From positions 1 through 64,000 of the forward strand of contig NZ_JAQSLN010000003.1 of NCBI RefSeq assembly GCF_028649655.1: 64,000 bases of DNA, given 5' to 3'. This DNA is from Halobacteriovorax sp. GB3. GTDB lineage: Bacteria > Bdellovibrionota > Bacteriovoracia > Bacteriovoracales > Bacteriovoracaceae. This document shows, piece after piece, positions 1-64,000 of the stretch. Both the position numbers and the translations under genes were made by a program. A model generated the notes under the pieces. That model did not search any database. It was given only the letters and a program-made list of their open reading frames with translations, and was not told the origin of the DNA. Positions within the stretch are counted from its first letter, which is position 1. Every line of letters starts with the position of its first letter.

Positions 1-22
1 TCTGTTTTGTCAGTGTTAAAGA

Positions 23-51
23 AGCAAAAGTACTTGACCGGAACTTTTGCT
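23..51 (+). repeat. Stem-loop in the region upstream of 5S rRNA
   Basis: AGCAAAAGT (23-31) and ACTTTTGCT (43-51) are perfect inverted arms around an 11-nt loop. The loop contains CTTGACC, which resembles the 3' end of many bacterial 23S rRNAs. The stem lies either at the very end of 23S or in the 23S-5S spacer, where it could be a processing signal. The role is inferred. Confidence 0.4.
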
Positions 52-68
52 AAGTATATAAACCGGTT

Positions 69-94
69 ACCCAAATTTAAATTCAAATTTGGGT
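69..94 (+). repeat. Perfect 10-bp inverted repeat overlapping the 5S 5' end
   Basis: ACCCAAATTT (69-78) and AAATTTGGGT (85-94) form a perfect 10-bp stem with a 6-nt loop. The right arm includes the first bases of mature 5S. The stem therefore competes with 5S helix I for GGGT and probably marks a precursor form removed during maturation. Confidence 0.5.
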
Positions 95-208
95 GTGTCG
101 ATAGCGACGAGGAAACACCTGATCCCATCCCGAACTCAGCAGTTAAGCTTGTCAGCGCCGAAAGTAGTGCCAGGGGGACTTGGTGTTAGGATAGGACGAT
201 GCACCCAT
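88..208 (+). rRNA. rrf: 5S ribosomal RNA
   Basis: The block carrying GAGGAAACACC, CCCATCCCGAAC and AGCGCCGAAAGTAGT is the conserved core of bacterial 5S rRNA. The ends are set by helix I: TGGGTG at 90-95 pairs with CACCCA at 202-207, giving the usual length of about 120 nt. A terminator follows at once, so this is the distal end of an rRNA operon whose 23S gene lies to the left of the window. The exact mature ends are uncertain by a few bases. Confidence 0.95.
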
Positions 209-214
209 CATATT

Positions 215-246
215 AAAAAAGGAAGCTTTATTGCTTCCTTTTTTTT
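215..246 (+). terminator. Rho-independent terminator of the rRNA operon
   Basis: GGAAGC (221-226) and GCTTCC (233-238) pair around a 6-nt loop. An A run precedes the stem and a run of about eight T follows it. It lies just after 5S rRNA, as expected for the end of an rRNA operon. Confidence 0.9.
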
Positions 247-270
247 GCCTTTTTTTAACATTCACTATAT

Positions 271-888
271 ATGCATCAAATGATTTACTTTCAAGGTATG
301 GCACTTGGGCTTGGGCTTATAGTTGCTATAGGTGCTCAAAATGCACATGTATTAAAAGAAGCATTAAAGGGGCATTATGCCTTTTTGATTGCTACAATCT
401 GTTTTGTTAGCGATGCTCTACTTATAGCGATTGGGGTAAGTGGTGCAGGGAAAATTGTAGAGCGATGGAGCTTCATAGTTCCAGTTCTAAGTATGCTAGC
501 TTGTTTTGTCCTTCTATTTTATGGGCTTGATCATTTAAAAATGGCCTACAAGAAAACTTCAAAACTAAATATCGAAGATGCTGGAAAGTCAGATCTTAAA
601 AAAAGTGTTTTAAAGACTTTCGTTATTACTTTTTTAAATCCCCATGTTTATCTCGATACAGTGCTATTAGTTGGTAGTGCTGCGAGTTCTTACTCTTCCA
701 AAAACCGTGCTCTCTTTGCTTTTGGTGCAATGAGCGCATCCTTTCTATGGTTTTATACCCTTTCTTTGATTCCTAAATTATTTAGTAAAAAATTGAAAAG
801 TCCACGAGTGTGGCAAGGTATTGATTTGGCCATTGGCCTTGTCATGATTTCTTTGAGTTTTGATTTCTTTAAAAGGATTGAGTTTTAA
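271..888 (+). CDS. LysE/ArgO-family amino-acid exporter
   Basis: This is a 205-residue polytopic membrane protein. Its start has the LysE/ArgO signature: a YFQG..LGLG region followed by GAQNAHVLKEAL, like the G.QN...... segment of ArgO. Hydrophobic segments are visible near residues 8-25, 38-60, 68-85, 125-140, 150-165 and 180-195. The family exports basic or other amino acids by exchange across the inner membrane. Two more in-frame ATG codons (280, 298) exist; 280 gives the best alignment to ArgO and no start has a clear ribosome-binding site. It stands alone between the rRNA operon and a convergent porin. The substrate cannot be told from sequence. Confidence 0.85.
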   Translation: MHQMIYFQGMALGLGLIVAIGAQNAHVLKEALKGHYAFLIATICFVSDALLIAIGVSGAGKIVERWSFIVPVLSMLACFVLLFYGLDHLKMAYKKTSKLNIEDAGKSDLKKSVLKTFVITFLNPHVYLDTVLLVGSAASSYSSKNRALFAFGAMSASFLWFYTLSLIPKLFSKKLKSPRVWQGIDLAIGLVMISLSFDFFKRIEF

Positions 889-890
889 GA

Positions 891-918
891 TTAGGCCCTT
901 ACAAAAGTAAGGACCTAA
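891..918. terminator. Hairpin between convergent lysE-like and porin genes
   Basis: TTAGGCCCTTAC and GTAAGGACCTAA form a 12-bp stem with one mismatch and an AAAA loop. It sits between the stop codons of two convergent genes, so it may end both transcripts. No T run follows on either strand, so it would be a weak intrinsic terminator. Confidence 0.4.
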
Positions 919-926
919 GTGTTTGA

Positions 927-1985
927 TTAGAACTTAAGTTGTGTTCCAAAAGCAACAATTGTTGAATCGTTGTCAGTTGTACTAGCAGCTTTGTAGTCAA
1001 CATTGTATTGACCAACTGAAGCTCTCATTGAAACGTGCTTGTTATAAGCATAGTTGTAACCTAGAGCGATTTGAGTGATATCTCTATCCTCTTTTTTCTC
1101 ATAAGTTGAGTACTTCGCCATGAATGAGTGAGCGTTCATGTTGTACTTCGCTGCTACCATCATTCTATCTTCTTCAGTTTTAGTTGTTGTTCCTGCTGCT
1201 GTAGACTCTGAAGAACCCATTGTTGCAGTAAGTGACATCATTTTTCCAAGATCAAACTTTAGACCGTACATCATTGTTTCATCATCTTTAGTATCAACGT
1301 CATTGTTCTTGATCATACTTGCAAAAACAAGAAGGGCATTGTCACCCATTTTGTGGTTGAAAGTAAGTAAGTGCTCAAGAGTTTCTTTTCCGTACTCAGT
1401 ATTTGAAGGTGTTGAGTCAATAGAAGGTTTGTCATTCTTGTCAGTTGAAACGATATACTGAAGACCCATGAATTTTGGAGTCTTGTACATTAGTAGGTCT
1501 TTTCTTGAACGATATTCCATTCCAAGACCTGATCCTGCGGCACCTGAAACAAGTGCTTTTTGGTCAGCGTTAGCTACACCAAAAATTGTAGAAACAAATG
1601 GGTCAATTGAAACAGCGATATTTGCCGAAGGTGTGTACGTTTGACCAAAAACAAGTGTACCAAAAGCAGTCTCAGTTCCGATGTGAGATTGTCTGATTCT
1701 AATACGTCCTGAATCTGAAGATTGTTGAGTTGAGTTGATTCCTAGTTCTAGTGCATAAGTGAACTTTAGTGAATCAAAGTCAACATTTCCTTTTGCTCCA
1801 AGACGAGACTCAGAGTTTGCAACATCTCTTACTCCAGAGAACGACTTGTGAGTCGTTGCATCTTGATCAATGTAAGCAACTGATTTGTTAAGTTTACCGT
1901 AGAAAGTCGGCATTTTTGCGTGCATGTCGGCCATTGCAGGAGCTGCAACTAGCGCAAGAGCACTTGAAATTACAAGTTTTTTCAT
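927..1985 (-). CDS. Gram-negative general porin-type outer-membrane protein
   Basis: This 352-residue protein has a clear Sec signal peptide (MKKLVISSALALVAAPAMA, cleaved near residue 19). The rest shows alternating beta-strand patterns and ends in ...GTQLKF, with the C-terminal phenylalanine recognised by the BAM machinery. An RIRQSHIGTETAFGTLVFGQ-like segment near residues 95-115 matches the conserved region of the trimeric Porin_4/OmpC-like family, where GxxxxGxQ precedes the constriction loop. The product is probably a diffusion channel in the outer membrane. The start is supported by GGATGG about 4-9 nt upstream. The long upstream gap suggests its own promoter, but no clear -35/-10 pair was found. 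Confidence 0.85.
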   Translation of the reverse strand: MKKLVISSALALVAAPAMADMHAKMPTFYGKLNKSVAYIDQDATTHKSFSGVRDVANSESRLGAKGNVDFDSLKFTYALELGINSTQQSSDSGRIRIRQSHIGTETAFGTLVFGQTYTPSANIAVSIDPFVSTIFGVANADQKALVSGAAGSGLGMEYRSRKDLLMYKTPKFMGLQYIVSTDKNDKPSIDSTPSNTEYGKETLEHLLTFNHKMGDNALLVFASMIKNNDVDTKDDETMMYGLKFDLGKMMSLTATMGSSESTAAGTTTKTEEDRMMVAAKYNMNAHSFMAKYSTYEKKEDRDITQIALGYNYAYNKHVSMRASVGQYNVDYKAASTTDNDSTIVAFGTQLKF

Positions 1986-2132
1986 ACTCCATCCTTAGTT
2001 GTGTGAATAAAATTAGTACTTAAATAGTGTAGGAAAGCGTTTGGGCTTTGCAAAGGTCTTTTTTTTATTTAGAGAGAAAAAAAGCCCTTAAAATCTTGAA
2101 AGTATTGACCCAATCATGTTTTCATTTTAAAA

Positions 2133-2663
2133 ATGGCCATGGAAAAAGATAAATTAATAGAACTTGGGCAATGCTCAAAACCGCACGGTATCAAAGGTGC
2201 TTTCTCGTTTCATTTAACTAATGTCGTAGACTCCGTTTTGCAAAAAGGAACGAAGATCTTTATCTTTCCAAAAACTGGAGCAAGCTGTGTTTCAAGTGCT
2301 GGAGAGGAAGTCGAGATCTCAAAAATTTCTTTTGGAAATAAAGTCATCGCAGAATTAAAAGGTGTTAGCGATCGAAATAAAGTCGAGTCCATGCTACCTT
2401 TTACTATTCATATTGGTAGGGAAGAGTTTCCTGATACTGATGAGGATGAAGTTTATCTTTCTGATTTATTAGAATGTGATGTTTATGAGTATGAAACAGA
2501 TCAAAAAGTTGGTTCTGTTTATCGTTATTATGAAAGTCCGGCCCATGTTGTTCTTTCAATTAGAGGTAGTAAAAGCTTCGAAGTTCCCTTTGTAGAAAAG
2601 TTTGTACCTGAGATTGATATTGAAAATAGAAAAATATGGGTTGTTATCCCACGGGTGATATAG
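2133..2663 (+). CDS. rimM: Ribosome maturation factor RimM
   Basis: A 176-residue RimM, which binds ribosomal protein S19 and helps 30S head maturation. The N-terminal half has the RimM signature (LGQCSKPHGIKGAF near residues 10-23). The C-terminal half is the PRC-barrel (VYLSDLLECDVY, then VFE/VPFVEKFVPEIDIENRKI-type strands). Length is normal. A second in-frame ATG lies at 2139. It heads the block rimM-trmD-SPOUT methyltransferase-rplS. The usual first gene of this operon, rpsP (S16), is not present upstream here. Confidence 0.95.
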   Translation: MAMEKDKLIELGQCSKPHGIKGAFSFHLTNVVDSVLQKGTKIFIFPKTGASCVSSAGEEVEISKISFGNKVIAELKGVSDRNKVESMLPFTIHIGREEFPDTDEDEVYLSDLLECDVYEYETDQKVGSVYRYYESPAHVVLSIRGSKSFEVPFVEKFVPEIDIENRKIWVVIPRVI

Positions 2664-2664
2664 T

Positions 2665-3417
2665 TTGAAAAAAATCTGGGTAATTACACTCTTTCCTGAG
2701 TACTTTGAAGCTTTTAAAGAAGCTGGCGTAGCTGGACATGTTTTGAGAGGTGTTCGCGATGGTGGAATCGAATTAGAAACAGTTCTACTACGTGATTTTT
2801 CTCCAAAGGGTTATAAAGGTGTTGACGGTGCTCCTTACGGTGGTGGGCCAGGCATGGTTATGCGCGCAGATGTTTTAAAAGAGGCTCTTTTAAAAGGGGT
2901 CATTGAGCCTGGCGGATATGATTTAGAATCAATCAAGAACCAACTTCATATTGTCTATACTGGGCCTAGAGGCAGAGTGTGGGATAATGTCGTCTGTAAA
3001 GAATTTGCAAAAGATCACTTATGTGAGAGCGATAAGGACCTTGTCTTTATCTGCGGTCGATATGAAGGTGTTGATGAGCGCTTTTTAGGAAAGTATGTTG
3101 ATGCCGTATATTGCATCGGTGATTACGTTCTTACAGGTGGAGAGATCGCTGTTCTTGCGATTCTTGACTCATCTATGCGATTTGCAAAAGGTGTTCTTGG
3201 AAACTTTGACTCTGCTCTTGAAGATTCATTTGAAGATGGATTGATCGAGCATAAGCAGTACACCAAGCCTAGAGATTTTGAAGGTGAGGGAGTTCCTGAG
3301 ATTCTTCTATCTGGTCACCATAGTAAAATTGCAGAATTTAGATTAAATGAAAAAATTGAACTTACGAAGAAGCATCGAGCTGATCTTTACCGTGAGTATA
3401 TGAAAAAGGATAAATAA
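2665..3417 (+). CDS. trmD: tRNA (guanine-37-N1)-methyltransferase TrmD
   Basis: This 250-residue SPOUT-fold enzyme makes m1G37 in tRNA and so prevents +1 frameshifting. Diagnostic motifs are GGGPGMVMRADV (about 50-62), TGPRGRVWD, FICGRYEGVDER and the knot segment IGDYVLTGGEIA. The C-terminal region includes QYTKPRDFEGEGVPE..LSGHH. The start is TTG one base after the rimM stop, so translation is probably coupled. It is followed without a gap by a second SPOUT methyltransferase. Length and all motifs are typical. Confidence 0.97.
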   Translation: MKKIWVITLFPEYFEAFKEAGVAGHVLRGVRDGGIELETVLLRDFSPKGYKGVDGAPYGGGPGMVMRADVLKEALLKGVIEPGGYDLESIKNQLHIVYTGPRGRVWDNVVCKEFAKDHLCESDKDLVFICGRYEGVDERFLGKYVDAVYCIGDYVLTGGEIAVLAILDSSMRFAKGVLGNFDSALEDSFEDGLIEHKQYTKPRDFEGEGVPEILLSGHHSKIAEFRLNEKIELTKKHRADLYREYMKKDK

Positions 3418-3990
3418 ATGGAAAATATGTACTTGGCCCTCGTCCATCACCCTATTCGCAATAAAAGGGGTGACCTTGTGACGACTTCAGTGACGAACCT
3501 AGATATTCACGATATTGCTAGAAGTTGCCGTACATTCAATATCAAGAATTATTTTTTAGTGACTCCTTTGAAGGCCCAGCATGATCTCGTAAAGAGAATT
3601 CTTGGACATTGGGAAGAAGACGCTGCAAATGCCTATAATCCCGATCGTCAGGATGCCCTTTCTATTGCAAGGTTAGTTAATTCTGTTGATGAGGCCATTG
3701 TGAAGATTGAAGAAGCTGAGGGGGTGAAGCCTTTAATTGCTGTGACTGGAGCTAATTTTGAGAGTTTTACAGGCCGTATGAATGACCTGGTTTCAAAGAT
3801 GAATGTTGACAAAAAGCCGTGTTTACTGTTATTTGGTACAGGCTGGGGACTGCATGCCTCTATACTCGAACGGGCAGATTTTAGTTTGGACCCTATTGTA
3901 GGGACGAGCGAAGACGGATATAATCATCTTTCTGTTCGATCAGCTGTTGCGATCTACTTAGATCGTTTTGCAGAGGCCTCTCGGTCATAA
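3418..3990 (+). CDS. SPOUT-type RNA methyltransferase (Methyltrn_RNA_4-like)
   Basis: The 190-residue product begins LALVHHPIRNKRGDLVTTSVTN and carries LLFGTGWGL (about 138-146) and an SEDGYNHLSVRSAVAIYLDR tail. These match the uncharacterised SAM-dependent RNA methyltransferase family PF09936, related to the TrmD/TrmH knot enzymes. Its ATG follows directly on the trmD TAA, giving tight coupling. The family often sits between trmD and rplS in delta-proteobacterial-type genomes, so an rRNA or tRNA substrate linked to ribosome assembly is likely, but the modified base is unknown. Confidence 0.8.
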   Translation: MENMYLALVHHPIRNKRGDLVTTSVTNLDIHDIARSCRTFNIKNYFLVTPLKAQHDLVKRILGHWEEDAANAYNPDRQDALSIARLVNSVDEAIVKIEEAEGVKPLIAVTGANFESFTGRMNDLVSKMNVDKKPCLLLFGTGWGLHASILERADFSLDPIVGTSEDGYNHLSVRSAVAIYLDRFAEASRS

Positions 3991-3994
3991 AAAA

Positions 3995-4062
3995 TTGAGG
4001 TTCCTTTAAGAACAACATAGTGTTGGTCCTCTGGGGAGCCCCGTAACTATTTAGTTGAGGTT
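3995..4062 (+). promoter_or_regulatory. Structured leader of rplS (possible L19 autoregulatory site)
   Basis: Between the methyltransferase stop and rplS, GGTTCCT (3999-4005) can pair with GGGAGCC (4034-4040) around an inner hairpin, CAACA (4013-4017) with TGTTG (4021-4025). The 8-mer TTGAGGTT occurs at 3995-4002 and again at 4055-4062, where it holds the ribosome-binding site of rplS. A structured leader with a mimic of the initiation site would suit ribosomal-protein feedback, but this is inference. Confidence 0.3.
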
Positions 4063-4065
4063 ACT

Positions 4066-4428
4066 ATGAATCTAATTGATGTTGTAAACGAGAAGTATTC
4101 TTCTGAAAACGTAAAGAACTTTCCTGAGTTCAGAGCTGGGGACACTGTTGCTGTTCACGCTAGAATTAAAGAAGGTGACAAGTCACGTGTTCAGATTTTC
4201 CAAGGTGTTGTTATCGCAATGAAGGAAAAAGGAAAACTTTCTGGTCACTTCAGAGTTAGAAAAATCTCTTCTGGTTTTGGTGTAGAAAGAGTTTTCCCTT
4301 TCCATTCACCAAACGTTGAAAAAATTGAAGTTGTTCAACGTGGTAAAACTAAGAGAGCGAAACTTTACTACCTTAGAAAGAGATCTGGTAAGTCTGCAAG
4401 ACTTGCAATCGACTTCGACAGAAAGTAA
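4066..4428 (+). CDS. rplS: 50S ribosomal protein L19
   Basis: The 120-residue product matches L19 throughout: [29 protein letters not shown] near the start, then a basic [21 protein letters not shown] stretch and [17 protein letters not shown] near the end. L19 lies at the 30S-50S interface. The TTGAGG ribosome-binding site precedes the ATG. A strong terminator closes the rimM-trmD-rplS block right after it. Confidence 0.98.
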
Positions 4429-4450
4429 TTTTTCATTCGAACTAAGAAAA

Positions 4451-4481
4451 AAGGGCCTCCATTTTATGGAGGCTTTTTTTT
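4451..4481 (+). terminator. Rho-independent terminator after rplS
   Basis: GCCTCCA (4455-4461) and TGGAGGC (4467-4473) form a 7-bp stem with a 5-nt loop. It is preceded by A residues and followed by a run of eight T. The next gene, rnhB, starts only about 25 bases downstream. Confidence 0.92.
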
Positions 4482-4504
4482 GCTCATTTTTTCAAGGAAG
4501 TATT

Positions 4505-5179
4505 GTGATAGAGTTTGATTTTTTAAAAGAGCATAAATTTATTAGTGGTTGCGACGAGGTTGGGCGCGGTCCTCTTGCTGGTCCTGTCGTTGGATGTTCA
4601 GTTGGTGTTTCTACAAATGTTGATCTCTTGGAGCTTTTTGACTTCTTAAGAGGGCTTGGTGTCACAGATTCAAAAAAGTTAACGGCCAAGAAAAGACAAA
4701 AACTTCTTTCAGACCTCTCTTTAGGTGACCTTGTCTCTGAAAAACTTTATGAAATAAATATTCTCAAAAAATTCTCTGTTAGATTTTATATTCGAGAAAT
4801 ATCGGAGAGTTTGATTGATGAAATTAATATCTTAAATGCATCTCTTTTAACGATGAAAGAATCATTTGAGAGAATCTCTACAAAAGAGACTGCCCTTCTT
4901 CTCATTGATGGAAATAAAGTACCAAAAGATTTAGATGATTATATTGACGCCAAGACTATTGTAAAAGGAGACTCTAAAAGTGTTCTCATCGGTTTGGCCT
5001 CGGTAATTGCTAAAGAATACAGAGATGATCTTATGGTGAAACTTGGAGTAAAGTACCCCGGTTATGGACTTGAAAAACACGCAGGTTATCCAACTAAGAT
5101 GCACAAAGAGGCCATCGCACAGTTTGGAATTACGCCAATACACAGAAAGTCATTCAAAGGAGTTAAAGAATACGTTTAA
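4505..5179 (+). CDS. rnhB: Ribonuclease HII
   Basis: This 224-residue enzyme removes RNA, including single ribonucleotides, from DNA. The catalytic start GCDEVGRGPLAGPVVG (about 16-31) supplies the DEG motif, followed by VTDSKKLT, KGDSKSVLIGLASVIAKEYR and the C-terminal YPGYGLEKHAGYPT. The GTG at 4505 is chosen because AAGGAAG lies about 4-10 bases upstream and because the product then begins just before the conserved FISGCDE strand. Longer in-frame readings would run through the rplS terminator. It overlaps the next gene. Confidence 0.95.
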   Translation: MIEFDFLKEHKFISGCDEVGRGPLAGPVVGCSVGVSTNVDLLELFDFLRGLGVTDSKKLTAKKRQKLLSDLSLGDLVSEKLYEINILKKFSVRFYIREISESLIDEINILNASLLTMKESFERISTKETALLLIDGNKVPKDLDDYIDAKTIVKGDSKSVLIGLASVIAKEYRDDLMVKLGVKYPGYGLEKHAGYPTKMHKEAIAQFGITPIHRKSFKGVKEYV

Positions 5180-5459
5180 AAATAGTGGTCAGAGTTTAGA
5201 AAAAGAAAAGTCTAAGATTATCCATGAGAAGGGCCTTCCTGTTTTAGTGTCATCTACTTTTTTAAGGGATAGAGGCGTTGGGCAGTGTGACATAGTCAAA
5301 ATGGAAAAATCTGGTCCAAATATATGGATTACTGTTTATGAAGTTAAAAGCTCGGGAGTCATTGGACCAACTCAAAAGAAGCGGCTTTATGGAAGTTGTC
5401 AGCTCTTGTCTTATCTGTTTAATTGCCCTGCTTTTTTTAGAATTTTAGCGAGATCATAA
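5124..5459 (+). CDS. YraN/UPF0102-family nuclease-like protein
   Basis: About 112 residues with the YraN pattern: G..LE..K..I...G.PVL..., then RGVGQCDIVKMEK and ITVYEVKSS. These give the spaced D...E-x-K of a PD-(D/E)xK nuclease fold. YraN-family genes commonly follow rnhB, as here. The start is unclear. The frame is open back to an ATG at 5064, deep inside rnhB. TTG at 5124 gives family-like length and has AAGAGG about 12 bases upstream. AAGGAG at 5157-5162 is followed by no good start codon in this frame. The biochemical role of the family is not settled. Confidence 0.7.
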   Translation: MELRQYTESHSKELKNTFKNSGQSLEKEKSKIIHEKGLPVLVSSTFLRDRGVGQCDIVKMEKSGPNIWITVYEVKSSGVIGPTQKKRLYGSCQLLSYLFNCPAFFRILARS

Positions 5460-5512
5460 TGGGATTTAAACTGTATGTTGCCATATGTTTAACTACAGAT
5501 TATCCTATCCTT

Positions 5513-6013
5513 ATGAAAGTACGTAATTTTATAGTCTCATTCTCTTTATTATTTTCTTGTATGCTAACTAGTGTTGAAGCTAAAGCTGAAGTGGACCCAA
5601 AGCTAAAGGCCTTAGGTGCTATGGCCGCTTATGGTACTGTTGGTGGTGCTCTTCTTGGAACAGCTTCCTTGGCCTTTGGGACAAAGGGACGTTCCGTGGC
5701 AATAGGTGCTTCTCTTGGTTTATATGCCGGTCTTCTCTTTGGTGGTTATGTTGTGATAACTCACGCTGTAAAGAAGAGTCGATTTAGACAAGGTGGGGAT
5801 TATTATCCAAGTTCACCTTTGAATAGTCCTTACGAAAATGCTCCGCCGGCCGAGCCAGAGGGGAATTTGTACCCATATCAGAATGAGCAATCAAGTATGT
5901 GGGAACAATATAGAGATCTTGAAGAAAGTTCTAAAAGTGTAAAGGTGGCCCTTAATAAAAAGAACCACCCAAGTGATACTATTGGCTTTCAGTTAATTAA
6001 TTATCAGTTCTGA
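5513..6013 (+). CDS. Hypothetical exported or membrane protein, glycine-rich
   Basis: A 166-residue product with a signal peptide (MKVRNFIVSFSLLFSCMLTS..., likely cleaved near VEAKA). It continues with one long glycine/alanine-rich hydrophobic stretch (about 38-83) of GxxxG type: GAMAAYGTVGGALLG and GASLGLYAGLLFGGYVV. A proline/asparagine-rich soluble tail follows. An upstream in-frame ATG at 5459 overlaps the yraN stop, but 5513 gives a normal signal peptide. The 3' end overlaps the convergent STAS gene by 10 bases. No family was recognised; two membrane-spanning helices are possible. Confidence 0.65.
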   Translation: MKVRNFIVSFSLLFSCMLTSVEAKAEVDPKLKALGAMAAYGTVGGALLGTASLAFGTKGRSVAIGASLGLYAGLLFGGYVVITHAVKKSRFRQGGDYYPSSPLNSPYENAPPAEPEGNLYPYQNEQSSMWEQYRDLEESSKSVKVALNKKNHPSDTIGFQLINYQF

Positions 6014-6390
6014 AAAGTGTGGCGGCGATTTCCGAAACGCATGTTGAGCATTTCTGTTTCGTCGCACTCAAATTCGTTTACAAGAAGTTCCATTGCATCA
6101 AAATCATAAAGTTTAAAAACTCTAATAAATTCATTTTTTACATTTGATAATTTGATCTGATCTTTCTTTTCATTGAGTGTTTTGATTGTTTCGACAAAGA
6201 AACCAATTCCAGAAGAGCCTACAAAATCTAGTCCATTCAGGTCTAGTGTGATTGTTGAGCTTGGGTTATCTGTTGCAAGTGAGTTCAGTTCCTGTCTTAG
6301 TGGGATTGTGTTTTCGTAATCTAGTCCACCTTCCATGTGGATTGTGATATTTCCCATGGCGTCTGTGCGAACTCTTGCCTTCATCGTCAT
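6004..6390 (-). CDS. STAS-domain protein (anti-sigma-factor antagonist-like)
   Basis: The 128-residue product is a single STAS domain. It has alternating strands and helices with LDLNGLDFVGSSGIGFF near residues 58-74, where the serine pair is the position phosphorylated in SpoIIAA/RsbV-type antagonists. Such proteins switch anti-sigma kinases or other partners. No kinase or sigma gene is adjacent, so the partner is unknown. Start 6390 is preferred because GAGGAG lies 6 bases upstream; an earlier in-frame ATG at 6429 lacks one. It converges on, and overlaps, the preceding plus-strand gene. Confidence 0.85.
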   Translation of the reverse strand: MTMKARVRTDAMGNITIHMEGGLDYENTIPLRQELNSLATDNPSSTITLDLNGLDFVGSSGIGFFVETIKTLNEKKDQIKLSNVKNEFIRVFKLYDFDAMELLVNEFECDETEMLNMRFGNRRHTFQN

Positions 6391-6555
6391 ATGCAACTCC
6401 TCTTTATACATTAAACATCTCATAACCATTGATGGTCTTGGTCTTAAAATTAATTATATCACTGTGCGTCATTGTTTTTTAGGAGGAACATTTTATCCCC
6501 TCGTATGGCCGTAGATGAAAGAGAAAGGTAAAATAGTGAAATCAAAGGAGAAGTC

Positions 6556-7386
6556 GTGGGAAAATTGACTTTAATTACTCTTCCAATTGGAAATGTTGCT
6601 GATATTACGGCCCGTGCAAAAGAAGCCTTAGAAAAAGAACAATACTTCTTGGCAGAAGACACACGTAATCTTAGTAAATTACTTAAGCACTATGGAATTG
6701 ATAGTAAGTCAAAAAAGATCGACTCATTTCACGATCATTCTTTTGAAAAAATTGAGCGGATAGTTGGAAAACTCACGAAAGGTCAACATCTTTGCCTTGT
6801 TTCTGATGCTGGAAGTCCGATGATTTCAGATCCTGCCTATCCTCTTGTGAGGGCCGCACTTGAAAGTGGAGTTGAAGTTGAATCTCTTTCGGGAATAAGT
6901 GCTGTAACATGTGCTCTCGAGTTAAGTGGACTACCTCCACATCCTTTTCAATTTCATGGTTTTTTACCTCGCGATAAGAATGGAAAAAAAGAGCTTTTTA
7001 AAGATTTAAAAGGCCATCACGGTACCCATATTTTCTTTGAATCACCCTATAGAATGCAAGAGAGCTTAGCTCTTTTAGCCGAGGCGCTTCCCGATGTCGA
7101 AGTGGTCGTGGCCAGAGAGCTAACAAAGGCCTATCAGAGCGTATATCGTTTCAACTCTAGCGAGCTTTCGAGTCAGGAAATTAATTACAAAGGTGAATTT
7201 GTTCTTTTATTTCACCTTAGAAAAGACCAAGTTGAGCAAAAGAAAGGCACTGAGAAAATAGAGAAACTCGCCCTCGAGTATTTGGATAAGAAAACGACAC
7301 CAAAAAATCTGTGTAAGCTTTTAGGGGAGATTCTAGATAGAAACCCTTCTGAAATTTACAATACGCTTAATACAAGAGCGAAATAG
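6556..7386 (+). CDS. rsmI: 16S rRNA (cytidine-1402-2'-O)-methyltransferase RsmI
   Basis: This 276-residue tetrapyrrole-methylase-fold enzyme modifies C1402 of 16S rRNA. Family motifs are LITLPIGNVADITARA (4-19), AEDTRNLSKLLKHYGI (about 33-48), LVSDAGSPMISDPAYPLV (about 81-98) and FFESPYRM. The GTG start has AAAGGAG 6 bases upstream (6544-6550). Length is typical. The C-terminal 50 residues are the usual helical extension. It appears monocistronic or leads into the HD-GYP gene 68 bases on. Confidence 0.95.
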   Translation: MGKLTLITLPIGNVADITARAKEALEKEQYFLAEDTRNLSKLLKHYGIDSKSKKIDSFHDHSFEKIERIVGKLTKGQHLCLVSDAGSPMISDPAYPLVRAALESGVEVESLSGISAVTCALELSGLPPHPFQFHGFLPRDKNGKKELFKDLKGHHGTHIFFESPYRMQESLALLAEALPDVEVVVARELTKAYQSVYRFNSSELSSQEINYKGEFVLLFHLRKDQVEQKKGTEKIEKLALEYLDKKTTPKNLCKLLGEILDRNPSEIYNTLNTRAK

Positions 7387-7454
7387 TCTAACTCTAAAGC
7401 TTCTTGTTCAGTTTTCCGATATTCACATGAGAATGTTTTTATTTAAGGAAGAGT

Positions 7455-8579
7455 ATGAGCAAGAAGTTTGAAAAGAAAGTCGCACGTTACGAAGAACTCA
7501 TGAAACTAAGTCAGTTAACAAGTTCTTCACTGGATATAAAAGATATCAAAAAGAAGGCATGTACTATTATTGCAAAGCTCCTTCAATGTGAAAAAGTTCT
7601 TATTTACCGCTACGATCAAAAGAAAAATAAATTAATTCATCGCTTTTGGGATAATCATGAATCCCGAGAGTGGAGTTGTGAACTTGATGAAAAGACATTT
7701 GTCGGTTCTTGTGGTCATTTCATGGCAACATTGCATATTAGGGACGCTAAAGTTGATCTGCGCAGTCGACGTGATAATCCCGTTTTGAATGATTTCACTG
7801 TTAAAGAAGTTCTTGTTTTCCCTTTAATTAATAAAGGAGAGCTTGTAGGGGTTGTTCAGTCTATTAACTCATCCCATGATGAAGGATTTAATGAAGAGGA
7901 TATTCAGTTTTCAGAAGCCGTTTCTTCTCAGTTAACAAATACGTTGTTGAACACGATACTTTTTGAAAAGCAGCAAAAAATGTTCATTCAGGTTGTTGAG
8001 TCTATGGCCGATGCTATTGGTAAGAAAGATACTTACACGGGAGGACACACCAAACGCGTTCGTCATTTTTCTGAGCTTATTGGTCGTGAAATGGACTTAA
8101 CTTTTAGTGAAATGAATGATCTGCGTCTTGCTGCTGTTCTTCATGATATTGGTAAAATAGGAATTGAGGATAAGATATTAAAAAAGTCAGCTCCTCTTAC
8201 TGAAGATGAATTCAAAACTATGCGTGAGCATCCGCGTTTAGGTTATGAAATCCTAAGAAAGATTGAGGGATTAGAGTCGGTAATTGATGGAATGAGGTTT
8301 CATCATGAAAGACCTGATGGTAGGGGCTATCCTTACGGTCTAAAAGGTGAAGAGATCCCGTTGATTGCTAGTATCATTTCTGTTGCCGATACTTTCGATG
8401 CAATGATTAGTACACGTCCATACAGAAAAGGACTCAATCCGATGATAGCTTATCAAGAAATTATCGATCATTCTGGCACTCAATTTGACCCCCGCGTTGT
8501 CGAAGGATTTAAAAAATACTTCGAAAAAACAAAGATGTACAAACCTTCCACTATGGATTCATTTAAAAAAGCGAGTTAA
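7455..8579 (+). CDS. GAF and HD-GYP domain phosphodiesterase-like protein
   Basis: The 374-residue product has an N-terminal GAF-type sensor domain (about 15-165). A C-terminal HD-GYP domain (about 175-365) carries LHDIGKIGIEDKIL, HH.RPDGRGYPYGLKGEEIP and ADTFDAM. HD-GYP enzymes hydrolyse cyclic di-GMP or cGAMP at a metal centre; the HD and the GRGYP triad residues are all present, so activity is likely. There is no signal peptide or membrane segment, so it should be cytoplasmic and ligand-responsive. A ribosome-binding site AAGGAAG precedes the ATG. It is followed by a second cyclic-nucleotide enzyme candidate. Confidence 0.92.
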   Translation: MSKKFEKKVARYEELMKLSQLTSSSLDIKDIKKKACTIIAKLLQCEKVLIYRYDQKKNKLIHRFWDNHESREWSCELDEKTFVGSCGHFMATLHIRDAKVDLRSRRDNPVLNDFTVKEVLVFPLINKGELVGVVQSINSSHDEGFNEEDIQFSEAVSSQLTNTLLNTILFEKQQKMFIQVVESMADAIGKKDTYTGGHTKRVRHFSELIGREMDLTFSEMNDLRLAAVLHDIGKIGIEDKILKKSAPLTEDEFKTMREHPRLGYEILRKIEGLESVIDGMRFHHERPDGRGYPYGLKGEEIPLIASIISVADTFDAMISTRPYRKGLNPMIAYQEIIDHSGTQFDPRVVEGFKKYFEKTKMYKPSTMDSFKKAS

Positions 8580-8612
8580 AATAAAAATATTGATTCAACT
8601 TAAGGATAGTTT

Positions 8613-9377
8613 ATGCTCGTTAGAATTATTGGTGGACACGGGGGAGTTTCTCCTGGGTTCAGGGCCACAAGTTATTTAATTGATGGAAAGCTGCTTATAG
8701 ACGCGGGTTCTGTTGCTAGTGGTATCCAAATTGGAGAGCAGGCCAATATTGATAATATTCTTATTTCGCATTCACACCTTGATCATATTTCTGATCTCGC
8801 TTTTCTCGCTGATAATTGTTTTGGGATGAAGGGAAGGCCTTTCGAAGTTTGGACAAACCCTAAAATTAAAAAAAATATAATGACTCACCTTTTTAATGAC
8901 GAAATTTGGCCTGATTTTTCTAAGCTACCGAGTGCCGATAATCCGACAATGCGATTTCACGAAATTGATGAAGAGGTTGAGTTTACTCTTGGAGAGTATA
9001 AGATCACTCCTGTGCGTGTAAACCATCAAGAGGGGGCCATGGGCTTCATTATCGAAAAAGGGGATTGCGCAGTTGTCTTTACTCAAGATACTGGACCAAC
9101 AGATCGTATTTGGGAAGTGGCCAAGACGAAGAAAAATCTAAAAGGTATTTTTACAGAAGTTTCATTTCCAAATAACCTTATTCAAGTTGCAATTGATTCT
9201 CAACACCATACGCCGAGTACGATGAGTGAAGAAATTAAGAAAATGCCTGGAGAGGTTCCAATCTTTCTTGGTCATCTTAAGCCAAACTTTCAAGAACTTC
9301 TTTTTAAGGAAATTGCTGACATTGGATGCGATAGAATTACAGTTCTTGGCTCAGATGATACAAGCTACATGTTTTAA
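8613..9377 (+). CDS. Metallo-beta-lactamase-fold protein, class-II cAMP phosphodiesterase-like
   Basis: A 254-residue protein with the metal-binding motif ISHSHLDHISDL (about 51-62), GHGGVSPGFRATSYLIDG at the start and an FTQDTGPTD strand. Further histidines lie in VNHQEG, QHHTP and LGHLKP. This order resembles class-II 3',5'-cyclic-nucleotide phosphodiesterases (PDEase_II) more than RNase Z or glyoxalase II. It would degrade cAMP or a related nucleotide in the cytoplasm. Placement 33 bases after the HD-GYP gene suggests a shared second-messenger theme. Substrate is inferred. Confidence 0.8.
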   Translation: MLVRIIGGHGGVSPGFRATSYLIDGKLLIDAGSVASGIQIGEQANIDNILISHSHLDHISDLAFLADNCFGMKGRPFEVWTNPKIKKNIMTHLFNDEIWPDFSKLPSADNPTMRFHEIDEEVEFTLGEYKITPVRVNHQEGAMGFIIEKGDCAVVFTQDTGPTDRIWEVAKTKKNLKGIFTEVSFPNNLIQVAIDSQHHTPSTMSEEIKKMPGEVPIFLGHLKPNFQELLFKEIADIGCDRITVLGSDDTSYMF

Positions 9378-9501
9378 TGCTCTGAATTACATAAAACCTA
9401 GCACTTAGAGGTGAATTTTCGCCGACATTTTACTTGTCTAAGTAAGTAGGTCATTCCATGATAACCTCTCATTTTAGAATCTAACAAATTCGGAGATTCC
9501 T

Positions 9502-10356
9502 ATGTCATGGTTCAATAAAGTTAAAAGTCCAAAGTTAAAGAGTTCAAAGAAAATTGAAACGAATACGCCAAGTGGACTTTGGAAAAAATGTACAAATTGT
9601 TCTGAAATTGTTCAGAGTCAAAGATTAGAAGAAACTTATCAAGTTTGCCCATATTGTGATCACCATTTTCGTTTATCGGCCAAAGAGAGAATTACTCAGC
9701 TTTTAGACGAGGATAGCTTTCTTCCAATTGGGCAGAAGTTAACAACGACAGACCCTCTAGGTTTTGTCGATAAGAAGCCTTATGGTCAGCGACTAGAAGA
9801 GGCCAAGAGCAAAACTGGTCTTGTTGATGGTACATATGCAGGTACAGGTAAAGTTAATGGAAAAGAAGTGGCCATTGCCATTATGAACTTCCAGTTCATG
9901 GGTGGATCAATGGGTGTCGTAACTGGTGAGAAAGTTGCTCGAGTTATGGATCTTGCTTATGAAAAGAAAATTCCATGTATCGTGGTTTCTTGCTCTGGTG
10001 GAGCTCGTATGCAGGAAGGCCTTCTTTCTCTTATGCAAATGGGAAAAACAAGTGCATCGAGACAAAGACTTAAGAATGCAGGTATTCCTTATATTTCACT
10101 TTTGACAGACCCAACGACGGGTGGAGTCGCTGCTAGTTTTGCGATGGTAGGTGATCTTAATATTGCTGAGCCAAAGGCCTTAATTGGGTTCGCTGGTCCT
10201 CGTGTTATTGAGCAATCAATTAGACAAAAGCTTCCACAAGGTTTTCAAAGATCTGAGTTTCTCTTGGATCACGGATTTATTGATCGCATAGTTCATCGTC
10301 ACAAGTTAAAAGAAGAGCTTTCATTCTTTATTGATATGTTCTCGAATGAAAAATGA
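9502..10356 (+). CDS. accD: Acetyl-CoA carboxylase carboxyltransferase subunit beta
   Basis: The 284-residue AccD transfers CO2 from biotin to acetyl-CoA in fatty-acid synthesis, together with AccA. The N-terminal zinc ribbon is intact: CTNC near 31-34 and CPYC near 50-53. The carboxyltransferase core shows MGGSMGVVTGEK, SCSGGARMQEG and TTGGVAASFAM, and IGFAGPRVIEQSI near the end. The ATG has CGGAGA upstream. Its stop overlaps the start of folC, a common accD-folC arrangement, and it heads a long overlapping gene run ending with nlpD. Confidence 0.97.
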   Translation: MSWFNKVKSPKLKSSKKIETNTPSGLWKKCTNCSEIVQSQRLEETYQVCPYCDHHFRLSAKERITQLLDEDSFLPIGQKLTTTDPLGFVDKKPYGQRLEEAKSKTGLVDGTYAGTGKVNGKEVAIAIMNFQFMGGSMGVVTGEKVARVMDLAYEKKIPCIVVSCSGGARMQEGLLSLMQMGKTSASRQRLKNAGIPYISLLTDPTTGGVAASFAMVGDLNIAEPKALIGFAGPRVIEQSIRQKLPQGFQRSEFLLDHGFIDRIVHRHKLKEELSFFIDMFSNEK

Positions 10357-11587
10357 TTTTGTAAATCTCGTCAATGAACATTTTAATTCTTCAATAGAAG
10401 ATAAACTCGTGTCTAAGCTTTTTAATGAGCTTGGACATGAGAATTTCAAACCAGGTCTTGATCGACTTCGTCCTACTTTTTCAAAATTTAATTTTAGCAA
10501 TAAGAAAATTATCACAATTGGTGGTACTAACGGTAAGGGAGAGACTTCTTTTTATCTCTATCATGCTTTGGTCTCCTCTGGGAAACGAGTTGGTCTGTGG
10601 ACTTCTCCTCATATTCTTTCTCTGAGAGAGAGGTTTTGTCTGTCCGATGGTCCTGTTAGTTATGAGAGGTTAGAGGCCGTTGTAGAGAAAGGATTGAAGA
10701 CCTTTAAAAAAGGGGAGCTTAGTTTTTATGAGTTTCTTTTTTGGTGCTTTTGTTCTCTCGTTGAGCAAGATGACTGTGATTACATCATCTTTGAAGTCGG
10801 TCTTGGTGGACGATATGATGCTGTCAATCTCTTTGACGCCAATCTGTGTGCGATAACATCGATCTCAAGAGATCACACTGAAATTCTTGGAAAAGATACA
10901 AAGAAAATTCTATTTGAAAAATTAGGTATCACTAGAGCAAAGACACCTGCTCTTATGACTGTGGAACAATCGCACTTAAGAAAGTTTGCCCGTGATTATT
11001 GCCAAGAGCACGGCGTTGAACTCTATGATTTGTACGCTGAGGGAAAAGTTGAAAAGAAGCAAAATTATTCGCAGCGTAACAAGATTTTAGCGCGTGAGTT
11101 ATTTTTGAGATTAGGTGGAGATATATCTTATTTTTCAATGAGTTTGATGCTCAAAGGTCGCTTTGAAAAGATGACAAGAGGTCAAATTCGTTTTATCTTT
11201 ATAGGTGCCCACAATCTCGATGGAATTAGAAAGCTTAAGGACTTATTACTTAGCAGTGATAAGCAAGAAGAGAGAGATTTTCTCATGTCTTTTTCTAAGC
11301 GAAGCGAACAGGATATCTTAGATTGCTTAGGAGTTTGGGCCAAAGCGCCTTGTCTCTACGATAAACTACTTGTTTGTTCTTTTGAACATCAAAAATCTGC
11401 TGGAGCTGTTTTACAAGAGCTCTGTGCTAAGGTTGAATTTCCTGAGAGTAAGTTGTTGTGGTTGGATAACTGGAAGGACTATTTAATTGAACTCTATAAT
11501 CAACAGAAGCCGCAAACTATTTACGTTTCAGGCTCCTATTACTTTATTGGCGAGCTTCAGCGTTTTATTCTCGCTAATTTTTCTTAA
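10346..11587 (+). CDS. folC: Dihydrofolate/folylpolyglutamate synthase
   Basis: This ATP-dependent Mur-ligase-family enzyme of about 413 residues adds glutamate to dihydropteroate and folates. Motifs are ITIGGTNGKGETS (P-loop, about 53-65), WTSPHILSLRERF, FEVGLGGRYDAVN and ITSISRDHTEILG. The ATG at 10346 overlaps the last codons of accD; a TTG at 10331 is the other option. The 3' 100 bases overlap the start of lptD. Length and motif spacing are normal. Confidence 0.93.
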   Translation: MKNDFVNLVNEHFNSSIEDKLVSKLFNELGHENFKPGLDRLRPTFSKFNFSNKKIITIGGTNGKGETSFYLYHALVSSGKRVGLWTSPHILSLRERFCLSDGPVSYERLEAVVEKGLKTFKKGELSFYEFLFWCFCSLVEQDDCDYIIFEVGLGGRYDAVNLFDANLCAITSISRDHTEILGKDTKKILFEKLGITRAKTPALMTVEQSHLRKFARDYCQEHGVELYDLYAEGKVEKKQNYSQRNKILARELFLRLGGDISYFSMSLMLKGRFEKMTRGQIRFIFIGAHNLDGIRKLKDLLLSSDKQEERDFLMSFSKRSEQDILDCLGVWAKAPCLYDKLLVCSFEHQKSAGAVLQELCAKVEFPESKLLWLDNWKDYLIELYNQQKPQTIYVSGSYYFIGELQRFILANFS

Positions 11588-13919
11588 CTCTTCACACGCA
11601 AGAGAATCTTTTGAAATTAATTTAGGTCAAAAGGTACAAGTACTTTCTGATAAGGCCTATCGTTCAGCTCGTAATGAAAAATTTGAAGCTGTCGGAAATG
11701 TTATCATTACTTATGGGCCAGACTCTCTTTATGGAGAAAGGGCCGTTGTTGACTTTGAAAGTGGAAGCGCTACTGTCACAGGTAATGTTCGTTATGTCGG
11801 ATCTGACATGACGATGTATGGGACAAAGATTGTTTACGACTTTAAAACTCGTGGTATTAAGGTTCAAAATGCTAGAGTTCTCTCTGATAATTACACCGTT
11901 CTTGGTAAGCAATTAGCAAGAACTTCGCCAACGACGATTGAAGGAATCGATGCAGAGTACACGACTTGTCGTGATTGTCCTGAGTCATGGTCAGTGCTAG
12001 GTGGTGAAGTCAATATTACTCTTGGTGAGTATATTCGAATAAAGCACGCTTATATTAAAGTACGTGGCGTTATCGTTATGTATGTTCCTTATATCATCTT
12101 ACCAATTAAAAAAGATCGTGAGACAGGGCTTCTTTTTCCAAGTTTGAGTTTGAATTATCAAAATGGCGTTTATTTTAATCAACCGTTTTTTTGGGCGATT
12201 AATGATTCAAGTGATATGACGATTTCTCCAACAATGTATGGAGAGAGGGGGCTTGGTAGTGAGCTTCAATATCGCTACGCCTATAGTGATAAAACATTCT
12301 TAGAAATCAACTCTCTCGGAGCAAGAGATCGCATCTGGGCCCCAGGTAAACAAGAATTTAAAGATGAAGGCGATCGTTATCTTCGTTTGTTTGGAGAGTA
12401 TGAGCACCACTATATGCGCTCTAATGATTTCTCTCATCACTTAACGGTAGATGGGATGGGGGACCTCGATATTATTCGTGACTATGATCGCTATACAAAT
12501 GATAGAATTAACTCTTCTTCATCTGGGATAAGCGGTTTTTTTGAAATGAGAAAGGACTTCTTTACTCTTTCTACTGAGTCACATTTTAGAAGAAACCTCA
12601 TGTATGATAATCCTAAGGGGTTCGATCACCGATTTGTTCAAATGCTGCCTAAGATTAGTCTTAATACAGCGCCAATAGAGCTTTTTAGCTCCGATATTCC
12701 ACTTTTTAAAAGATTACTCTTTACCGCAAGTGGGGATTATACGATTTTTAAGCAGAATCACACGGAAGAATTGTCTTATATCCGCAATGCACGCCGAGTA
12801 AACTTAGCTCCAAAGTTAGACTGGTATCTAGGTCAATTGGGAGTCGTTAATTTACAGACTTCAGCAATGTATGATTATCAAGGTTATGCTTTTCCATCTG
12901 ATGATAGCCGTTTCAGAAAAAGTGTCGTTCTCGTAGAGTCAGAGGCCAGTGTAGAGATTGAAAAAGTTTTTGGTGTTTCTTATCGAGAAGAGGTTCCTGT
13001 TCGTGAGATTGATTTTGAAAAAAGTGGTGAAAGTATAAAGGCAGAAGAAGTTCTTAAAGAGAGGAACGACAAAATTATTGGAGAGATTCCTGTTGTTAAT
13101 AAAAGCTTCTCTGATGACACGGTTAAAGTCGTTCACAATTCTTATAAGCATTCACAGAAAATCGCATTAAAACACTATCAACTGGCAGACAAAGGTCATA
13201 GTGGGAATGATCGATTTTTAACTCAGATTCAAAAGTCTAATGGTATTGGACAATTTGATAGTCTTGACTCTTTGAGAGAGGAAGAGTTTTTAAAGGCATC
13301 AAGTTCTCGTACAAACTTACCACTATCTAATACGATAGAGCTTAAATGGGAAAACTCACTTATTAAAAAATCTCCTAGAAAGTTTAATGCTTATCAAAAC
13401 GATCGATATTTGAGAGATAATTTTGGTTATTCGAGGATTGCATATTTTAATCTATCACAGGGGTATGATTTAAATTTACAAGATGTGGAGACTAAGGATC
13501 GTCTGACGCGTCTTCATTTAAATGCTGGAGCTTCATTTGGTAGCCTCGGTGTATCGGCCAGTGAATATTACTTTCACCAAGGGCAAGAACATATTTTCAG
13601 TTTCAATATTAGTCATTCCATCAAGTCTTTTTATTATTCTCTAGGAGTTACTTACGATTCATTTGCTAGACCAATCAATAAAACAGCAAACTCTAATATT
13701 GTTTTTAGTCCCATCGACTTAATCCAGCTTCGTTTAAAATATGAATACGATCTAGAGGATCGAAAAGTTAAAAAGAGTCAATACGGCCTTCTCTATAGCC
13801 CGAGCAATAATTGTTGGAAATTTGATCTTAGCTATGAAACAGACCAGATTGATAAAAATATTTCTTTCAATTTTCTTTTTAATTTTAATGAAGGAAATTT
13901 CACAGGTGTAACTCAGTGA
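11487..13919 (+). CDS. lptD: LPS-assembly outer-membrane protein LptD
   Basis: The 810-residue product has a signal peptide of about 38 residues with a basic n-region. An OstA/LptA-like jellyroll segment follows (about 45-165: AVGNVIITYGPDSLYGERAV, TVTGNVRYVGSD). The long outer-membrane barrel contains YVPYIILPIKKDRETGLLFPS near 205-225, the typical LptD junction. LptD inserts LPS into the outer leaflet with LptE. A charged, poorly conserved insertion lies near 500-620. The TTG start at 11487 is supported by GGAAGGA 8 bases upstream and by the signal peptide it creates; it overlaps folC by 101 bases. Few cysteines are present, so the usual disulfide pattern is not evident. Confidence 0.9.
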   Translation: MNSIINRSRKLFTFQAPITLLASFSVLFSLIFLNSSHARESFEINLGQKVQVLSDKAYRSARNEKFEAVGNVIITYGPDSLYGERAVVDFESGSATVTGNVRYVGSDMTMYGTKIVYDFKTRGIKVQNARVLSDNYTVLGKQLARTSPTTIEGIDAEYTTCRDCPESWSVLGGEVNITLGEYIRIKHAYIKVRGVIVMYVPYIILPIKKDRETGLLFPSLSLNYQNGVYFNQPFFWAINDSSDMTISPTMYGERGLGSELQYRYAYSDKTFLEINSLGARDRIWAPGKQEFKDEGDRYLRLFGEYEHHYMRSNDFSHHLTVDGMGDLDIIRDYDRYTNDRINSSSSGISGFFEMRKDFFTLSTESHFRRNLMYDNPKGFDHRFVQMLPKISLNTAPIELFSSDIPLFKRLLFTASGDYTIFKQNHTEELSYIRNARRVNLAPKLDWYLGQLGVVNLQTSAMYDYQGYAFPSDDSRFRKSVVLVESEASVEIEKVFGVSYREEVPVREIDFEKSGESIKAEEVLKERNDKIIGEIPVVNKSFSDDTVKVVHNSYKHSQKIALKHYQLADKGHSGNDRFLTQIQKSNGIGQFDSLDSLREEEFLKASSSRTNLPLSNTIELKWENSLIKKSPRKFNAYQNDRYLRDNFGYSRIAYFNLSQGYDLNLQDVETKDRLTRLHLNAGASFGSLGVSASEYYFHQGQEHIFSFNISHSIKSFYYSLGVTYDSFARPINKTANSNIVFSPIDLIQLRLKYEYDLEDRKVKKSQYGLLYSPSNNCWKFDLSYETDQIDKNISFNFLFNFNEGNFTGVTQ

Positions 13920-13926
13920 GGCCCAG

Positions 13927-14526
13927 TTGATTCTATTGGTTGATTTTAACGATAGTTTCACTTTTAATATTGCAAGCTATCTTGATGTGATAGCAAAGAA
14001 GTTTCATAGCGAACTTGTTGTCGTCTCACATAAAGAATTTTCCGATCATTACATCGCCAATGTAAAGGCCGTCGTTTTAGGGCCTGGGCCAGGTCATCCA
14101 AGCGAATATAAGAAAGTCTATCCTTTTATTCATTCATATCTTAAAGAATCGATTCCTATTATGGGAATTTGCCTTGGTCACCAAATTTTAATGGAAATAT
14201 ATGGCCTTGATATTGGACGCTCTCAAACGATTGCTCACGCTGAAGAAGTTGAGGTAACGTTGCCGGACTGGGAATGTTTTTTTAAAAGTGAACGATTAAA
14301 AGAATTCACAATTCAGCGCTACAACTCTTTGAGTGCAAAAGGGGATAGCCCTTTACTAAAGCTTCATAAAAATGATTGTAACGAAGTCATTATGTCCTAT
14401 CGTGAGAACCTATTTTCAATACAGTACCATCCTGAATCCGTAGGAACATCTTGCCCTTGGACGTTTTTTAGGCCTTTGGAATATTTTCTGTATAATAAAT
14501 GGGATGAGTGCAAAAATCAGACTTGA
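13927..14526 (+). CDS. Class-I glutamine amidotransferase, PabA/TrpG type
   Basis: This 199-residue amidotransferase subunit supplies ammonia to a chorismate-using partner. The fold markers are VDFNDSFTFNIASYL, VVLGPGPGHPSEY, the nucleophile motif GICLGHQ (about 77-83) and the YHPES histidine-glutamate pair (about 159-163). It begins with TTG 7 bases after the lptD stop. The neighbouring folC suggests the folate branch (PabA), but PabA and TrpG cannot be told apart by sequence alone and one protein often serves both. No PabB/TrpE gene is in the window. Confidence 0.85.
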   Translation: MILLVDFNDSFTFNIASYLDVIAKKFHSELVVVSHKEFSDHYIANVKAVVLGPGPGHPSEYKKVYPFIHSYLKESIPIMGICLGHQILMEIYGLDIGRSQTIAHAEEVEVTLPDWECFFKSERLKEFTIQRYNSLSAKGDSPLLKLHKNDCNEVIMSYRENLFSIQYHPESVGTSCPWTFFRPLEYFLYNKWDECKNQT

Positions 14527-15172
14527 AGGACTCTATGATAAACGAACAATTGATCTTGCCTATGAATTGGGTGGAGTTGATTTATCGTTTGATTTTAGAC
14601 CAAGAAGCCTCAATTTCATTCAACAATATCTATTCCTAGATATTCTCGATTCTAAAAAAGAGTCGATCAGTCATTTTACTCTTCGTTATGAAGATGAACC
14701 TGACTTTATGGTGAAAGATACACTTGATAAGTTGAGTTCAACGTATTATGGGCCTTTTCACTTAGAGTTTTCAGGTAACCAAACTCGTGACTACTACGAT
14801 TCTTTTGAAAAACCTTTTATATGGCATTATCGTGAAGATGCACAGGATTTAAGTGTTTATCAGTCTGAGTTCTTAAAAGGCATTGTTCTGCCATTCTCTC
14901 TTTTACGGGAGAAGCATGAGAAGGGGCAATTTGCAAACTTTGTTCACAACTTTTATCGTCTCGCGCATCAATGCCTCCTTAAAAACGAAGGGAAATTGAT
15001 CGTCTCACTAAATTGGGGTGACAATATTTTTCCCTCACTTTTTGAGTATTTCGATATCGATCAAATCTCTTTACCTGTTGATACTAATGTTGAAACTTGT
15101 TTTAGAAATGTCGACAAATCTAAGCTACAAGTCGCTATAAGTGGTCTTGGGCCCTTTACAAAATCCTTCTAA
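14504..15172 (+). CDS. Hypothetical protein, faint TrpF-like start
   Basis: The 222-residue soluble protein overlaps the amidotransferase gene by 23 bases. Its first 45 residues (KIRLEGLYDKRTIDLAYE, then GGVDLSFDFRPRS) follow the spacing of phosphoribosylanthranilate isomerase, where KICG...G.D..GF.F.P.S begins the TIM barrel. The catalytic cysteine position is not kept and the rest is not recognisable. A decayed or repurposed barrel is one reading; an unrelated protein is another. Its place next to a PabA/TrpG homologue gives the idea some weight. Confidence 0.55.
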   Translation: MSAKIRLEGLYDKRTIDLAYELGGVDLSFDFRPRSLNFIQQYLFLDILDSKKESISHFTLRYEDEPDFMVKDTLDKLSSTYYGPFHLEFSGNQTRDYYDSFEKPFIWHYREDAQDLSVYQSEFLKGIVLPFSLLREKHEKGQFANFVHNFYRLAHQCLLKNEGKLIVSLNWGDNIFPSLFEYFDIDQISLPVDTNVETCFRNVDKSKLQVAISGLGPFTKSF

Positions 15173-15215
15173 TTGTGTGAATTATAGGCCTTAAATTTTA
15201 AATTAGGCTTAGTTC

Positions 15216-16013
15216 ATGCTCAATATTTTAATTTCAAATGATGATGGTGTTCATGCACCTGGAATCAATTCACTTTATAATGCTCTTAAAGATATCGCTA
15301 ATGTCGTTGTTATCGCACCTTTACAGGAGCGATCGACTACAGGTCACACTCTTACGTTAGACCATCCTCTTCGCGTTCAAAAGATAAGCGATAATATTTA
15401 TGGCTGTTCTGGCTATCCTGCGGATTGTACTTTATTAGGGCTTGCTCATTTACTTAAAAATAAGCCTGATCTTGTCATATCTGGGATTAATAGAGGCGCT
15501 AATTTAGGGCAGGATACTTATTATTCTGGAACAGTGGCCGCTGCTCGTGAAGCTAGTTTTCGCGGGGTACCAGCAATATCTGTTTCTACAGATATTGATT
15601 ATGCGATAGTACACAAAGACAATATTCACTTTAATAGTGCCGCTAAATATATAAGACATCTCGTTCTTGGCGATATTCATCAGCTAATTCCTAGCATGAC
15701 TGTTCTCAATATCAATGTCCCTGATTTAGCTTGGAATGAAATAAAGGGCCACGATGTTGGTGAATTAGGTCACAGAATTTACTCCGAAGAAGTTAAAGAA
15801 AGGCGCGACTTTAAAGATCGTGAGTACTTTTGGATTGGTGGTGTTTACAAAGGCCACGATAATAATGCTCTAAGTGATTGTAATATCGTTGATGAGTCGA
15901 AAATCTCGATTACTTTGCTCAACCTTTTACAAAAACCGACCGAAACAGTTATTAAGACTGATTTATTTGATCGGGTATTTGAAAAAGGGTTGGGTAGTTT
16001 TGAGAATTCCTAG
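15216..16013 (+). CDS. surE: 5'/3'-nucleotidase SurE
   Basis: The 265-residue SurE dephosphorylates nucleoside 5'- and 3'-monophosphates and is linked to stationary-phase survival. Signature segments are ILISNDDGVHAPGI (metal-binding DD, 4-17), IAPLQERSTTGHTLTLDHPL, ISGINRGANLGQDTYYSGTV (about 89-108) and AAREASFRGVPAIS. The 3' end overlaps nlpD by 14 bases. The surE-nlpD neighbourhood is like the one in gamma-proteobacteria (without pcm and rpoS). Confidence 0.96.
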   Translation: MLNILISNDDGVHAPGINSLYNALKDIANVVVIAPLQERSTTGHTLTLDHPLRVQKISDNIYGCSGYPADCTLLGLAHLLKNKPDLVISGINRGANLGQDTYYSGTVAAAREASFRGVPAISVSTDIDYAIVHKDNIHFNSAAKYIRHLVLGDIHQLIPSMTVLNINVPDLAWNEIKGHDVGELGHRIYSEEVKERRDFKDREYFWIGGVYKGHDNNALSDCNIVDESKISITLLNLLQKPTETVIKTDLFDRVFEKGLGSFENS

Positions 16014-16680
16014 ATTTATTGCCATTGTTTTCTTTGTTCTTTTTTTGAGTTCGTGTGCACACATGAAGAGTGGTCATTATATACAATTAGTAAAAGGTGA
16101 TGACTTACAAGTTGTTGCAGATGAATTTAAAGTTCCAGTTTGGAAGTTAAAGCAAGAGAATCCAGATAAAGTTTTTAAGCCTGGTCAATGGGTTTTTATT
16201 CCTCTTAAAAGAGGTATTGCTGCTCACACTCATAATCATAGATCTGTTGCTTCCGAGGCGGATGTCACTGCCGATACAAATTACTATCTTTCTCAGGGGG
16301 AATTTGCATGGCCTGTTCCTTCTTCTAAAAATGTTAGTTCAAACTTTGGACGTCGTTGGGGAAGAAAGCATGAGGGGATAGACATTGCTGCTCGTCGAGG
16401 GGCCAGTATTGTTGCAGCAGCTGCCGGAGTCGTTGTTTATTCTGGAAGTGAGATGGGTGGGTATGGAAATATCACAGTTATTGCTCATGATGATGGATTT
16501 TTTACTGTGTACGCCCACGCCGATAAGAATCTAACTCGTAAGGGTCAGAAAGTTCACCAAGGGCAGGTTATTGCAAGGGTCGGTAGTACTGGCCGATCAA
16601 CAGGTAATCACCTTCACTTTGAAATTAGACACAATAGCAAGGCCATCAATCCAAAAAAGATGCTGGCCCATCGTCACTAA
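16000..16680 (+). CDS. nlpD: NlpD-like lipoprotein with LysM and M23 peptidase domains
   Basis: A 226-residue lipoprotein: the signal peptide ends in LFLSSC, with Cys as lipidation site near residue 18. A LysM motif follows (about 26-68, HYIQLVKGDD...PGQWVFIPL), then an M23/LytM domain (about 100-225). Unlike enterobacterial NlpD, the zinc and catalytic residues seem kept: HEGIDI gives HxxxD and GNHLHFE gives HxH. It could be a real endopeptidase and not only an amidase activator. The TTG start at 16000 overlaps surE and places a normal signal peptide at the N-terminus. Confidence 0.9.
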   Translation: MRIPRFIAIVFFVLFLSSCAHMKSGHYIQLVKGDDLQVVADEFKVPVWKLKQENPDKVFKPGQWVFIPLKRGIAAHTHNHRSVASEADVTADTNYYLSQGEFAWPVPSSKNVSSNFGRRWGRKHEGIDIAARRGASIVAAAAGVVVYSGSEMGGYGNITVIAHDDGFFTVYAHADKNLTRKGQKVHQGQVIARVGSTGRSTGNHLHFEIRHNSKAINPKKMLAHRH

Positions 16681-17270
16681 GACTTCTTATTTGAGAATTG
16701 CTTTAGCATCTTGAAATACATGAGAGCTGTATTTCTTGCATCTTCAAGCGCTGTGTGAGCAACGTGTCCCATATTAAAATGCTTCATTAACTCTGAACCT
16801 GACTCACACTTGGCCGGCAAACATTTGAGGTCAATAAGAGAGTAAGTAACGGATGTTAAGTCGTGAACTCTGTGGTTGAAGTGCTTTCGCATAAATTCCC
16901 AACCTAGGTCTCTGTTCATAAATGGTAGGTCAATGGCATTCATCGACTTTCCAAAGAGAGTAATTTTTTGACCTTGGAAATATTCTTTTATCGTTGGGTT
17001 TGTTACATAGATTTCGAGTTCTCTTTTGAATCTTTCAATTTCGATCCCGTCTTTATGTGCTTTTTTGATAAGCTCTTCATTGTGCTCGATAACCCAAGGG
17101 TCGAGATCTTTTTTCATAGAATCAAAGCTTGGGCATTTGATATAGAAGTGTTTACTGAGACCTTCTTCTAAAACTCTCTGCTTGGCATCGAAGGGGATCA
17201 TCGCAAATTCTATAATATAGTCTTTTTCTCCAAGTCCAGTTGCTTCAATGTCGAATGAAAGGTATCTCAT
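16677..17270 (-). CDS. DEDDh 3'-5' exonuclease (DnaQ/RNase T-like)
   Basis: The 197-residue protein is a stand-alone exonuclease domain. FDIEATGL (6-13) supplies the first D and E, NAIDLPFMNRDL near residues 121-132 supplies the second D, and HTALEDARNTALMYF near the end supplies the H and last D. It could act in RNA turnover, repair or proofreading; family membership does not decide. The signatures are not those of oligoribonuclease. The stop overlaps that of the convergent nlpD by three bases. Confidence 0.85.
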   Translation of the reverse strand: MRYLSFDIEATGLGEKDYIIEFAMIPFDAKQRVLEEGLSKHFYIKCPSFDSMKKDLDPWVIEHNEELIKKAHKDGIEIERFKRELEIYVTNPTIKEYFQGQKITLFGKSMNAIDLPFMNRDLGWEFMRKHFNHRVHDLTSVTYSLIDLKCLPAKCESGSELMKHFNMGHVAHTALEDARNTALMYFKMLKQFSNKKS

Positions 17271-17349
17271 TATTTCCTCAAGTCTTTAATATTTTTAAAA
17301 GTGGTTTTATTATCTCTTAAAAGAATGGCAATGAAAATAGATTTTCGTC

Positions 17350-17595
17350 CTACAGGTAATCAAAGCTTATTGTTAGGCCAAATAAATCGATATATTCCTG
17401 CAGTTTATAGTTACATATTATATTACCTTGATGATCAAGGCACTTTTTACAAATGCCTTCAGCGATGCAGCTAGATGCAACAGGGACGTTATTTGCTCTT
17501 AAAAAAAGAAGAAGGTTTTCATTCAAATCACTTTGATTGATTTCAACTTCTTTAAAAACTTTTTGAGATGCAAGCCCTTTGATTGTTAGATACAT
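17350..17595 (-). CDS. Short [2Fe-2S] ferredoxin-like protein
   Basis: This 81-residue protein has an LLLFLRANNVPVASSC segment like the beta-grasp ferredoxins. Four cysteines occupy positions 43, 49, 52 and 61, giving CX5CX2CX8C. The CX5CX2C part matches the adrenodoxin/ISC-type ferredoxin ligand pattern. The fourth cysteine is unusually close, where classical ferredoxins have about 30 or more residues between. It may be a truncated ferredoxin fold. Its start overlaps the lipoprotein gene upstream by 10 bases, so the two are probably translated together. Confidence 0.65.
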   Translation of the reverse strand: MYLTIKGLASQKVFKEVEINQSDLNENLLLFLRANNVPVASSCIAEGICKKCLDHQGNIICNYKLQEYIDLFGLTISFDYL

Positions 17596-18815
17596 CTTAA
17601 GCTGTTTACTGATCTTGGGTCTTGGAAAAAACTCTTACTATGGAGCCCCCAAATGTTTCCAATATTCTCTACATGGTAGACAGCATTATCACTTTTTAAA
17701 AGGTTTTCTAGGTCATTTGAGTCAAGTTTCTTTGTTTCGCTAAGAATTCTCTTTGGTGGAATCATGACGATATTTCTAGAGTGATAAAGACTTTCTTTAA
17801 GATTTTTCTTTGTCGTTAGTTTTGCGTAGTTTTTTATAAATTGTTGGAGTATTTGGGCCGAGTCAGGTCCTTTTGAAGAGACAAAAATTTCATTTGAATT
17901 CGACTTGTGACATATGGCCACAGGGCGTGGAGTTTGTGACTGACCAAAGAGTGAGTGTGAAGACAATTTTTTACTATGAACTCTTGGATAAAGTCTAAGA
18001 ACTGCCATTGCTGAAAAGTTGTTTTTCATGGCGCCTAGTTCTAGGGTTTGAGGTCTTTTGTCTTTTGAAATGAGAAAGATTGAATTTTCATAAATATTTA
18101 GATCGTAATTACATAAGTATTTTTGGTCGTTAGTAACATAAGGAAAGAGATAGGAGTTATTTGTTACTTTCTTTTTTCTTTGTTCTTTTGTCTGAAGACG
18201 TGACACATTGTAGATACGCTTTAAAGAGGAACGCCTTATCGTTTCATTTGCTTTAATTAATTGATTTCCTCTTAAGTAAGTCGCACTTAGCTTTTCGTCA
18301 CTTCGAATACTTTGCTCAATACCTGAGAGAAACCTTGCATATCGTTTAGAGATTGTTATGCGAGTCGGTAGTTCTCTTTCGACAAGAGAGATAAGTTCTC
18401 CTAAAGAGTATTTAGCCTTATTCTTTTTCAGGTAATATCTTAAAGAGTCAAAAAGATTTGTTGGCCTCTTATCGCTCAAGTAATAACTGTGTTCAAAATT
18501 TTTGCTGGCCAAATTCATATCCAGGAATTGAATTTGTGAATCGATTGAAACGGCAAAAGGAGAGTTGAAAATCTCAGTGAGAACCGTTGCTACAAGTATC
18601 TCTTGAGCACTTAGATTTACTTTCTTATTTAAGTTCTGAATAAGCAAGTACGTTTGCTCGTTTTGTATATAAAATTGTGTGTTGCTTTTATTACAGAAGA
18701 GTTCTTTTTCTTTTTTATCTTTTAAAACTAAATTAACTTTTGATTCATTAGATTTAATAATTAATGAACAAGAAGCAAAAATAAAAAGGAAGGGAATGAG
18801 GATCAATTTATTCAT
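17586..18815 (-). CDS. Hypothetical lipoprotein
   Basis: A 409-residue protein beginning MNKLILIPFLFIFASCS, a lipoprotein signal peptide with Cys about residue 16. The rest is lysine/asparagine-rich and has no recognised domain. Two scattered Cys residues near NKYLCNYDL-type and AICHKSN segments are seen. The start at 18815 is chosen over a longer frame because it creates the lipobox; it overlaps the upstream 110-residue gene by 8 bases. With the ferredoxin-like gene it forms a three-gene unit. Function unknown. Confidence 0.65.
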   Translation of the reverse strand: MNKLILIPFLFIFASCSLIIKSNESKVNLVLKDKKEKELFCNKSNTQFYIQNEQTYLLIQNLNKKVNLSAQEILVATVLTEIFNSPFAVSIDSQIQFLDMNLASKNFEHSYYLSDKRPTNLFDSLRYYLKKNKAKYSLGELISLVERELPTRITISKRYARFLSGIEQSIRSDEKLSATYLRGNQLIKANETIRRSSLKRIYNVSRLQTKEQRKKKVTNNSYLFPYVTNDQKYLCNYDLNIYENSIFLISKDKRPQTLELGAMKNNFSAMAVLRLYPRVHSKKLSSHSLFGQSQTPRPVAICHKSNSNEIFVSSKGPDSAQILQQFIKNYAKLTTKKNLKESLYHSRNIVMIPPKRILSETKKLDSNDLENLLKSDNAVYHVENIGNIWGLHSKSFFQDPRSVNSLRCI

Positions 18816-19140
18816 GGTCAATTTGGTATAGTCCTTCAACTGGTTCTGAAAAGATTTCTTCACTAGTAAAGTCGAGAAGTGATGCATTCTCATTTAAGGC
18901 CTTGAGTAAAAAAATCACCCACATTCCAGAGCTCGTCGCATTGGTTGTTGCCTGAGTCTTTAGGTCGATTATTTTGTAGCCTCTGTTTAAAATTTCATAA
19001 GTGATTTTATCAAACTCTTTTTCTCTGTAGCCTGTTTTTCTAGCAGGTGGAGAGGGAATAAAATAGGTAAAGGTTTGAATTTTATAGTCTTTTTCTTTTT
19101 CTTTCTCTTTTTCAGAGGAGAATAACAGTTTTTTAATCAT
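18808..19140 (-). CDS. Hypothetical 110-residue protein
   Basis: The product starts MIKKLLFSSEKEKEKEKDYK. The central part (YKIQTFTYF, YEILNRGYKIIDLKTQAT, MWVIFLLKAL) alternates strand-helix-strand like small DUF4177-type proteins, but this is only a resemblance. A ribosome-binding site AAGGA lies about 8 bases before ATG. It is the first gene of a minus-strand trio with a lipoprotein and a ferredoxin-like protein. No function can be assigned. Confidence 0.6.
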   Translation of the reverse strand: MIKKLLFSSEKEKEKEKDYKIQTFTYFIPSPPARKTGYREKEFDKITYEILNRGYKIIDLKTQATTNATSSGMWVIFLLKALNENASLLDFTSEEIFSEPVEGLYQIDHE

Positions 19141-19237
19141 AGTATGTTTTCCTTATTAAGATTTTATACGTTCGTTAAAGTACTCGTCAATTTATGTTGG
19201 ACTAACTTGTTCGGAAAAAAATACCCTGTTATTTTTT

Positions 19238-19268
19238 TTGTGCAGGAAATCTTTTTTTTAGTTATAAT
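19238..19268 (+). promoter_or_regulatory. Candidate promoter with consensus -10 element
   Basis: TATAAT at 19263-19268 is a perfect -10. The best -35 is TTGTGC (19238-19243) at a long 19-nt spacing, so strength is uncertain. No plus-strand protein gene follows; transcription would run into the terminator at 19321-19348. Confidence 0.45.
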
Positions 19269-19274
19269 TTAATT

Positions 19275-19348
19275 GTGATCGACAGGAAGTTGAATCATGA
19301 CAGGCAGGAAGCCGAAAGAAAGGGAGCAGTGCAGGGCTCCCTTTTTTT
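19275..19348 (+). ncRNA. Candidate small RNA with CAGGAAG repeats
   Basis: A transcript from the TATAAT above would begin near 19275 and stop at a strong intrinsic terminator. That terminator is stem AGGGAGC 19321-19327 with GCTCCCT 19336-19342, then seven T. The length would be about 74 nt. It carries CAGGAAG at 19283-19289 and 19305-19311, the repeat unit that binds CsrA/RsmA in CsrB-type RNAs. All annotated genes on both sides here are on the minus strand, so the plus-strand T tract has no other client. The hairpin could instead serve the minus-strand CoA-transferase operon. A 43-codon reading frame from 19296 runs through the terminator and is unlikely to be real. Confidence 0.4.
19321..19348. 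terminator. Intrinsic terminator, best on plus strand
   Basis: A 7-bp stem (19321-19327 with 19336-19342) is followed by TTTTTTT on the plus strand and by CTTTCTTTC on the minus strand. It can end the candidate small RNA, the scoAB operon, or both. Confidence 0.75.
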
Positions 19349-19351
19349 ATT

Positions 19352-19960
19352 TTAAGGTAGTTTTAATTCACTCTCTATTACACCTGGTGCTAGCTCTAAA
19401 ACTTCAAAGCAATTTCCATTCGGTTTAAAAATTCCATGATCAGTAACAACTAAATCCACAACACACTTTCCAGTTAAAGGAAGATCACATTTTTTTACAA
19501 GCTTGGGACTACCGTCTTTACTGAAATGAGTCATCATAATAATAACTGTCTTAGAGCCATTCACTAGATCCATAGCACCACCCATGCCCGTGAGTTTTTT
19601 TCCTGGAATCATCCAATTGGCAAGTGAGGCCTCAGTGTCAACTTCCATCCCTCCGAGGACCGAGTAATCAATGTGTCCGCCGCGAATCATTCCAAAGCTC
19701 AAAGAACTGTCAAAGAATGAAGCACCCTCTTTGATTGTAATTGTTTCTTTACCAGCATTAATAAGGGTTGGACTAACATTATCTTTTTTTGGTCTACCTT
19801 TGACCCCTAAAACTCCATTTTCAGAATGTATCCACAGAGTCTTACCTTCGGGAAGTCTTTGAGCGACGATTGTTGGAAGTCCAATACCTAAGTTGACACT
19901 CGATTGATCACTGATTTTTTCAAGCACCTTATCTGCCATTTCTTCTTTGGTCCAGGCCAT
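19352..19960 (-). CDS. scoB: 3-oxoacid CoA-transferase subunit B
   Basis: A 202-residue beta subunit of succinyl-CoA:3-ketoacid (or acetoacetate) CoA-transferase. The catalytic glutamate lies in HSENGVLG (E47). Other family segments are VNLGIGLPT near the start, RGGHIDYSVLGGMEVD and IPGKKLTGMGGAMDLV. The enzyme moves CoA between carboxylates, usually in ketone-body, acetoacetate or amino-acid breakdown. Its ATG overlaps the scoA stop by one base. It is the last of six coupled genes; an intrinsic hairpin follows the stop. Confidence 0.93.
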   Translation of the reverse strand: MAWTKEEMADKVLEKISDQSSVNLGIGLPTIVAQRLPEGKTLWIHSENGVLGVKGRPKKDNVSPTLINAGKETITIKEGASFFDSSLSFGMIRGGHIDYSVLGGMEVDTEASLANWMIPGKKLTGMGGAMDLVNGSKTVIIMMTHFSKDGSPKLVKKCDLPLTGKCVVDLVVTDHGIFKPNGNCFEVLELAPGVIESELKLP

Positions 19961-20652
19961 TAATTATCCTCTAAAGTTAAAAATTCAATATCGTTTTTAT
20001 AATTTGATCCTTGGTAAATTCTTTGAACAAAAATACCTGGGAGATGGACATCTTCTGGTGCTATTTCTCCAAGTTCTACAAGTTGTTCAACTTCAACGAT
20101 TGTCGTTTTTGCGGCCATCGCCATGAGAGGGGAGAAGTTTCTAGCAGTTTCTTTGAACCACAGGTTCCCATAAGGATCGGCCTTTTGGGCCTTAATGATA
20201 GCAAAATCTGCATGAAGGGCCGTTTCAAGAACACAGGGGCGATCAAATTCTTTGACTTCTTTTCCCTCTGCGACAATTGTTCCGTGACCTGTGGGAGTAT
20301 AAAAGGCCCTAATTCCCATTCCTGCTGCACGTATTCTTTCACTAAATGTTCCCTGAGGAACTAATTCTACATCGATTTCTTTGTTAAAGATTCGTTTTTC
20401 AAGATCAGGATTTCCCCCTACATATGAACAGTAGGCCTTTGAGATTTTATCTTGAACTAAGAGCTTTACGAGTCCTCTTCCTGAGTTTCCAATGTTGTTG
20501 GATATGACAGTGAGGTTATTAATGTCTTTTTTACAGAGAGCATCGATACTGTTTTCTGGAATACCGCAAAGACCGAAGCCTCCACTCATAACGCTTGAGC
20601 CACTTGTAATATCTTTAACTGCTTCGTCGCTTGACTGATATATTTTTGTCAT
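19960..20652 (-). CDS. scoA: 3-oxoacid CoA-transferase subunit A
   Basis: The 230-residue alpha subunit has SVMSGGFGLCGIPENSI (about 20-36), ISNNIGNSGRGLVKLL, SYVGGNPDLEK and FYTPTGHGT, all typical of SCOT-A. The start at 20652 (MTKIYQSS) is preferred over one six codons earlier because AAGGAAAAA lies upstream at a suitable distance. It overlaps the preceding aminotransferase by 38 bases, so its translation is probably coupled. With ScoB it forms the CoA-transferase heteromer. Confidence 0.92.
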   Translation of the reverse strand: MTKIYQSSDEAVKDITSGSSVMSGGFGLCGIPENSIDALCKKDINNLTVISNNIGNSGRGLVKLLVQDKISKAYCSYVGGNPDLEKRIFNKEIDVELVPQGTFSERIRAAGMGIRAFYTPTGHGTIVAEGKEVKEFDRPCVLETALHADFAIIKAQKADPYGNLWFKETARNFSPLMAMAAKTTIVEVEQLVELGEIAPEDVHLPGIFVQRIYQGSNYKNDIEFLTLEDN

Positions 20653-21862
20653 TCTGTTTTTCCTTATCAAGGGAATATTTTTTTAAAATTACTTGATCTA
20701 TTTTTGAGATATATTTTTCAACTTGCTTAAGACTTGTAATGTAACTTGGGCAGAGGATGATATTCTCACGCACTTGTGAAACAAAAAGCCCACTCTCTTT
20801 AAAGTCGTCAAAGAGATCTTCACGGCCATTGGTTTCTATGGCAGCTAAAAGACCTATCTGGCGAACTTCCTTAACGAAGGGGTTCTTTTTTAGCGTGTCG
20901 AGATGTTTTTTAAAGCTTTTTTGAAGTTGCTTTAGGTGAGTTTGTAGCTTTTCCCTTTCAAGGATTTGTAAAACCTTTTTTGTAGATGCGAGACCAAGGG
21001 GATGGGCATAATTTGTTAAACCATAACTAAAAACTTCTTTTTCTAGATCTTCTGAGGCCGATTTAGAAACCCAAACGGCTCCAAAAGGACAATGACCCGC
21101 ATTGATCCCTTTTGCCATGCAAATATAATCAGGTCTTAATTTATAATGATGAAACCCAAATGGTTTTCCCGTACGATGAAAACCGCACACAACCTCATCT
21201 AGGATGAGCTGTATTTTATATTGATCGCAAATTTTTTGAATTCCTTCAAACCAGCTCTTTGGAGGTATGATAACACCATTTCCACCTGTAATTGTTTCTA
21301 GACAAAATGCTGCAATTTTGTGAGGTCCAATTGATTTTATAATTTTCTTAGTTTTAATTAACTTTGGATCATCGTGTGGTTCAGGAATTCTGGCAGTCCA
21401 CTCATCAATTGTGTCGTGCTTTTTATTGCGCCAGTCTCCCGTAATAGAGAGTGCTCCTAGAGTGGCTCCATGATAAGACTGCTCTCTTGCGAGAATAATT
21501 TTTTTTCCACTTCTTTGTCTTGCCATTTTCAAAGCATTTTCAACAGACTCAGCTCCTGAGACTGTATAAAATAATTTACCGTCTCTTTTTTTAAGGGCCT
21601 TTAAAAGCATATAAGAGACTTCTTCTTTTAGCTTAAAAATACTCTTTGGGTTGGAAACTGAAATGAGCTTGGCCTGATTCATCATGGCCTTAACAACTTC
21701 TGGGTGTGAATTACCAAAAATGGCATGATAGCTTGTTGATGAGAAATCAAAGAGGCGCTTTCCTTCATTCGTGATAAGGAAATTACCTACGGCCTTTTCA
21801 ATTGAAACCGTGTGGGCCTTTTCTTGATCTTGCCAAGTAATAAAATAAGGACGATCTCCCAT
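20615..21862 (-). CDS. Class-III PLP-dependent aminotransferase
   Basis: The 415-residue fold-type-I enzyme has TVSGAESVENALKMAR (about 100-115), SYHGATLGALS (129-139), the cofactor aspartate in LILDEVVCGFHRTG (D222) and the PLP lysine in MAKGINAG (K251). It resembles omega-amino-acid:pyruvate/beta-alanine-type transaminases, which turn an amino group at a terminal carbon into an aldehyde or act on beta-amino acids. The substrate is not decided. It is the fourth gene of the coupled operon and overlaps scoA, so its product may feed the CoA-transferase. Confidence 0.88.
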   Translation of the reverse strand: MGDRPYFITWQDQEKAHTVSIEKAVGNFLITNEGKRLFDFSSTSYHAIFGNSHPEVVKAMMNQAKLISVSNPKSIFKLKEEVSYMLLKALKKRDGKLFYTVSGAESVENALKMARQRSGKKIILAREQSYHGATLGALSITGDWRNKKHDTIDEWTARIPEPHDDPKLIKTKKIIKSIGPHKIAAFCLETITGGNGVIIPPKSWFEGIQKICDQYKIQLILDEVVCGFHRTGKPFGFHHYKLRPDYICMAKGINAGHCPFGAVWVSKSASEDLEKEVFSYGLTNYAHPLGLASTKKVLQILEREKLQTHLKQLQKSFKKHLDTLKKNPFVKEVRQIGLLAAIETNGREDLFDDFKESGLFVSQVRENIILCPSYITSLKQVEKYISKIDQVILKKYSLDKEKQNDKNISVKRRSS

Positions 21863-21897
21863 AGTGCCTCCTTGCCCCTGGGAACAAAACAGTTCAA

Positions 21898-22965
21898 TTA
21901 AAATTGAAGCATTAAATCCTTATAATTGGAATCAAATTCTTTACAACCACGCCAAAAGTAAGCACTTTTACTACGGTGATCATAGGCTGCACCACCGCAC
22001 GTCATAGATGGGTCTTGTGCTCCACTCTCAAAATGCGAGCAGATTGCCTTAGGATATCCCTCATGGTCTCTAAAGAGTTCGATTAAATCATTAAAATTCT
22101 TTGTTTGGTTTATTTTCTTAGAGAGTAGGTCATAGCGATCATAGGTTGTTGAACTCTTTGCTGTTTCTTGCTCAAACTCTTTTACAAATTTACCAAGGCA
22201 GTGATTTGTGTGAAATGTTTTACCGTGATTGAATTCATCTGTGTGAAAGAGAAGCTCTTTTGCACTCGGAGAGATTTCCCAGTGTTCACTTTGCTTGCTA
22301 TCGCTAATAAGATAATTATGTCCGCTTGTAACAGGAGCTCCCGTTAGCTTGTTTTTCATTTGCTCAAAAGCCTTTTGTTCAAGCGTGTGGCGAACAAGTA
22401 ATGGCCAAATAAGGCCGGCCTTTGCATTCTTTGTATTAATATTATTAACACCAATGAAAAGACCTGATTCATTGATTCCCATCATGCCGAGACAACCAAC
22501 AAGAGAGAAGAGATAGGACTTTGGTCCATGCTTACTCTCTGGTACTTCAATGACCGATATATAGTCTTTTGCACTCGAGTGCATATCCCAAGTTTGACCA
22601 CTAACTACATGATCACTTGATTGGATATGAACAGTCGAACAACCTTCGTCTGGCATTTCTATATCTCTAAAGTCTGTATAGTTATTCAAAATAACGACAT
22701 CAGTTAAAGAGATACTGGCACCACTTGCTATGGCCTCGAGCTCTTCGGCCAGATGAGGAGCAAATGATTTTGATATTTCAAATTGATCGTGAGCAAGTTT
22801 ATCGAGAGAGTAAAGAAGTGAAGGGTTCTTTTTAAGCATAAGTTCACGTCTAATCGACGAGAGTTCCCTAATTCCCTCTCTAAAAGATTCACCGTGAGAG
22901 AGGCCCCATTCACGGTGAGATTTTCCTGCTTCATATTGAATAAAAGGTAAGGCCTGATCAGTCAT
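21898..22965 (-). CDS. C45-family autoproteolytic acyltransferase/hydrolase
   Basis: This 355-residue N-terminal-nucleophile protein is related to isopenicillin-N acyltransferase. The self-cleavage and nucleophile site is visible in DEGCSTVHI (Cys about 108), with GQTWDMH, GCLGMMGINESGLFIGVNN, GHNYLISD and FHTNHCL following in family order. Members transfer or remove acyl groups on amines and small peptides. There is no signal peptide, so it is cytoplasmic. Its ATG overlaps the stop of the fusion gene (TAATG). The neighbouring GNAT domain and ATP-grasp ligase point to acylated or peptide-like small molecules as substrate, by inference. Confidence 0.82.
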   Translation of the reverse strand: MTDQALPFIQYEAGKSHREWGLSHGESFREGIRELSSIRRELMLKKNPSLLYSLDKLAHDQFEISKSFAPHLAEELEAIASGASISLTDVVILNNYTDFRDIEMPDEGCSTVHIQSSDHVVSGQTWDMHSSAKDYISVIEVPESKHGPKSYLFSLVGCLGMMGINESGLFIGVNNINTKNAKAGLIWPLLVRHTLEQKAFEQMKNKLTGAPVTSGHNYLISDSKQSEHWEISPSAKELLFHTDEFNHGKTFHTNHCLGKFVKEFEQETAKSSTTYDRYDLLSKKINQTKNFNDLIELFRDHEGYPKAICSHFESGAQDPSMTCGGAAYDHRSKSAYFWRGCKEFDSNYKDLMLQF

Positions 22966-25900
22966 TAGATATCACCTCTGTTGTATTTAGAGAGAAATCT
23001 CTTCATTTGACCGTAACTTGCAAGGACTAAGAATTGACCACTTCTATCTTGTTTAAAATATTTTGAATAAACGTAACTGAGCGGTCCATTGATGAGTCCA
23101 ACTCCGTTTTCTATATGAAATTCATTAATTGAATGATCGCCAGCAATAGTTTTGATGGCCTGATCAAATTCTGCAAGTGTGTTGTCATAATCTCTTTTGT
23201 TATTTTCAATGAGTTGTTTTTCAAAAAGATAATTGTTAAAACTAAATTCATCACCATCCCATGTACTAATGACCATGAGTGGGGCATCGATAAAATAATC
23301 TTTTTTCATTGCACAAATAGCTGCTTGGCCTGAGAGATAGCACATGAGCGCATCTGGTTGGAGTTTCAGTTGATTTGCACAGAGAAATTGTTCTTTGCTA
23401 TAACGATACATCGAACTCGCTGTCTCATTGAAGATAACTGGAGTTTTATACTTATTACAAAGAGTGATGATTTTCTCTAGTGTTTCACGAGAAATTTTCT
23501 TTCCATTTCTCTGTTGAATTGGCTCAAGCCAAAGGCCCATGAATCGTTCTTTTTTAAGGATAGACTCCAACTCTTTTAGAGACGCCGTTTCACTGGTCGT
23601 TGGGCAAGTCAGTTTTGTTGTATCGAAAAACTCATCACTTTCGCTTAAACTTCTCGATAGGAAACTTCCTTTTCCAAAGTAGTGGCCTTTGAACGTCAGT
23701 AGCTTGTTTGATTTTTCATTTTCTTTTTGATTGAACCAAAGAGAACGAGAAAGTTTATCAACGCATTCACTTTGACCACTGGCCGTATAGACGTGTTGAA
23801 GTTCTTTTGGAAATGATTCTGTAAGATCTTTAACGTCTTGAATAAAGCGAGAGCTAATAAAGTTTGAAAGACATACTTTGTTAACTAGGTAAGGAAGTTG
23901 GTTTTTACAAAAGTCTGTGCTTAGTTGAGAAAGTGTTAGGCGTGATTGAACACCGTTAGAAAGCTCTATAGGCTGTTCTTTCCAACTCGCTGTTCCTTTA
24001 TAATAGAAAACATCTCTATATTCTTCATCATCAGGATAATCTTCATTGATGTAATCAATAACTTTTGCACCAAGAGATAAATTAATACTTAGCATTCCCT
24101 TTGCTAAGTGATCGCGGTTTCTTCCATTGATTGATTCAATACCGTTGAAAATGCTGTTTAAAACAAGAAATGATTTTAAGTCTCTCCCAATTCCTAGTCC
24201 TTGGGAATTCGGAGCTGTCGTTGTATCGAGCATATAGAGAGTATTTTCATTTGCAAATGATGGATCTCTTCTAACTCCTCTTTCATAAGGGTATAAAGAA
24301 AGTGGTCCAGCAAAAGTAATGGCCTGAAGTTTGTCATTTTTCATTAAAGCGTAGCATTGAGAGTTTTCATGATTTGCTGTTGCTTCAAATTTTTCAATTT
24401 CTGTTTGCCTTGCAGGTTCATAAACTGTTTTTTCAAGATCAATTATTTTTTCCTTAAACTCAAGGAAGTTCGCTCTATTTATCTTAACGAGCACTGATTC
24501 TGTTTTTTGTTCAATCCACTCTTTTGCTGTCCTTAGCGTATTCTCTTTATTGTTTGGAGCTAGTCTTGCTTCTAGAAATAGCTCTTGCCAAAAATAGAGA
24601 TCATTTGCTCTGCTTGTAAAAGTTGGAATTTCTACAGGTGCCAGCTCTTTTTGATGAAAAACGGATTCAGCAATATTTTCCAAACAGGCAAAAAGAAAGT
24701 CTAAGTCTTCTTTTCTAAAAGAAGTATTTAAGCGAAACCTTAATGTGTTTGATCCTGCTGGGTAGAATAGTTGAGCATGATCAAAGCGCTTTTGTATAAA
24801 TTGTCCTACGTGTTCTTGGTTTTTTAGATCAATGGCAAAGGCGAGTCCATGAACTCTTGGGTTTTCTACAAAGTCAGAGTATTTATTTTTAAAATTTAAC
24901 AGAAGGGCATCTGTAAGATTCTCTAATTCTAATATTCTTTGATCGTTTTGAGAGATCATAAGCGCGTGAGCATGACCTCTTGCTATACTTGATACAGCAA
25001 TTTCCTCATTATTTCTTTTATCAATAGGAGAGAGGACTATTCCCGATTGAGCTTTTTTTGCCAAGACGACGTAATCAGGAAAGAGCTCCTGACCCTTTGA
25101 ATCTTGGAGTTCAAATTCAGTGTGCCAGAAAAACTTGCGACCTAAATGGAAACCTGTTTGAACTTCGTCAAAGATTAATGAGACTTGAAATGATTTCGCA
25201 ATGAGGGCAAGCGCTTGAAAAAAGCGATTTGTAGCATAGCGATCTCCCCCTTCACATTGCATTGGCTCGATTAAGATCGCGAAAATATTTCTTTCTTTAA
25301 GTGCATCACGAATTTTTAAAAGAGACTGAATTTCGCTTTCTAAAAGGGGGTCACTATTCGTATTTTCAGGTGTTTTAAAGTTTTTCGATGCAGACATTTC
25401 CCATGATTTTAGCCACGATTGATCAGCTTTAATAAGTGTTTGACCACTTTTATCTTCAGGAAATGGCATGTAGACAGATTCATAACCTGGCCACTCAAAT
25501 GGAGCACGTTTTGTTTTATTCCAAGTACTCATTAGTGAAACCATCATTCGGCCATGAAAAGATCCTTCAAAGCAAAGAACTTTTTTGGCAGATTCATTTT
25601 TCCGGTTTTTGTAAGCAAGTCCTAGTGCTGTTTCATTCGCTTCAGCTCCGGAATTACAAAAACTTGTATGGATCGTTTGCCAGTTAAGTTCTCTTTTAAA
25701 TAGGCCATGAAGTGATTGTACTAGTTCTTCAAATCCTTTTGATGAACATTGGTTTGTCCATGTTTGTTCAAAGTGAGCTGGGCCAAAGAAGCTTTGAGGA
25801 TTAAAACCAAGCCCAAGTGTCGCAATTTGAGACGCAGAATCCATGAAGTAGTGTGGAGTACCTTCGTTTGATTCAACACCAAAGTAAGGACCTTTAGAAT

Positions 25901-26012
25901 TTCTCAAGTCTGCAATATAAGTTTTCTTCTCTTTTGCTACTTTATCATTTTCATAAAGCTTTGATAGTTTCTCATTGGCGTGGTTTACGTCACTTTGATT
26001 AATTGATTTCAT
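22965..26012 (-). CDS. Aminotransferase - GNAT - pseudo-aminotransferase fusion
   Basis: The 1015-residue protein has three parts. Residues 1-455 form a class-III aminotransferase: FCNSGAEANETAL (118-130), GSFHGRMMVSLMS, FDEVQTGFHLGRKF (D282) and LAKKAQSG with the PLP lysine (319/320), most like lysine 6-aminotransferase. Residues about 515-680 resemble a GNAT acetyltransferase, with SQGLGIGRDL (603-612) as the acetyl-CoA loop. Residues about 700-1010 repeat the aminotransferase plan (TASGQSECVDK 743-753, GHYFGKGSFLSRS, LEPIQQR). There the cofactor Asp is Asn (N862) and the lysine position reads LSGQAA, so this half should be inactive. The gene abuts ddl with no gap and overlaps the C45 gene. 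Confidence 0.8.
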   Translation of the reverse strand: MKSINQSDVNHANEKLSKLYENDKVAKEKKTYIADLRNSKGPYFGVESNEGTPHYFMDSASQIATLGLGFNPQSFFGPAHFEQTWTNQCSSKGFEELVQSLHGLFKRELNWQTIHTSFCNSGAEANETALGLAYKNRKNESAKKVLCFEGSFHGRMMVSLMSTWNKTKRAPFEWPGYESVYMPFPEDKSGQTLIKADQSWLKSWEMSASKNFKTPENTNSDPLLESEIQSLLKIRDALKERNIFAILIEPMQCEGGDRYATNRFFQALALIAKSFQVSLIFDEVQTGFHLGRKFFWHTEFELQDSKGQELFPDYVVLAKKAQSGIVLSPIDKRNNEEIAVSSIARGHAHALMISQNDQRILELENLTDALLLNFKNKYSDFVENPRVHGLAFAIDLKNQEHVGQFIQKRFDHAQLFYPAGSNTLRFRLNTSFRKEDLDFLFACLENIAESVFHQKELAPVEIPTFTSRANDLYFWQELFLEARLAPNNKENTLRTAKEWIEQKTESVLVKINRANFLEFKEKIIDLEKTVYEPARQTEIEKFEATANHENSQCYALMKNDKLQAITFAGPLSLYPYERGVRRDPSFANENTLYMLDTTTAPNSQGLGIGRDLKSFLVLNSIFNGIESINGRNRDHLAKGMLSINLSLGAKVIDYINEDYPDDEEYRDVFYYKGTASWKEQPIELSNGVQSRLTLSQLSTDFCKNQLPYLVNKVCLSNFISSRFIQDVKDLTESFPKELQHVYTASGQSECVDKLSRSLWFNQKENEKSNKLLTFKGHYFGKGSFLSRSLSESDEFFDTTKLTCPTTSETASLKELESILKKERFMGLWLEPIQQRNGKKISRETLEKIITLCNKYKTPVIFNETASSMYRYSKEQFLCANQLKLQPDALMCYLSGQAAICAMKKDYFIDAPLMVISTWDGDEFSFNNYLFEKQLIENNKRDYDNTLAEFDQAIKTIAGDHSINEFHIENGVGLINGPLSYVYSKYFKQDRSGQFLVLASYGQMKRFLSKYNRGDI

Positions 26013-27011
26013 TTAAGACCTCGCATTACTTTGAATTCTTTCACTCAAATATGTTTTAAAGGGAATGCCCATATTTTCCATCATTTTTGGAAACATTGAT
26101 ATAGGGGTCATTCCTGGAAAAGTATTTATTTCGTTAAGAAAAATTTCACCATCTTCTGTTAAGAAAAAATCAATACGCGACAGATCGCTAAGTTTAAGAC
26201 CTGTGAAGGCCTTTCTTGCAAACTCTCGCATTTTCTCTACTTGGTTAATTGTTAAATTCTTCGCCTCTACATCAGTAGTCGTATGAGATTTCTCATCATA
26301 TTTTTCTTCAAAAGAATAGAAACTAGTAGGGCATATGATTTCTCCTGGATGGGAGATGTAGAGTTTTCCATTGTGTTCAAAGGCCGCAATTTCAAGTTCT
26401 CTTGCTTTTAGTGTTTTTTCAACTAAGACGTATTGTGATAGTTCGAAGGCCTTTTTTAGGTATTGTTGTAATTGATCCTTCTTTGTCACAGGATAACAAC
26501 CAACACTAGAACCCTGTGATGCCGCTTTGATAAAAGCACCTTGATGGAGATCAAAAAAATCATGGGCCTTCTGTACTGTAGCTGTCGTTAGTTCATCCAA
26601 AAAGAGAAAGGGTGTGTTTTTAATATTTAAAGCGTCAAACCAGAGTTTCGAGCTCACTTTGTTAAAGCAAAGAATATTTGCTTCTGGTGAGCAACCAAGG
26701 TAGGGAAGTCCCATTAGTTCGAAAACTGCTTGGATTTCGCCCGTTTCTCCTGGAGGTCCGTGGATGCAAGGAATCGCGTAGTGGAGTTCTACTTTTTTAC
26801 TACCTTGTTTCCAGGCAATCTCTCCGGCCCTTCTTAATTCGACTTCTTTTCCTTCTCGGTCTATTCGTCTTCCATCGTGCAAGATTGTTACGTGATAGAC
26901 ATTGTATTGATCATTATCTTTTAAAGAATCATAAATATATTGGGAAGAAATAAGCGAGATGTCGTGCTCTGAGTGACCGCCGCCACAAAGAATGAGGATG
27001 TTTTTTTTCAT
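26013..27011 (-). CDS. ddl: D-alanine-D-alanine ligase family protein
   Basis: This 332-residue ATP-grasp enzyme has HGPPGETGEIQAVFELMGLPYLG (about 84-106, key HG..GE and Q), KAASQGSSVG for ATP binding, and the metal/product motif EINTFPGMTPISMFPK near the end. Ddl joins two D-alanines for peptidoglycan; relatives join other amino or hydroxy acids. The omega-loop and GET (usually GED/GEN) differ a little from the norm. It heads the coupled operon with aminotransferases, a C45 protein and a CoA-transferase. It may be the housekeeping Ddl or a dedicated dipeptide ligase. A second ddl near murB/murC elsewhere would favour the latter. Confidence 0.85.
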   Translation of the reverse strand: MKKNILILCGGGHSEHDISLISSQYIYDSLKDNDQYNVYHVTILHDGRRIDREGKEVELRRAGEIAWKQGSKKVELHYAIPCIHGPPGETGEIQAVFELMGLPYLGCSPEANILCFNKVSSKLWFDALNIKNTPFLFLDELTTATVQKAHDFFDLHQGAFIKAASQGSSVGCYPVTKKDQLQQYLKKAFELSQYVLVEKTLKARELEIAAFEHNGKLYISHPGEIICPTSFYSFEEKYDEKSHTTTDVEAKNLTINQVEKMREFARKAFTGLKLSDLSRIDFFLTEDGEIFLNEINTFPGMTPISMFPKMMENMGIPFKTYLSERIQSNARS

Positions 27012-27030
27012 GACACGGGTCCTTGTATCA

Positions 27031-27066
27031 AAAAAGAAAGGGGAGAGAAGACTCCCCCCTTTTTTA
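27031..27066 (-). terminator. Intrinsic terminator after thrS
   Basis: Read on the minus strand, a GGGGAG/CTCCCC-type stem about 6-7 bp long with a purine-rich loop is followed by TTTCTTTTTT. It separates thrS from the six-gene operon, which therefore needs its own promoter or read-through. Confidence 0.75.
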
Positions 27067-27067
27067 A

Positions 27068-28822
27068 TTAATTTCTAAGCTTTTCTGGCATTTTCTCAGC
27101 GTTGAGTTCTTTAAATTTTGTAAAGAGCTCTTCATTCGTAAGAGTTGTTGAACCTTTCTGTCCATGCGCTCTTAAGCTTACTGATTTATTTTCCATTTCA
27201 CGATCACCAATGACGATCATAAATGGTGTTTTTGACTTTTGAATCTGTCTCGTTTTGTAACCCATAGACTCATTTCTATCGTCTACTTTTACGCGAACTC
27301 CTTGGGCATTTAGTTCTTTGCAAAGGCCATTGGCGTATTCGAGGTGGATGTCGTTATTAACTGGTACAATTACTGCTTGCTCTGGTGCTAACCAGAATGG
27401 GAAAATACCGGCAACGTGTTCAATGTATACACCAAGAAATCTCTCTAGAGACCCTAGTAATGCTCTGTGAATTACAACTGGTCTTTCGTCTTCACCATCA
27501 GCGTTTGTAAAGCTTAGACCAAAGCGCTCTGGAAGTTGGAAATCAAGTTGGATCGTTCCAAGTTGAAAGTACCTTCCAATTGCATCAGATATTTCGATAT
27601 CAATCTTTGGACCGTAGAAAGCACCATCACCTTCTTTAATGAAGAACTCATGACCAGAAGCTTTTAAAGCTTCTTCTAGGGCATTTTCAGCAGTATCCCA
27701 AGTTGCATCATCACCAGATTTTTTCTCTGGTCTTGTCGATAGGTTAACTTTGATATTTGTAAATCCAAAGTGTTCATAACAAACGAAGAACATTTGCATA
27801 AGATCTTTGATCTCATCTTGAATCTTATTCAGTGGAAGGAAGATGTGGGCATCATCCTGACAGAATGTACGAACTCTTGTGAGACCTGAAACGGCACCGG
27901 CTTTTTCATAGCGATGGAGGCGTCCAAAATCTGCATAACGAAGAGGAAGGTCGCGGTAGCTGTACTTGTAGTGCTTAAACATTAGCATGTGACAAGGACA
28001 GTTCATTGGCTTAACTGCATACTCTCTTTCGTCGATATTTGAAAAGTACATATTCTCTTTATAGTGTGCGTAGTGGCCAGATGTGTGCCAAAGCTCACTA
28101 TCAAGAATTTGTGGTGTGATAACTTCATCATAACCAAATTTACGGTAAAGACGTCTCATAAACTCAACAAGTTCATTATAGACGAAAGCACCTTTTGGCA
28201 TGAAAAATGGCGATGCTGGAGCAATTTGTGGCTCAAAGTGGAAAAGCTCTAATTCTTTTCCTAGTTTTCTATGGTCACGTTTCTTTGCTTCTTCTAAGAA
28301 GTTGAGGTGCGCTTTAAGCTGTTTCTTATCATTAAAACAAGCAGCATAAACTCTTTGTAGCATCTTATTATTTTCGTCTCCACGCCAGTATGCTCCTGCT
28401 ACGCTTAGTAGCTTGAAAAACTGAGGAAGATCTGAAGTATTCTCAACGTGTGGACCGCGACAGAGGTCGATAAATTCACCTTGAGAATAGCATGAGATTT
28501 CTTCATCTTCAGCAATTGCCGAGATGAGTTCGACTTTAAGCTCTTGACCTTGATCTTTAAAGAAATCGATCGCCTCGTTTCTAGACATGACTTTTCTTTC
28601 AATCGGAAGCTTTTCTTTAATGATCTGCTTCATGGTATCTTCGATCTTTACAAGGTCTTCATCGGTGAGCTTGTAGTCCATATCTACGTCATAGTAGAAT
28701 CCGTTTTCAATAACGGGACCTACACCAAATTGAACATTACTCTTTGGCCATAGTCTATTAATAGCCTGGGCCATTAAGTGGGCCGAAGAGTGCCTGATTG
28801 TATCGAGATCGAATTTTGCCAT
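27068..28822 (-). CDS. thrS: Threonine-tRNA ligase lacking the TGS domain
   Basis: The 584-residue ThrRS starts directly at the editing (SAD) domain: RHSSAHLMAQAINRLWP with HxxxH at about 10-14. It continues into the class-II catalytic core (FFMPKGAFVYNELVEFMR, MNCPCHMLMFKHYKYSYRDLPLR, RVRTFCQDDAHIF) and the anticodon-binding domain. The usual enzyme is near 640 residues with an N-terminal TGS domain. Here an in-frame stop lies two codons before the ATG, so that domain is truly absent. A GGAG motif 9 bases upstream supports the start. Confidence 0.96.
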   Translation of the reverse strand: MAKFDLDTIRHSSAHLMAQAINRLWPKSNVQFGVGPVIENGFYYDVDMDYKLTDEDLVKIEDTMKQIIKEKLPIERKVMSRNEAIDFFKDQGQELKVELISAIAEDEEISCYSQGEFIDLCRGPHVENTSDLPQFFKLLSVAGAYWRGDENNKMLQRVYAACFNDKKQLKAHLNFLEEAKKRDHRKLGKELELFHFEPQIAPASPFFMPKGAFVYNELVEFMRRLYRKFGYDEVITPQILDSELWHTSGHYAHYKENMYFSNIDEREYAVKPMNCPCHMLMFKHYKYSYRDLPLRYADFGRLHRYEKAGAVSGLTRVRTFCQDDAHIFLPLNKIQDEIKDLMQMFFVCYEHFGFTNIKVNLSTRPEKKSGDDATWDTAENALEEALKASGHEFFIKEGDGAFYGPKIDIEISDAIGRYFQLGTIQLDFQLPERFGLSFTNADGEDERPVVIHRALLGSLERFLGVYIEHVAGIFPFWLAPEQAVIVPVNNDIHLEYANGLCKELNAQGVRVKVDDRNESMGYKTRQIQKSKTPFMIVIGDREMENKSVSLRAHGQKGSTTLTNEELFTKFKELNAEKMPEKLRN

Positions 28823-29023
28823 TGGTTTAATGCTCCATGTCTAAGTGGCTTAAAATACGTTTGTAATGATCTAACCACAATACCAATCACAACTTTATAA
28901 ATCAACGAGTTAAGCATATTTTTTACAGACTAAAACAATAGATTTTGACTATCAGCGTGATAATGTGATACGAAGTGGCAAGCTTTTTGGGATTGAGCTT
29001 TTTTTGAGGGACAAGGAAAGAGT

Positions 29024-30289
29024 ATGCAAGAAACCACAACAACTTTAAGCTACGACAACGCCAGTCTAGCTTTTCTCGATCAGAATGAAAATGAACTGAT
29101 TCCTACAGCTTCTAACTTGAACGAACTAGAAGTGGGGAAGGCCTATTATCAAATAGCAAAGGTTTATTATGATAAGGCCGATTTAAACAATGCTGAAGAA
29201 AACTTTTTAAAGGCATTAAGTTTAGCGGTAGAGCCTAGAGATACTTATTCAATGTTTAAAATTTACGGATTTCTCATTCGTATTGCTTCTGAAAAACTAG
29301 ATACGCATAACGCGAAAAAATATATCGCAAATGCAGAGATCCTCGTCGACAAGCTCGCCGAGGTTCTAGGTAGTTTAAATGCTGAATATTTCTACAACGT
29401 CGGTATTGTTAAGAATTACTCTGGAGACTTTTCTACGGCCAAAGAGAATTATGAGCTTGCTTGTAAGAAGGCCAAAGAAGAAAATGAACCGGATCTTCTT
29501 GCAAAGTGCTTATTGGCCTTGGCCCAAAACGCTTTCAACCGTCGCTCATTTTCAGAAGCACTCATTTATCTTAATCAATTAAAAGATCTTCTAGAAATTG
29601 TTAATAAGTCATACTTACGTGGAGCTATGTACAATTCATATGCAAAAGTTAGTGTTGAGCTAGGTGATCACAAAGAGGCCCTTGAAAACTTTAAGAAGGC
29701 CAACGAAGTTCTAAGTAGCAAAAATTGCTGGAACCTCCAAGGGTATGTACTTTTAGGAAAAGGGATGGCCTTTAAATTGGCCGGTGACTTCTCTCGTGCT
29801 CTAATGTTCTATGAGCTAGCTGGCGAGTGTAGTAACCCAGCTGTTTTTAGAAGATTAGATCAACTCATTAGATCAGAAGTTGAAGATGTAAATGATGCAA
29901 GTGTTGATATTTATCTCGATAAGACAAATCGTATTGTTAAAGAGAGAACTCTTGGAGTTATCGACTTTAAACACCGTTTTGTACTCTTAGAAATTCTTTT
30001 TCTCCTAGCAAAGAACTCTGGTTCTTACTATGACAAAGAGCAATTAGCTAAATCTATTTGGAAAGATGAATACAATCCACTTATCCACGATAAGTTGATC
30101 TATACGAGTGTTTCACGTCTTAGAAAACTTATTGAACCTAAAGCTGGTAATGGCGAGAAAAGAAAGTATATAATAAGAGGAAAAGATGGTTATACTTTCA
30201 ACCCTCTCGTAAAAATTAGATTCCACATGGAAGCTAAGAGCTACCCTGATGCGGCCATTGCAAACGTCGACCTAGCATCACCAGTTTAA
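29024..30289 (+). CDS. TPR protein with C-terminal winged-helix DNA-binding domain
   Basis: A 421-residue cytoplasmic protein. Residues about 35-285 are tandem tetratricopeptide repeats (for example YYQIAKVYYDKADLNNAEENF and GDHKEALENFKKANEVL). Residues about 310-400 form an OmpR/PhoB-type winged helix: YDKEQLAKSIWKDEY, IHDKLIYTSVSRLRKLIEP and YIIRGKDGYTF. The domain order is the reverse of SARP/AfsR-type regulators. It is probably a transcription regulator with a protein-interaction sensor part. AAGGAAAGAG precedes the ATG. It may regulate the downstream secreted protein and RimI-like gene. Confidence 0.85.
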   Translation: MQETTTTLSYDNASLAFLDQNENELIPTASNLNELEVGKAYYQIAKVYYDKADLNNAEENFLKALSLAVEPRDTYSMFKIYGFLIRIASEKLDTHNAKKYIANAEILVDKLAEVLGSLNAEYFYNVGIVKNYSGDFSTAKENYELACKKAKEENEPDLLAKCLLALAQNAFNRRSFSEALIYLNQLKDLLEIVNKSYLRGAMYNSYAKVSVELGDHKEALENFKKANEVLSSKNCWNLQGYVLLGKGMAFKLAGDFSRALMFYELAGECSNPAVFRRLDQLIRSEVEDVNDASVDIYLDKTNRIVKERTLGVIDFKHRFVLLEILFLLAKNSGSYYDKEQLAKSIWKDEYNPLIHDKLIYTSVSRLRKLIEPKAGNGEKRKYIIRGKDGYTFNPLVKIRFHMEAKSYPDAAIANVDLASPV

Positions 30290-30319
30290 GTCTTGCTTCC
30301 TTGGTACCAAGGGGCAATA

Positions 30320-30883
30320 TTGAAATTCACAAATATTCTATTTATCAGCTTTCTCTTGTGCCCGATAATCACTTGGGCCCAAGAGAATAGCTCTTCTTTA
30401 AAACTTGTTGGAAAAGATCGCATTGTCTTTCGAGTTGACTCAAAAACGTACTTTGTTTCAGAAATAAATCAACAATTGAGCTCGATGCAGACGTTTTCTT
30501 GCCTTAAAAAGTCCTACCTTATCAAATATTTGAGTAATTTTGGACGTTCTAAGTCTGTCAATTACGCCCCTGTTGGCCATGAAATTCACGACTTGAGAAA
30601 GCGGGAGGCAGATCTTGTTAAGACTTTAGAAGTTTTAAAAATTCAAAGCTTCATTAAGGGGCGAAGTGTTAAAGTGACCTCTCAGATATTGAAGGAACTA
30701 GGTTTGCAAAGCTGCTACCCAAAAGGCGCAGATACTATGAGCGCATTAGAAAAGGACCTTCTTTTTGTTGAAGTCTTTCTTCGTCAACGATTTAACATTA
30801 AAGAGGGAAAAAACAGAGAAGACTCTCTTTTTCGTTTTCTTGAATCAATCAGCACGAAGGTTACTTATGACCTCTTTTTCTAA
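30320..30883 (+). CDS. Hypothetical secreted protein
   Basis: The 187-residue product begins at TTG with AAGGGG 5 bases upstream, which gives a clean signal peptide (MKFTNILFISFLLCPIITWAQ). An earlier in-frame TTG at 30293 would add nine residues. The mature part is basic and helical with two cysteines (FSCLKK and QSCYPK) that could pair in the periplasm. It overlaps the RimI-like gene by 17 bases. No family was recognised. Confidence 0.65.
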   Translation: MKFTNILFISFLLCPIITWAQENSSSLKLVGKDRIVFRVDSKTYFVSEINQQLSSMQTFSCLKKSYLIKYLSNFGRSKSVNYAPVGHEIHDLRKREADLVKTLEVLKIQSFIKGRSVKVTSQILKELGLQSCYPKGADTMSALEKDLLFVEVFLRQRFNIKEGKNREDSLFRFLESISTKVTYDLFF

Positions 30884-31337
30884 CGAAGTCGATATTCGAA
30901 GATTTTCAAAAGATGACTATCGCACTCATCTTAAAGAAGTCGTCGAGTTGGATGAGTGTTTTTTTGAAAGGCCTTGGAAACTTGAGAACTGGGAAACATT
31001 CTGCTCGAGTCGAGAATTCTATATTTATTGTTTGTATGATGAGAGTAAAATAATGGGCTTTTCTCTCTTTGAGATTATCAATGAAGGAGAGGCCGTCCAT
31101 CTTCATAAAATCCTTTTACATCCCGTGATGAGAGGGCTTGGTAAAGGGTATCGACTATTTGAGCATGCTCGTAATGATCTTGCTGCTATGGGTCATTGTG
31201 GGTGTTATTTAGAGGTCGCTACGGATAATAAAGGGGCCATTGCACTCTATGAAAAATGTGGACTTGAAGTTGTGCGTCGAGTTGCTCGATTTTATGGAAA
31301 TGGGGACGATGCCTTCATTATGATGAATTATTCCTGA
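30867..31337 (+). CDS. RimI-like GNAT N-acetyltransferase
   Basis: The 156-residue GNAT domain resembles the RimI type: FFERPWKLENWETF near residues 31-44 (cf. PW....F in RimI), LHKILLHPVMRGLGKGYRLFEHA with the R/QxxGxG acetyl-CoA loop near 77-99, and LEVATDNKGAIALYEKCGLEVV. RimI acetylates the N-terminus of ribosomal protein S18 or other substrates. The ATG at 30867 follows GAAGG. It overlaps the secreted-protein gene, and is followed by the rimP leader. Confidence 0.82.
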   Translation: MTSFSNEVDIRRFSKDDYRTHLKEVVELDECFFERPWKLENWETFCSSREFYIYCLYDESKIMGFSLFEIINEGEAVHLHKILLHPVMRGLGKGYRLFEHARNDLAAMGHCGCYLEVATDNKGAIALYEKCGLEVVRRVARFYGNGDDAFIMMNYS

Positions 31338-31382
31338 TATCTCTGTAAATGATTTCTAAGTAGTTGCAAAAACAATTCATTC

Positions 31383-31409
31383 TTGATAAAAGATTACTAC
31401 ATCTAAATA
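31383..31409 (+). promoter_or_regulatory. Possible promoter of the rimP operon
   Basis: TTGATA (31383-31388) and TAAATA (31404-31409) are separated by 15 bases, which is short of the ideal 17. It lies upstream of the leader hairpin and is the best pair seen between rimI and rimP. Confidence 0.3.
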
Positions 31410-31455
31410 TATTTTTTCTTTGGGTGTTGTAAAAACATTAAGCTTTTTGCTTTTT

Positions 31456-31485
31456 GGGTAGATCAGGCGTCTGCCCTTTTTTTTT
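31456..31485 (+). terminator. Terminator-like hairpin in the rimP leader
   Basis: GGGTAGA (31456-31462) pairs with TCTGCCC (31470-31476), seven pairs including one G-U, around a 7-nt loop, and nine T follow. It lies only 17 bases before rimP, so it can end transcription either from rimI or, as an attenuator, in the rimP leader. Confidence 0.8.
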
Positions 31486-31501
31486 ATTTGGAAGTAAAAA
31501 A

Positions 31502-32017
31502 ATGGTTTTAAGAGGAAACAGAACTGGCCTTGAGGCAAAGTTTTACGAACTTCTTTTAGAGGTTACAGCAGAGCTTGGATATAAGCTCTACGATCTCGAT
31601 TATATCAGTGGTAGCCATACTCTACGTGTTTTCATTATGGATGAAAATACAGGGACTGCCGTATTAGATGATTGCGCTAAAGTTGACCGTGCCCTGACTC
31701 CTTACGCTGAAGAGCTGGATTGGATGCCAGAGGAATTAATGCTTGAAGTATCAAGTCCTGGGATCTTTCGTAGCTTGAACGAGTTTTGGCATTTTGAATC
31801 TGCTGTTAATGAGAATGTTATGTTCAGTATTATGGGTCGTTTAAGTGACTATACTGAAGTTGAACTTCCAAAGAGCTTAAAAGCGGCCAATAAATTTGTC
31901 GCTAAATTGCTCGCAGTTAAAGAAGATTCTGTGACTTTAGATGTAGATGGAAATGAAATTCAAATTGAATTTAAAAATATTAAAAAAGCAAATTTAGAAC
32001 CGGACCTAGAAGATTAG
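31502..32017 (+). CDS. rimP: Ribosome maturation factor RimP
   Basis: The 171-residue RimP assists 30S assembly. Visible features are LGYKLYDLDYISGSHTLRVFIM (about 22-43, the LELVDVEY-like start), DDCAKVDRALTPYAE, LEVSSPGIFRSL (about 85-96) and a C-terminal Sm-like domain (VTLDVDGNEIQIEFKNIKKANLEP). ATG 31502 is chosen because the protein then begins at the family start; a longer frame runs through the terminator hairpin. It leads rimP-nusA-infB-rbfA-truB. Confidence 0.95.
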   Translation: MVLRGNRTGLEAKFYELLLEVTAELGYKLYDLDYISGSHTLRVFIMDENTGTAVLDDCAKVDRALTPYAEELDWMPEELMLEVSSPGIFRSLNEFWHFESAVNENVMFSIMGRLSDYTEVELPKSLKAANKFVAKLLAVKEDSVTLDVDGNEIQIEFKNIKKANLEPDLED

Positions 32018-32043
32018 GGACATTGGATTAAGGAAGGTTGAAG

Positions 32044-33450
32044 ATGAACTTTTCAGAATTAGGTAGAGTAATTGAAACTCTAAGTAAAGATCGTGGTATT
32101 GAAAGATCTATTATTGTTAAGGCCATCGAGCAGGCGTTTCTTGTAACAGCAAGAAAAAAGTTTGGTATCCAAGGTGAATACGAAACGCGCTACAACGATG
32201 CTGATGATGATATTGAAATTTTCCAATATAAAAATGTTGTTGCAGAAGTAAGAGATTCAATTGTTGAGATTAATCTTGAAGCTGCTAGAGAACTCGATGA
32301 AGAAGTAGAAATTGGTGATCAATTAGGTATCAAGATTGAAAATCCAAACTTCACAAGAGTTGATGTTCAAACTGCACGTCAAATTATTTTTCAAAAAGTT
32401 CGTGATGCTGAAAGAGAAATCCTTTTCTCTGAATTTAAGCATAAAGAGAGCGAGCTAGTAACTGGTATTGCTAGAAGATATGAAAGAGGAAATATTGTTG
32501 TTGACCTTGGAAAGGCCGATGCAATCCTTGGACGTAGAGAAGTTATTCCTGGTGAAAATTTTAAGCCAGGTGACCGTATTCAAGCTTATCTCTCTGAAGT
32601 TGTAATGACGAATAGAGGGCCTGAGATCAGACTATCAAGAACATCACCAATGTTTCTTGTTAAGCTTTTCGAAATGGAAGTACCAGAAATTCAAGATGGG
32701 ACAATTGAAATCAAGTCTGCTGCAAGAGAGCCAGGGCAAAGAGCTAAAATTGCCGTTGTTTCTGTTGATAAAGACATCGATCCAGTTGGTGCCTGTGTTG
32801 GTATGAAAGGTTCACGTGTTCAAAACATTGTTAACGAACTTCAAGGTGAAAAAATTGATATCGTTAAGTACAATGATGATTTAGATACTTTTGCTAGAGC
32901 AGCTCTTGCTCCATCAGAAATTTCAAACATTCAAATTGATCATGATGAACACTCTATGGATGTTGTTGTTGATGAAGACCAACTATCTCTTGCAATTGGA
33001 CGTCGTGGTCAAAACGTACGTCTTGGAGCAATGTTGACTGGTTATAAGATCAACATCATCTCTAAAACTAAACTTCATGAAAAAGTTAACAAGGCCGTTG
33101 AAAACCTCGTTCAAATCGACCCTGTTAATGAAGCTACGGCTCAAGTTCTTGTTCAATCAGGAATTATGGCCATTGGTGATCTTGCAGCTCAATCAGCTGA
33201 AGAACTGGCAGGAATCCTTGAAATTAGTGAAGAGGATGCACAAAAAATTATTACAGCAACTACTGATGCTATCGAAGCTGGAAATATTCAGTTTCAATCT
33301 GATGAAGATGAAATCGTTTCTGCTTCTGCAGTTCCTGCTTATAAGGGACTTCTTGAGAGTAATGAAAGAGAAGCTTCTGAAGAAGGTGACAAGTTCTCTG
33401 AAGCTGAAAAAAGACTTCGTGAGGAATTGGCAGCTTTTAAACTTAAGTAG
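32044..33450 (+). CDS. nusA: Transcription termination/antitermination factor NusA
   Basis: This 468-residue NusA carries an N-terminal RNA-polymerase-binding domain (1-130), an S1 domain (about 135-200, VTGIARRYERGNIVVDLGKADAILG), two KH domains (VGACVGMKGSRVQNI, LSLAIGRRGQNVRLG) and one C-terminal helix-hairpin-helix region. An acidic tail rich in Glu and Ser follows. ATG 32044 has AAGGAAGG upstream; a TTG two codons earlier is possible. It controls pausing and termination on nascent RNA. Confidence 0.97.
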   Translation: MNFSELGRVIETLSKDRGIERSIIVKAIEQAFLVTARKKFGIQGEYETRYNDADDDIEIFQYKNVVAEVRDSIVEINLEAARELDEEVEIGDQLGIKIENPNFTRVDVQTARQIIFQKVRDAEREILFSEFKHKESELVTGIARRYERGNIVVDLGKADAILGRREVIPGENFKPGDRIQAYLSEVVMTNRGPEIRLSRTSPMFLVKLFEMEVPEIQDGTIEIKSAAREPGQRAKIAVVSVDKDIDPVGACVGMKGSRVQNIVNELQGEKIDIVKYNDDLDTFARAALAPSEISNIQIDHDEHSMDVVVDEDQLSLAIGRRGQNVRLGAMLTGYKINIISKTKLHEKVNKAVENLVQIDPVNEATAQVLVQSGIMAIGDLAAQSAEELAGILEISEEDAQKIITATTDAIEAGNIQFQSDEDEIVSASAVPAYKGLLESNEREASEEGDKFSEAEKRLREELAAFKLK

Positions 33451-33489
33451 TAGTTGGGTTTGAGGAAATAGGAATAAACGGAGAAGCGA

Positions 33490-36240
33490 ATGCCTAAAAA
33501 AATATTTGAACTGGCCAAAGAATTAGATATGGGAGCTCTCGATTTAGTTGAAACACTAAAAGGTGAGGGTTATTCCGTAAGAAACCACATGACTTCTTTA
33601 ACTGATGAAGAAGTTGAGCAGGTCTTATCTAAGTTTCAAGCGAAAGCTGATAGTAAAAAAGAAACAAAGAAGACGACTAAGAAAAAAGTTGCCAAGAAAA
33701 AAGCAACGAAGAAAAAGGTCGTTAAAAAAGCTGCAGCTTCAAGTGATTCTTCAACTGAAGAAGAAAAAGAAGCAGCTCCTAAGACTGTAACTAGAAAAAA
33801 GAAAACAGTCGTTAGGAAGAAAACATCAGCGAGTGCAGAAGTTTCTGAGCCAAAAACTGAAGAAGAGCCTATCGTTGAAGCAGCCCCGGTTGCTGAAGTG
33901 AAGCTTGAGGCTGAAGTTGAGAAGGTTGAAGAGCCAAGTGAGGAAACTGTAGCTGTTGAAACTGAACAAGAGAGTGAAGTCGTAGAAACTTCTAGTGAAG
34001 AAGCTTCTAGCGAGGAGAAGAACCTGGCCAGTGGTGAATCTCCAGAGCAGCTTCTTAATACTCGTAAGTTCGGTCTTCGTGTTGTTTCTAAGCCTAAAGA
34101 AAAAACAGAAGAAGAGAAAAAGGCTGAAGCTAATTCAGATAAGAAAGTTGAGAAAACTCATCGTTTCACTCCTGTTTCTACTCCTGAAGAATCATCAAGT
34201 GACGAAGATGCAAAGAAAGATACGGCCAAGAAAAGAATTGGTGGTCTTGCATCGATGGTTTCTGGAAAGAAAACATCGATTTCTAAAGCACAAGTTCTAA
34301 CTGAGACAAAGGCAGAGGAAGAGTTAAAGTCTTATGCTGCTCTTAGTGGAACTGGTCGTCCAATTTATACTCAAGTTAAGCGTAAAAAATCATATTCTGG
34401 TCCGAGTAAGTCAACTGAGATTACAGAGGTTAAAGAGTCTAAGCGTGTTGTAAAGCTTCATAAAGGAGCGACTGTAGAGCAACTAGCGAAAAAGCTTTCT
34501 GTTAAACTTAAGGATATGATCGATGCTTGTCTTGATATCAACTTACTCGTTAAGAACGGTGACTATGTTGGTATTAAATTAGCAACTCAAATTGCTGATC
34601 TATACAACTACAGAGTTGAAGACGTTTCTTTTGATGAAGATAAAGTTATTGGTAAAGAAAAGAAGTCTGATAGCAGTCTACCTCTTCGTGATCCTATCAT
34701 TACAATTATGGGACACGTTGATCATGGTAAGACGACACTTCTCGATTATATCCGTAATGCAAAAGTTGCTTCAGGTGAAGCTGGTGGTATCACTCAGCAC
34801 ATTGGGGCTTATTCTGTAGACGTTGGCGGTAAGAGGCTTACTTTCCTCGATACTCCTGGTCACGCGGCTTTCGCTTCTATGAGACAGCGTGGTGCTGATG
34901 TAACGGATATTGTTGTTCTTGTTGTTGCTGCAGATGATGGTGTGATGCCTCAGACGAAAGAATCTGTTAAGTATTGTGAACAAGCTGGTGTTCCAGTTAT
35001 TGTTGCTGTTAACAAGATGGATAAAGAACAAGCAAACCCAGATCGCGTTAAAACTGAGCTTTCTGAGTTAAATATTACTCCTGAAGAATGGGGTGGGGAC
35101 ACTCAATTTTGTCCAATCTCAGCTCTTAAAGGTGATGGTGTAGATGAGCTACTCGAGAGTATTGCTCTTCTTGCTGAAGTTTCTGAACTTCGTGCAGATC
35201 CTAAAGGACAGGCCGAAGGTGTTGTTATCGAGTCAAAAGTTGAGCAGGGACGTGGTCCAGTTGCAACTGTTCTCGTTCAGTCAGGAACACTAAGTAAAGG
35301 TGACTCTATCGTTGTTGGTGAAACTTTTGGCCGCGCTAGAAGTCTAACTGATAGCTTTGGAAAAGATCTTAAATCAGCTGGACCTTCTGTTCCAGTCCAG
35401 ATCTTAGGTCTTCAGGACGCTCCTTCTCCAGGTGATACTCTTAACGTTGTTAAAAACGAAAGAGAAGCTAAGAAAATTGCTGGTAACCGTGAGCTAGAAA
35501 GAAAGAAGCTTGAACAAGCTCCTAAGAAGCAGAAGATGTCACTTGAGGACTTCTTCGCTGCAGCTTCTGCTAGTGAACAAGAAACAAAAGAACTTAATGT
35601 TATCGTTAGAACTGATGTTCAGGGATCTTTTGAAGCGATTAAGCAAGCTCTTGAGCCACTTTCAAATAAAGAGGTTTCTGTAAGAGTCATTGCTGGTGGT
35701 GTTGGTCCAATTACTGATAGTGACGTTACACTTGCTGATTCAGCAAATGCCTTTATCTTTGGTTTCAACATGAGACCATTAACAAGTGCAAGAAAGCTGG
35801 CTGAGCAACAAGGTGTTGATGTTAAAACTTATTCAATTATCTATGAGTTAATCAATGATGTAACGCTTGCCATTGAAGGACTTCTTGATCCAGACTTCGT
35901 TGAGGAATATCTTGGTCGTGCTGAAGTACGTGATACATTCTCTGTACCAAAAGCTGGTACAATTGCTGGTTCTTACGTTGTTGACGGTAAGATCTTGGCA
36001 GGATGTTCTGTTAGACTTCTTAGAAATGGTAAAATTATTTTTGACGGTAAGATGTCATCACTTAAGAGATTTAAAGATGATGTTAAAGAAGTTAAAGATG
36101 GTTACGAGTGTGGTGTTGCTCTTGAAGGGTTTAACGATATCAAGATCAACGATACATTTGAAGCTTATATGATGGTTGAGAAAAAGAGAACTTTAGAAGA
36201 TGTTGCTCGTGAAGAAAAAGAAGCGCAGGCCAATCTTTAG
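33490..36240 (+). CDS. infB: Translation initiation factor IF-2
   Basis: The 916-residue IF-2 delivers fMet-tRNA to the 30S subunit. It has the small N-terminal IF2_N helix (1-50), and a long Lys/Glu/Ala/Ser-rich linker (about 55-310) that is low complexity and varies between species. The GTPase core begins with IMGHVDHGKTTLLDYIR (about 406-422) followed by DTPGHAAF and NKMDK. Domains II, III and the tRNA-binding IV complete the C-terminal half. It lies 39 bases after nusA and 14 before rbfA. Confidence 0.98.
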   Translation: MPKKIFELAKELDMGALDLVETLKGEGYSVRNHMTSLTDEEVEQVLSKFQAKADSKKETKKTTKKKVAKKKATKKKVVKKAAASSDSSTEEEKEAAPKTVTRKKKTVVRKKTSASAEVSEPKTEEEPIVEAAPVAEVKLEAEVEKVEEPSEETVAVETEQESEVVETSSEEASSEEKNLASGESPEQLLNTRKFGLRVVSKPKEKTEEEKKAEANSDKKVEKTHRFTPVSTPEESSSDEDAKKDTAKKRIGGLASMVSGKKTSISKAQVLTETKAEEELKSYAALSGTGRPIYTQVKRKKSYSGPSKSTEITEVKESKRVVKLHKGATVEQLAKKLSVKLKDMIDACLDINLLVKNGDYVGIKLATQIADLYNYRVEDVSFDEDKVIGKEKKSDSSLPLRDPIITIMGHVDHGKTTLLDYIRNAKVASGEAGGITQHIGAYSVDVGGKRLTFLDTPGHAAFASMRQRGADVTDIVVLVVAADDGVMPQTKESVKYCEQAGVPVIVAVNKMDKEQANPDRVKTELSELNITPEEWGGDTQFCPISALKGDGVDELLESIALLAEVSELRADPKGQAEGVVIESKVEQGRGPVATVLVQSGTLSKGDSIVVGETFGRARSLTDSFGKDLKSAGPSVPVQILGLQDAPSPGDTLNVVKNEREAKKIAGNRELERKKLEQAPKKQKMSLEDFFAAASASEQETKELNVIVRTDVQGSFEAIKQALEPLSNKEVSVRVIAGGVGPITDSDVTLADSANAFIFGFNMRPLTSARKLAEQQGVDVKTYSIIYELINDVTLAIEGLLDPDFVEEYLGRAEVRDTFSVPKAGTIAGSYVVDGKILAGCSVRLLRNGKIIFDGKMSSLKRFKDDVKEVKDGYECGVALEGFNDIKINDTFEAYMMVEKKRTLEDVAREEKEAQANL

Positions 36241-36254
36241 TTTTAGGTAAAACC

Positions 36255-36638
36255 ATGGCGAAGAAGAATTTTAAAAAAGAAAAATATACTGAGAAGCTCG
36301 TTCACGAATTGAACGGGTTTCTTAGAAGAGAGGCCAATGATTCACGTCTGACTTTTGTTAGTATTACAAAAGTTGAGCTGACTGTGGATTATACTATGGC
36401 CAAGGTCTACTGGGACACTTTCGATGCAAATAAGCGTGGAGATGCCAAGAAGGCCATTGAAGGTTTAGGTCCTAGACTTAGATCTCACCTTGCTAAGACT
36501 TTAAAAGTTAGGCAAGTTCCTGAGTTGAAGTTTTTCTATGATTCTCAGTATGTTGATGAGCGCTATATCACAGACATACTTGAGTCGGAAGCTCAGGAGG
36601 GACGCCTCGCCTCTGATGAAGAGGACGGCGAAGAGTAA
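36255..36638 (+). CDS. rbfA: 30S ribosome-binding factor RbfA
   Basis: The 127-residue KH-like protein binds immature 30S subunits. Family features include the helical start EKLVHELNGFLRREANDSRL, FVSITKVELTVDYTMAKVYW and VRQVPELKFFYDSQYVDE near residues 87-104. An acidic tail (ASDEEDGEE) ends it. The position between infB and truB is standard. Confidence 0.94.
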   Translation: MAKKNFKKEKYTEKLVHELNGFLRREANDSRLTFVSITKVELTVDYTMAKVYWDTFDANKRGDAKKAIEGLGPRLRSHLAKTLKVRQVPELKFFYDSQYVDERYITDILESEAQEGRLASDEEDGEE

Positions 36639-36642
36639 AATT

Positions 36643-37566
36643 ATGGCAAAGAAAAATAGAGGCCCAGAGTATGGGCCTTTTCTTTTTAATGTTTATAAAC
36701 CTGTTGGCGTAACATCATTCGATGTCATTCGCGCCTTTAAATACAATCTTCCTAAAGGTTTTGGTAAAATAGGACATTTTGGAACTCTCGATCCTTTTGC
36801 TGAAGGTGTACTCATGGTGGCAACTGGTCCGGCCACGAGACTGACTGATCGTGTTCACGAAATGACAAAAACCTATATTGCCAAGGGTGTCCTTGGTATT
36901 CATTCTCCCACGGGGGATCTGACGGCCAAGGAAGATGAGCTCATTAAAAGCGATTGTACTTTTTTAAAAGAGAAAACGCTGGGTGACTTTAAAAGTACTC
37001 TTGAAAGTAAGTTTCAAGGGGATTATATGCAAGTGCCGCCTCATTTTTCTGCGACTAAGCACGAGGGGAAGGCCTTGCATGAGTGGGCCAGACAAGGTGT
37101 TTTGATAGAAAAAGAAGCAGTAAAGCGTTTTATCCACAATATCGAAATCATTGAATTTGATTATCCCCACGTGATCTTTAGGGCCACAGTAAGTAGCGGG
37201 ACCTATATTCGAACTCTTTTTGAAGATATGGCCAAAGAATTTGCAACGACTGGTGCTCTTAAAGAATTGTGCCGAGAAAAGATTGGACCTATTTCCATGG
37301 CCAATTCTATTCACACTGATAACTGGCCAAAAAGAGGTGAGTGTACAGTAGATGATCTTCTCTCCATTAGAACAACTTTTGAAGAGCTTTTTGATCTTCC
37401 AAAGTGTGAAATCCCTGAGGGAAAAAGGGACCTTCTTTTTAATGGGGCCGATGTTCATTGTGATTACTTAGATGGAGAGTATTTGGTTGTTGATCAAGGG
37501 GTTGTAATTGCCTTAGCGGATGTAAAAAAGACAAGACTGAAGTTTAAAGTTCGCTTATTTATCTAA
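36643..37566 (+). CDS. truB: tRNA pseudouridine-55 synthase TruB
   Basis: The 307-residue enzyme isomerises U55 in tRNA. The catalytic region GHFGTLDPFAEGVLMVATG (about 47-65) holds the active Asp, and KTYIAKGVLGIHSPTGD and SGTYIRTLFEDMAKE are typical. The N-terminus has LFNVYKPVGVTSFDV. ATG at 36643 is four bases after the rbfA stop. No clear terminator follows; a promoter for the next gene lies 100 bases on. Confidence 0.95.
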   Translation: MAKKNRGPEYGPFLFNVYKPVGVTSFDVIRAFKYNLPKGFGKIGHFGTLDPFAEGVLMVATGPATRLTDRVHEMTKTYIAKGVLGIHSPTGDLTAKEDELIKSDCTFLKEKTLGDFKSTLESKFQGDYMQVPPHFSATKHEGKALHEWARQGVLIEKEAVKRFIHNIEIIEFDYPHVIFRATVSSGTYIRTLFEDMAKEFATTGALKELCREKIGPISMANSIHTDNWPKRGECTVDDLLSIRTTFEELFDLPKCEIPEGKRDLLFNGADVHCDYLDGEYLVVDQGVVIALADVKKTRLKFKVRLFI

Positions 37567-37673
37567 GAGTCGAGGAGCGCTCACAGTGGGAAAGCCCTGT
37601 GTTATTGGCCTTTGCGTCTAAAAAAAATTACAAATATCTGAACTAAACACTCGAAATAATTTAGACGAAACGT

Positions 37674-37701
37674 TTGAACATAGTGTATGATTAGCTATAA
37701 C
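37674..37701 (+). promoter_or_regulatory. Promoter of the membrane ferredoxin gene
   Basis: TTGAAC (37674-37679) and TATAAC (37696-37701) are spaced by 16 bases, close to a sigma-70 consensus. Transcription would start near 37708, giving a leader of about 40 bases before GTG 37750. Confidence 0.6.
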
Positions 37702-37749
37702 AAAATTTTAAAATGATCTCGTTTGAGAAGAGAAAATAAGGAGTTGTGT

Positions 37750-38589
37750 GTGAATACGACAATGATTGCCATGGGAGTTGCTGTTCTAGCCGGTGTAGGG
37801 CTTGTTGTTACTCTAGGTGTCTTATCGTTACTATCAGGTGGTCTTCACTTTTTATTTGCAAGGCCAAGAGTTGAAATTTTAAAGTCTGAAAAGGGTGAAA
37901 CTGGATTCGCTTTTGGCTTTAAGTGGAATGCTGCTCGCGAGCCTGCTAAGTTTAATAGAATTAAACTCCGTCTATTCAACCCATTTGGAAGTCCAACTCA
38001 GGTTGAAAAGACAGTAGAATTCTCTCCAAAAAGTACTAATTTTGCAGAAGACTTTGATATGGCCGAAGCCATGAAGCAAATTCTTGAGTGCGATCGTTTA
38101 GATGACGCTCTTTTAGAGATTGAAGTGATGGCATCTAAAGAAGGTGTAACTCACTACTTCAGCATGAAAGTTAGAAAATTCCTTGAAAAAGTAAAATCAG
38201 CGACTCAAACAGCTGCTGAGTTTAATGAAGCGAATAAAGTAGATAACTCTAAGCCAGTTTATACGATTCCATCGCGTTCATTTATTGCTGATCCGCTTCC
38301 AGCATCTAATAAAGCATTGAAAATTGCTACAAACCCTGAGTTTGCCGGTCAATTTCAATCAGCAGATGCTTCAGCTGCACCTCAAGAAAACTTTGCTGTT
38401 TCTAAGGTGTGGATTGAAGATGGTTGTATTGTTTGTAATGCTTGTGAAGGTATTTTTCCTGAAGTATTTGAAGTTACTGATGATACTTGTCTTATTAGAG
38501 ATGGAGCTCCTCTTGATGATGGTCTGAAGATTCTAGAGGCCGCCGAAGCTTGCCCAACTGAAGTAATTAAGTTTAACAAAGTTGGTTAA
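37750..38589 (+). CDS. Membrane-anchored single-cluster ferredoxin
   Basis: The 279-residue product opens with one membrane helix (about 4-33, MIAMGVAVLAGVGLVVTLG...). A charged soluble region of about 180 residues without known domain follows. The tail is a ferredoxin module: EDGCIVCNACEGIFPEVFEV supplies CxxCxxC and AEACPTEVIKF the last cysteine, as in one-cluster [3Fe-4S]/[4Fe-4S] ferredoxins. GTG 37750 is preferred because AAGGAG lies 6 bases upstream. It has its own promoter and terminator, so it is probably a single-gene unit. The electron partner is unknown. Confidence 0.78.
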   Translation: MNTTMIAMGVAVLAGVGLVVTLGVLSLLSGGLHFLFARPRVEILKSEKGETGFAFGFKWNAAREPAKFNRIKLRLFNPFGSPTQVEKTVEFSPKSTNFAEDFDMAEAMKQILECDRLDDALLEIEVMASKEGVTHYFSMKVRKFLEKVKSATQTAAEFNEANKVDNSKPVYTIPSRSFIADPLPASNKALKIATNPEFAGQFQSADASAAPQENFAVSKVWIEDGCIVCNACEGIFPEVFEVTDDTCLIRDGAPLDDGLKILEAAEACPTEVIKFNKVG

Positions 38590-38633
38590 TTAATTTCTGT
38601 ACATACCGTCTAAAACTTAGGCGATTCTAATGA

Positions 38634-38659
38634 GGGAGAACAGTGTTCTCCCTTTTTTT
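38634..38659 (+). terminator. Rho-independent terminator after the ferredoxin gene
   Basis: GGGAGAAC (38634-38641) and GTTCTCCC (38645-38652) form an 8-bp stem with a 3-nt loop, followed by seven T. Confidence 0.93.
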
Positions 38660-38777
38660 ATCACGTGTTTTGTGAAGGAAAAGTGGCCTGTTTTGGCCGT
38701 AAATCTTTCACAATATCAGATTTTTCCACTTTCTCTATTGTAATAATAATAGGTTGGCCAATGGCCGGTTGTTACCT

Positions 38778-38858
38778 ATGAATATCCGTACTCTGCCTCT
38801 CGTTTGTGGCATCGTGATTGCAATATATTTAACAATCAATTTAATGGAACCTTTGTGA
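38778..38858 (+). CDS. Possible 26-residue membrane peptide
   Basis: ATG at 38778 opens a 26-codon frame, MNIRTLPLVCGIVIAIYLTI then NLMEPL and TGA. A basic start and one hydrophobic helix give it the look of a small membrane protein. No good ribosome-binding site precedes it, so it may be chance; it lies 15 bases before the barrel gene and could act as a leader frame. The rest of the 283-base gap from 38590 to 38873 holds the preceding terminator and four GGCC sites. Confidence 0.25.
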   Translation: MNIRTLPLVCGIVIAIYLTINLMEPL

Positions 38859-38873
38859 AAAGGATGTAGAGCT

Positions 38874-39695
38874 TTGAAAAAACTAATACTTACTATTGCA
38901 CCGATGACTTTATTAGCGATGGCCAATGCGCAATCTAATAATACAGTTGTTAATAAGTTAGACACTGTTAAAGAGAAAGTCTCGCTTTCGGCTTCGTCTT
39001 CTCTTGAGTCGTCACTTGAAAAGGGTGCGGGAAATTCATTTCAAAATACAACAAGTCTTTCAGGTAAGTACAAGCTTGATGGTGGTTATGTTCTTTCTAC
39101 GGGTGTTGCCTTTGATAAGGACTTTAATAACGATAGAGAATTAACGGTTAGAGACTCATCTCTTTCTGTTTCTAAGTCTATCGGTGCAAGCCAGACATTC
39201 ATTTATAGGTCTTTGAAAGCATCTCTTACGCTTCCGATTTCAAAGAGATCACGTAAGGATACAGATCTTATTACGGCCCTTAGTTTAGGTGCTACGTATG
39301 GATTGTCACTTGATAAGTATATGAGTGGAGTCTCTCTTTATCTTATGCCGAGTATTACAAAATATGCTCACCAGTATGAGACTGCGAGATATTCTCTAAC
39401 ATCTAACTCTAGTCACCGTGCACTTACTAGAGTGCTCGTGAGCTATGACTTCGCTAAGAGATTCAATCTTAGCATGGACAATATTTATTACAGAACTTGG
39501 ACGTATAGAGGAAATTCAACAGACGTATTTGTTTTGGATCAGTCTCTTTCATATCAAGTTTCAAAAGAGTTATCAGCGAGTCTTGGACATTCTCTTGGAG
39601 GGAATGCGCTCGATTTCGATGGTAAATCAAGTGCCGTAAGGCTCTTTGATGAAAATGAATCAACGGTTTATACCAACTTAACTTACAGATATTAG
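38874..39695 (+). CDS. Outer-membrane beta-barrel protein, family not recognised
   Basis: The 273-residue product begins at TTG, with AAGGATG about 9 bases upstream, and has a signal peptide (MKKLILTIAPMTLLAMANAQ). The mature part alternates polar and apolar residues in strands (SLSGKYKLDGGYVLSTGVAF and similar) and ends in ...YTNLTYRY, with the terminal aromatic residue of outer-membrane barrels. About 10-12 strands seem possible. It lies 54 bases before a very large metalloprotease lipoprotein, so the two may be co-expressed. Confidence 0.75.
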   Translation: MKKLILTIAPMTLLAMANAQSNNTVVNKLDTVKEKVSLSASSSLESSLEKGAGNSFQNTTSLSGKYKLDGGYVLSTGVAFDKDFNNDRELTVRDSSLSVSKSIGASQTFIYRSLKASLTLPISKRSRKDTDLITALSLGATYGLSLDKYMSGVSLYLMPSITKYAHQYETARYSLTSNSSHRALTRVLVSYDFAKRFNLSMDNIYYRTWTYRGNSTDVFVLDQSLSYQVSKELSASLGHSLGGNALDFDGKSSAVRLFDENESTVYTNLTYRY

Positions 39696-39749
39696 ATTTG
39701 AATTACAGTTACAGAATTTGAGCGGAACCAGAAAACGAAGGAATACTAA

Positions 39750-42700
39750 ATGTCGAAAAAGAAACTACTAAATTTAGGATTAATCGCTACAGCTCTACTT
39801 GTTGCAAGTTGTGCAGAAGAGAGAAAAGAAGAATTTGCCCAAGGTCAGGGTGAAGAGCTTCTTAGCATCTCAGATTACAATGGTAAGACCTTTGATCTTA
39901 AAACAAAAGAAGTGATTAGCGGAGACAGTGAGAACTTTTCTGCAACCAGAGAAGTGAAAGTTGATGGTCTTGATGCTGTTAATAATCTCCTTCCTGTTGA
40001 TTACGTAACAAATGCGCCTCTATTTCAAGGGTTTGCATTTCGTGGGCTTCCAAATCATGATTATAAACTTCAGTATGAAGTGAAAGATAAGTATCTTGTT
40101 ATTAATAAGATTGCTAAGAAAGAGGCGATACCTTTTGATGAGCTGACATATGCTGTTGAAATGGAAAACGGTCTTTATAAAGTTCCACTTATTGGATACC
40201 CAATTCAACTAACGAAAGTTGAGAAAATTAAAAATAGCTACGGCGAAGAAACTCACCAACTAAGAGAAAATGGTGAGAAGATGGTTATTGGTTCTACTCA
40301 CTTTAAAATTAACCACCTTGGTCAAGTTCAGTACTTTGGCGCCAAAGAGAAGAAAGATATTTTTCCTTCGCATTTCTTCGATGGAGAGTGGTTTTACGCT
40401 GCAACAATCGTTTCTGCTTCAACAAAGAATGCAACATCAATTGGACGTGACCTTTCAATTGATGCTGAAGCAAATGGTGTTTCAAGAATTCGTTTTAATA
40501 GATACAAAGATACAATTAAGGCCATTAACCTTAACCAAGATAAAATCATTGATACAACTGATGATATCAATAATAAGACGGCCTTCAATATCCCTGTAAG
40601 CTGGGTTGATTACAAAAAGAACACAAGAAATGGTGTTGATCTTTTTGAAGAAGTTCTTCTTGATGATTCAAATAATGAGGCTCCTGAATGGGCCGAGAGA
40701 AGATTTGCTAAAATCGATTTCTCGAAATTCGTTTATAAAATGGTTAAAGGTTGGGAATTCGATGCAACAGTAAATAGCTGGGTTCCTAAAGTTGAAGACC
40801 TAACTGATGGTATTCTTCAAAAGCTTGAAGTCACAAATGACTTCATCTCTTGGACACTATGGTATGAAGAAGAAGAAATTCGTATTAAGTATGCACTTAG
40901 AAGAGCACACAAACCAATTGCTGGTCGTGTCTATAAAAAATCTGATGTTACGAAGTTTGGTTTCTTTCAAACAACAAAACACATGATTCTTAACCACAGA
41001 ATCGAAAGGGATAAAGACCTTGAGAAACTTAAGTTTCTAAACCGTTTTGATCCTAACAAGAAAGAAATTCGTTATTTCTTCTCTACAAATACGTCACAAG
41101 ATATGAGAGCTGTTGGACGTGAAGGAATTCGTGTTTGGAACGAGACTTTCAAAAAGGCCGGTTCTGATATTGAAATCGTACTTGATGAGTCTAAAGATGT
41201 TGAGATTGGTGATATTCGTTACAACATTTTAAATATTGTCGATACAAAAGATGGTTCAGGTCTTTTAGGTTATGGTCCTTCGATTTCAGATACTGAATCT
41301 GGAGAGATTATTTCGGCAACGAATAATATCTATGCGAACCCATTTAGAGAGTCACAGATCTCAAATATTCGTAACTATATGAGACGTGAGCTTGGTCTTC
41401 ACGCTCCAGCTATTGAAGGGCTAAAGATTACTTCAAAGCTGTCTAATAGACTGACAAGCAATATCGCCGGAGCTGCTGGATCAAGTGCTTTTGGAGCAAT
41501 TGATAATAGTATCAAAAATACAACGGCCTATAAGCTACATCAGTCGTACCTAAGTACACTTGCTAAGAGTGAAGATGCTGAGAAGGAATCAGTTAAATCT
41601 TATATCAATACTCTTGATAAAGTGATTGGTACAGGAGATCTACACAAGTTAGAAGAAACTGATCACGCTCATGATCACAATCACGATATTGTAAATATGA
41701 GCTATATCAACAATCCAAGTTCTACTTCAATGGGTGATTTTATCAATCACGGATCGAAGTGTGCTTTCAACGTTGTTGATAACAACTCTTATGAGAGAAT
41801 CCAAAAAGAATGTCCTGAAGTAGATGCTTATGTTGCAGATGTTAAGGCCAATGGTGGAACTCTTGAAAGTAGCGAAAGAGAATTAGAACTCGTAAGAAAC
41901 TGTGCTGAAAAGTTAATCTTTGATGATGTTCTTGCGACATTTGTACATGAGCTTGGGCACAACCTAGGACTACGTCACAACTTTGCAGCTTCAAATGATG
42001 CTAAAAACTATACTTATAAAGACGGTAAGCCAGTAGCTCTAACGGCTTCAACAATGGACTACCTCACTCGCAACGTTGAAGAGCTTCCAGCTCCTGGTGC
42101 TTATGATGTTGCTGCAATTAAGTTTGGTTATGTTGAAAAAGTTGAAACTGAAGATGGTAGAGAAATTGCTCTTAACGGGAAATCGATTGAACAAGCAATG
42201 AAAGATGCTGGAGTTTCAAGAAAAGAATATAACTACTGTACAGATGAGCACGTTGATCTAACGAGCCCACTATGTAAGAGATGGGACCACGGTTCTAATC
42301 CAGAGGAAATTGTAGAATACCTTATTGAAGACTTTAAATCATTTGTTGCTCTCTATGGGCACAAGTATGACAGAATCTTCTCTCCTGATATGTATAGACT
42401 TGCTAGTAAGTTCTACAGAACGACAAGTGAGTTAAAAGGTCTACATGATCATTGGAGAAAGATCGTTGCTCAGGCCCTAGGGAAAAAGAAGCAATATCTT
42501 CAAGGAATTAATGCTAATCAAATGAAGCAAGTTATTGCAGTACTTGATAATGATAATACAGAGCTTGGAAGACAGCATAGACTTTACTACCCAGCTGTTG
42601 AAAAATCATTTAACTTCCTTCTTGAGCTTGCCAATCAAGCACAGAGAGTTTGTTATGTTAAGCCTGTTGGTAATAGTGTTGAATCAGTTCAGGCCCTTGA

Positions 42701-43943
42701 TTTTGAAACAATTAAAGAGCAAGTTTGGGGTCTTACTGGACAGAATATTTATGACTGTTCAGATGCAGTTGGACTACTTGGAAATGCTGAGATCGTTGGT
42801 GCTGATGGTTATTTCATGAACGATGTTAGACTTGATAATAATGCAGGAAACCCTGATGATTACTTTAGAAATTCGACAGCTGGTATGAGCTTTGTAAAAA
42901 GACTTGCAGCTATTAGTCTATCTGATAGAGCGCCAAGACTTATTGCTCATTACAATGAAGGATTCTATCCGAACTACCTTGATAACCCACTGTGGAGAAG
43001 TCAAGTTCTAGCTTCGGTACAAGATAGAATTGTAAACGGAGTAAGTGTAGCGAACCTAACAGAATCAAAAATGTTGAAAAGTGCAAATGTATCTCACGTG
43101 CCACTCTTTTCAACGCAAAAAGAGAATATGATTGTTAGTTTACTAAGTTACCAAAATGGACAACGTGTTCCAGGTGACCTTGAAGAGACAAGACAGAGAA
43201 CAGGTGCTTATTCAGTATACTCTGTTGATGACCCAAGCTTAATTCCTCAGGGGTATGTTTCAGCTGCAATTAGCAATTACTACTTCTTTGCTAATCCAAG
43301 CGCTCCTTCGGGACAGCTGATTACTCTAAGAAATGAGCTTGTTGAAATGAAGACTCTTGCAAAAATTAGTGGGGTCAAGCAATTCTTACCACAGATTTCG
43401 AATTTCCTTACTCAGGCAGGTTACTACAACCTCACTGAGAAAGACCTTGTTGGTACAACACAAGAAGTTCAGCAAGTTGAAGCTCAAGCTGAGGAAGTTG
43501 TTCAAGGTGAAGAAGTTTCATCAGAAGAAATTGTTGAAGCGCTTGAAGTTAAAAACGAAGTTGTAAGCAATGCTCTGACTGTTGAGCAGTACCTTGAAAA
43601 AATTAACAAGAATGAGGCGATTTTACAGCAAATTATTCAGATCGTTTACCAGAATACGCAGATGAATATTACTCCTCTTGTTCAAAAGGCAGCAGGGCTT
43701 CAGTCGAATATTAAGACAGTTCTTGAAAAGGCCGTGAATGAAGGTAATGGTGCGATGAAAGTTAGCGAATTTCTAACTTTACTTGCTCCGGCCGAACAAA
43801 TCGCTGGTCTTAAGCAAGCACTTTTTCAAGACCTGACTCAAGCGATGGATCAAGCTCTTAATGCGACTAGGGCCTATAGCTCTAATCCGGATGAAAAAGA
43901 TGCTCAGATCGATGCACTATCAAAAGTTATTATGAGTTTATAA
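39750..43943 (+). CDS. Large zinc-dependent metzincin lipoprotein
   Basis: A 1397-residue lipoprotein: the signal peptide ends in LLVASC with lipidated Cys near residue 21. The catalytic motif FVHELGHNLGLRHNF (about 731-745) is HExxHxxGxxH, and a Met-turn ASTMDYL follows about 30 residues later; together these mark a metzincin. A short histidine-rich loop (DHAHDHNHD, near 640) precedes it. The C-terminal 150 residues are glutamate/valine-rich and helical. Similar long lipoprotein metalloproteases occur in Bdellovibrionota and Bacteroidota. Being exported and surface- or periplasm-anchored, it could process outer-membrane or prey proteins, by inference. Confidence 0.85.
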   Translation: MSKKKLLNLGLIATALLVASCAEERKEEFAQGQGEELLSISDYNGKTFDLKTKEVISGDSENFSATREVKVDGLDAVNNLLPVDYVTNAPLFQGFAFRGLPNHDYKLQYEVKDKYLVINKIAKKEAIPFDELTYAVEMENGLYKVPLIGYPIQLTKVEKIKNSYGEETHQLRENGEKMVIGSTHFKINHLGQVQYFGAKEKKDIFPSHFFDGEWFYAATIVSASTKNATSIGRDLSIDAEANGVSRIRFNRYKDTIKAINLNQDKIIDTTDDINNKTAFNIPVSWVDYKKNTRNGVDLFEEVLLDDSNNEAPEWAERRFAKIDFSKFVYKMVKGWEFDATVNSWVPKVEDLTDGILQKLEVTNDFISWTLWYEEEEIRIKYALRRAHKPIAGRVYKKSDVTKFGFFQTTKHMILNHRIERDKDLEKLKFLNRFDPNKKEIRYFFSTNTSQDMRAVGREGIRVWNETFKKAGSDIEIVLDESKDVEIGDIRYNILNIVDTKDGSGLLGYGPSISDTESGEIISATNNIYANPFRESQISNIRNYMRRELGLHAPAIEGLKITSKLSNRLTSNIAGAAGSSAFGAIDNSIKNTTAYKLHQSYLSTLAKSEDAEKESVKSYINTLDKVIGTGDLHKLEETDHAHDHNHDIVNMSYINNPSSTSMGDFINHGSKCAFNVVDNNSYERIQKECPEVDAYVADVKANGGTLESSERELELVRNCAEKLIFDDVLATFVHELGHNLGLRHNFAASNDAKNYTYKDGKPVALTASTMDYLTRNVEELPAPGAYDVAAIKFGYVEKVETEDGREIALNGKSIEQAMKDAGVSRKEYNYCTDEHVDLTSPLCKRWDHGSNPEEIVEYLIEDFKSFVALYGHKYDRIFSPDMYRLASKFYRTTSELKGLHDHWRKIVAQALGKKKQYLQGINANQMKQVIAVLDNDNTELGRQHRLYYPAVEKSFNFLLELANQAQRVCYVKPVGNSVESVQALDFETIKEQVWGLTGQNIYDCSDAVGLLGNAEIVGADGYFMNDVRLDNNAGNPDDYFRNSTAGMSFVKRLAAISLSDRAPRLIAHYNEGFYPNYLDNPLWRSQVLASVQDRIVNGVSVANLTESKMLKSANVSHVPLFSTQKENMIVSLLSYQNGQRVPGDLEETRQRTGAYSVYSVDDPSLIPQGYVSAAISNYYFFANPSAPSGQLITLRNELVEMKTLAKISGVKQFLPQISNFLTQAGYYNLTEKDLVGTTQEVQQVEAQAEEVVQGEEVSSEEIVEALEVKNEVVSNALTVEQYLEKINKNEAILQQIIQIVYQNTQMNITPLVQKAAGLQSNIKTVLEKAVNEGNGAMKVSEFLTLLAPAEQIAGLKQALFQDLTQAMDQALNATRAYSSNPDEKDAQIDALSKVIMSL

Positions 43944-43951
43944 AAAATGGG

Positions 43952-43979
43952 AAAGGGAGCAGTTTTGCTCCCTTTTTTA
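43952..43979 (+). terminator. Rho-independent terminator after the metzincin gene
   Basis: AAAGGGAGCA (43952-43961) pairs with TGCTCCCTTT (43966-43975) around GTTT, and more T follow. It closes the outer-membrane protein/metzincin unit. Confidence 0.93.
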
Positions 43980-44073
43980 TTTCCTTGAAATCATAAAAGT
44001 CCCCTCATATCTTCACAATCTTTTCTCATTCTTTTGTACTTTTCTATCAGACTATGATTGATAGGAGGTATCT

Positions 44074-44487
44074 ATGCCAACTGTATTAAAAGGTCATTTT
44101 CCAAAGAGAAAGGACGATGATGAAACCTTCTTTTCTGAAATCTTGGAGAGTATGCAAAAAGATGAGGATCGATTTACAACGAGGCGATTTCAAAATGATA
44201 TTGATGATTATCTAACTTGTATTCACCTAAAGAAATTGAATGTTCAATATATTTTTGTTTTCTATGGAGCGTACTTTCTCTCATTGTTCTACAATGCATG
44301 GAGTTCGAATCCTGATAGTTTTGGACTTGGGGAGTTTATAGGGGTTTGCTCTTCAGTGGCCCTTATATGGTTAGCTTGGAAGGTCACTTTCCCTTTTTTG
44401 AAGTATGAGGATCAGATCATCGATTATTTAAATTACAAAAGTCGAGGCAAAAAAGAAGAGAGAAACGAACATAAAATCGCTTCTTAG
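44074..44487 (+). CDS. Hypothetical two-helix membrane protein
   Basis: The 137-residue product has a charged N-terminal half (KRKDDDETFFSEILESMQKDED). Two hydrophobic helices follow (about 55-75, YIFVFYGAYFLSLFYNAW, and about 88-108, FIGVCSSVALIWLAWKV), then a basic tail. AGGAGG precedes the ATG at good distance. It sits between two terminators, so it is monocistronic. No family was recognised. Confidence 0.7.
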   Translation: MPTVLKGHFPKRKDDDETFFSEILESMQKDEDRFTTRRFQNDIDDYLTCIHLKKLNVQYIFVFYGAYFLSLFYNAWSSNPDSFGLGEFIGVCSSVALIWLAWKVTFPFLKYEDQIIDYLNYKSRGKKEERNEHKIAS

Positions 44488-44490
44488 AAA

Positions 44491-44519
44491 AAAGGGAGAC
44501 CTAGAGTCTCCCTTTTTTT
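44491..44519. terminator. Bidirectional terminator
   Basis: GGGAGAC (44494-44500) and GTCTCCC (44506-44512) with flanking A and T runs can end both the two-helix membrane gene on the plus strand and the M14 gene on the minus strand. Confidence 0.9.
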
Positions 44520-45201
44520 ATGCAAATAATTTAGATACGAGTTCACTCTTGAAGTAGGCCTTGAGACCTTCTTCGTTTTCTTCCCAGATTTCTTTTAGTG
44601 TTTTTTCTTCACTGAGAACTGGAAATTCAAAAGTTAGCACTGGGCTACTATATTTCTCTGGGGCGTAGTTTCCTAGTGATCCAGGAGTTGGGTAACCAAC
44701 ATCACCTTCAGCAGGATATCCATTGTATTGCTCAAGGTATTCGGCGACATCTTTGCAGTCTCCATTGTAGTTGAGCATAGGTTTCCATGAGTGGAGAGTT
44801 AGAATTTGTACTGGTGTGAATTTTGAAAATAATTTATCGAGATAAACGTTTTCAGGTTCACTCATTGGAGCCGAGCCTGGATGATATTTGGCCGCTCTAA
44901 TCTCTGGACACCAGTTATCAGTAGCAAGGTTTCTATTAAGATCTACACCATGGGCATTCGTTCTTGTTCCTTGGCGGTAACCATCAACATTTAAAATTGG
45001 GATTACGATTAATGGCAGGTCACCAAGATCTTCTTCTTTTAGCCATTCGAAGAGTTGATTAAGAACATAAACTCCCTCAACCTCATCTCCGTGAACTCCG
45101 GCCATTAAGTAGAGCCATTTGTTGCTTTTTGTGTCTGTTTTAAAGGCCTGTATTTCATCACCTTCAACACTAGATCCAGACTTAAGACTTATAAAATTCA
45201 T
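44518..45201 (-). CDS. M14-family zinc carboxypeptidase, MpaA-like amidase
   Basis: The 227-residue cytoplasmic protein has zinc ligands in GVHGDEVEG (HxxE, near 36-44) and LTLHSW, plus NVDGYRQGTRTNAHGVDLNRN (about 71-91). This last segment is close to the murein-tripeptide amidase MpaA. MpaA splits the gamma-D-Glu-mDAP bond of peptidoglycan turnover products. An FEFP strand with the catalytic Glu lies near residue 193. It is 12 bases downstream of the pterin-enzyme gene. Confidence 0.82.
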   Translation of the reverse strand: MNFISLKSGSSVEGDEIQAFKTDTKSNKWLYLMAGVHGDEVEGVYVLNQLFEWLKEEDLGDLPLIVIPILNVDGYRQGTRTNAHGVDLNRNLATDNWCPEIRAAKYHPGSAPMSEPENVYLDKLFSKFTPVQILTLHSWKPMLNYNGDCKDVAEYLEQYNGYPAEGDVGYPTPGSLGNYAPEKYSSPVLTFEFPVLSEEKTLKEIWEENEEGLKAYFKSELVSKLFA

Positions 45202-45213
45202 ATAAAAACCTTT

Positions 45214-45702
45214 TTACTCACAACGGTAGACAGCACACTGTCCAGGTGTTTCTTCAACTTCAACTTCAATGTTTTTAAATTGAAAATTAAATCTCTCTTT
45301 AACGAGTCTTTTAATTTCATGGGTAATATAAATTGCGATTCTCTCTGCACTTGTATTTTGAATTGGTAAAATAAGTACATCTGTTTGAGGAAATGAGAAG
45401 AAGCTTCCATCCTGAGTTTTAATATCCCAGTTTTTGTCATTCTCTTTGATCTCAATCAAAGGAGTCTCGCCTGGTAGGAGAAGCTTGTGATCAAGACTGT
45501 CACAGACTTCTCTTACAATTGGCTTGATATCTAAAAAATCAAAGACCATATCAGCATCAAGTTCTATTGCATCGGCCTTAAGAGTTACACGATAGTTATG
45601 TCCGTGAAGTGGTTCTCTTGTACCGTCTTTAAAAAGCATAAAGTGAGAAGAAGCAAAATTGAAATATTGCTTATAAACACGAATTGAATATTCTGTGTTC
45701 AA
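45214..45702 (-). CDS. 6-pyruvoyltetrahydropterin synthase/QueD-family, PTPS-III-like
   Basis: The 162-residue product has the family zinc ligands in FASSHF (H20) and LHGHNYRV, and DFLDIKPIVREVCDSLDHKLLL and NTSAERIAIYI later. The usual catalytic Cys before the HGH motif is absent: the sequence reads REPLHGH, with Glu in the ExxHGH form. In the PTPS-III subgroup this Glu-for-Cys form makes the folate intermediate 6-hydroxymethyl-dihydropterin and can replace FolB. An ordinary QueD role in queuosine synthesis is the alternative. It is transcribed ahead of the M14 gene. Confidence 0.8.
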   Translation of the reverse strand: MNTEYSIRVYKQYFNFASSHFMLFKDGTREPLHGHNYRVTLKADAIELDADMVFDFLDIKPIVREVCDSLDHKLLLPGETPLIEIKENDKNWDIKTQDGSFFSFPQTDVLILPIQNTSAERIAIYITHEIKRLVKERFNFQFKNIEVEVEETPGQCAVYRCE

Positions 45703-45902
45703 GGTTTACCTCATTTCGTTAATGGCCATATTTCTCTAAGCGGCCAAAGCAATCTTTAGTTTAAGCAACATTAATTATCACATTGAGTTCATGTTGCAAA
45801 GTTTGTGCGAGTTATTGTGCAGAGAGTTGGTAAATAATAGGGCTTATCATCTTAAAATTACTTAGTTACAATAAGGGCTTAAAGAACCTAAGGGGCATGA
45901 TT

Positions 45903-46568
45903 GTGAAGGAAAAATATTTAAAAACATTAAGTGAGCTCTCGAAAATTCTCACAGATGAGAAATCAAATCGTGCAATAACTTATTTGAAATTAAAGATAAA
46001 AGAAACTCAGATGCCTGGATCATCGAGTGAGAAAACCGCGCCGGCTAAAGGTGAGCAGGGTGATTTTCCTCTTCCTGTGGAAGTTCAGGATCTACAACGT
46101 GCTGTTGCCGTCTTTAGTGATGGTGCTTGCCGCGGAAACCCTGGACCTGGAGCTTGGGGTGTTATGGCCCAAAACGCGACGGGAGAAGTTATTTTTGAAT
46201 CGAGCGGTATTGATGCAAGCACGACCAATAATCGCATGGAGCTTGAAGGCGCGATTAAGGGACTAGAGCTCGTTCATGAATACTTTGAAGAGCATAACGA
46301 AATCAATACTCAACCTGTCTACGTTTATAGTGACAGCCGATATGTCGTAGATGGAATTGAAAAGTGGGTTCCTGGTTGGAAGGCAAGAGGTTGGAAGAAG
46401 GCCGATAAAAAGGCCCCTGAAAACTTAGAACTCTGGCAAACATTAGACCGTTTGGCCTTAAGTTTTCATATGCTTAAATTTTACTGGGTGAAAGGGCATG
46501 CCGGACATCCTCAAAATGAACATTGTGATCAACTTGCCAATAAGGCATTGGATGATTCTGGATTTTAA
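45903..46568 (+). CDS. rnhA: Ribonuclease HI with N-terminal extension
   Basis: The RNase H domain (about 65-221) has all four acidic residues: FSDGACRGNPGPGAWG, NNRMELEGAIKGL, YSDSRYVVDGIEKW and NEHCDQLAN. It degrades RNA in RNA:DNA hybrids. About 65 residues come before the domain; the extension is helical and Lys-rich at first, then linker-like, and is not the known hybrid-binding domain. GTG 45903 has AAGGGG seven bases upstream; an ATG two codons earlier is too close to that site. The window also encodes RNase HII. Confidence 0.92.
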   Translation: MKEKYLKTLSELSKILTDEKSNRAITYLKLKIKETQMPGSSSEKTAPAKGEQGDFPLPVEVQDLQRAVAVFSDGACRGNPGPGAWGVMAQNATGEVIFESSGIDASTTNNRMELEGAIKGLELVHEYFEEHNEINTQPVYVYSDSRYVVDGIEKWVPGWKARGWKKADKKAPENLELWQTLDRLALSFHMLKFYWVKGHAGHPQNEHCDQLANKALDDSGF

Positions 46569-46580
46569 TAGGTGAAGAAA

Positions 46581-47354
46581 ATGAAAAAAATAGTATTGGT
46601 TCTTATGAGTGTGGCCCTCGTTTCATGCTCATCTACGAAAAAAAATGATGTGGCCTACATGGAAGGGGTTGCTCTTTGGATGCAGAACTCTGCTGAAGTG
46701 AGAGCGCTTCGTTATCAAGCTTTCAATGCTGCAAGATATACAGTTGATCAGAGCTTAAAGAAGCGCTCAAAAAAACCAAGAGCTCTAATTGTTGATATTG
46801 ATGAGACGGTATTAGATAATTCGCCCTACCAAGCAAGAGGTCTTGTTACTGGTGAAGCCTACAATGAACAAGAGTGGGAGAGATGGGTCGATATGGGAAA
46901 GGCAAGGGCCCTTGCAGGATCTGTTGGTTTTTTAAATTACGCCGTTAAAAAAGGCGTGGAAGTTTTTTATATTTCCAATAGAAAAGTTCGTGGATTTGAG
47001 CCGACTTATCAAAACTTAAAGGAAGAAGGTTTTCCAGTTAAAAAGCAAAACCTCATTTTGAAAACACATACCTCATCTAAGGACGAGCGAAGAAAAGATG
47101 TCTTTAAAAAGTATAATGTCATTCTCTTAATGGGAGATACACTTGCTGATTTTCATACAAATTTCGAAGACAAGAATACTAATGAAAGAAATATATTAGT
47201 TGATAGTTTTAGAAAGGAATTTGGAAAGAAGTTTATTGTCTTACCAAATCCAATGTATGGTGATTGGGAGTGGGCCCTTCACGATTATGATTACTCAAAA
47301 AGCATGAAAGAGAGAGAGCAAGAGAGAAAGAGATTTCTCTATCCTTACAAATAG
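46581..47354 (+). CDS. e(P4)-type acid phosphatase lipoprotein
   Basis: The 257-residue lipoprotein has signal MKKIVLVLMSVALVSCSS with Cys near residue 16. The HAD/class-C acid phosphatase core has DIDETVLDNSPYQ (about 72-84; catalytic D.D), then YISNRK and LLMGDTLADF. Members such as Haemophilus e(P4) are outer-membrane 5'-nucleotidases that dephosphorylate NMN and other nucleotides for uptake. An in-frame GTG three codons earlier is possible. It lies 13 bases after rnhA. Confidence 0.9.
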   Translation: MKKIVLVLMSVALVSCSSTKKNDVAYMEGVALWMQNSAEVRALRYQAFNAARYTVDQSLKKRSKKPRALIVDIDETVLDNSPYQARGLVTGEAYNEQEWERWVDMGKARALAGSVGFLNYAVKKGVEVFYISNRKVRGFEPTYQNLKEEGFPVKKQNLILKTHTSSKDERRKDVFKKYNVILLMGDTLADFHTNFEDKNTNERNILVDSFRKEFGKKFIVLPNPMYGDWEWALHDYDYSKSMKEREQERKRFLYPYK

Positions 47355-47441
47355 GAAAGACTCTCACTACTTGCTAAGACTTTAATATTTGACTAAACTA
47401 TAACGGAAATGGAATTCGTTTAAACACAAAAGGAAGGATAC

Positions 47442-48131
47442 ATGAAAAAATTATTCGCGCTTACGCTCGTATCTTCTGCTCTTCTTACTGGTTGTATGAA
47501 AGGGGAACAGAAAGCGGATCTATCAAAAGAAGAAAATAAAATCTTCTACGCTGTTGGTACTATGCACGGTTCACGTTTTAAGTCTCTTGAAATGTCTCCA
47601 GCTGAGAAAACTGCTTTTCTTGCTGGGATCAAAGATTCACTAAACGGAGAAAAAGAGAAGGTTAACTCTCAAGAATACGCAATGAAATTCAGAGAGCTTC
47701 TTCAAAAGAGAACAACTCAAATGGCCAAAGGGAACAAAGACAAAGGTGGACAATTCATCGAGACTTTTGTTTCTAAAGAAGGCGGAACAAAAACAGCTTC
47801 TGGTCTAGCTTATAAAGTTCTTACTGAAGGTAAGGGAGAAACTCCTAAGGCCGAAGATACTGTTACAGTTCACTATAAGGGAACTCTTCTTGATGGGACT
47901 GAGTTTGACTCTTCTTACTCAAGAAATAAACCAACTTCATTTCCACTTAATAGAGTTATTAAAGGTTGGACTGAAGGTCTACAGCTCGTTAAAAAAGGTG
48001 GAAAAATTAAACTTGTGATCCCATCTGAGCTTGCTTATGGTGATCAAGGTGCCCCTCCTAAGATTCCAGGTGGAGCTACATTAGTTTTCGAAGTTGAGCT
48101 AATCGACATCAAAAAAGCTGATAAGAAGTAA
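47442..48131 (+). CDS. FKBP-type peptidyl-prolyl isomerase lipoprotein
   Basis: A 229-residue Mip/FkpA-like lipoprotein: signal MKKLFALTLVSSALLTGCMK with Cys near residue 18, a helical dimerisation region (about 30-110), and a C-terminal FKBP domain (about 120-223). The FKBP domain has VTVHYKGTLLDGTEFDSSYSR, VIKGWTEGLQLVKKGGK and ELAYGDQGAPPKIPGGATLVF. Most active-site aromatics are kept. It should assist folding of envelope proteins. Confidence 0.93.
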   Translation: MKKLFALTLVSSALLTGCMKGEQKADLSKEENKIFYAVGTMHGSRFKSLEMSPAEKTAFLAGIKDSLNGEKEKVNSQEYAMKFRELLQKRTTQMAKGNKDKGGQFIETFVSKEGGTKTASGLAYKVLTEGKGETPKAEDTVTVHYKGTLLDGTEFDSSYSRNKPTSFPLNRVIKGWTEGLQLVKKGGKIKLVIPSELAYGDQGAPPKIPGGATLVFEVELIDIKKADKK

Positions 48132-48171
48132 TTTAATTTATTTATTCTCAATAAATTTCAAATACTTAGAA

Positions 48172-48197
48172 GGGAGGACATTGTCCTCCCTTTTTTT
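48172..48197 (+). terminator. Rho-independent terminator after the FKBP gene
   Basis: GGGAGGAC and GTCCTCCC (within 48172-48190) form a strong stem with a tiny loop, followed by seven T. Confidence 0.93.
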
Positions 48198-48296
48198 ATG
48201 TAAATTTTTCCTCTTTGGCCTTTAACACTAGGCGTTGCGGTTTCTAATTCTGTATGAATAAGAAAATAAAGTTGAAACATTCAACTGGGGGGAAAA

Positions 48297-49547
48297 ATGT
48301 TTAAATCTTTAGTTAAGTTGCTCTTAGCAGCTACTCTTGCTGTGTCTTCAGCAAGCGCTTATTACCAGAAAGTTTCACTTTCTGCGAAGGCCAAGAATAA
48401 AGTTGTTGGTGTTCGTGTAAGTGATGTCATTAGTTATCTTGGAAATATCGTTCCAAGTCTTTATGAAGTTAACAAAGAGATTCTTGATAATCCTGAAAAC
48501 TACATTAAGGGTGGAAAGATTCAAGAAGTTCACAATCTCTACTTTGATGCTATTCCAAGAAAGTCTGGAAATAATGTTCTTCTAGATCTTAGAGCGATGG
48601 TTCGTTATAAGAACGGTGGCGTCCAATTTCAAACGATGCAGGTAAGATACAATACTGCAACTCCAAAAAACCTCTATGTAACAGGGAATCTTTATTCAAT
48701 TGATGAAACTGATTTTGAATTTGAAACTTCTCTCGTTTCAAGAAAGCTCATTGCTTACGATAGAGCGAATAATACGAAAATGATTTTTCCACTTGGTGTA
48801 GGTTCATTTGATGAAGGTGTTCTTTCGGGACAGACTTCACTTCTTACTCCAAGATTTAAAACGGCTTGGCTAGATAAGAGAGTTAATATGTACTCACGTA
48901 AGAAGCCACGCTATTTTAAAAAGAAGCCATTCATTCGTATTTTAACGAGTCAAAATGTTGCTGATGGTTGGACTGGTATTGGTTTCCATGCACAACCTAA
49001 CCTTGATAAGTTTGTTAGGGCCTTTGATTCTCATGGTTGTATGAGAATGGAGCTTCAAGATCTCTACCTTCTTTATCACCTCGTCGATAAAGGACCTAGA
49101 CAGTCTTTGCCAATTACAGTTAATTACAGAACAAGCGATCTATCAGATCACCCATTTCCAAAGCAAAACAAGCCTTATCAAAGAGTTGTTAATGGTGGGA
49201 ATAAATCAAATCCAAAGTGGATTCTAGATCGTGATGATCTCATTATGGTGAGTAAAAACTGGAAGTCTGAAGCACCTGTTAATGAGCTTGTAGACTATGC
49301 TGCTGATCACTACAATGAAATGATTAACTACAGTATTGCTGAACTTCGTGACGAAAGAAGAGAAGAGAAAAAAGATGCATGTTCTGAACAACATCTTGAT
49401 GATTTAGATAGAGATGATTTCCTTTCTGATCGTGATTACGAGAAAGCGTACAAGAAAGCTAAGAAAGCTTATGATAAATGTATGAAGAAAGGTAAGAAGA
49501 AAAAGACTATCCGTGATCGCCTTTATAAGTGGTGGGTACACGGTTAA
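48297..49547 (+). CDS. L,D-transpeptidase (YkuD domain)
   Basis: The 416-residue exported protein has a signal peptide (MFKSLVKLLLAATLAVSSASA). A YkuD domain carries GIGFHAQPNLD and SHGCMRM (about 230-249), where the His and the Cys form the HX14-17SHGC motif. L,D-transpeptidases make 3-3 cross-links in peptidoglycan or attach proteins to it; the catalytic Cys is present. A very basic lysine-rich tail (about 385-416) is unusual. A GTTGAA/TTCAAC stem (48271-48285) sits just before the GGGGGG ribosome-binding site. Confidence 0.87.
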   Translation: MFKSLVKLLLAATLAVSSASAYYQKVSLSAKAKNKVVGVRVSDVISYLGNIVPSLYEVNKEILDNPENYIKGGKIQEVHNLYFDAIPRKSGNNVLLDLRAMVRYKNGGVQFQTMQVRYNTATPKNLYVTGNLYSIDETDFEFETSLVSRKLIAYDRANNTKMIFPLGVGSFDEGVLSGQTSLLTPRFKTAWLDKRVNMYSRKKPRYFKKKPFIRILTSQNVADGWTGIGFHAQPNLDKFVRAFDSHGCMRMELQDLYLLYHLVDKGPRQSLPITVNYRTSDLSDHPFPKQNKPYQRVVNGGNKSNPKWILDRDDLIMVSKNWKSEAPVNELVDYAADHYNEMINYSIAELRDERREEKKDACSEQHLDDLDRDDFLSDRDYEKAYKKAKKAYDKCMKKGKKKKTIRDRLYKWWVHG

Positions 49548-49573
49548 GAAAGAATTTATTATTTAGAAAAAGT

Positions 49574-49601
49574 AAAGGCCCTCATATAGAGGGCCTTTTT
49601 T
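49574..49601 (+). terminator. Rho-independent terminator after the L,D-transpeptidase gene
   Basis: AAAGGCCCTC (49574-49583) and GAGGGCCTTT (49589-49598) pair perfectly around ATATA, followed by T residues. It can also serve the convergent metallopeptidase gene. Confidence 0.9.
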
Positions 49602-49623
49602 ATATTTAATTGAGTTCAGGCAA

Positions 49624-50502
49624 TTAAGATTGTGGCTTGTACCAACATAGTGGTCTGATTCCATCTACGTAGTTGTCTCTTCTAGTACATACTCCAATTG
49701 AAGCATCTCTATCATCTACATCTGAGTAGTGATCTTTTTCACAAAGAGCTCCAGCAAAGTAAGTATCTAGACGACACTGTGGTGCTGGGTGGTTGTGATC
49801 TGTAGATGTAACTACTTTTGTGTCTGGAGTTGCGAAATCTAGATCTTTATCTAGGTTTCTAAGTGCTTTGAAAAGTCCAGCAAGTGACATACCTGCCATG
49901 GCCCCTCTTTGACACATTGTAATGTCTTCTTGTGCTTTGAAATTATCCATACACTTTTGAGTTGCAACAGCTGGGATATCCATATTAGCTACGATTTCCT
50001 CGTTGTTGTCTTTTTCCATGTATTTTCTTAGACACTTCATTGTTGCGAAATAGTCAGCTTGACCTTCGTTCGTCGCCCAAGAAGATCCTCCCCACCAAGA
50101 TGATTTCTTTGGTGCTCCACCTAGGTGGTGACCAAGTTCGTGACATACAACTGTCGCGAAACCATCAGCAGTAATTGTTTCGTGTCTAGCAAGACCACCA
50201 AACATGTGAACTTCCCAAGTGCTTCCCATTTGTCTCGCGTAAGCATTAACTGTTCCGTCGTCCCATTTTCTAACGACTTTAAGTGTCTTACCTTTAGCTT
50301 CGATAATTGGAGCATAGATTGCTTCGATTTTGTCGATAACAGTGTTGAACTCTTCTTGAGTAATTCCACCGTTTGATTTCATCCCAGCTGGAATGTAAAG
50401 ATCGTTGTCTTCTACAATTCCTGTTTTCCCGTGAACGTCACAAGCAAGAGCTTGAGTGTTGAATAGAGCGGCCACTAAAGTCGCGAGAATCATTTTCCTC
50501 AT
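49624..50502 (-). CDS. Secreted gluzincin-like metallopeptidase
   Basis: The 292-residue product has a signal peptide (MRKMILATLVAALFNTQALA). It carries CHELGHHLGG (HExxH at 121-125) followed 20 residues later by NEGQADYFA (Glu 146), the layout of gluzincins. Nine or more cysteines in the mature part suggest disulfides. The Trp/Gly/Ser loop between the two motifs (SSWWGGSSW) is unusual. GGGAGG precedes the ATG. It is probably a periplasmic or secreted protease of unknown target. Confidence 0.75.
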   Translation of the reverse strand: MRKMILATLVAALFNTQALACDVHGKTGIVEDNDLYIPAGMKSNGGITQEEFNTVIDKIEAIYAPIIEAKGKTLKVVRKWDDGTVNAYARQMGSTWEVHMFGGLARHETITADGFATVVCHELGHHLGGAPKKSSWWGGSSWATNEGQADYFATMKCLRKYMEKDNNEEIVANMDIPAVATQKCMDNFKAQEDITMCQRGAMAGMSLAGLFKALRNLDKDLDFATPDTKVVTSTDHNHPAPQCRLDTYFAGALCEKDHYSDVDDRDASIGVCTRRDNYVDGIRPLCWYKPQS

Positions 50503-50668
50503 CTTTTCCTCCCTGAATGAGAACTCAATCCGTGATTTTTCCTTAAATCTTATATATTCTTGCCAGTAAAATTAGGAATGTCTAATAAGTTCGTTAGGAA
50601 TTTGTTAGTTGTAAGAAATTATTATTTTGATAGACTGAGTGCGTAACTATTCTCCAAGGTGAACTCAC

Positions 50669-50995
50669 ATGAAAAAAATTGTTTTCTTTGTTCCAAAAAA
50701 AGACTGTGAAAAAGTAAAAATGGCCATGTTTCAAGCGGGTGGAGGCACAATCGGTGACTATGATTATTGCGCCTTTGAAGGCCTTGGGGTTGGTCAATTT
50801 AGACCAGGAAATTCAGCAAATCCAACCATTGGTAAACTTGGAGAGTTGGAGCGTGTGGAAGAAATGCGCGTAGAAATGATTTGCAAAGAGGATTATTTAT
50901 CTTCTTGTTTGCAGGCACTCGTTCAGGCCCATCCCTATGAAGAGCCGGCAATTGATGTCATTGAAGTGATCGATTATAAGAATTTCCTCCCTTAA
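50669..50995 (+). CDS. NIF3/YqfO-type domain protein
   Basis: A 108-residue stand-alone version of the CutA-like domain that is inserted in YqfO/NIF3 proteins. KKIVFFVPKKDCEKVKMAMFQAGGGTIGDYDYCAF starts it and AHPYEEPAIDVIEV (about 88-101) ends it, both hallmarks of the family. AAGGTGA precedes the ATG. Function is unknown; metal-linked roles have been proposed for the family. Confidence 0.85.
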   Translation: MKKIVFFVPKKDCEKVKMAMFQAGGGTIGDYDYCAFEGLGVGQFRPGNSANPTIGKLGELERVEEMRVEMICKEDYLSSCLQALVQAHPYEEPAIDVIEVIDYKNFLP

Positions 50996-51151
50996 ATCTC
51001 CTAAAGTGCCAAGAGTTAGAGTAAGGCACCCTTAAAGGCTCAAATCCCTTTTGCAATCATTAATTTTGTGGACAAAATGGGCCGTCTAGCACTTGTCTTT
51101 ATTCGTATTTTAATAATTAAATTTGTTTAAAAAATTAAGTTAAGTGGCGTT

Positions 51152-51157
51152 TATAAT
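51152..51157 (+). promoter_or_regulatory. -10 element upstream of the chemoreceptor gene
   Basis: A perfect TATAAT lies 51 bases before the chemoreceptor start. No convincing -35 was found at 16-18 bases, and no sigma-28 type element is visible. The remainder of the 213-base gap shows nothing else. Confidence 0.35.
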
Positions 51158-51208
51158 ATACCGAGTAGATAAATTAATGATTAATATTTGTTGATAAAGG
51201 ACATCTAA

Positions 51209-53734
51209 ATGCTTAAAAACATGTCACTATCCAAGAAGATTATCTTTGGTTTTCTCCTTTCTGGAATTATTCCGGCGGTAATCATCTCATGGCTATCTTT
51301 CACTAGAAATTCTGATGCACTCTTAAAAGAAGCAGAGAGTAAGTTGATTTCAGTTAGAGAGTCGAGGGCCTTTCAATTGGAAGAGCTCTTTAAAACGATG
51401 CAGGGGCAAGTTTCGGCCTTAGCACAAAATAAAGTGACAGTTGATGCGCTTGCAAGGTTTGAAAGAAGTTATAAAAATTATAATTTCGATGCGACAGTGA
51501 GTGTTGAAGAAGCGAGAAAAAATCTTTCTAAATTCTATGATTCAACTTTTTCAAAGAAATACTTAGAGGAAACGGGAAGTCCTTTTCCAAACAGCTCTCA
51601 GATTCTTTCGACTTTTAGTGATCAAGAAATTCTTTTACAAAATTCTTTTATTTCAAATAATAAAAACGCATTAGGAGAAAAAGATAAGCTTTATAATCTA
51701 GGTGATAGTTCATCTTATTCTTCGGCCCATATGGCCTATCACGATACGTTTAGAACCTATCTCAATAACTTTGGCTTTTATGATATTTTTCTTATCTCAA
51801 AAGAAAAGGGTGAAGTTGTTTACTCTGTTTATAAAGAGATCGACTTTGCAACTTCTCTTGAAGTTGGGCCTTATAAAAATACAGGACTCGGTGAAGCTTA
51901 TAGAAAAGCGATGAAGGGTAAAAAAGGTGATGTCTTTATTACAGATCTCGCTAAGTATTCTCCAAGCTATGATTCACCAGCTCAGTTTATTTCTTCACCA
52001 ATCTATGATGAAGATTTCCTATTGGGTGTTCTTGTTTTTCAAATTCCTGTTGGAAAAATTAATGAAATTATGACGGGAAGAAATCAATGGAAAGCACAGG
52101 GCTTAGGCGATTCAGGAGAAAGTTATTTAATCAATAAAGATAAAACGATGCGAAGTATATCTAGGTTTCTAGTTGAAGATGAAAAAGGATACCTAGAGAC
52201 AATGAAAGGCCTTGGTCACACTGATGAAGAGCTTGCCTATATGAAAGGTAAAAAGACAAGTGCTCTTATTGGTAAAGTTGAATCTGTCGGTGCTGAGCAT
52301 GTCGTGAAGGGAACAAGTGGATTTGAGATTTTTGAAGATTATAGAGGAGTTGAAGTTTTATCAGCTTATAGACCTTTAAAAATTCAAGGACTGGAGTGGT
52401 TCATCTTGAGTGAGATGGATGAAAATGAAGCCTTGGCCTCTGTTTATATTTTACGTGAATTGGTTATGCTCTCGCTTGGGATTTGTGCCATTGCTATTTT
52501 TATTTTTTCATATCTAATGTCAAAAGGTATCTCAAATGCCATTGTAGATCTCTCTGTAAGACTAAGACAAGGAGCCGAAAAAATACTCGATTCTTCAACT
52601 GGTATTGCTGAAGGATCAACTCAACTATCTTCCGCTACTGATGAATTAGCAGCAAGCTTACAAGAGACTTCTTCTTCTATTAATGAAATTTCTGCGATGG
52701 TCTCAAGAAGTTCAGAGTCTGCAGGGCAGGGGGCGACACTTGCTGAAGAAAGTCGTCAAAAGGCCACTGTAGGGAAAGAGTCTGTTGGCGAAGTGAAAAA
52801 TGCTATTGAATTAATACATCAAAATAATGAACACATTATTGAAAACGTAAATAAAAATAATGCCGAATTCGAGCAAATCATAACTGTTATTTCTGAGATT
52901 GCAGAAAAAACCAAGGTTATTAATGATATCGTTTTTCAGACAAAGCTTCTTTCATTCAACGCCTCGGTTGAAGCTGCGCGAGCAGGTGAGCATGGTAAGG
53001 GTTTTTCTGTTGTTGCAGAAGAAGTTGGTGCACTTGCTCAAATGAGTGGAAAGGCCGCAGGAGAGATTTCAGGTTTACTAGAAGCTTCAACTAAGAAGGT
53101 TCGTGAGATCGTAGAAATGTCTAGCACTTCAATGAATAGAATTATTGAAGAAGGTAAGGAGAGAGTGGAAATTGGTCTTCAAAAATCAGAAGTCTGTAAC
53201 TCTGTTCTCGATGATCTTCTTGTTAGTTTTGAAGAAGTAAATAGAGCTGTTTCCGATATTGCCTCTTCTTCACAAGAGCAATCGAGTGGAGTTAACGAAA
53301 TTACACAGGCCGTTCAACAATTAGATGGTGTTACTCAACAAAACTCAGAAGTTGCCAATGACTCTGCTCAAAGGGCCGAAGATCTTCGATACCAATCAAC
53401 TATGCTTTGGGAACTCGTAGAGCAGATGCATGGACTTGTGTATGGTAACAACAAGAATGCTTCAAAAAATGTCGTTAAGACTTCTTCAGTAGCACCTGTC
53501 GATGAGTCATCTCATAATATGGACCTCTCTTTTGATGATTCAAATCATTTCGAGATGAATGAAGTTGATGACATTCTTGATGACGCTGTCAATGAATCTA
53601 AGAGAGAAGTTGTCGAAACAAAAGAAGTTGAAACGAAGGATTCACTTGAAGATGAAATTCTCAGTGATGACAAAATTTCATCAGCGGGAGAGGTTCCTGA
53701 TGCTAAAGATCCTCGTTTTGAAGATGTCGCTTAA
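51209..53734 (+). CDS. Methyl-accepting chemotaxis protein
   Basis: The 841-residue receptor has membrane helices near 12-31 and 414-435. Between them lies a large periplasmic sensor (about 32-410, dCache-like with [18 protein letters not shown]). The cytoplasmic coiled-coil signalling tip is [20 protein letters not shown] (about 583-602). A C-terminal acidic tail of about 90 residues ([12 protein letters not shown] and later) replaces the usual CheR-binding pentapeptide. The ligand is unknown; no che genes are nearby. Confidence 0.95.
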
Positions 53735-53743
53735 TTAAATATG

Positions 53744-54598
53744 TTACGGAGCTATGATGAGATAATCTGAAATAGCTCCGTCACTAATAAGATCATTCCA
53801 ACTTTTTTCATCGTAATCAGATCTTTTAACAAACTTCAATGTAATGATAGGTTGCTCATTTGAAATGCGCTTTAACTCGCGTACATAACCATCTTTATAG
53901 TCGCTGTGAAAACTGCCAACAACAGTGTAGCGAAGAGTACGTGTTGCATTTTTTATGAATTGATAGGCCATGACTGAGTCTGTGAAGCATTGGGCCTCAA
54001 AATAGGGCATGATCATCTCATCAGGAGTGTGATTGCCCATGGCCTTTTTAAATCTCTCTAGGTAGGCCTTGCTTCCAATCTTATAGTTTGGTGGCAAGTA
54101 TTGAGAGGGAAGTTTATCCATGCCCTCTTTGACAATAATTCGCTTAATTTCGCGTTTTTCATTGAGTGCGATCAGTTCTCCACCAAGCTTCTTTGTTACT
54201 AATAAAATAGGGTGGTAAGGCATATAGTAATCAATATTTTTAGGCGATAAGAGTTCTGTAAAGAAGGTGTTTGCATCGAGCTCATCAATTTTTGAGAAGA
54301 CCTGCTCACTATGAATTTGATCGGCATATTCTAAAAATTCCCAACCTACACTAAAGTCATTAGCTTTTTCAAAAAGAGTGACTGTTTTCTCTATGAATTC
54401 AGACTGGGCCTTTTGAATTGCCGGGCTCGAGTGGTATTCACCTAAAACGAAATGAGATTGAGAAGAGGTTTCTTCAGCGAAGTCTTCGTAAGAAATCATT
54501 TCTTTCGCTGTAAAGGAATAGATTTTTGAAACTGACTCTACTTGTGCAAATGTTGAAAAAGCGCTGAAGGCGAGTGAGAGAAGCAGTAGTTTCATCAT
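53744..54598 (-). CDS. ChaN-type haem-binding-family exported protein
   Basis: The 284-residue product has a signal peptide (MMKLLLLSLAFSAFSTFAQ) and the ChaN (Cofac_haem_bdg) layout. FVLGEYHSSPAIQKAQ lies near 50-65, VGWEFLEYADQ and IALNEKREIKRIIV in the middle, and VVGSFHSDYKDGYVRELKR near the end. The conserved GE.H motif is intact. Members are erythromycin-esterase-like folds, often bound to haem or of unknown activity. There is no lipobox, unlike ChaN of gamma-proteobacteria. Confidence 0.75.
   Translation of the reverse strand: MMKLLLLSLAFSAFSTFAQVESVSKIYSFTAKEMISYEDFAEETSSQSHFVLGEYHSSPAIQKAQSEFIEKTVTLFEKANDFSVGWEFLEYADQIHSEQVFSKIDELDANTFFTELLSPKNIDYYMPYHPILLVTKKLGGELIALNEKREIKRIIVKEGMDKLPSQYLPPNYKIGSKAYLERFKKAMGNHTPDEMIMPYFEAQCFTDSVMAYQFIKNATRTLRYTVVGSFHSDYKDGYVRELKRISNEQPIITLKFVKRSDYDEKSWNDLISDGAISDYLIIAP
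53746..53781. repeat. Inverted repeat at the end of the ChaN-like gene
   Basis: ACGGAGCTAT (53746-53755) and ATAGCTCCGT (53772-53781) are perfect 10-bp arms around 16 bases. It lies between convergent stop codons, inside the last codons of the ChaN-like gene. It lacks a T tract, so a terminator role is uncertain. Confidence 0.4.
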
Positions 54599-54736
54599 GG
54601 TTCCTTTGAGTTGAAATTCTTTCTTATCTTATGGGAGAAAAGACCTATTGAAAAATAAGTTTACTTAAAAATGTCTGTCTTTAGTTTATAAGAAGTGAAG
54701 AAGTATAAGAAATGTGAAGATTTATAGGAAGTAGAG

Positions 54737-54766
54737 AAAAACCTACTGATTACTCAGTAGGTTTTT
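54737..54766 (-). terminator. Terminator overlapping the PSP1 gene stop
   Basis: ACCTACTGA (54741-54749) and TCAGTAGGT (54754-54762) form a 9-bp stem. Read on the minus strand it begins within the last codons of the PSP1 gene and ends in TTTTTCTC. Confidence 0.8.
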
Positions 54767-56207
54767 TCTTTGTATCATTTGATTGATTATTTTCGCTATT
54801 TTTAGGCCTATTATTTCTGTTTCTGTTGCGATTGCGGTTTCTGTTTCTGTTATTAGGTCTTTTCTTTTGTTCGCTAGAGTCTTTTTCTGACTTCTTAGCT
54901 GATAGGTCCTTCTCACCTAAATCTTTGTTGTCACGATTCTCTTTAGGTCCACGATTTTGTGGACGTCTTTGTGGGCGTTTTGAACGGTTGTCTCTTTTGT
55001 CATTATTACGATTTGGTCTATTCTCTTTTTGTTTTGAGTCTTTTTCTTCAAGTTTTTCTTCGCTTGTCGACTCGTCGTCGCTTTGCGCGTACTCGTCTTC
55101 ACCAAATTCTTTTTTGTATCTCTCTAGCCTTTCCATCTCTTCATCGCCGAGACCGATAACTGTGCTTGTCTCATTAACAACGTGTCTAAATGACTCTGGG
55201 AAAGTCCACTCTATAGGTGGTTCATAGTTATTTTCATCGTATTGATTTCTGGCATAGCGACGAATCTGTCCCTTGTCTGTAATCATATCAAATTGCTCGA
55301 TGAGAATTTGTAGCTTGAGAACTTTTCCAATATCTCCATTTTGAGCTTGGATAAATGTCCCTTCTTTTGGAAGGAATTCTCTTTTTTCTGAGTAGACGTC
55401 GTCTTCATAGCGAATACAACATTTAATTTGTCCACAAACTCCATTGATCTTACTTGGAATAAGTGCAAGGTTTTGGTTCTTTGCCATCTTGATACTGACA
55501 TTTCCGTAGTTTTTAAGAAATGATGAACAACATGTTTGCATCCCACAGACACCAACAGCTCCAAGGGCCGCCGCTCTGTCTCTAACTGAGATTTGACGAA
55601 GTTCAATTCTCATTTTTAAATCGCCAACGAGGTCTTTAACAAGATTTCTAAAGTCAACTCTGGCAGGTGCAGTGAAGTAGAAGACAGCTTTTTTACCAAA
55701 TTGGATAAACTCTACGTGAGTTAAATTCATGTCGAGTTTGTGTTTTTCAATGAGGCGAAGGCATACTTTTTCCGCTTCATTTTCTTTGCGAGCATAGCTT
55801 TTTTGCTCTTCAATATCGTCGTCAGTAGCAATTTTTGAAATTGTTTTTAGCGGTAGAAGATCTTTTTTAAACGTCGTCTCGTATGGGAGCGAGTTGATGT
55901 AGCCAACAGTCATCCCACGGTCACTCATGGCCAAAACTTTTTGACCGTATTGAAAAATTCTCTTCCCCACAAGAAATGGGTGAGATTTCGCATTCCCTGG
56001 AAAGCGAACTCTAATCAATTTGATTGGGTCACCTTCTTTAAAGCGCTGAGAACTGGTTTCATCCTCGTCAGAATCTGACTCAGATGAATCATTATTATCT
56101 TTTGTTTGTAGTTCTTCGGTCTCTTGTGCTTGAGCTATTTTTGATTCTTCATTCTGTTCAGAAGAATTATATGTTTCATTTCCGTTGTCGGAATTCTGTT
56201 CTTGCAT
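54750..56207 (-). CDS. PSP1-domain protein (RicT/YaaT-like)
   Basis: The 485-residue product has an acidic N-terminus (1-55), the PSP1 core (about 60-345) and a long basic/charged tail. The core has the paired cysteine motifs GVCGMQTCCSSFL (about 219-231) and NGVCGQIKCCIRYE (about 256-269) typical of RicT, which helps RNA processing with RNase Y in Bacillus. The tail contains RNRNRNRNRN-type repeats before KKPTE and may bind RNA. The order tmk-holB-PSP1 is shared with Firmicutes. The gene probably ends this operon. Confidence 0.87.
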   Translation of the reverse strand: MQEQNSDNGNETYNSSEQNEESKIAQAQETEELQTKDNNDSSESDSDEDETSSQRFKEGDPIKLIRVRFPGNAKSHPFLVGKRIFQYGQKVLAMSDRGMTVGYINSLPYETTFKKDLLPLKTISKIATDDDIEEQKSYARKENEAEKVCLRLIEKHKLDMNLTHVEFIQFGKKAVFYFTAPARVDFRNLVKDLVGDLKMRIELRQISVRDRAAALGAVGVCGMQTCCSSFLKNYGNVSIKMAKNQNLALIPSKINGVCGQIKCCIRYEDDVYSEKREFLPKEGTFIQAQNGDIGKVLKLQILIEQFDMITDKGQIRRYARNQYDENNYEPPIEWTFPESFRHVVNETSTVIGLGDEEMERLERYKKEFGEDEYAQSDDESTSEEKLEEKDSKQKENRPNRNNDKRDNRSKRPQRRPQNRGPKENRDNKDLGEKDLSAKKSEKDSSEQKKRPNNRNRNRNRNRNRNNRPKNSENNQSNDTKKKPTE

Positions 56208-56286
56208 TAAATGTCCAATTTCTTATTTGCAGTTTACCCTTTATTTTCGGACGAATTGCCTGAAAAGTCTAGTCAAAGGGCATTAT

Positions 56287-57087
56287 TTAGGAGCAGCGCT
56301 TAATAAGGGCCACAAGCTCACTAACTCTCTGTGTAAGTGGGTTGTGAAAGGTTTTAGACTTATCGTACCACTCGATGAAATTTGTTATATCGTCTAGGTG
56401 TTTGTAATTATCTGATTTAGCTAATAGCCACTCTGTAGCGAGGGAGCATAGTTGGTCCTCTAGGGCCTTATCTTTTTTTATTTGTTCAGTAAGTGTTTGA
56501 AGGTCATCAAGATTGTGCCACGCGCATTCTCTTAGGCCTAAAATATCATTTTTGGCCTGTTCAATAAAAGTTGGGAACTCAAATTGACGCTTCTTTTCAT
56601 TGTTTCGAAGAGCAATTACTAGTGCTCGGCTCTCAATCGTTGGAAGTAGCTTAATTCCTGTATGTTCCAAGAAAATGATTGTTGTTTTCTTATTAGGCTC
56701 TTCCAGTGTCTTTAAAAACTTATTGAGAATGACATCACTTAATTGGTGAGCATCGCTTAAAATACAAAAACGATGATTGAATTCAAAATGATTGTACTGA
56801 TGAAACTTGATAAAGTCAGTGATGGCCTGATCATTAAGCGTGTAGCTTTTTTCCTGATGTTCATTAATAAATAAGATATCGGGATGACCTTGGTCGATGA
56901 GGTCTATGGCCTTCTTTTCGCTGAACTCTTTTTCCTTGCTGATTGTCTTTGAAAGAAAACTTCTCGTGAAGCTGATCAATTGCTCTCGAGCGTTCGGTCC
57001 AGGGGCCATTTTAAAGATATAAAAATGGGCCAATTGTTCATTGGCCCATTTATTTAGAAGAATTGTTTCAATTTTTTCATTCATCAT
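56287..57087 (-). CDS. holB: DNA polymerase III subunit delta'-like protein
   Basis: A 266-residue clamp-loader subunit: FLKTLEEPNKKTTIIFLEHT near 130-150 is the diagnostic delta' sensor-1 region, preceded by RFCILSDAHQLSDVILNK. The P-loop region at the start is degenerate, as usual for delta'. It loads the sliding clamp together with delta and tau. It starts 9 bases after tmk, as in many genomes. Confidence 0.83.
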   Translation of the reverse strand: MMNEKIETILLNKWANEQLAHFYIFKMAPGPNAREQLISFTRSFLSKTISKEKEFSEKKAIDLIDQGHPDILFINEHQEKSYTLNDQAITDFIKFHQYNHFEFNHRFCILSDAHQLSDVILNKFLKTLEEPNKKTTIIFLEHTGIKLLPTIESRALVIALRNNEKKRQFEFPTFIEQAKNDILGLRECAWHNLDDLQTLTEQIKKDKALEDQLCSLATEWLLAKSDNYKHLDDITNFIEWYDKSKTFHNPLTQRVSELVALIKRCS

Positions 57088-57096
57088 AAAAAGGGT

Positions 57097-57783
57097 TTAG
57101 TCTTCTTTTTTGAAAATGAGATCATCGATTTGTTGGCGAATTGACAGATAAACTTCATCAAAGTCTCTCTTTCCATCTACGACAGAGATTCTCTCTGGGA
57201 ATAATTCACTCGCAAGGTCGTAACCATCAATTAGTTTCTGATGAAATGAATGGTCTTGAGATTCAAAATAATCTTTCGGATTATTTCTCATTTCTTGTCG
57301 TTTAAGAGATGTTTCAAGGTCAATCTTTACATAAATTGTTCTGTGAGGAACGAGATGAAGTGGAAAGACGTTGTGTGTTTCAAGAATTCTTTGAACACCA
57401 AGCTCTCTAGCAATACCTTGGTAAGCAATAGTACTATCGAGATAGCGGTCACAGATAATAATTGTATTTGGCGTATTGAGTTCTTTTAAAACGACTTCGG
57501 TAAGAAGTTGTGCTCTTGCGGATGCGAAGAGATAAGACTCTGCTACAGGATGTATATTGGTCGAAGTTTCTAAGATGGCCTTTCTTAGTTTTTCACCATA
57601 AGGTGTCCCACCTGGTTCTCTCAAAACGAGAACGCGAAAATCTTTATCTTCAAGATAATCTTTGATGCGATTGATTTGAGTTGTCTTGCCAGCTCCTTCA
57701 ATTCCTTCGAAGCTAATGAAGAAAGATCCAGGAAACGCAGGCGGCCTAAATTGTTGTAATAATTCTTTATTGATTTCTTCCAT
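57097..57783 (-). CDS. tmk: Thymidylate kinase
   Basis: This 228-residue enzyme phosphorylates dTMP. It has the P-loop FEGIEGAGKTTQI (about 24-36), the REPGGTPYGEKLR motif (about 55-67) and the DRYLDSTIAYQG segment (about 112-123). Both N- and C-terminal parts are normal except for about 15 additional residues at the start. It heads tmk-holB-PSP1. Confidence 0.95.
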   Translation of the reverse strand: MEEINKELLQQFRPPAFPGSFFISFEGIEGAGKTTQINRIKDYLEDKDFRVLVLREPGGTPYGEKLRKAILETSTNIHPVAESYLFASARAQLLTEVVLKELNTPNTIIICDRYLDSTIAYQGIARELGVQRILETHNVFPLHLVPHRTIYVKIDLETSLKRQEMRNNPKDYFESQDHSFHQKLIDGYDLASELFPERISVVDGKRDFDEVYLSIRQQIDDLIFKKED

Positions 57784-57823
57784 GGGCTTTAATGTAGCAC
57801 ATCTTAGTGCTCATCGCCTATGA

Positions 57824-59011
57824 TTAATATTCTTCCGCTGCGTTAAAGATTTCACCTTCTAACTCTTGAACTTCTCCTTGCTCAAGATTTTCAGGTTGCT
57901 CTGTTTCTGTAAACTCTGCATCAAGAACATTATCTGGCTCCATGGCCGGATCTAGAATTTCTTTTGGGATTCGACTTCTTACAGGATCATCTTGAAATGA
58001 ACGTTCTTCTTGCTCAGCATCGTAAGTGTCTTCATTAATATAGGCATCATCCATCATTTTCTTTTTCTCAAAGTTTTTGAATGTGTCAGAATCTTTGAAC
58101 GCTTTTGTTCCTCTCGTTACAGCTCTGGAGTTTCTAATATTATTTGCTTGAGACCTTGATTCTTTCGCCTGAATTGGTTTGAGCTCTTGTGCTTTAAATG
58201 ATCTTGCTTGCTTTGCCTTGGGAGGGGCAAAGGTTGTTTTTTTATTGACTGTCGTTTGAGTTGGTTCATCTTTTCCCTTTATAACGAGAGTCAGTATTCC
58301 AACGAGAGAGAGTACAAGAAGAATAACCCATGGCAGTTTTGATTTTGTTTCACTTGATTGCGAATGCTCATCTTCAACAATGACAGGTCCTGCATTCATG
58401 TGCACGCGATCTTCTGGATGATGTGCCCATGCTAGACCAGCTAGCGCTTCTTCACTCTGCGTTTTTTCGCGGGCCATTTTTAAAATTTTATTTTGATCGA
58501 CACTCTCTACAAGACCTTCTGCAAGGTGTGTGGCATCTGGAAGAGATTTATTTGTTAGTTTCCTTCGATCAAATTGCTTATAGTGGTGAATTTTAGTCCA
58601 TTCTTGTCCATCTTCAGAAACGAGGTCTGTGTGAACGAGAGCTTTCTCTTGGAGTAATTCATTTATTTTATCTTCGTGAAAAGGCCCTTGTTTTTGTCCT
58701 TCGATCAGTAGATAGAACTCTTGAATTGAACTGTCTTTATCTGTTAGAACTTGCGGGCGTCTTCTTTGAAAGTAGGGATGTGAGACGAGATCACTCCAGT
58801 CTTCTTGACCGTATGTACGAAGAGTGATGTCGCTTAAATCGAGAGTATCAGACTCGAGATGGTCTTTTAATTCTTTGCCTAAAAATGGCCCATAGATTGA
58901 ATCATTAATTTTAATTTCAAAAATATTCTCTTTTGGTAGATCTTGGGCCTCGATTTGCTCATGAGTTAGAACAAGGGAATCTAATGTTTCTAATTTTAAT
59001 GCTTCACTCAT
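57824..59011 (-). CDS. GYF-domain single-pass membrane protein
   Basis: The 395-residue protein has two GYF_2-like regions: about 31-75 (KINDSIYGPFLGKELKDHL) and about 98-145 (FYLLIEGQKQGPFHEDKIN). A charged linker follows, then one membrane helix near 230-248 (LPWVILLVLSLVGILTLV) and a long charged, disordered tail rich in Glu/Lys/Arg. GYF-type domains bind proline-rich peptides. It has no signal peptide, so both GYF-like units should be cytoplasmic with the tail outside. Partner unknown. Confidence 0.7.
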   Translation of the reverse strand: MSEALKLETLDSLVLTHEQIEAQDLPKENIFEIKINDSIYGPFLGKELKDHLESDTLDLSDITLRTYGQEDWSDLVSHPYFQRRRPQVLTDKDSSIQEFYLLIEGQKQGPFHEDKINELLQEKALVHTDLVSEDGQEWTKIHHYKQFDRRKLTNKSLPDATHLAEGLVESVDQNKILKMAREKTQSEEALAGLAWAHHPEDRVHMNAGPVIVEDEHSQSSETKSKLPWVILLVLSLVGILTLVIKGKDEPTQTTVNKKTTFAPPKAKQARSFKAQELKPIQAKESRSQANNIRNSRAVTRGTKAFKDSDTFKNFEKKKMMDDAYINEDTYDAEQEERSFQDDPVRSRIPKEILDPAMEPDNVLDAEFTETEQPENLEQGEVQELEGEIFNAAEEY

Positions 59012-59104
59012 AATACCATCCTTAACAGTTCCTTGAACTTATCGGTTGGTCTTAAGATATATTCAATATACTTATTGTAAGATGGGTGGGGGGAAAAAAG
59101 GTAC

Positions 59105-59136
59105 AAAAAAAGGTCAGATAAAAACCGACCTTTTTT
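59105..59136 (-). terminator. Terminator after the outer-membrane protein gene
   Basis: AAAAAAGGTC (59106-59115) and GACCTTTTTT (59127-59136) form a 10-bp stem; on the minus strand seven T end the stem. It ends the gene at 59163-60002. Confidence 0.88.
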
Positions 59137-59162
59137 GTTGACTAGTTTGTAATTCGTTAAAA

Positions 59163-60002
59163 TTAGAAGATTGGAAAGCTGACAAGCGTTCCTACATAGC
59201 TATTTTTAACCCATTCTGGCTGGTATGAAGCGATAAGGTTGTTATCGATAGCTGAGTCGAATGTGTACCCTTCAAAGTAAAGAGAAACATCAACACCATT
59301 AGAGAATGTGTAACCAGCAGTTAGGTTTGTTAGAAGAAGCTCTCTGTTATTGGACTTATCATCGTATTTGTAACCATAGTAAGCATTAGCAAATGATAGG
59401 TAGATATTGTCATTCACTGAGTACGTGTGAGTTAGACCAACGTAGTTAATTGTATCTTGAACGTTGTTAGCACCTTTGTTTTTGTTATAAATATAAAGAC
59501 CTGGTGCAAAAGATAGATTGTATTTTCCAAAGCTTCTTGAAAAGCTATTGTAGAGTAGGTGGTATGTGTCATATCCCGACTCTTTCGCGTTATTCATAAC
59601 GTAGTTTCTTAGTAAGAAAGAGTAGTTAACGCCGTGATCGTTTTGATTTAAGATGCTTGATCTTGTGAAACGAAGCTCAGTTGAGTGAAGTTCTGTGTGA
59701 ACTTGGTTGTCATCTTTTTGCTTCTTAGTCCAGTCAGTGTGAACGAGTGGCTTGATTGTAAACTTGTGATACTTATCAAGCTTGTAGTTTAGGTAAAGGT
59801 AGTGACCTGACTTAAGTCCCTTGTCCTGCATAAGCTTGGCACTTGCATAAGTGTCATTTAGGTAGCTCATTGAAAATGGTGAGTCTTTCAGTTTTTTCCA
59901 GATGTCTGAAAATGCTGAGCTTGAAGTGTTTGTTGATTCTGCTAAAGTTGTTGTTGCCGTTAACATCATCATTGATGCAACTAATAGTCCTTTAATTTTC
60001 AT
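59163..60002 (-). CDS. Outer-membrane beta-barrel protein
   Basis: The 279-residue product has a signal peptide (MKIKGLLVASMMMLTATTTLA) and a mature barrel of alternating strands, with frequent Tyr and Asn. It ends in ...GTLVSFPIF, terminal Phe. The start at 60002 follows GAGGAG; an in-frame ATG eight codons earlier is less likely. It could be a porin-like or DUF3187-type protein; no family is certain. It stands alone between two intergenic regions. Confidence 0.75.
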   Translation of the reverse strand: MKIKGLLVASMMMLTATTTLAESTNTSSSAFSDIWKKLKDSPFSMSYLNDTYASAKLMQDKGLKSGHYLYLNYKLDKYHKFTIKPLVHTDWTKKQKDDNQVHTELHSTELRFTRSSILNQNDHGVNYSFLLRNYVMNNAKESGYDTYHLLYNSFSRSFGKYNLSFAPGLYIYNKNKGANNVQDTINYVGLTHTYSVNDNIYLSFANAYYGYKYDDKSNNRELLLTNLTAGYTFSNGVDVSLYFEGYTFDSAIDNNLIASYQPEWVKNSYVGTLVSFPIF

Positions 60003-60185
60003 TTTCTCTCCTCGAATATTTCCCAAAATTCGTGCAAAAACAGTTATTTCACAACACTGACTGATTTGTCATGGAGTTGACGCGATGAAAACCTAAAAAA
60101 ATTGCATTTGTAAGGAAATGTTAATTAAATTACTCTATAACTATAGGCTTCCTTAATTATTTCGGGCCTTCCACTCTAAAAGGGA

Positions 60186-60198
60186 CAGTGTGACACTG
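60186..60198 (+). promoter_or_regulatory. Perfect palindrome before the WaaA-like gene
   Basis: CAGTGTGACACTG is an odd-length perfect palindrome located 2 bases before ATG 60201. The nearest ribosome-binding-like site, AAGGG (60180-60184), lies just ahead of it, 16 bases from ATG. The palindrome could be an operator, or an RNA hairpin that brings the two together. Confidence 0.35.
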
Positions 60199-60200
60199 AC

Positions 60201-61511
60201 ATGGAATTTTTAAAGTTCACTTATCTTCTTATCACGATACCTTTCATGCGAATGCTGGCCTTACTTGTAGGACCCATCACTCCTTTTAATCGCTTTTTAA
60301 AAGAGAGACTTCTCTTTGAAAAACGCAATAATGAGCCAGGGTGTCAGTCTTTTAGTGAGCAGGGTCTCGAAGCTGATCTTGGAGTTCATGTTTCTAGTGA
60401 AGGGGAGTTAGAGCAAGTTCTTCCGATTGTAAGAAGGTATTTAGAGAGTGCTAAAAAAGTTGAGCTGATCTTTACTTCTCCAAGTGTCGAGAAAAAAATT
60501 AAAGAACTTTATAAAGTCTATCCAAATTCATTTCGATATTTGCGTCTCCCTTTATTGAAGGCGCCACGTTTTAGAAGACCTTTTCTATGGGTTACGACAG
60601 ATCATTTTATTATGGTTCGCTATGACTTTTTTCCTGAGCTTCTTTTATTAAGTCGTTTCTGCTCGCGCTTTACACTTGTGTGGGCAACGCTAAAGGGAAA
60701 AGAATATTCACCTTTTTCTCCAGGTCTTTTTCCGTACCGCTATTTTACAAAGATTATTCCTGCTACAGAGTCAGATCAAAACAAAATGATTGATCTTTCA
60801 CTTCCGGTTGATGATGCCATTGACTTTCGCGTGGTTCAAATCAATAAGCGATTACAGGAAAAAGAAAAGAAGCTTGCCGTCTACGAGCAAAGTGGAATTG
60901 CTGAACTCATTAAATCGTACCCTCGAAGCAAGCGTCTCGTTTACGGAAGTTGCTGGCCAGTTGATATTGAGAGCTTCTCTAAGGTCATGATTGAAAAAAT
61001 TAAAAACAAAGAGATCTTTGTCGCTCTTTGTCCACATAAAATCAATGATGAGAGTGTTGATCAATTAAAAGAACTTTTAAAATTAAAAGGTCTAGAGAGC
61101 GTTTGTCTTTATAGAAAAGATGAAAGCGATAGTGAAAAGCTTAAAAAGGTCTCGAGCGAATTAAAAGAACAAGAGCAGGGAACGGTTTTTATAAGTGCTT
61201 TACCTGGAAGACTTTGTGAGTTCTACTCGCTCTTTGGAAACGCCTATGTCTCTGGAGGATTTGGTCGTAGTATTCACTCTGTATTGGAGCCTTATTTGGC
61301 CGGAGCTTTCGTTTTTTGTGGACCAAAGACTCACCGTTCAACAGAATTTGATTTAGTTAAAGAAAATGATGATCAAGCGATCTGTTCTTTTTCTGATTTG
61401 CCAAGTCTATGGACTTTAGTAGAGAATAGAGATTCCTTCAATGAGGGCAAATGCAACGAACTTATTGATCTTAGTTCAATGCGTTTTAATGAAATGATAA
61501 AGAAGCTGTGA
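60201..61511 (+). CDS. Kdo-transferase (WaaA)-like glycosyltransferase
   Basis: The 436-residue GT-B protein follows the WaaA plan: an N-terminal hydrophobic anchor (3-25), HVSSEGELEQVLPIVRRYL (about 64-82; cf. the HxxSxGE of WaaA), LIFTSPSVEK, RYDFFPELL, YGSCWP, LCPHKIN, and YVSGGFGRSIHSVLEPYLAG (about 350-369) with the nucleotide-sugar Glu. WaaA adds Kdo to lipid A. Identity to the canonical enzyme looks low, so it may add another sugar or be a second paralogue. Start ATG 60201 sits behind a palindrome. Confidence 0.7.
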   Translation: MEFLKFTYLLITIPFMRMLALLVGPITPFNRFLKERLLFEKRNNEPGCQSFSEQGLEADLGVHVSSEGELEQVLPIVRRYLESAKKVELIFTSPSVEKKIKELYKVYPNSFRYLRLPLLKAPRFRRPFLWVTTDHFIMVRYDFFPELLLLSRFCSRFTLVWATLKGKEYSPFSPGLFPYRYFTKIIPATESDQNKMIDLSLPVDDAIDFRVVQINKRLQEKEKKLAVYEQSGIAELIKSYPRSKRLVYGSCWPVDIESFSKVMIEKIKNKEIFVALCPHKINDESVDQLKELLKLKGLESVCLYRKDESDSEKLKKVSSELKEQEQGTVFISALPGRLCEFYSLFGNAYVSGGFGRSIHSVLEPYLAGAFVFCGPKTHRSTEFDLVKENDDQAICSFSDLPSLWTLVENRDSFNEGKCNELIDLSSMRFNEMIKKL

Positions 61512-61518
61512 GGCGATC

Positions 61519-62898
61519 TTGCTCGATAAAAAATTTGACTTAGTCATCGTAGGGAAAAGTTATCTTTCGATAATGCTCGCTGTGAAGATGATGAGAAGAA
61601 ATTTAAAAGTACTTTTACTCGATGATGAACGCGTCGATATTGGAAGCTTATACAGTGACTTCTTTGGTCCTATTGAGTCGACTTTTATCAGTTCTTGGGG
61701 TGAGGACAATCATCTTACTTCTCTTTCTAATGTAAAAAAGTATCTAACGGCAAGACCTTATTCAATTGTTGTTGGTCAAACAAGAGTGAAGCTCGGTCAC
61801 CGTCCTTCTCAAAACTTAATTGAACTCTATCGTAAACTCTCTCCTTATATTCCAATTGGACATGAGGCTTTTTTCGAACTCATTGGTGATGAGGCTAAGA
61901 GAGAGTCATTTGATTCTGAATGCGAGAAGCTTTTCCAGCGAATTGGAAAGAGTTCTTATTTCTTTAAAAGTCTTCAAGGATTAAGTCTGGATAGTTTTCT
62001 TTCAATGAGCCCAAAAGGCGTGATCTCTATCTATGAGGCCTTTAGTCAGGTCATCAAAAAAGAGCAATTTGAAAATAAATCAAGCAAATGGTTTTTTCAG
62101 TCGTTTCTTATGGCCGCTCGTGGGATCTTTCATAAAAAGATTGATTGCAACCTTTCAGAGATTGAGATGTTTCATCTTCTTTTAAGTCTCTTACAACCAA
62201 GTTATGAATTAGATTCAAAGTCTTTAATGGAAGACCTTGTTTTAGAATTTGAAAAGGTTGGCGGAATCTATAAAAGTTGCCAGCTTCGCGAGTGGAAGTT
62301 TCATAAGAAGAAGCCTTGGGCCATAGAGCTTTCAAGTTATGAAGGTATTGTTCATCCCGATAAGGTTGTCTTTATTGGTGGCAGTTTGGATGAGATGCCT
62401 ATTATTTTTCCAAATAAAGACGAGTGTCTAAGAGATGTTGTTATTGATTGGAAAATTGATGGACTCGACTCTCATTTAACAGGAGAGAGATTCTTTTTCA
62501 CTGACGTTAATAAAGTTGGTACAGATGTTCCTCTGTGGTTTGCTGACTTTCACCAAGACCATATTCACTTTAAAGTCTTCACTCTTTATGAAAAAGGATC
62601 AAAGCTCTCCTTTGTTAAAGACTATTTAAGAGAGACTCTTAAAAAAGATCTTAAAAACCTTATCTCCAATGTAGATGAACTGTTTATTGAGGAGAATATT
62701 AGCTATGGTAAAGAGCTTTGGCCTAGTCCTTATAAGAAGAGTACTTGGTTTCCAAAGAAAGTGTCGATCTTTGACCACTCTAGGCCTGGCTTTAACGACA
62801 AATTGAATGGCGTTCATTACTTTGGACCTTATCGCGAAACACCTCTAGGACTTCTTAGTAGTATGATGGACATCAACGAGATGCACCAATTCATCTAG
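61519..62898 (+). CDS. Rossmann-fold protein, FAD/NAD-binding type with altered motif
   Basis: The 459-residue product starts at TTG, 7 bases after the WaaA-like stop. Its first strand (FDLVIVGKSYLSIMLAVKMMRRNLKVLLLDDE) is a Rossmann beta-alpha-beta. In it the glycine triad GxGxxG reads GKSYLS, so cofactor binding is doubtful. Later parts, such as GIVHPDKVVFIGGSLDEMP near 281-299, fit an amine-oxidase/phytoene-desaturase-type fold, but this is uncertain. It seems co-transcribed with the glycosyltransferase and may be a divergent oxidoreductase. Confidence 0.55.
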   Translation: MLDKKFDLVIVGKSYLSIMLAVKMMRRNLKVLLLDDERVDIGSLYSDFFGPIESTFISSWGEDNHLTSLSNVKKYLTARPYSIVVGQTRVKLGHRPSQNLIELYRKLSPYIPIGHEAFFELIGDEAKRESFDSECEKLFQRIGKSSYFFKSLQGLSLDSFLSMSPKGVISIYEAFSQVIKKEQFENKSSKWFFQSFLMAARGIFHKKIDCNLSEIEMFHLLLSLLQPSYELDSKSLMEDLVLEFEKVGGIYKSCQLREWKFHKKKPWAIELSSYEGIVHPDKVVFIGGSLDEMPIIFPNKDECLRDVVIDWKIDGLDSHLTGERFFFTDVNKVGTDVPLWFADFHQDHIHFKVFTLYEKGSKLSFVKDYLRETLKKDLKNLISNVDELFIEENISYGKELWPSPYKKSTWFPKKVSIFDHSRPGFNDKLNGVHYFGPYRETPLGLLSSMMDINEMHQFI

Positions 62899-62936
62899 CT
62901 TTGATCCTGAAATTAAATGAGGTATCATATTCTATA

Positions 62937-63173
62937 ATGAAAAATAAAGGCCCATCTTCTCAAAGCTATATTGCACAAAGCGGACAAGCAGTCGTAGAGT
63001 ATCTTCTGCTCTTGGCCGTTGTCGTAAGCTTGATCGCTTCTATCACCGGTATCATTAAAGAGCGCTTTCTTGGGGATCTCGATAATTGTACTGGGGCCAA
63101 TCAATCTATTGCTTGTAACCTTAAATCACTCATTACTCCTGGACAATTTCGTTATTTTAAAGTTCGTAGATAG
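62937..63173 (+). CDS. TadE/Flp-like class-III prepilin-type small protein
   Basis: The 78-residue product has a short hydrophilic leader then SGQAVVEYLLLLAVVVSLI (about 16-34), the pilin-like hydrophobic helix with a Glu at position 5 of the mature form. A small soluble region with two Cys (DNCTG and IACNL) follows. Such pseudopilins are processed by TadV or PilD-type peptidases. The ATG lacks a close ribosome-binding site; a TTG at 62901 is the alternative. It follows the Rossmann-fold gene. Confidence 0.6.
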   Translation: MKNKGPSSQSYIAQSGQAVVEYLLLLAVVVSLIASITGIIKERFLGDLDNCTGANQSIACNLKSLITPGQFRYFKVRR

Positions 63174-63319
63174 CTTTTTCTCTTCTAAGTTGTTGAATTT
63201 GTGTTTGGAAACTGTCTAAAAACCTGACACCCCTAGAAAATACTTCATGGTGCGATGCGTTATGTTTAAAAATCTTTTATAAATTAATTAAAAGTATAAG
63301 ACCTAAGAAGGAGAACAAC

Positions 63320-64000
63320 ATGAAAGTAACAGGTATTAGACAAAAGGCCGCAAAACTTGCGCTTCTTGCAGTACTAGCACAGCCCGTTATGCCGGCATTT
63401 GCTCAGGATGATTTATTACTGAGTGAAACAGATCAAATCCTCAATTCTGACCAAATTGATATTGAAGGACTTTATCAAAAGAAACAAAAGAGACCATCTG
63501 CAGCTGATCGCGTAGCTAAAATGAGAAAAGAGCTAGAGCGTAAAACAAATGAAATGGTCGACAAGAAAATTGAAGACGAAAGAACAAAAGCTGAAATTAA
63601 GCTTACTAAGCAGCTTCAAGATGCGTTTCAAAGAGGCTTTAATTCAATGAACTCTGATTCCGTGAACTACGGACAATCAGCTGTGCAGAGAATTGAAAAC
63701 AAAGTGAAGCCAGTTGAAGGTGAAAAGAAGCACAAGGTTTATCTTTCAACAGGGATGACGAACTTTACTGGTCAGTCTCTAGATATCGAAAGTAATCTTA
63801 AGCTTGAAGGTGGATTTGAATCAGAAATTACTGACAGATTCACTGTAGGAATTGGCCTTGGTTACATGAAAGTAGATGCTATTGATATTGGGCGTTCAAG
63901 TTACTACAACTCGAATGTTTCATACAATCGCTACAAGATTGAAATGAACGGAAAGTTCCAATTTATTAAAGACTCAAAGTTTAGACCATATGCTGGAGCA
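63320..64000 (+). CDS. Outer-membrane beta-barrel protein, 3' end beyond the window
   Basis: An open frame of 227 codons from ATG 63320 runs to the window end. AAGGAG lies 6 bases upstream. The product has a signal peptide (to about residue 28, ...MPAFAQ). A charged, probably coiled-coil region (about 55-110, rich in Lys/Glu/Arg) follows, then a strand-rich barrel-like domain (YLSTGMTNFTG, FTVGIGLGYMKVD). The layout suggests a periplasmic linker before a small outer-membrane barrel. Genes on its left include a pilin-like protein. Confidence 0.75.
   Translation, partial: MKVTGIRQKAAKLALLAVLAQPVMPAFAQDDLLLSETDQILNSDQIDIEGLYQKKQKRPSAADRVAKMRKELERKTNEMVDKKIEDERTKAEIKLTKQLQDAFQRGFNSMNSDSVNYGQSAVQRIENKVKPVEGEKKHKVYLSTGMTNFTGQSLDIESNLKLEGGFESEITDRFTVGIGLGYMKVDAIDIGRSSYYNSNVSYNRYKIEMNGKFQFIKDSKFRPYAGA

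Follow-up and report, generated by a model that had tools for sequence, protein, structure and literature searches.

A candidate beta-lysine catabolic cassette with an aminotransferase/GNAT/pseudo-aminotransferase fusion in Halobacteriovorax sp. GB3

Six closely packed genes of Halobacteriovorax sp. GB3, one of them encoding a 1015-residue fusion protein, raise the question of which pathway they serve, and whether all of them serve it. In the present study, we analysed this locus within the window (the whole stretch of 64,000 nucleotides of contig NZ_JAQSLN010000003.1) and compared it with other genomes. The initial annotation had taken the six genes as one set that builds or breaks down an acylated amino acid or dipeptide. 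The six open reading frames, all on the minus strand, and their junctions were borne out when the coordinates were rechecked, and so were the family assignments: Ddl, C45, ScoA and ScoB scored above curated cut-offs, and Aminotran_3 was found in the N-terminus of the fusion and in the fourth gene. The features are as follows.

27037..27062, minus strand: terminator-like hairpin between thrS and ddl (11 pairs, 6 of them GC, then a T-run; a consensus match only)
26013..27011, minus strand: ddl, D-alanine--D-alanine ligase (332 aa; NF002527 equivalog, 373 bits > 310)
26012-22965, minus strand: fusion, entire ORF (1015 aa)
24651..26012, minus strand: fusion residues 1-454, N-terminal class III aminotransferase domain (PF00202; 2cin/2jje, Z 37; LAT alignment)
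23943..24629, minus strand: fusion residues 462-690, predicted GNAT acetyltransferase domain (AlphaFold2 pLDDT 89; acetyl-CoA loop QGxGxG)
22968..23942, minus strand: fusion residues 691-1015, C-terminal pseudo-aminotransferase (catalytic Lys replaced by L893 and PLP Asp by N862; STWDGD, with T917, kept)
21898..22965, minus strand: C45 autoproteolytic amidohydrolase/acyltransferase (355 aa; NF040521, 175 bits > 85)
20615..21862, minus strand: stand-alone class III aminotransferase (415 aa; PF00202, 248 bits; K251 and T283 kept)
19960..20652, minus strand: scoA, 3-oxoacid CoA-transferase subunit A (ATG at 20652; TIGR02429, 258 bits > 128.5)
19352..19960, minus strand: scoB, 3-oxoacid CoA-transferase subunit B (TIGR02428, 263 bits > 243.6)

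No bases separate ddl from the fusion gene, which in turn overlaps the C45 gene by one base (TAATG); the C45 and aminotransferase genes are 35 bases apart, the latter overlaps scoA by 38 bases, and scoA and scoB share one base. A promoter scan gave no excess of sites (22 versus 22.2 expected).

Genome scanning with a single-protein query gave no match, and with an alignment query gave 70 loci. The order fusion-C45-aminotransferase-scoA-scoB was kept in 18 of the 18 untruncated Bacteriovoracaceae loci examined, and the arrangement is conserved far beyond this strain and more than chance would give. The position of ddl, with zero gap to the fusion and directly upstream of it in 17 of the 18 loci, speaks for the biosynthetic idea that the other enzymes supply an acylated amino acid or dipeptide for Ddl to ligate. 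Against this, thrS and ddl are adjacent in all five fusion-less genomes checked, ddl occurs in 69 of the 73 good genomes of the order with or without the cassette, and no ddl lies within the planctomycete cassette loci described below; for these three reasons we rejected Ddl as a pathway member. The protein, moreover, scores above the cut-off of the Ddl equivalog itself, and the biosynthetic idea appears very improbable. As far as gene order and distribution tell, ddl is an adjacent passenger outside the pathway. Thus the single set stands for the five genes after ddl and falls for ddl, which is linked to thrS where the cassette is absent; likewise, breakdown of an acylated amino acid is probable, whereas the building of a dipeptide is unsupported, because ddl is independent of the cassette and missing from the planctomycete loci.

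The planctomycete loci also point to the substrate. In Botrimarina hoheduenensis and other Planctomycetes, the order is fusion-C45-aminotransferase-scoA-KamA (lysine 2,3-aminomutase), and where the contig continues (loci L118 and L110) scoB and then a thiolase follow KamA, which argues for (acetyl-)beta-lysine as the substrate. Halobacteriovorax encodes its KamA away from the cassette (C3:245084-246421), with 64-67% identity to the planctomycete KamA, and across 20 KamA neighbourhoods of Bacteriovoracaceae no linkage to the cassette was found. By alignment, its R160, D336, D373 and K380 correspond to R134, D293, D330 and K337 of the lysine 2,3-aminomutase of C. subterminale (2a5h), which we take to be the lysine and PLP contacts. 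The protein missed the cut-off of the AblA profile TIGR03820 (278 bits versus 525.4) and passed that of the broader KamA family TIGR00238 (245.5 > 199.2). Among the 73 good genomes, 36 have both fusion and C45, and all 36 carry a KamA of the matching type, as do only 2 of the others. The co-occurrence, with a Fisher p of about 8e-19 that is not corrected for relatedness, is clustered on the tree. In three genomes with divergent fusions (G318, G365 and G367), C45 was present and KamA was only 34-36% identical or lacking. Based on the planctomycete linkage and this co-occurrence, the cassette most likely degrades beta-lysine. The five genes after ddl probably make up a catabolic cassette for this compound that acts together with an unlinked KamA and has a composite site in the fusion, although its substrates, domain pairing and step assignments are what we infer.

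In the fusion-less genomes that do carry KamA, its neighbours resemble kdd and kamD, and in G058 the presence of kamE was confirmed; the same KamA therefore appears to feed a rival beta-lysine route. This is the lysine fermentation route kamA-kamDE-kdd-kce (PMC3149608), which shares the first step and an orthologous KamA with the cassette route but proceeds by 5,6-aminomutase and Kdd where the cassette route acetylates. Within one bacterial family, the product of the same aminomutase would accordingly be processed by either of two downstream routes.

The proposed route would begin with KamA converting L-lysine to L-beta-lysine, the 6-amino group of which would be acetylated next; the N-acetyltransferase for this step could be the GNAT domain within the fusion or the separately encoded AblB. 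The stand-alone class III aminotransferase would then take the 3-amino group to give 6-acetamido-3-oxohexanoate, ScoAB would form the CoA ester, and thiolase cleavage would yield acetyl-CoA and 4-acetamidobutyryl-CoA; finally, the C45 enzyme would take off the acetyl group and the fusion aminotransferase would convert 4-aminobutyrate to succinic semialdehyde. Five thiolases and SSADH-like dehydrogenases are encoded in the Halobacteriovorax genome. The type of pathway is already known: an acetylated beta-lysine pathway of Pseudomonas (EC 2.6.1.65, EC 3.5.1.51) was reportedly worked out by the Barker laboratory in 1979-1981. It runs through acetylation, 3-transamination, CoA ester formation, thiolysis, deacetylation and transamination of 4-aminobutyrate by a different transaminase, and the route proposed here has the same step list. 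To our knowledge, the biochemistry of that pathway is known with no genes assigned to it, and we know of no description of the present gene solution. Judging from the cassette, predatory Bacteriovoracaceae may be able to break down lysine from their prey by a beta-lysine route.

In lysine degradation, genes for lysine 2,3-aminomutase are found clustered with ablB (PMC2821294), and a protein above the AblB cut-off is encoded elsewhere in the Halobacteriovorax genome. This true AblB favours a reading in which KamA and AblB make the compatible solute N-epsilon-acetyl-beta-lysine and the cassette is there for its turnover and not for lysine nutrition. None of the 20 KamA neighbourhoods showed KamA-AblB linkage, however, and tblastn for AblB over all collected loci gave matches only in the Halobacteriovorax genome and none linked in the planctomycete cassettes, which have KamA; solute turnover seems improbable beside lysine catabolism.

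How could the fusion serve such a route? In a whole-fusion fold search, which covered residues 6-454 only, the nearest solved structures of the N-terminal half were L-lysine epsilon-aminotransferase (LAT; Rv3290c, 2cin; Z 37) and GABA aminotransferase, with which it shares fold and active-site residues. R155, E254, D282, K319 and R425 were conserved in 31 of 31 sequences in one comparison and in 42 of 42 fusions in a larger one, and they align, in all 42, with R170, E243, D271, K300 and R422 of LAT. This kinship, with the equivalents of R170, E243 and R422 kept, would fit a fusion aminotransferase acting straight on the epsilon-amino group of lysine or of beta-lysine, with GNAT and C45 serving another amine. 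We doubt this strongly, since the fusion falls far short of the L-lysine 6-transaminase (LAT) model TIGR03251 (125 bits versus 520.8), and the linkage of KamA, CoA-transferase and thiolase fits the acetyl-protected route better.

LAT is a homodimer in which N328 and T330 are donated by the partner subunit. The N328-S-T330-W loop is missing from the active half of the fusion, where a gap and an invariant R345-G346 stand instead, and the motif is kept in the pseudo half. In each of the 42 fusions, the loss is complementary: the N-terminal half keeps the catalytic Lys and the PLP Asp and lacks the Thr motif, while the C-terminal half, a degenerate class III aminotransferase (the pseudo-aminotransferase of the initial annotation), has lost Lys and Asp and retains the partner-donated motif (STWDGD in all but one, STWEGD in one). 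The motif is assigned on the strength of its sequence match to LAT; a profile-profile alignment to the stand-alone aminotransferase placed it ambiguously. Because the loss is complementary throughout, the sequences suggest that the two halves pair within one chain as a heterodimer and share one active site, with a GNAT domain in addition. The N-terminal half would supply Lys, the PLP-binding Asp and the substrate residues, and the pseudo-aminotransferase the Thr for the PLP phosphate, normally donated by the partner subunit, in a domain pairing that we infer. Serine palmitoyltransferase LCB1/LCB2 likewise pairs a catalytic PLP subunit with a degenerate one around one shared active site, but it belongs to another PLP-enzyme family and has no GNAT, whereas the fusion is one chain of class III. 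The fusion offers an unusual example of complementary degeneration, here within a PLP enzyme joined to an acetyltransferase.

The GNAT in the middle of the fusion, as initially annotated, has no Pfam support (E 0.16), yet its predicted structure, modelled separately from the rest, has the GNAT fold (RimI 5isv, Z 16.6, 154 aligned, rmsd 2.5). An identity with AblB was rejected: the domain gave no match to TIGR03827 (AblB), and its alignment to AblB was no better than that to an unrelated GNAT.

The C45 enzyme, whose Gly-Cys site (G108 and the predicted nucleophile C109) is present in 46 of 46 sequences, has acyltransferase 2x1d as its nearest solved structure; we propose that it deacetylates 4-acetamidobutyrate or the corresponding CoA ester. 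For the stand-alone aminotransferase, nearest to taurine:2-oxoglutarate aminotransferase, we propose N6-acetyl-beta-lysine transaminase. The two transaminations might be swapped, the fusion acetylating beta-lysine through GNAT and taking the 3-amino group with its own aminotransferase, and the stand-alone enzyme handling 4-aminobutyrate. A fusion would naturally join consecutive steps, and the catalytic residues of class III are intact in both aminotransferases; by family resemblance only, however, the fusion half is nearest to the omega-amine enzymes LAT and GABA aminotransferase and the stand-alone enzyme to one whose substrate is beta-amino-acid-like, and the swap seems rather unlikely. There is an even chance that the trifunctional chain (a composite aminotransferase site with GNAT between its halves) and the C45 amidase are the genes for beta-lysine steps long known only as activities, namely N6-acetyl-beta-lysine transaminase and 4-acetamidobutyryl-CoA deacetylase. 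The old degradation pathway gains a concrete, testable set of candidate genes.

In Bacillus, kamA-yodPQRST unites KamA, a GNAT acetyltransferase, a deacylase, a CoA-transferase pair and a class III aminotransferase in one locus. The cassette likewise holds a class III aminotransferase and a CoA-transferase pair, with KamA in the genome, although unlinked in Bacteriovoracaceae. In contrast to Bacillus, the acetyltransferase-type domain lies here inside the fusion, the AblB-type acetyltransferase is encoded outside the cassette, an extra aminotransferase is present, and the C45 enzyme stands in place of YodQ, no YodQ-type deacetylase being found in the cassette. Descriptions exist for kamA and yodT (PMC6522883) and for the kam locus (PMC4428206).

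The six minus-strand reading frames proposed in the initial annotation, together with every junction it claimed, were borne out on the window sequence, and the family calls for Ddl, C45 (amidohydrolase/acyltransferase family), the class III aminotransferase, scoA and scoB were upheld by profile searches. The genes concerned are as follows.

26013-27011, minus strand: ddl
22965-26012, minus strand: 1015-residue fusion, with an N-terminal class III aminotransferase domain at residues 56-446 (Pfam)
21898-22965, minus strand: C45
20615-21862, minus strand: stand-alone class III aminotransferase
19960-20652, minus strand: scoA
19352-19960, minus strand: scoB
C3:245084-246421, elsewhere in the same genome: KamA (lysine 2,3-aminomutase), unlinked, 64-67% identical to planctomycete KamA
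C3:1179694-1180491 (L207:9677-10528): AblB (beta-lysine acetyltransferase), standing alone, profile score 316.6 bits, above the cut-off of 205.1

The fusion, full-length or partial, is widespread across Bacteriovoracaceae. We read the gene order in 20 loci of this family, one per genome, and in all 18 loci uninterrupted by a contig end the one-strand order fusion-C45-aminotransferase-scoA-scoB is kept; the cassette is thus no accident of this strain, a possibility raised when it was first described. A TPR and winged-helix regulator gene (29024-30289, plus strand), divergent from thrS, keeps its position in 20/20 loci.

Immediately upstream of the fusion lies ddl (17 of the 18 uncut loci), preceded in 16 of the 18 by thrS. 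The thrS-ddl adjacency persists in five members of the family whose genomes lack the fusion (L172-L176), ddl is present in 69 of 73 good genomes of the order (completeness at least 90%, contamination at most 5%) irrespective of the cassette, the planctomycete cassettes examined have no ddl, and the window protein passes the Ddl equivalog cut-off. Therefore ddl, initially counted as a pathway member, is a passenger, and the cassette sits behind a pre-existing thrS-ddl pair, between whose genes there is a terminator-like hairpin. A second, divergent Ddl-like ATP-grasp protein is encoded elsewhere in the genome (L013:8218-10199, C1:428605 region); its gene overlaps the end of another whose product carries an HEVGH motif of zincin-like type.

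As to the domains of the fusion, Pfam confirmed the N-terminal part; the proposed GNAT part stayed below threshold (E 0.16) and was recovered by fold, since the middle part modelled alone gave a GNAT fold (pLDDT 89.4) matching RimI 5isv (Z 16.6, rmsd 2.5, 154 residues). The C-terminal part weakly matched BioA and other class III enzymes, and the whole-chain AlphaFold2 model was confident (mean pLDDT 91.9, pTM 0.92). Aligned with L-lysine epsilon-aminotransferase (LAT), the N-terminal half retains K319 (K300), D282 (D271), E254 (E243), R155 (R170) and R425 (R422) and is without the LAT loop N328-S-T330-W, having an invariant R345-G346 instead. In LAT, the Thr of this loop contacts the PLP phosphate of the partner subunit. 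The pseudo half never carries Lys at 893 or Asp at 862 and retains ISTWDGD (915-921). The pattern of both halves holds in 42/42 fusions from Bdellovibrionota, Planctomycetota and one Myxococcota MAG (variants: one STWEGD, one VSTWDGD). Such complementary loss would be expected of a single-chain heterodimer whose halves share one composite active site, a reading that we rather favour; profile-profile alignment favours a class III affinity for the pseudo half, with ambiguous placement of STWDGD.

An alignment scan of public genomes also found the fusion in Planctomycetes, among them the isolate Botrimarina hoheduenensis, as well as in one Polyangiaceae MAG. In Botrimarina (L118) and L110 the operon reads fusion-C45-aminotransferase-scoA-KamA-scoB-thiolase, and in L101 and L121 it reaches KamA, with the contig end close by. 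Flanking the L118 cassette on the opposite strand are a nickel-pincer-cofactor-dependent isomerase (group 22; 7461-8672), just upstream, and succinylglutamate-semialdehyde dehydrogenase (AstD; 18749-20239), just past the thiolase. The window-genome KamA scores above the KamA family cut-off (245.5 bits against 199) and below that of AblA (278 against 525), and keeps the equivalents of R134, D293, D330 and K337 of the Clostridium subterminale enzyme, which we take to be lysine- and PLP-binding. Of the 73 good genomes, 36 carry the fusion and exactly these carry C45; KamA (at least 66% identity) is present in all of them and additionally in G059 and G060 (Fisher p about 8e-19, which ignores genome kinship and hence overstates independence). 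Two incomplete drafts, G011 (84%) and G109 (87%), have KamA without a detected fusion.

We consider that the cassette probably serves beta-lysine catabolism, and its composition fits degradation through acetylated intermediates. The step list is that of a Pseudomonas route reportedly established enzymatically in the Barker laboratory, said to use two distinct transaminases and a deacetylase for 4-acetamidobutyryl-CoA. Similar in spirit is the Bacillus kamA-yodPQRST locus, with one gene per step. The Bacillus kam locus (PMC6522883, PMC4428206) and the clustering of LAM genes with ablB (PMC2821294) are documented; none of the papers searched names the step enzymes of the acetylated route. The fusion GNAT domain or AblB would acetylate the 6-amino group, the stand-alone aminotransferase would transaminate C3, CoA ester formation, thiolysis and deacetylation would follow, and the fusion aminotransferase would transaminate 4-aminobutyrate. 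This detailed assignment stands at about even chances; the two aminotransferase roles, assigned from the nearest relatives of each, could be reversed. The genome of this predatory bacterium has five thiolases above cut-off, and SSADH-related aldehyde dehydrogenases scoring below the SSADH cut-off. AblB and KamA could also produce the osmolyte N-epsilon-acetyl-beta-lysine.

Beta-lysine may alternatively be degraded via a 5,6-aminomutase. In the fusion-less G058, G059 and G060 (L168, L166 and L167), which are large genomes, KamA adjoins a three-gene run sized like kdd, an unknown ORF and a MutS-like ORF; profiles confirmed kdd together with kamD in G059; in G058 they confirmed kamD and kamE, and G060 has genes of matching sizes. 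This neighbourhood suggests that the same KamA feeds either the 5,6-aminomutase route or the fusion cassette.

All 46 of 46 C45 sequences, planctomycete and divergent ones included, have the nucleophile Cys109 directly after Gly108. C45 still follows the fusion in G318, G365 and G367, where the fusion is a divergent one of 1,090 residues and the remaining gene content differs; therefore the fusion and C45 are the closest partners. KamA in these genomes is 34-36% identical or absent. Divergent fusions of this kind, about 1,090 residues long and next to a C45 gene, lie at L177:8390-12708, L179:4993-9326 and L180:6483-10811 in other orders of the phylum and are not accompanied by a closely related KamA.
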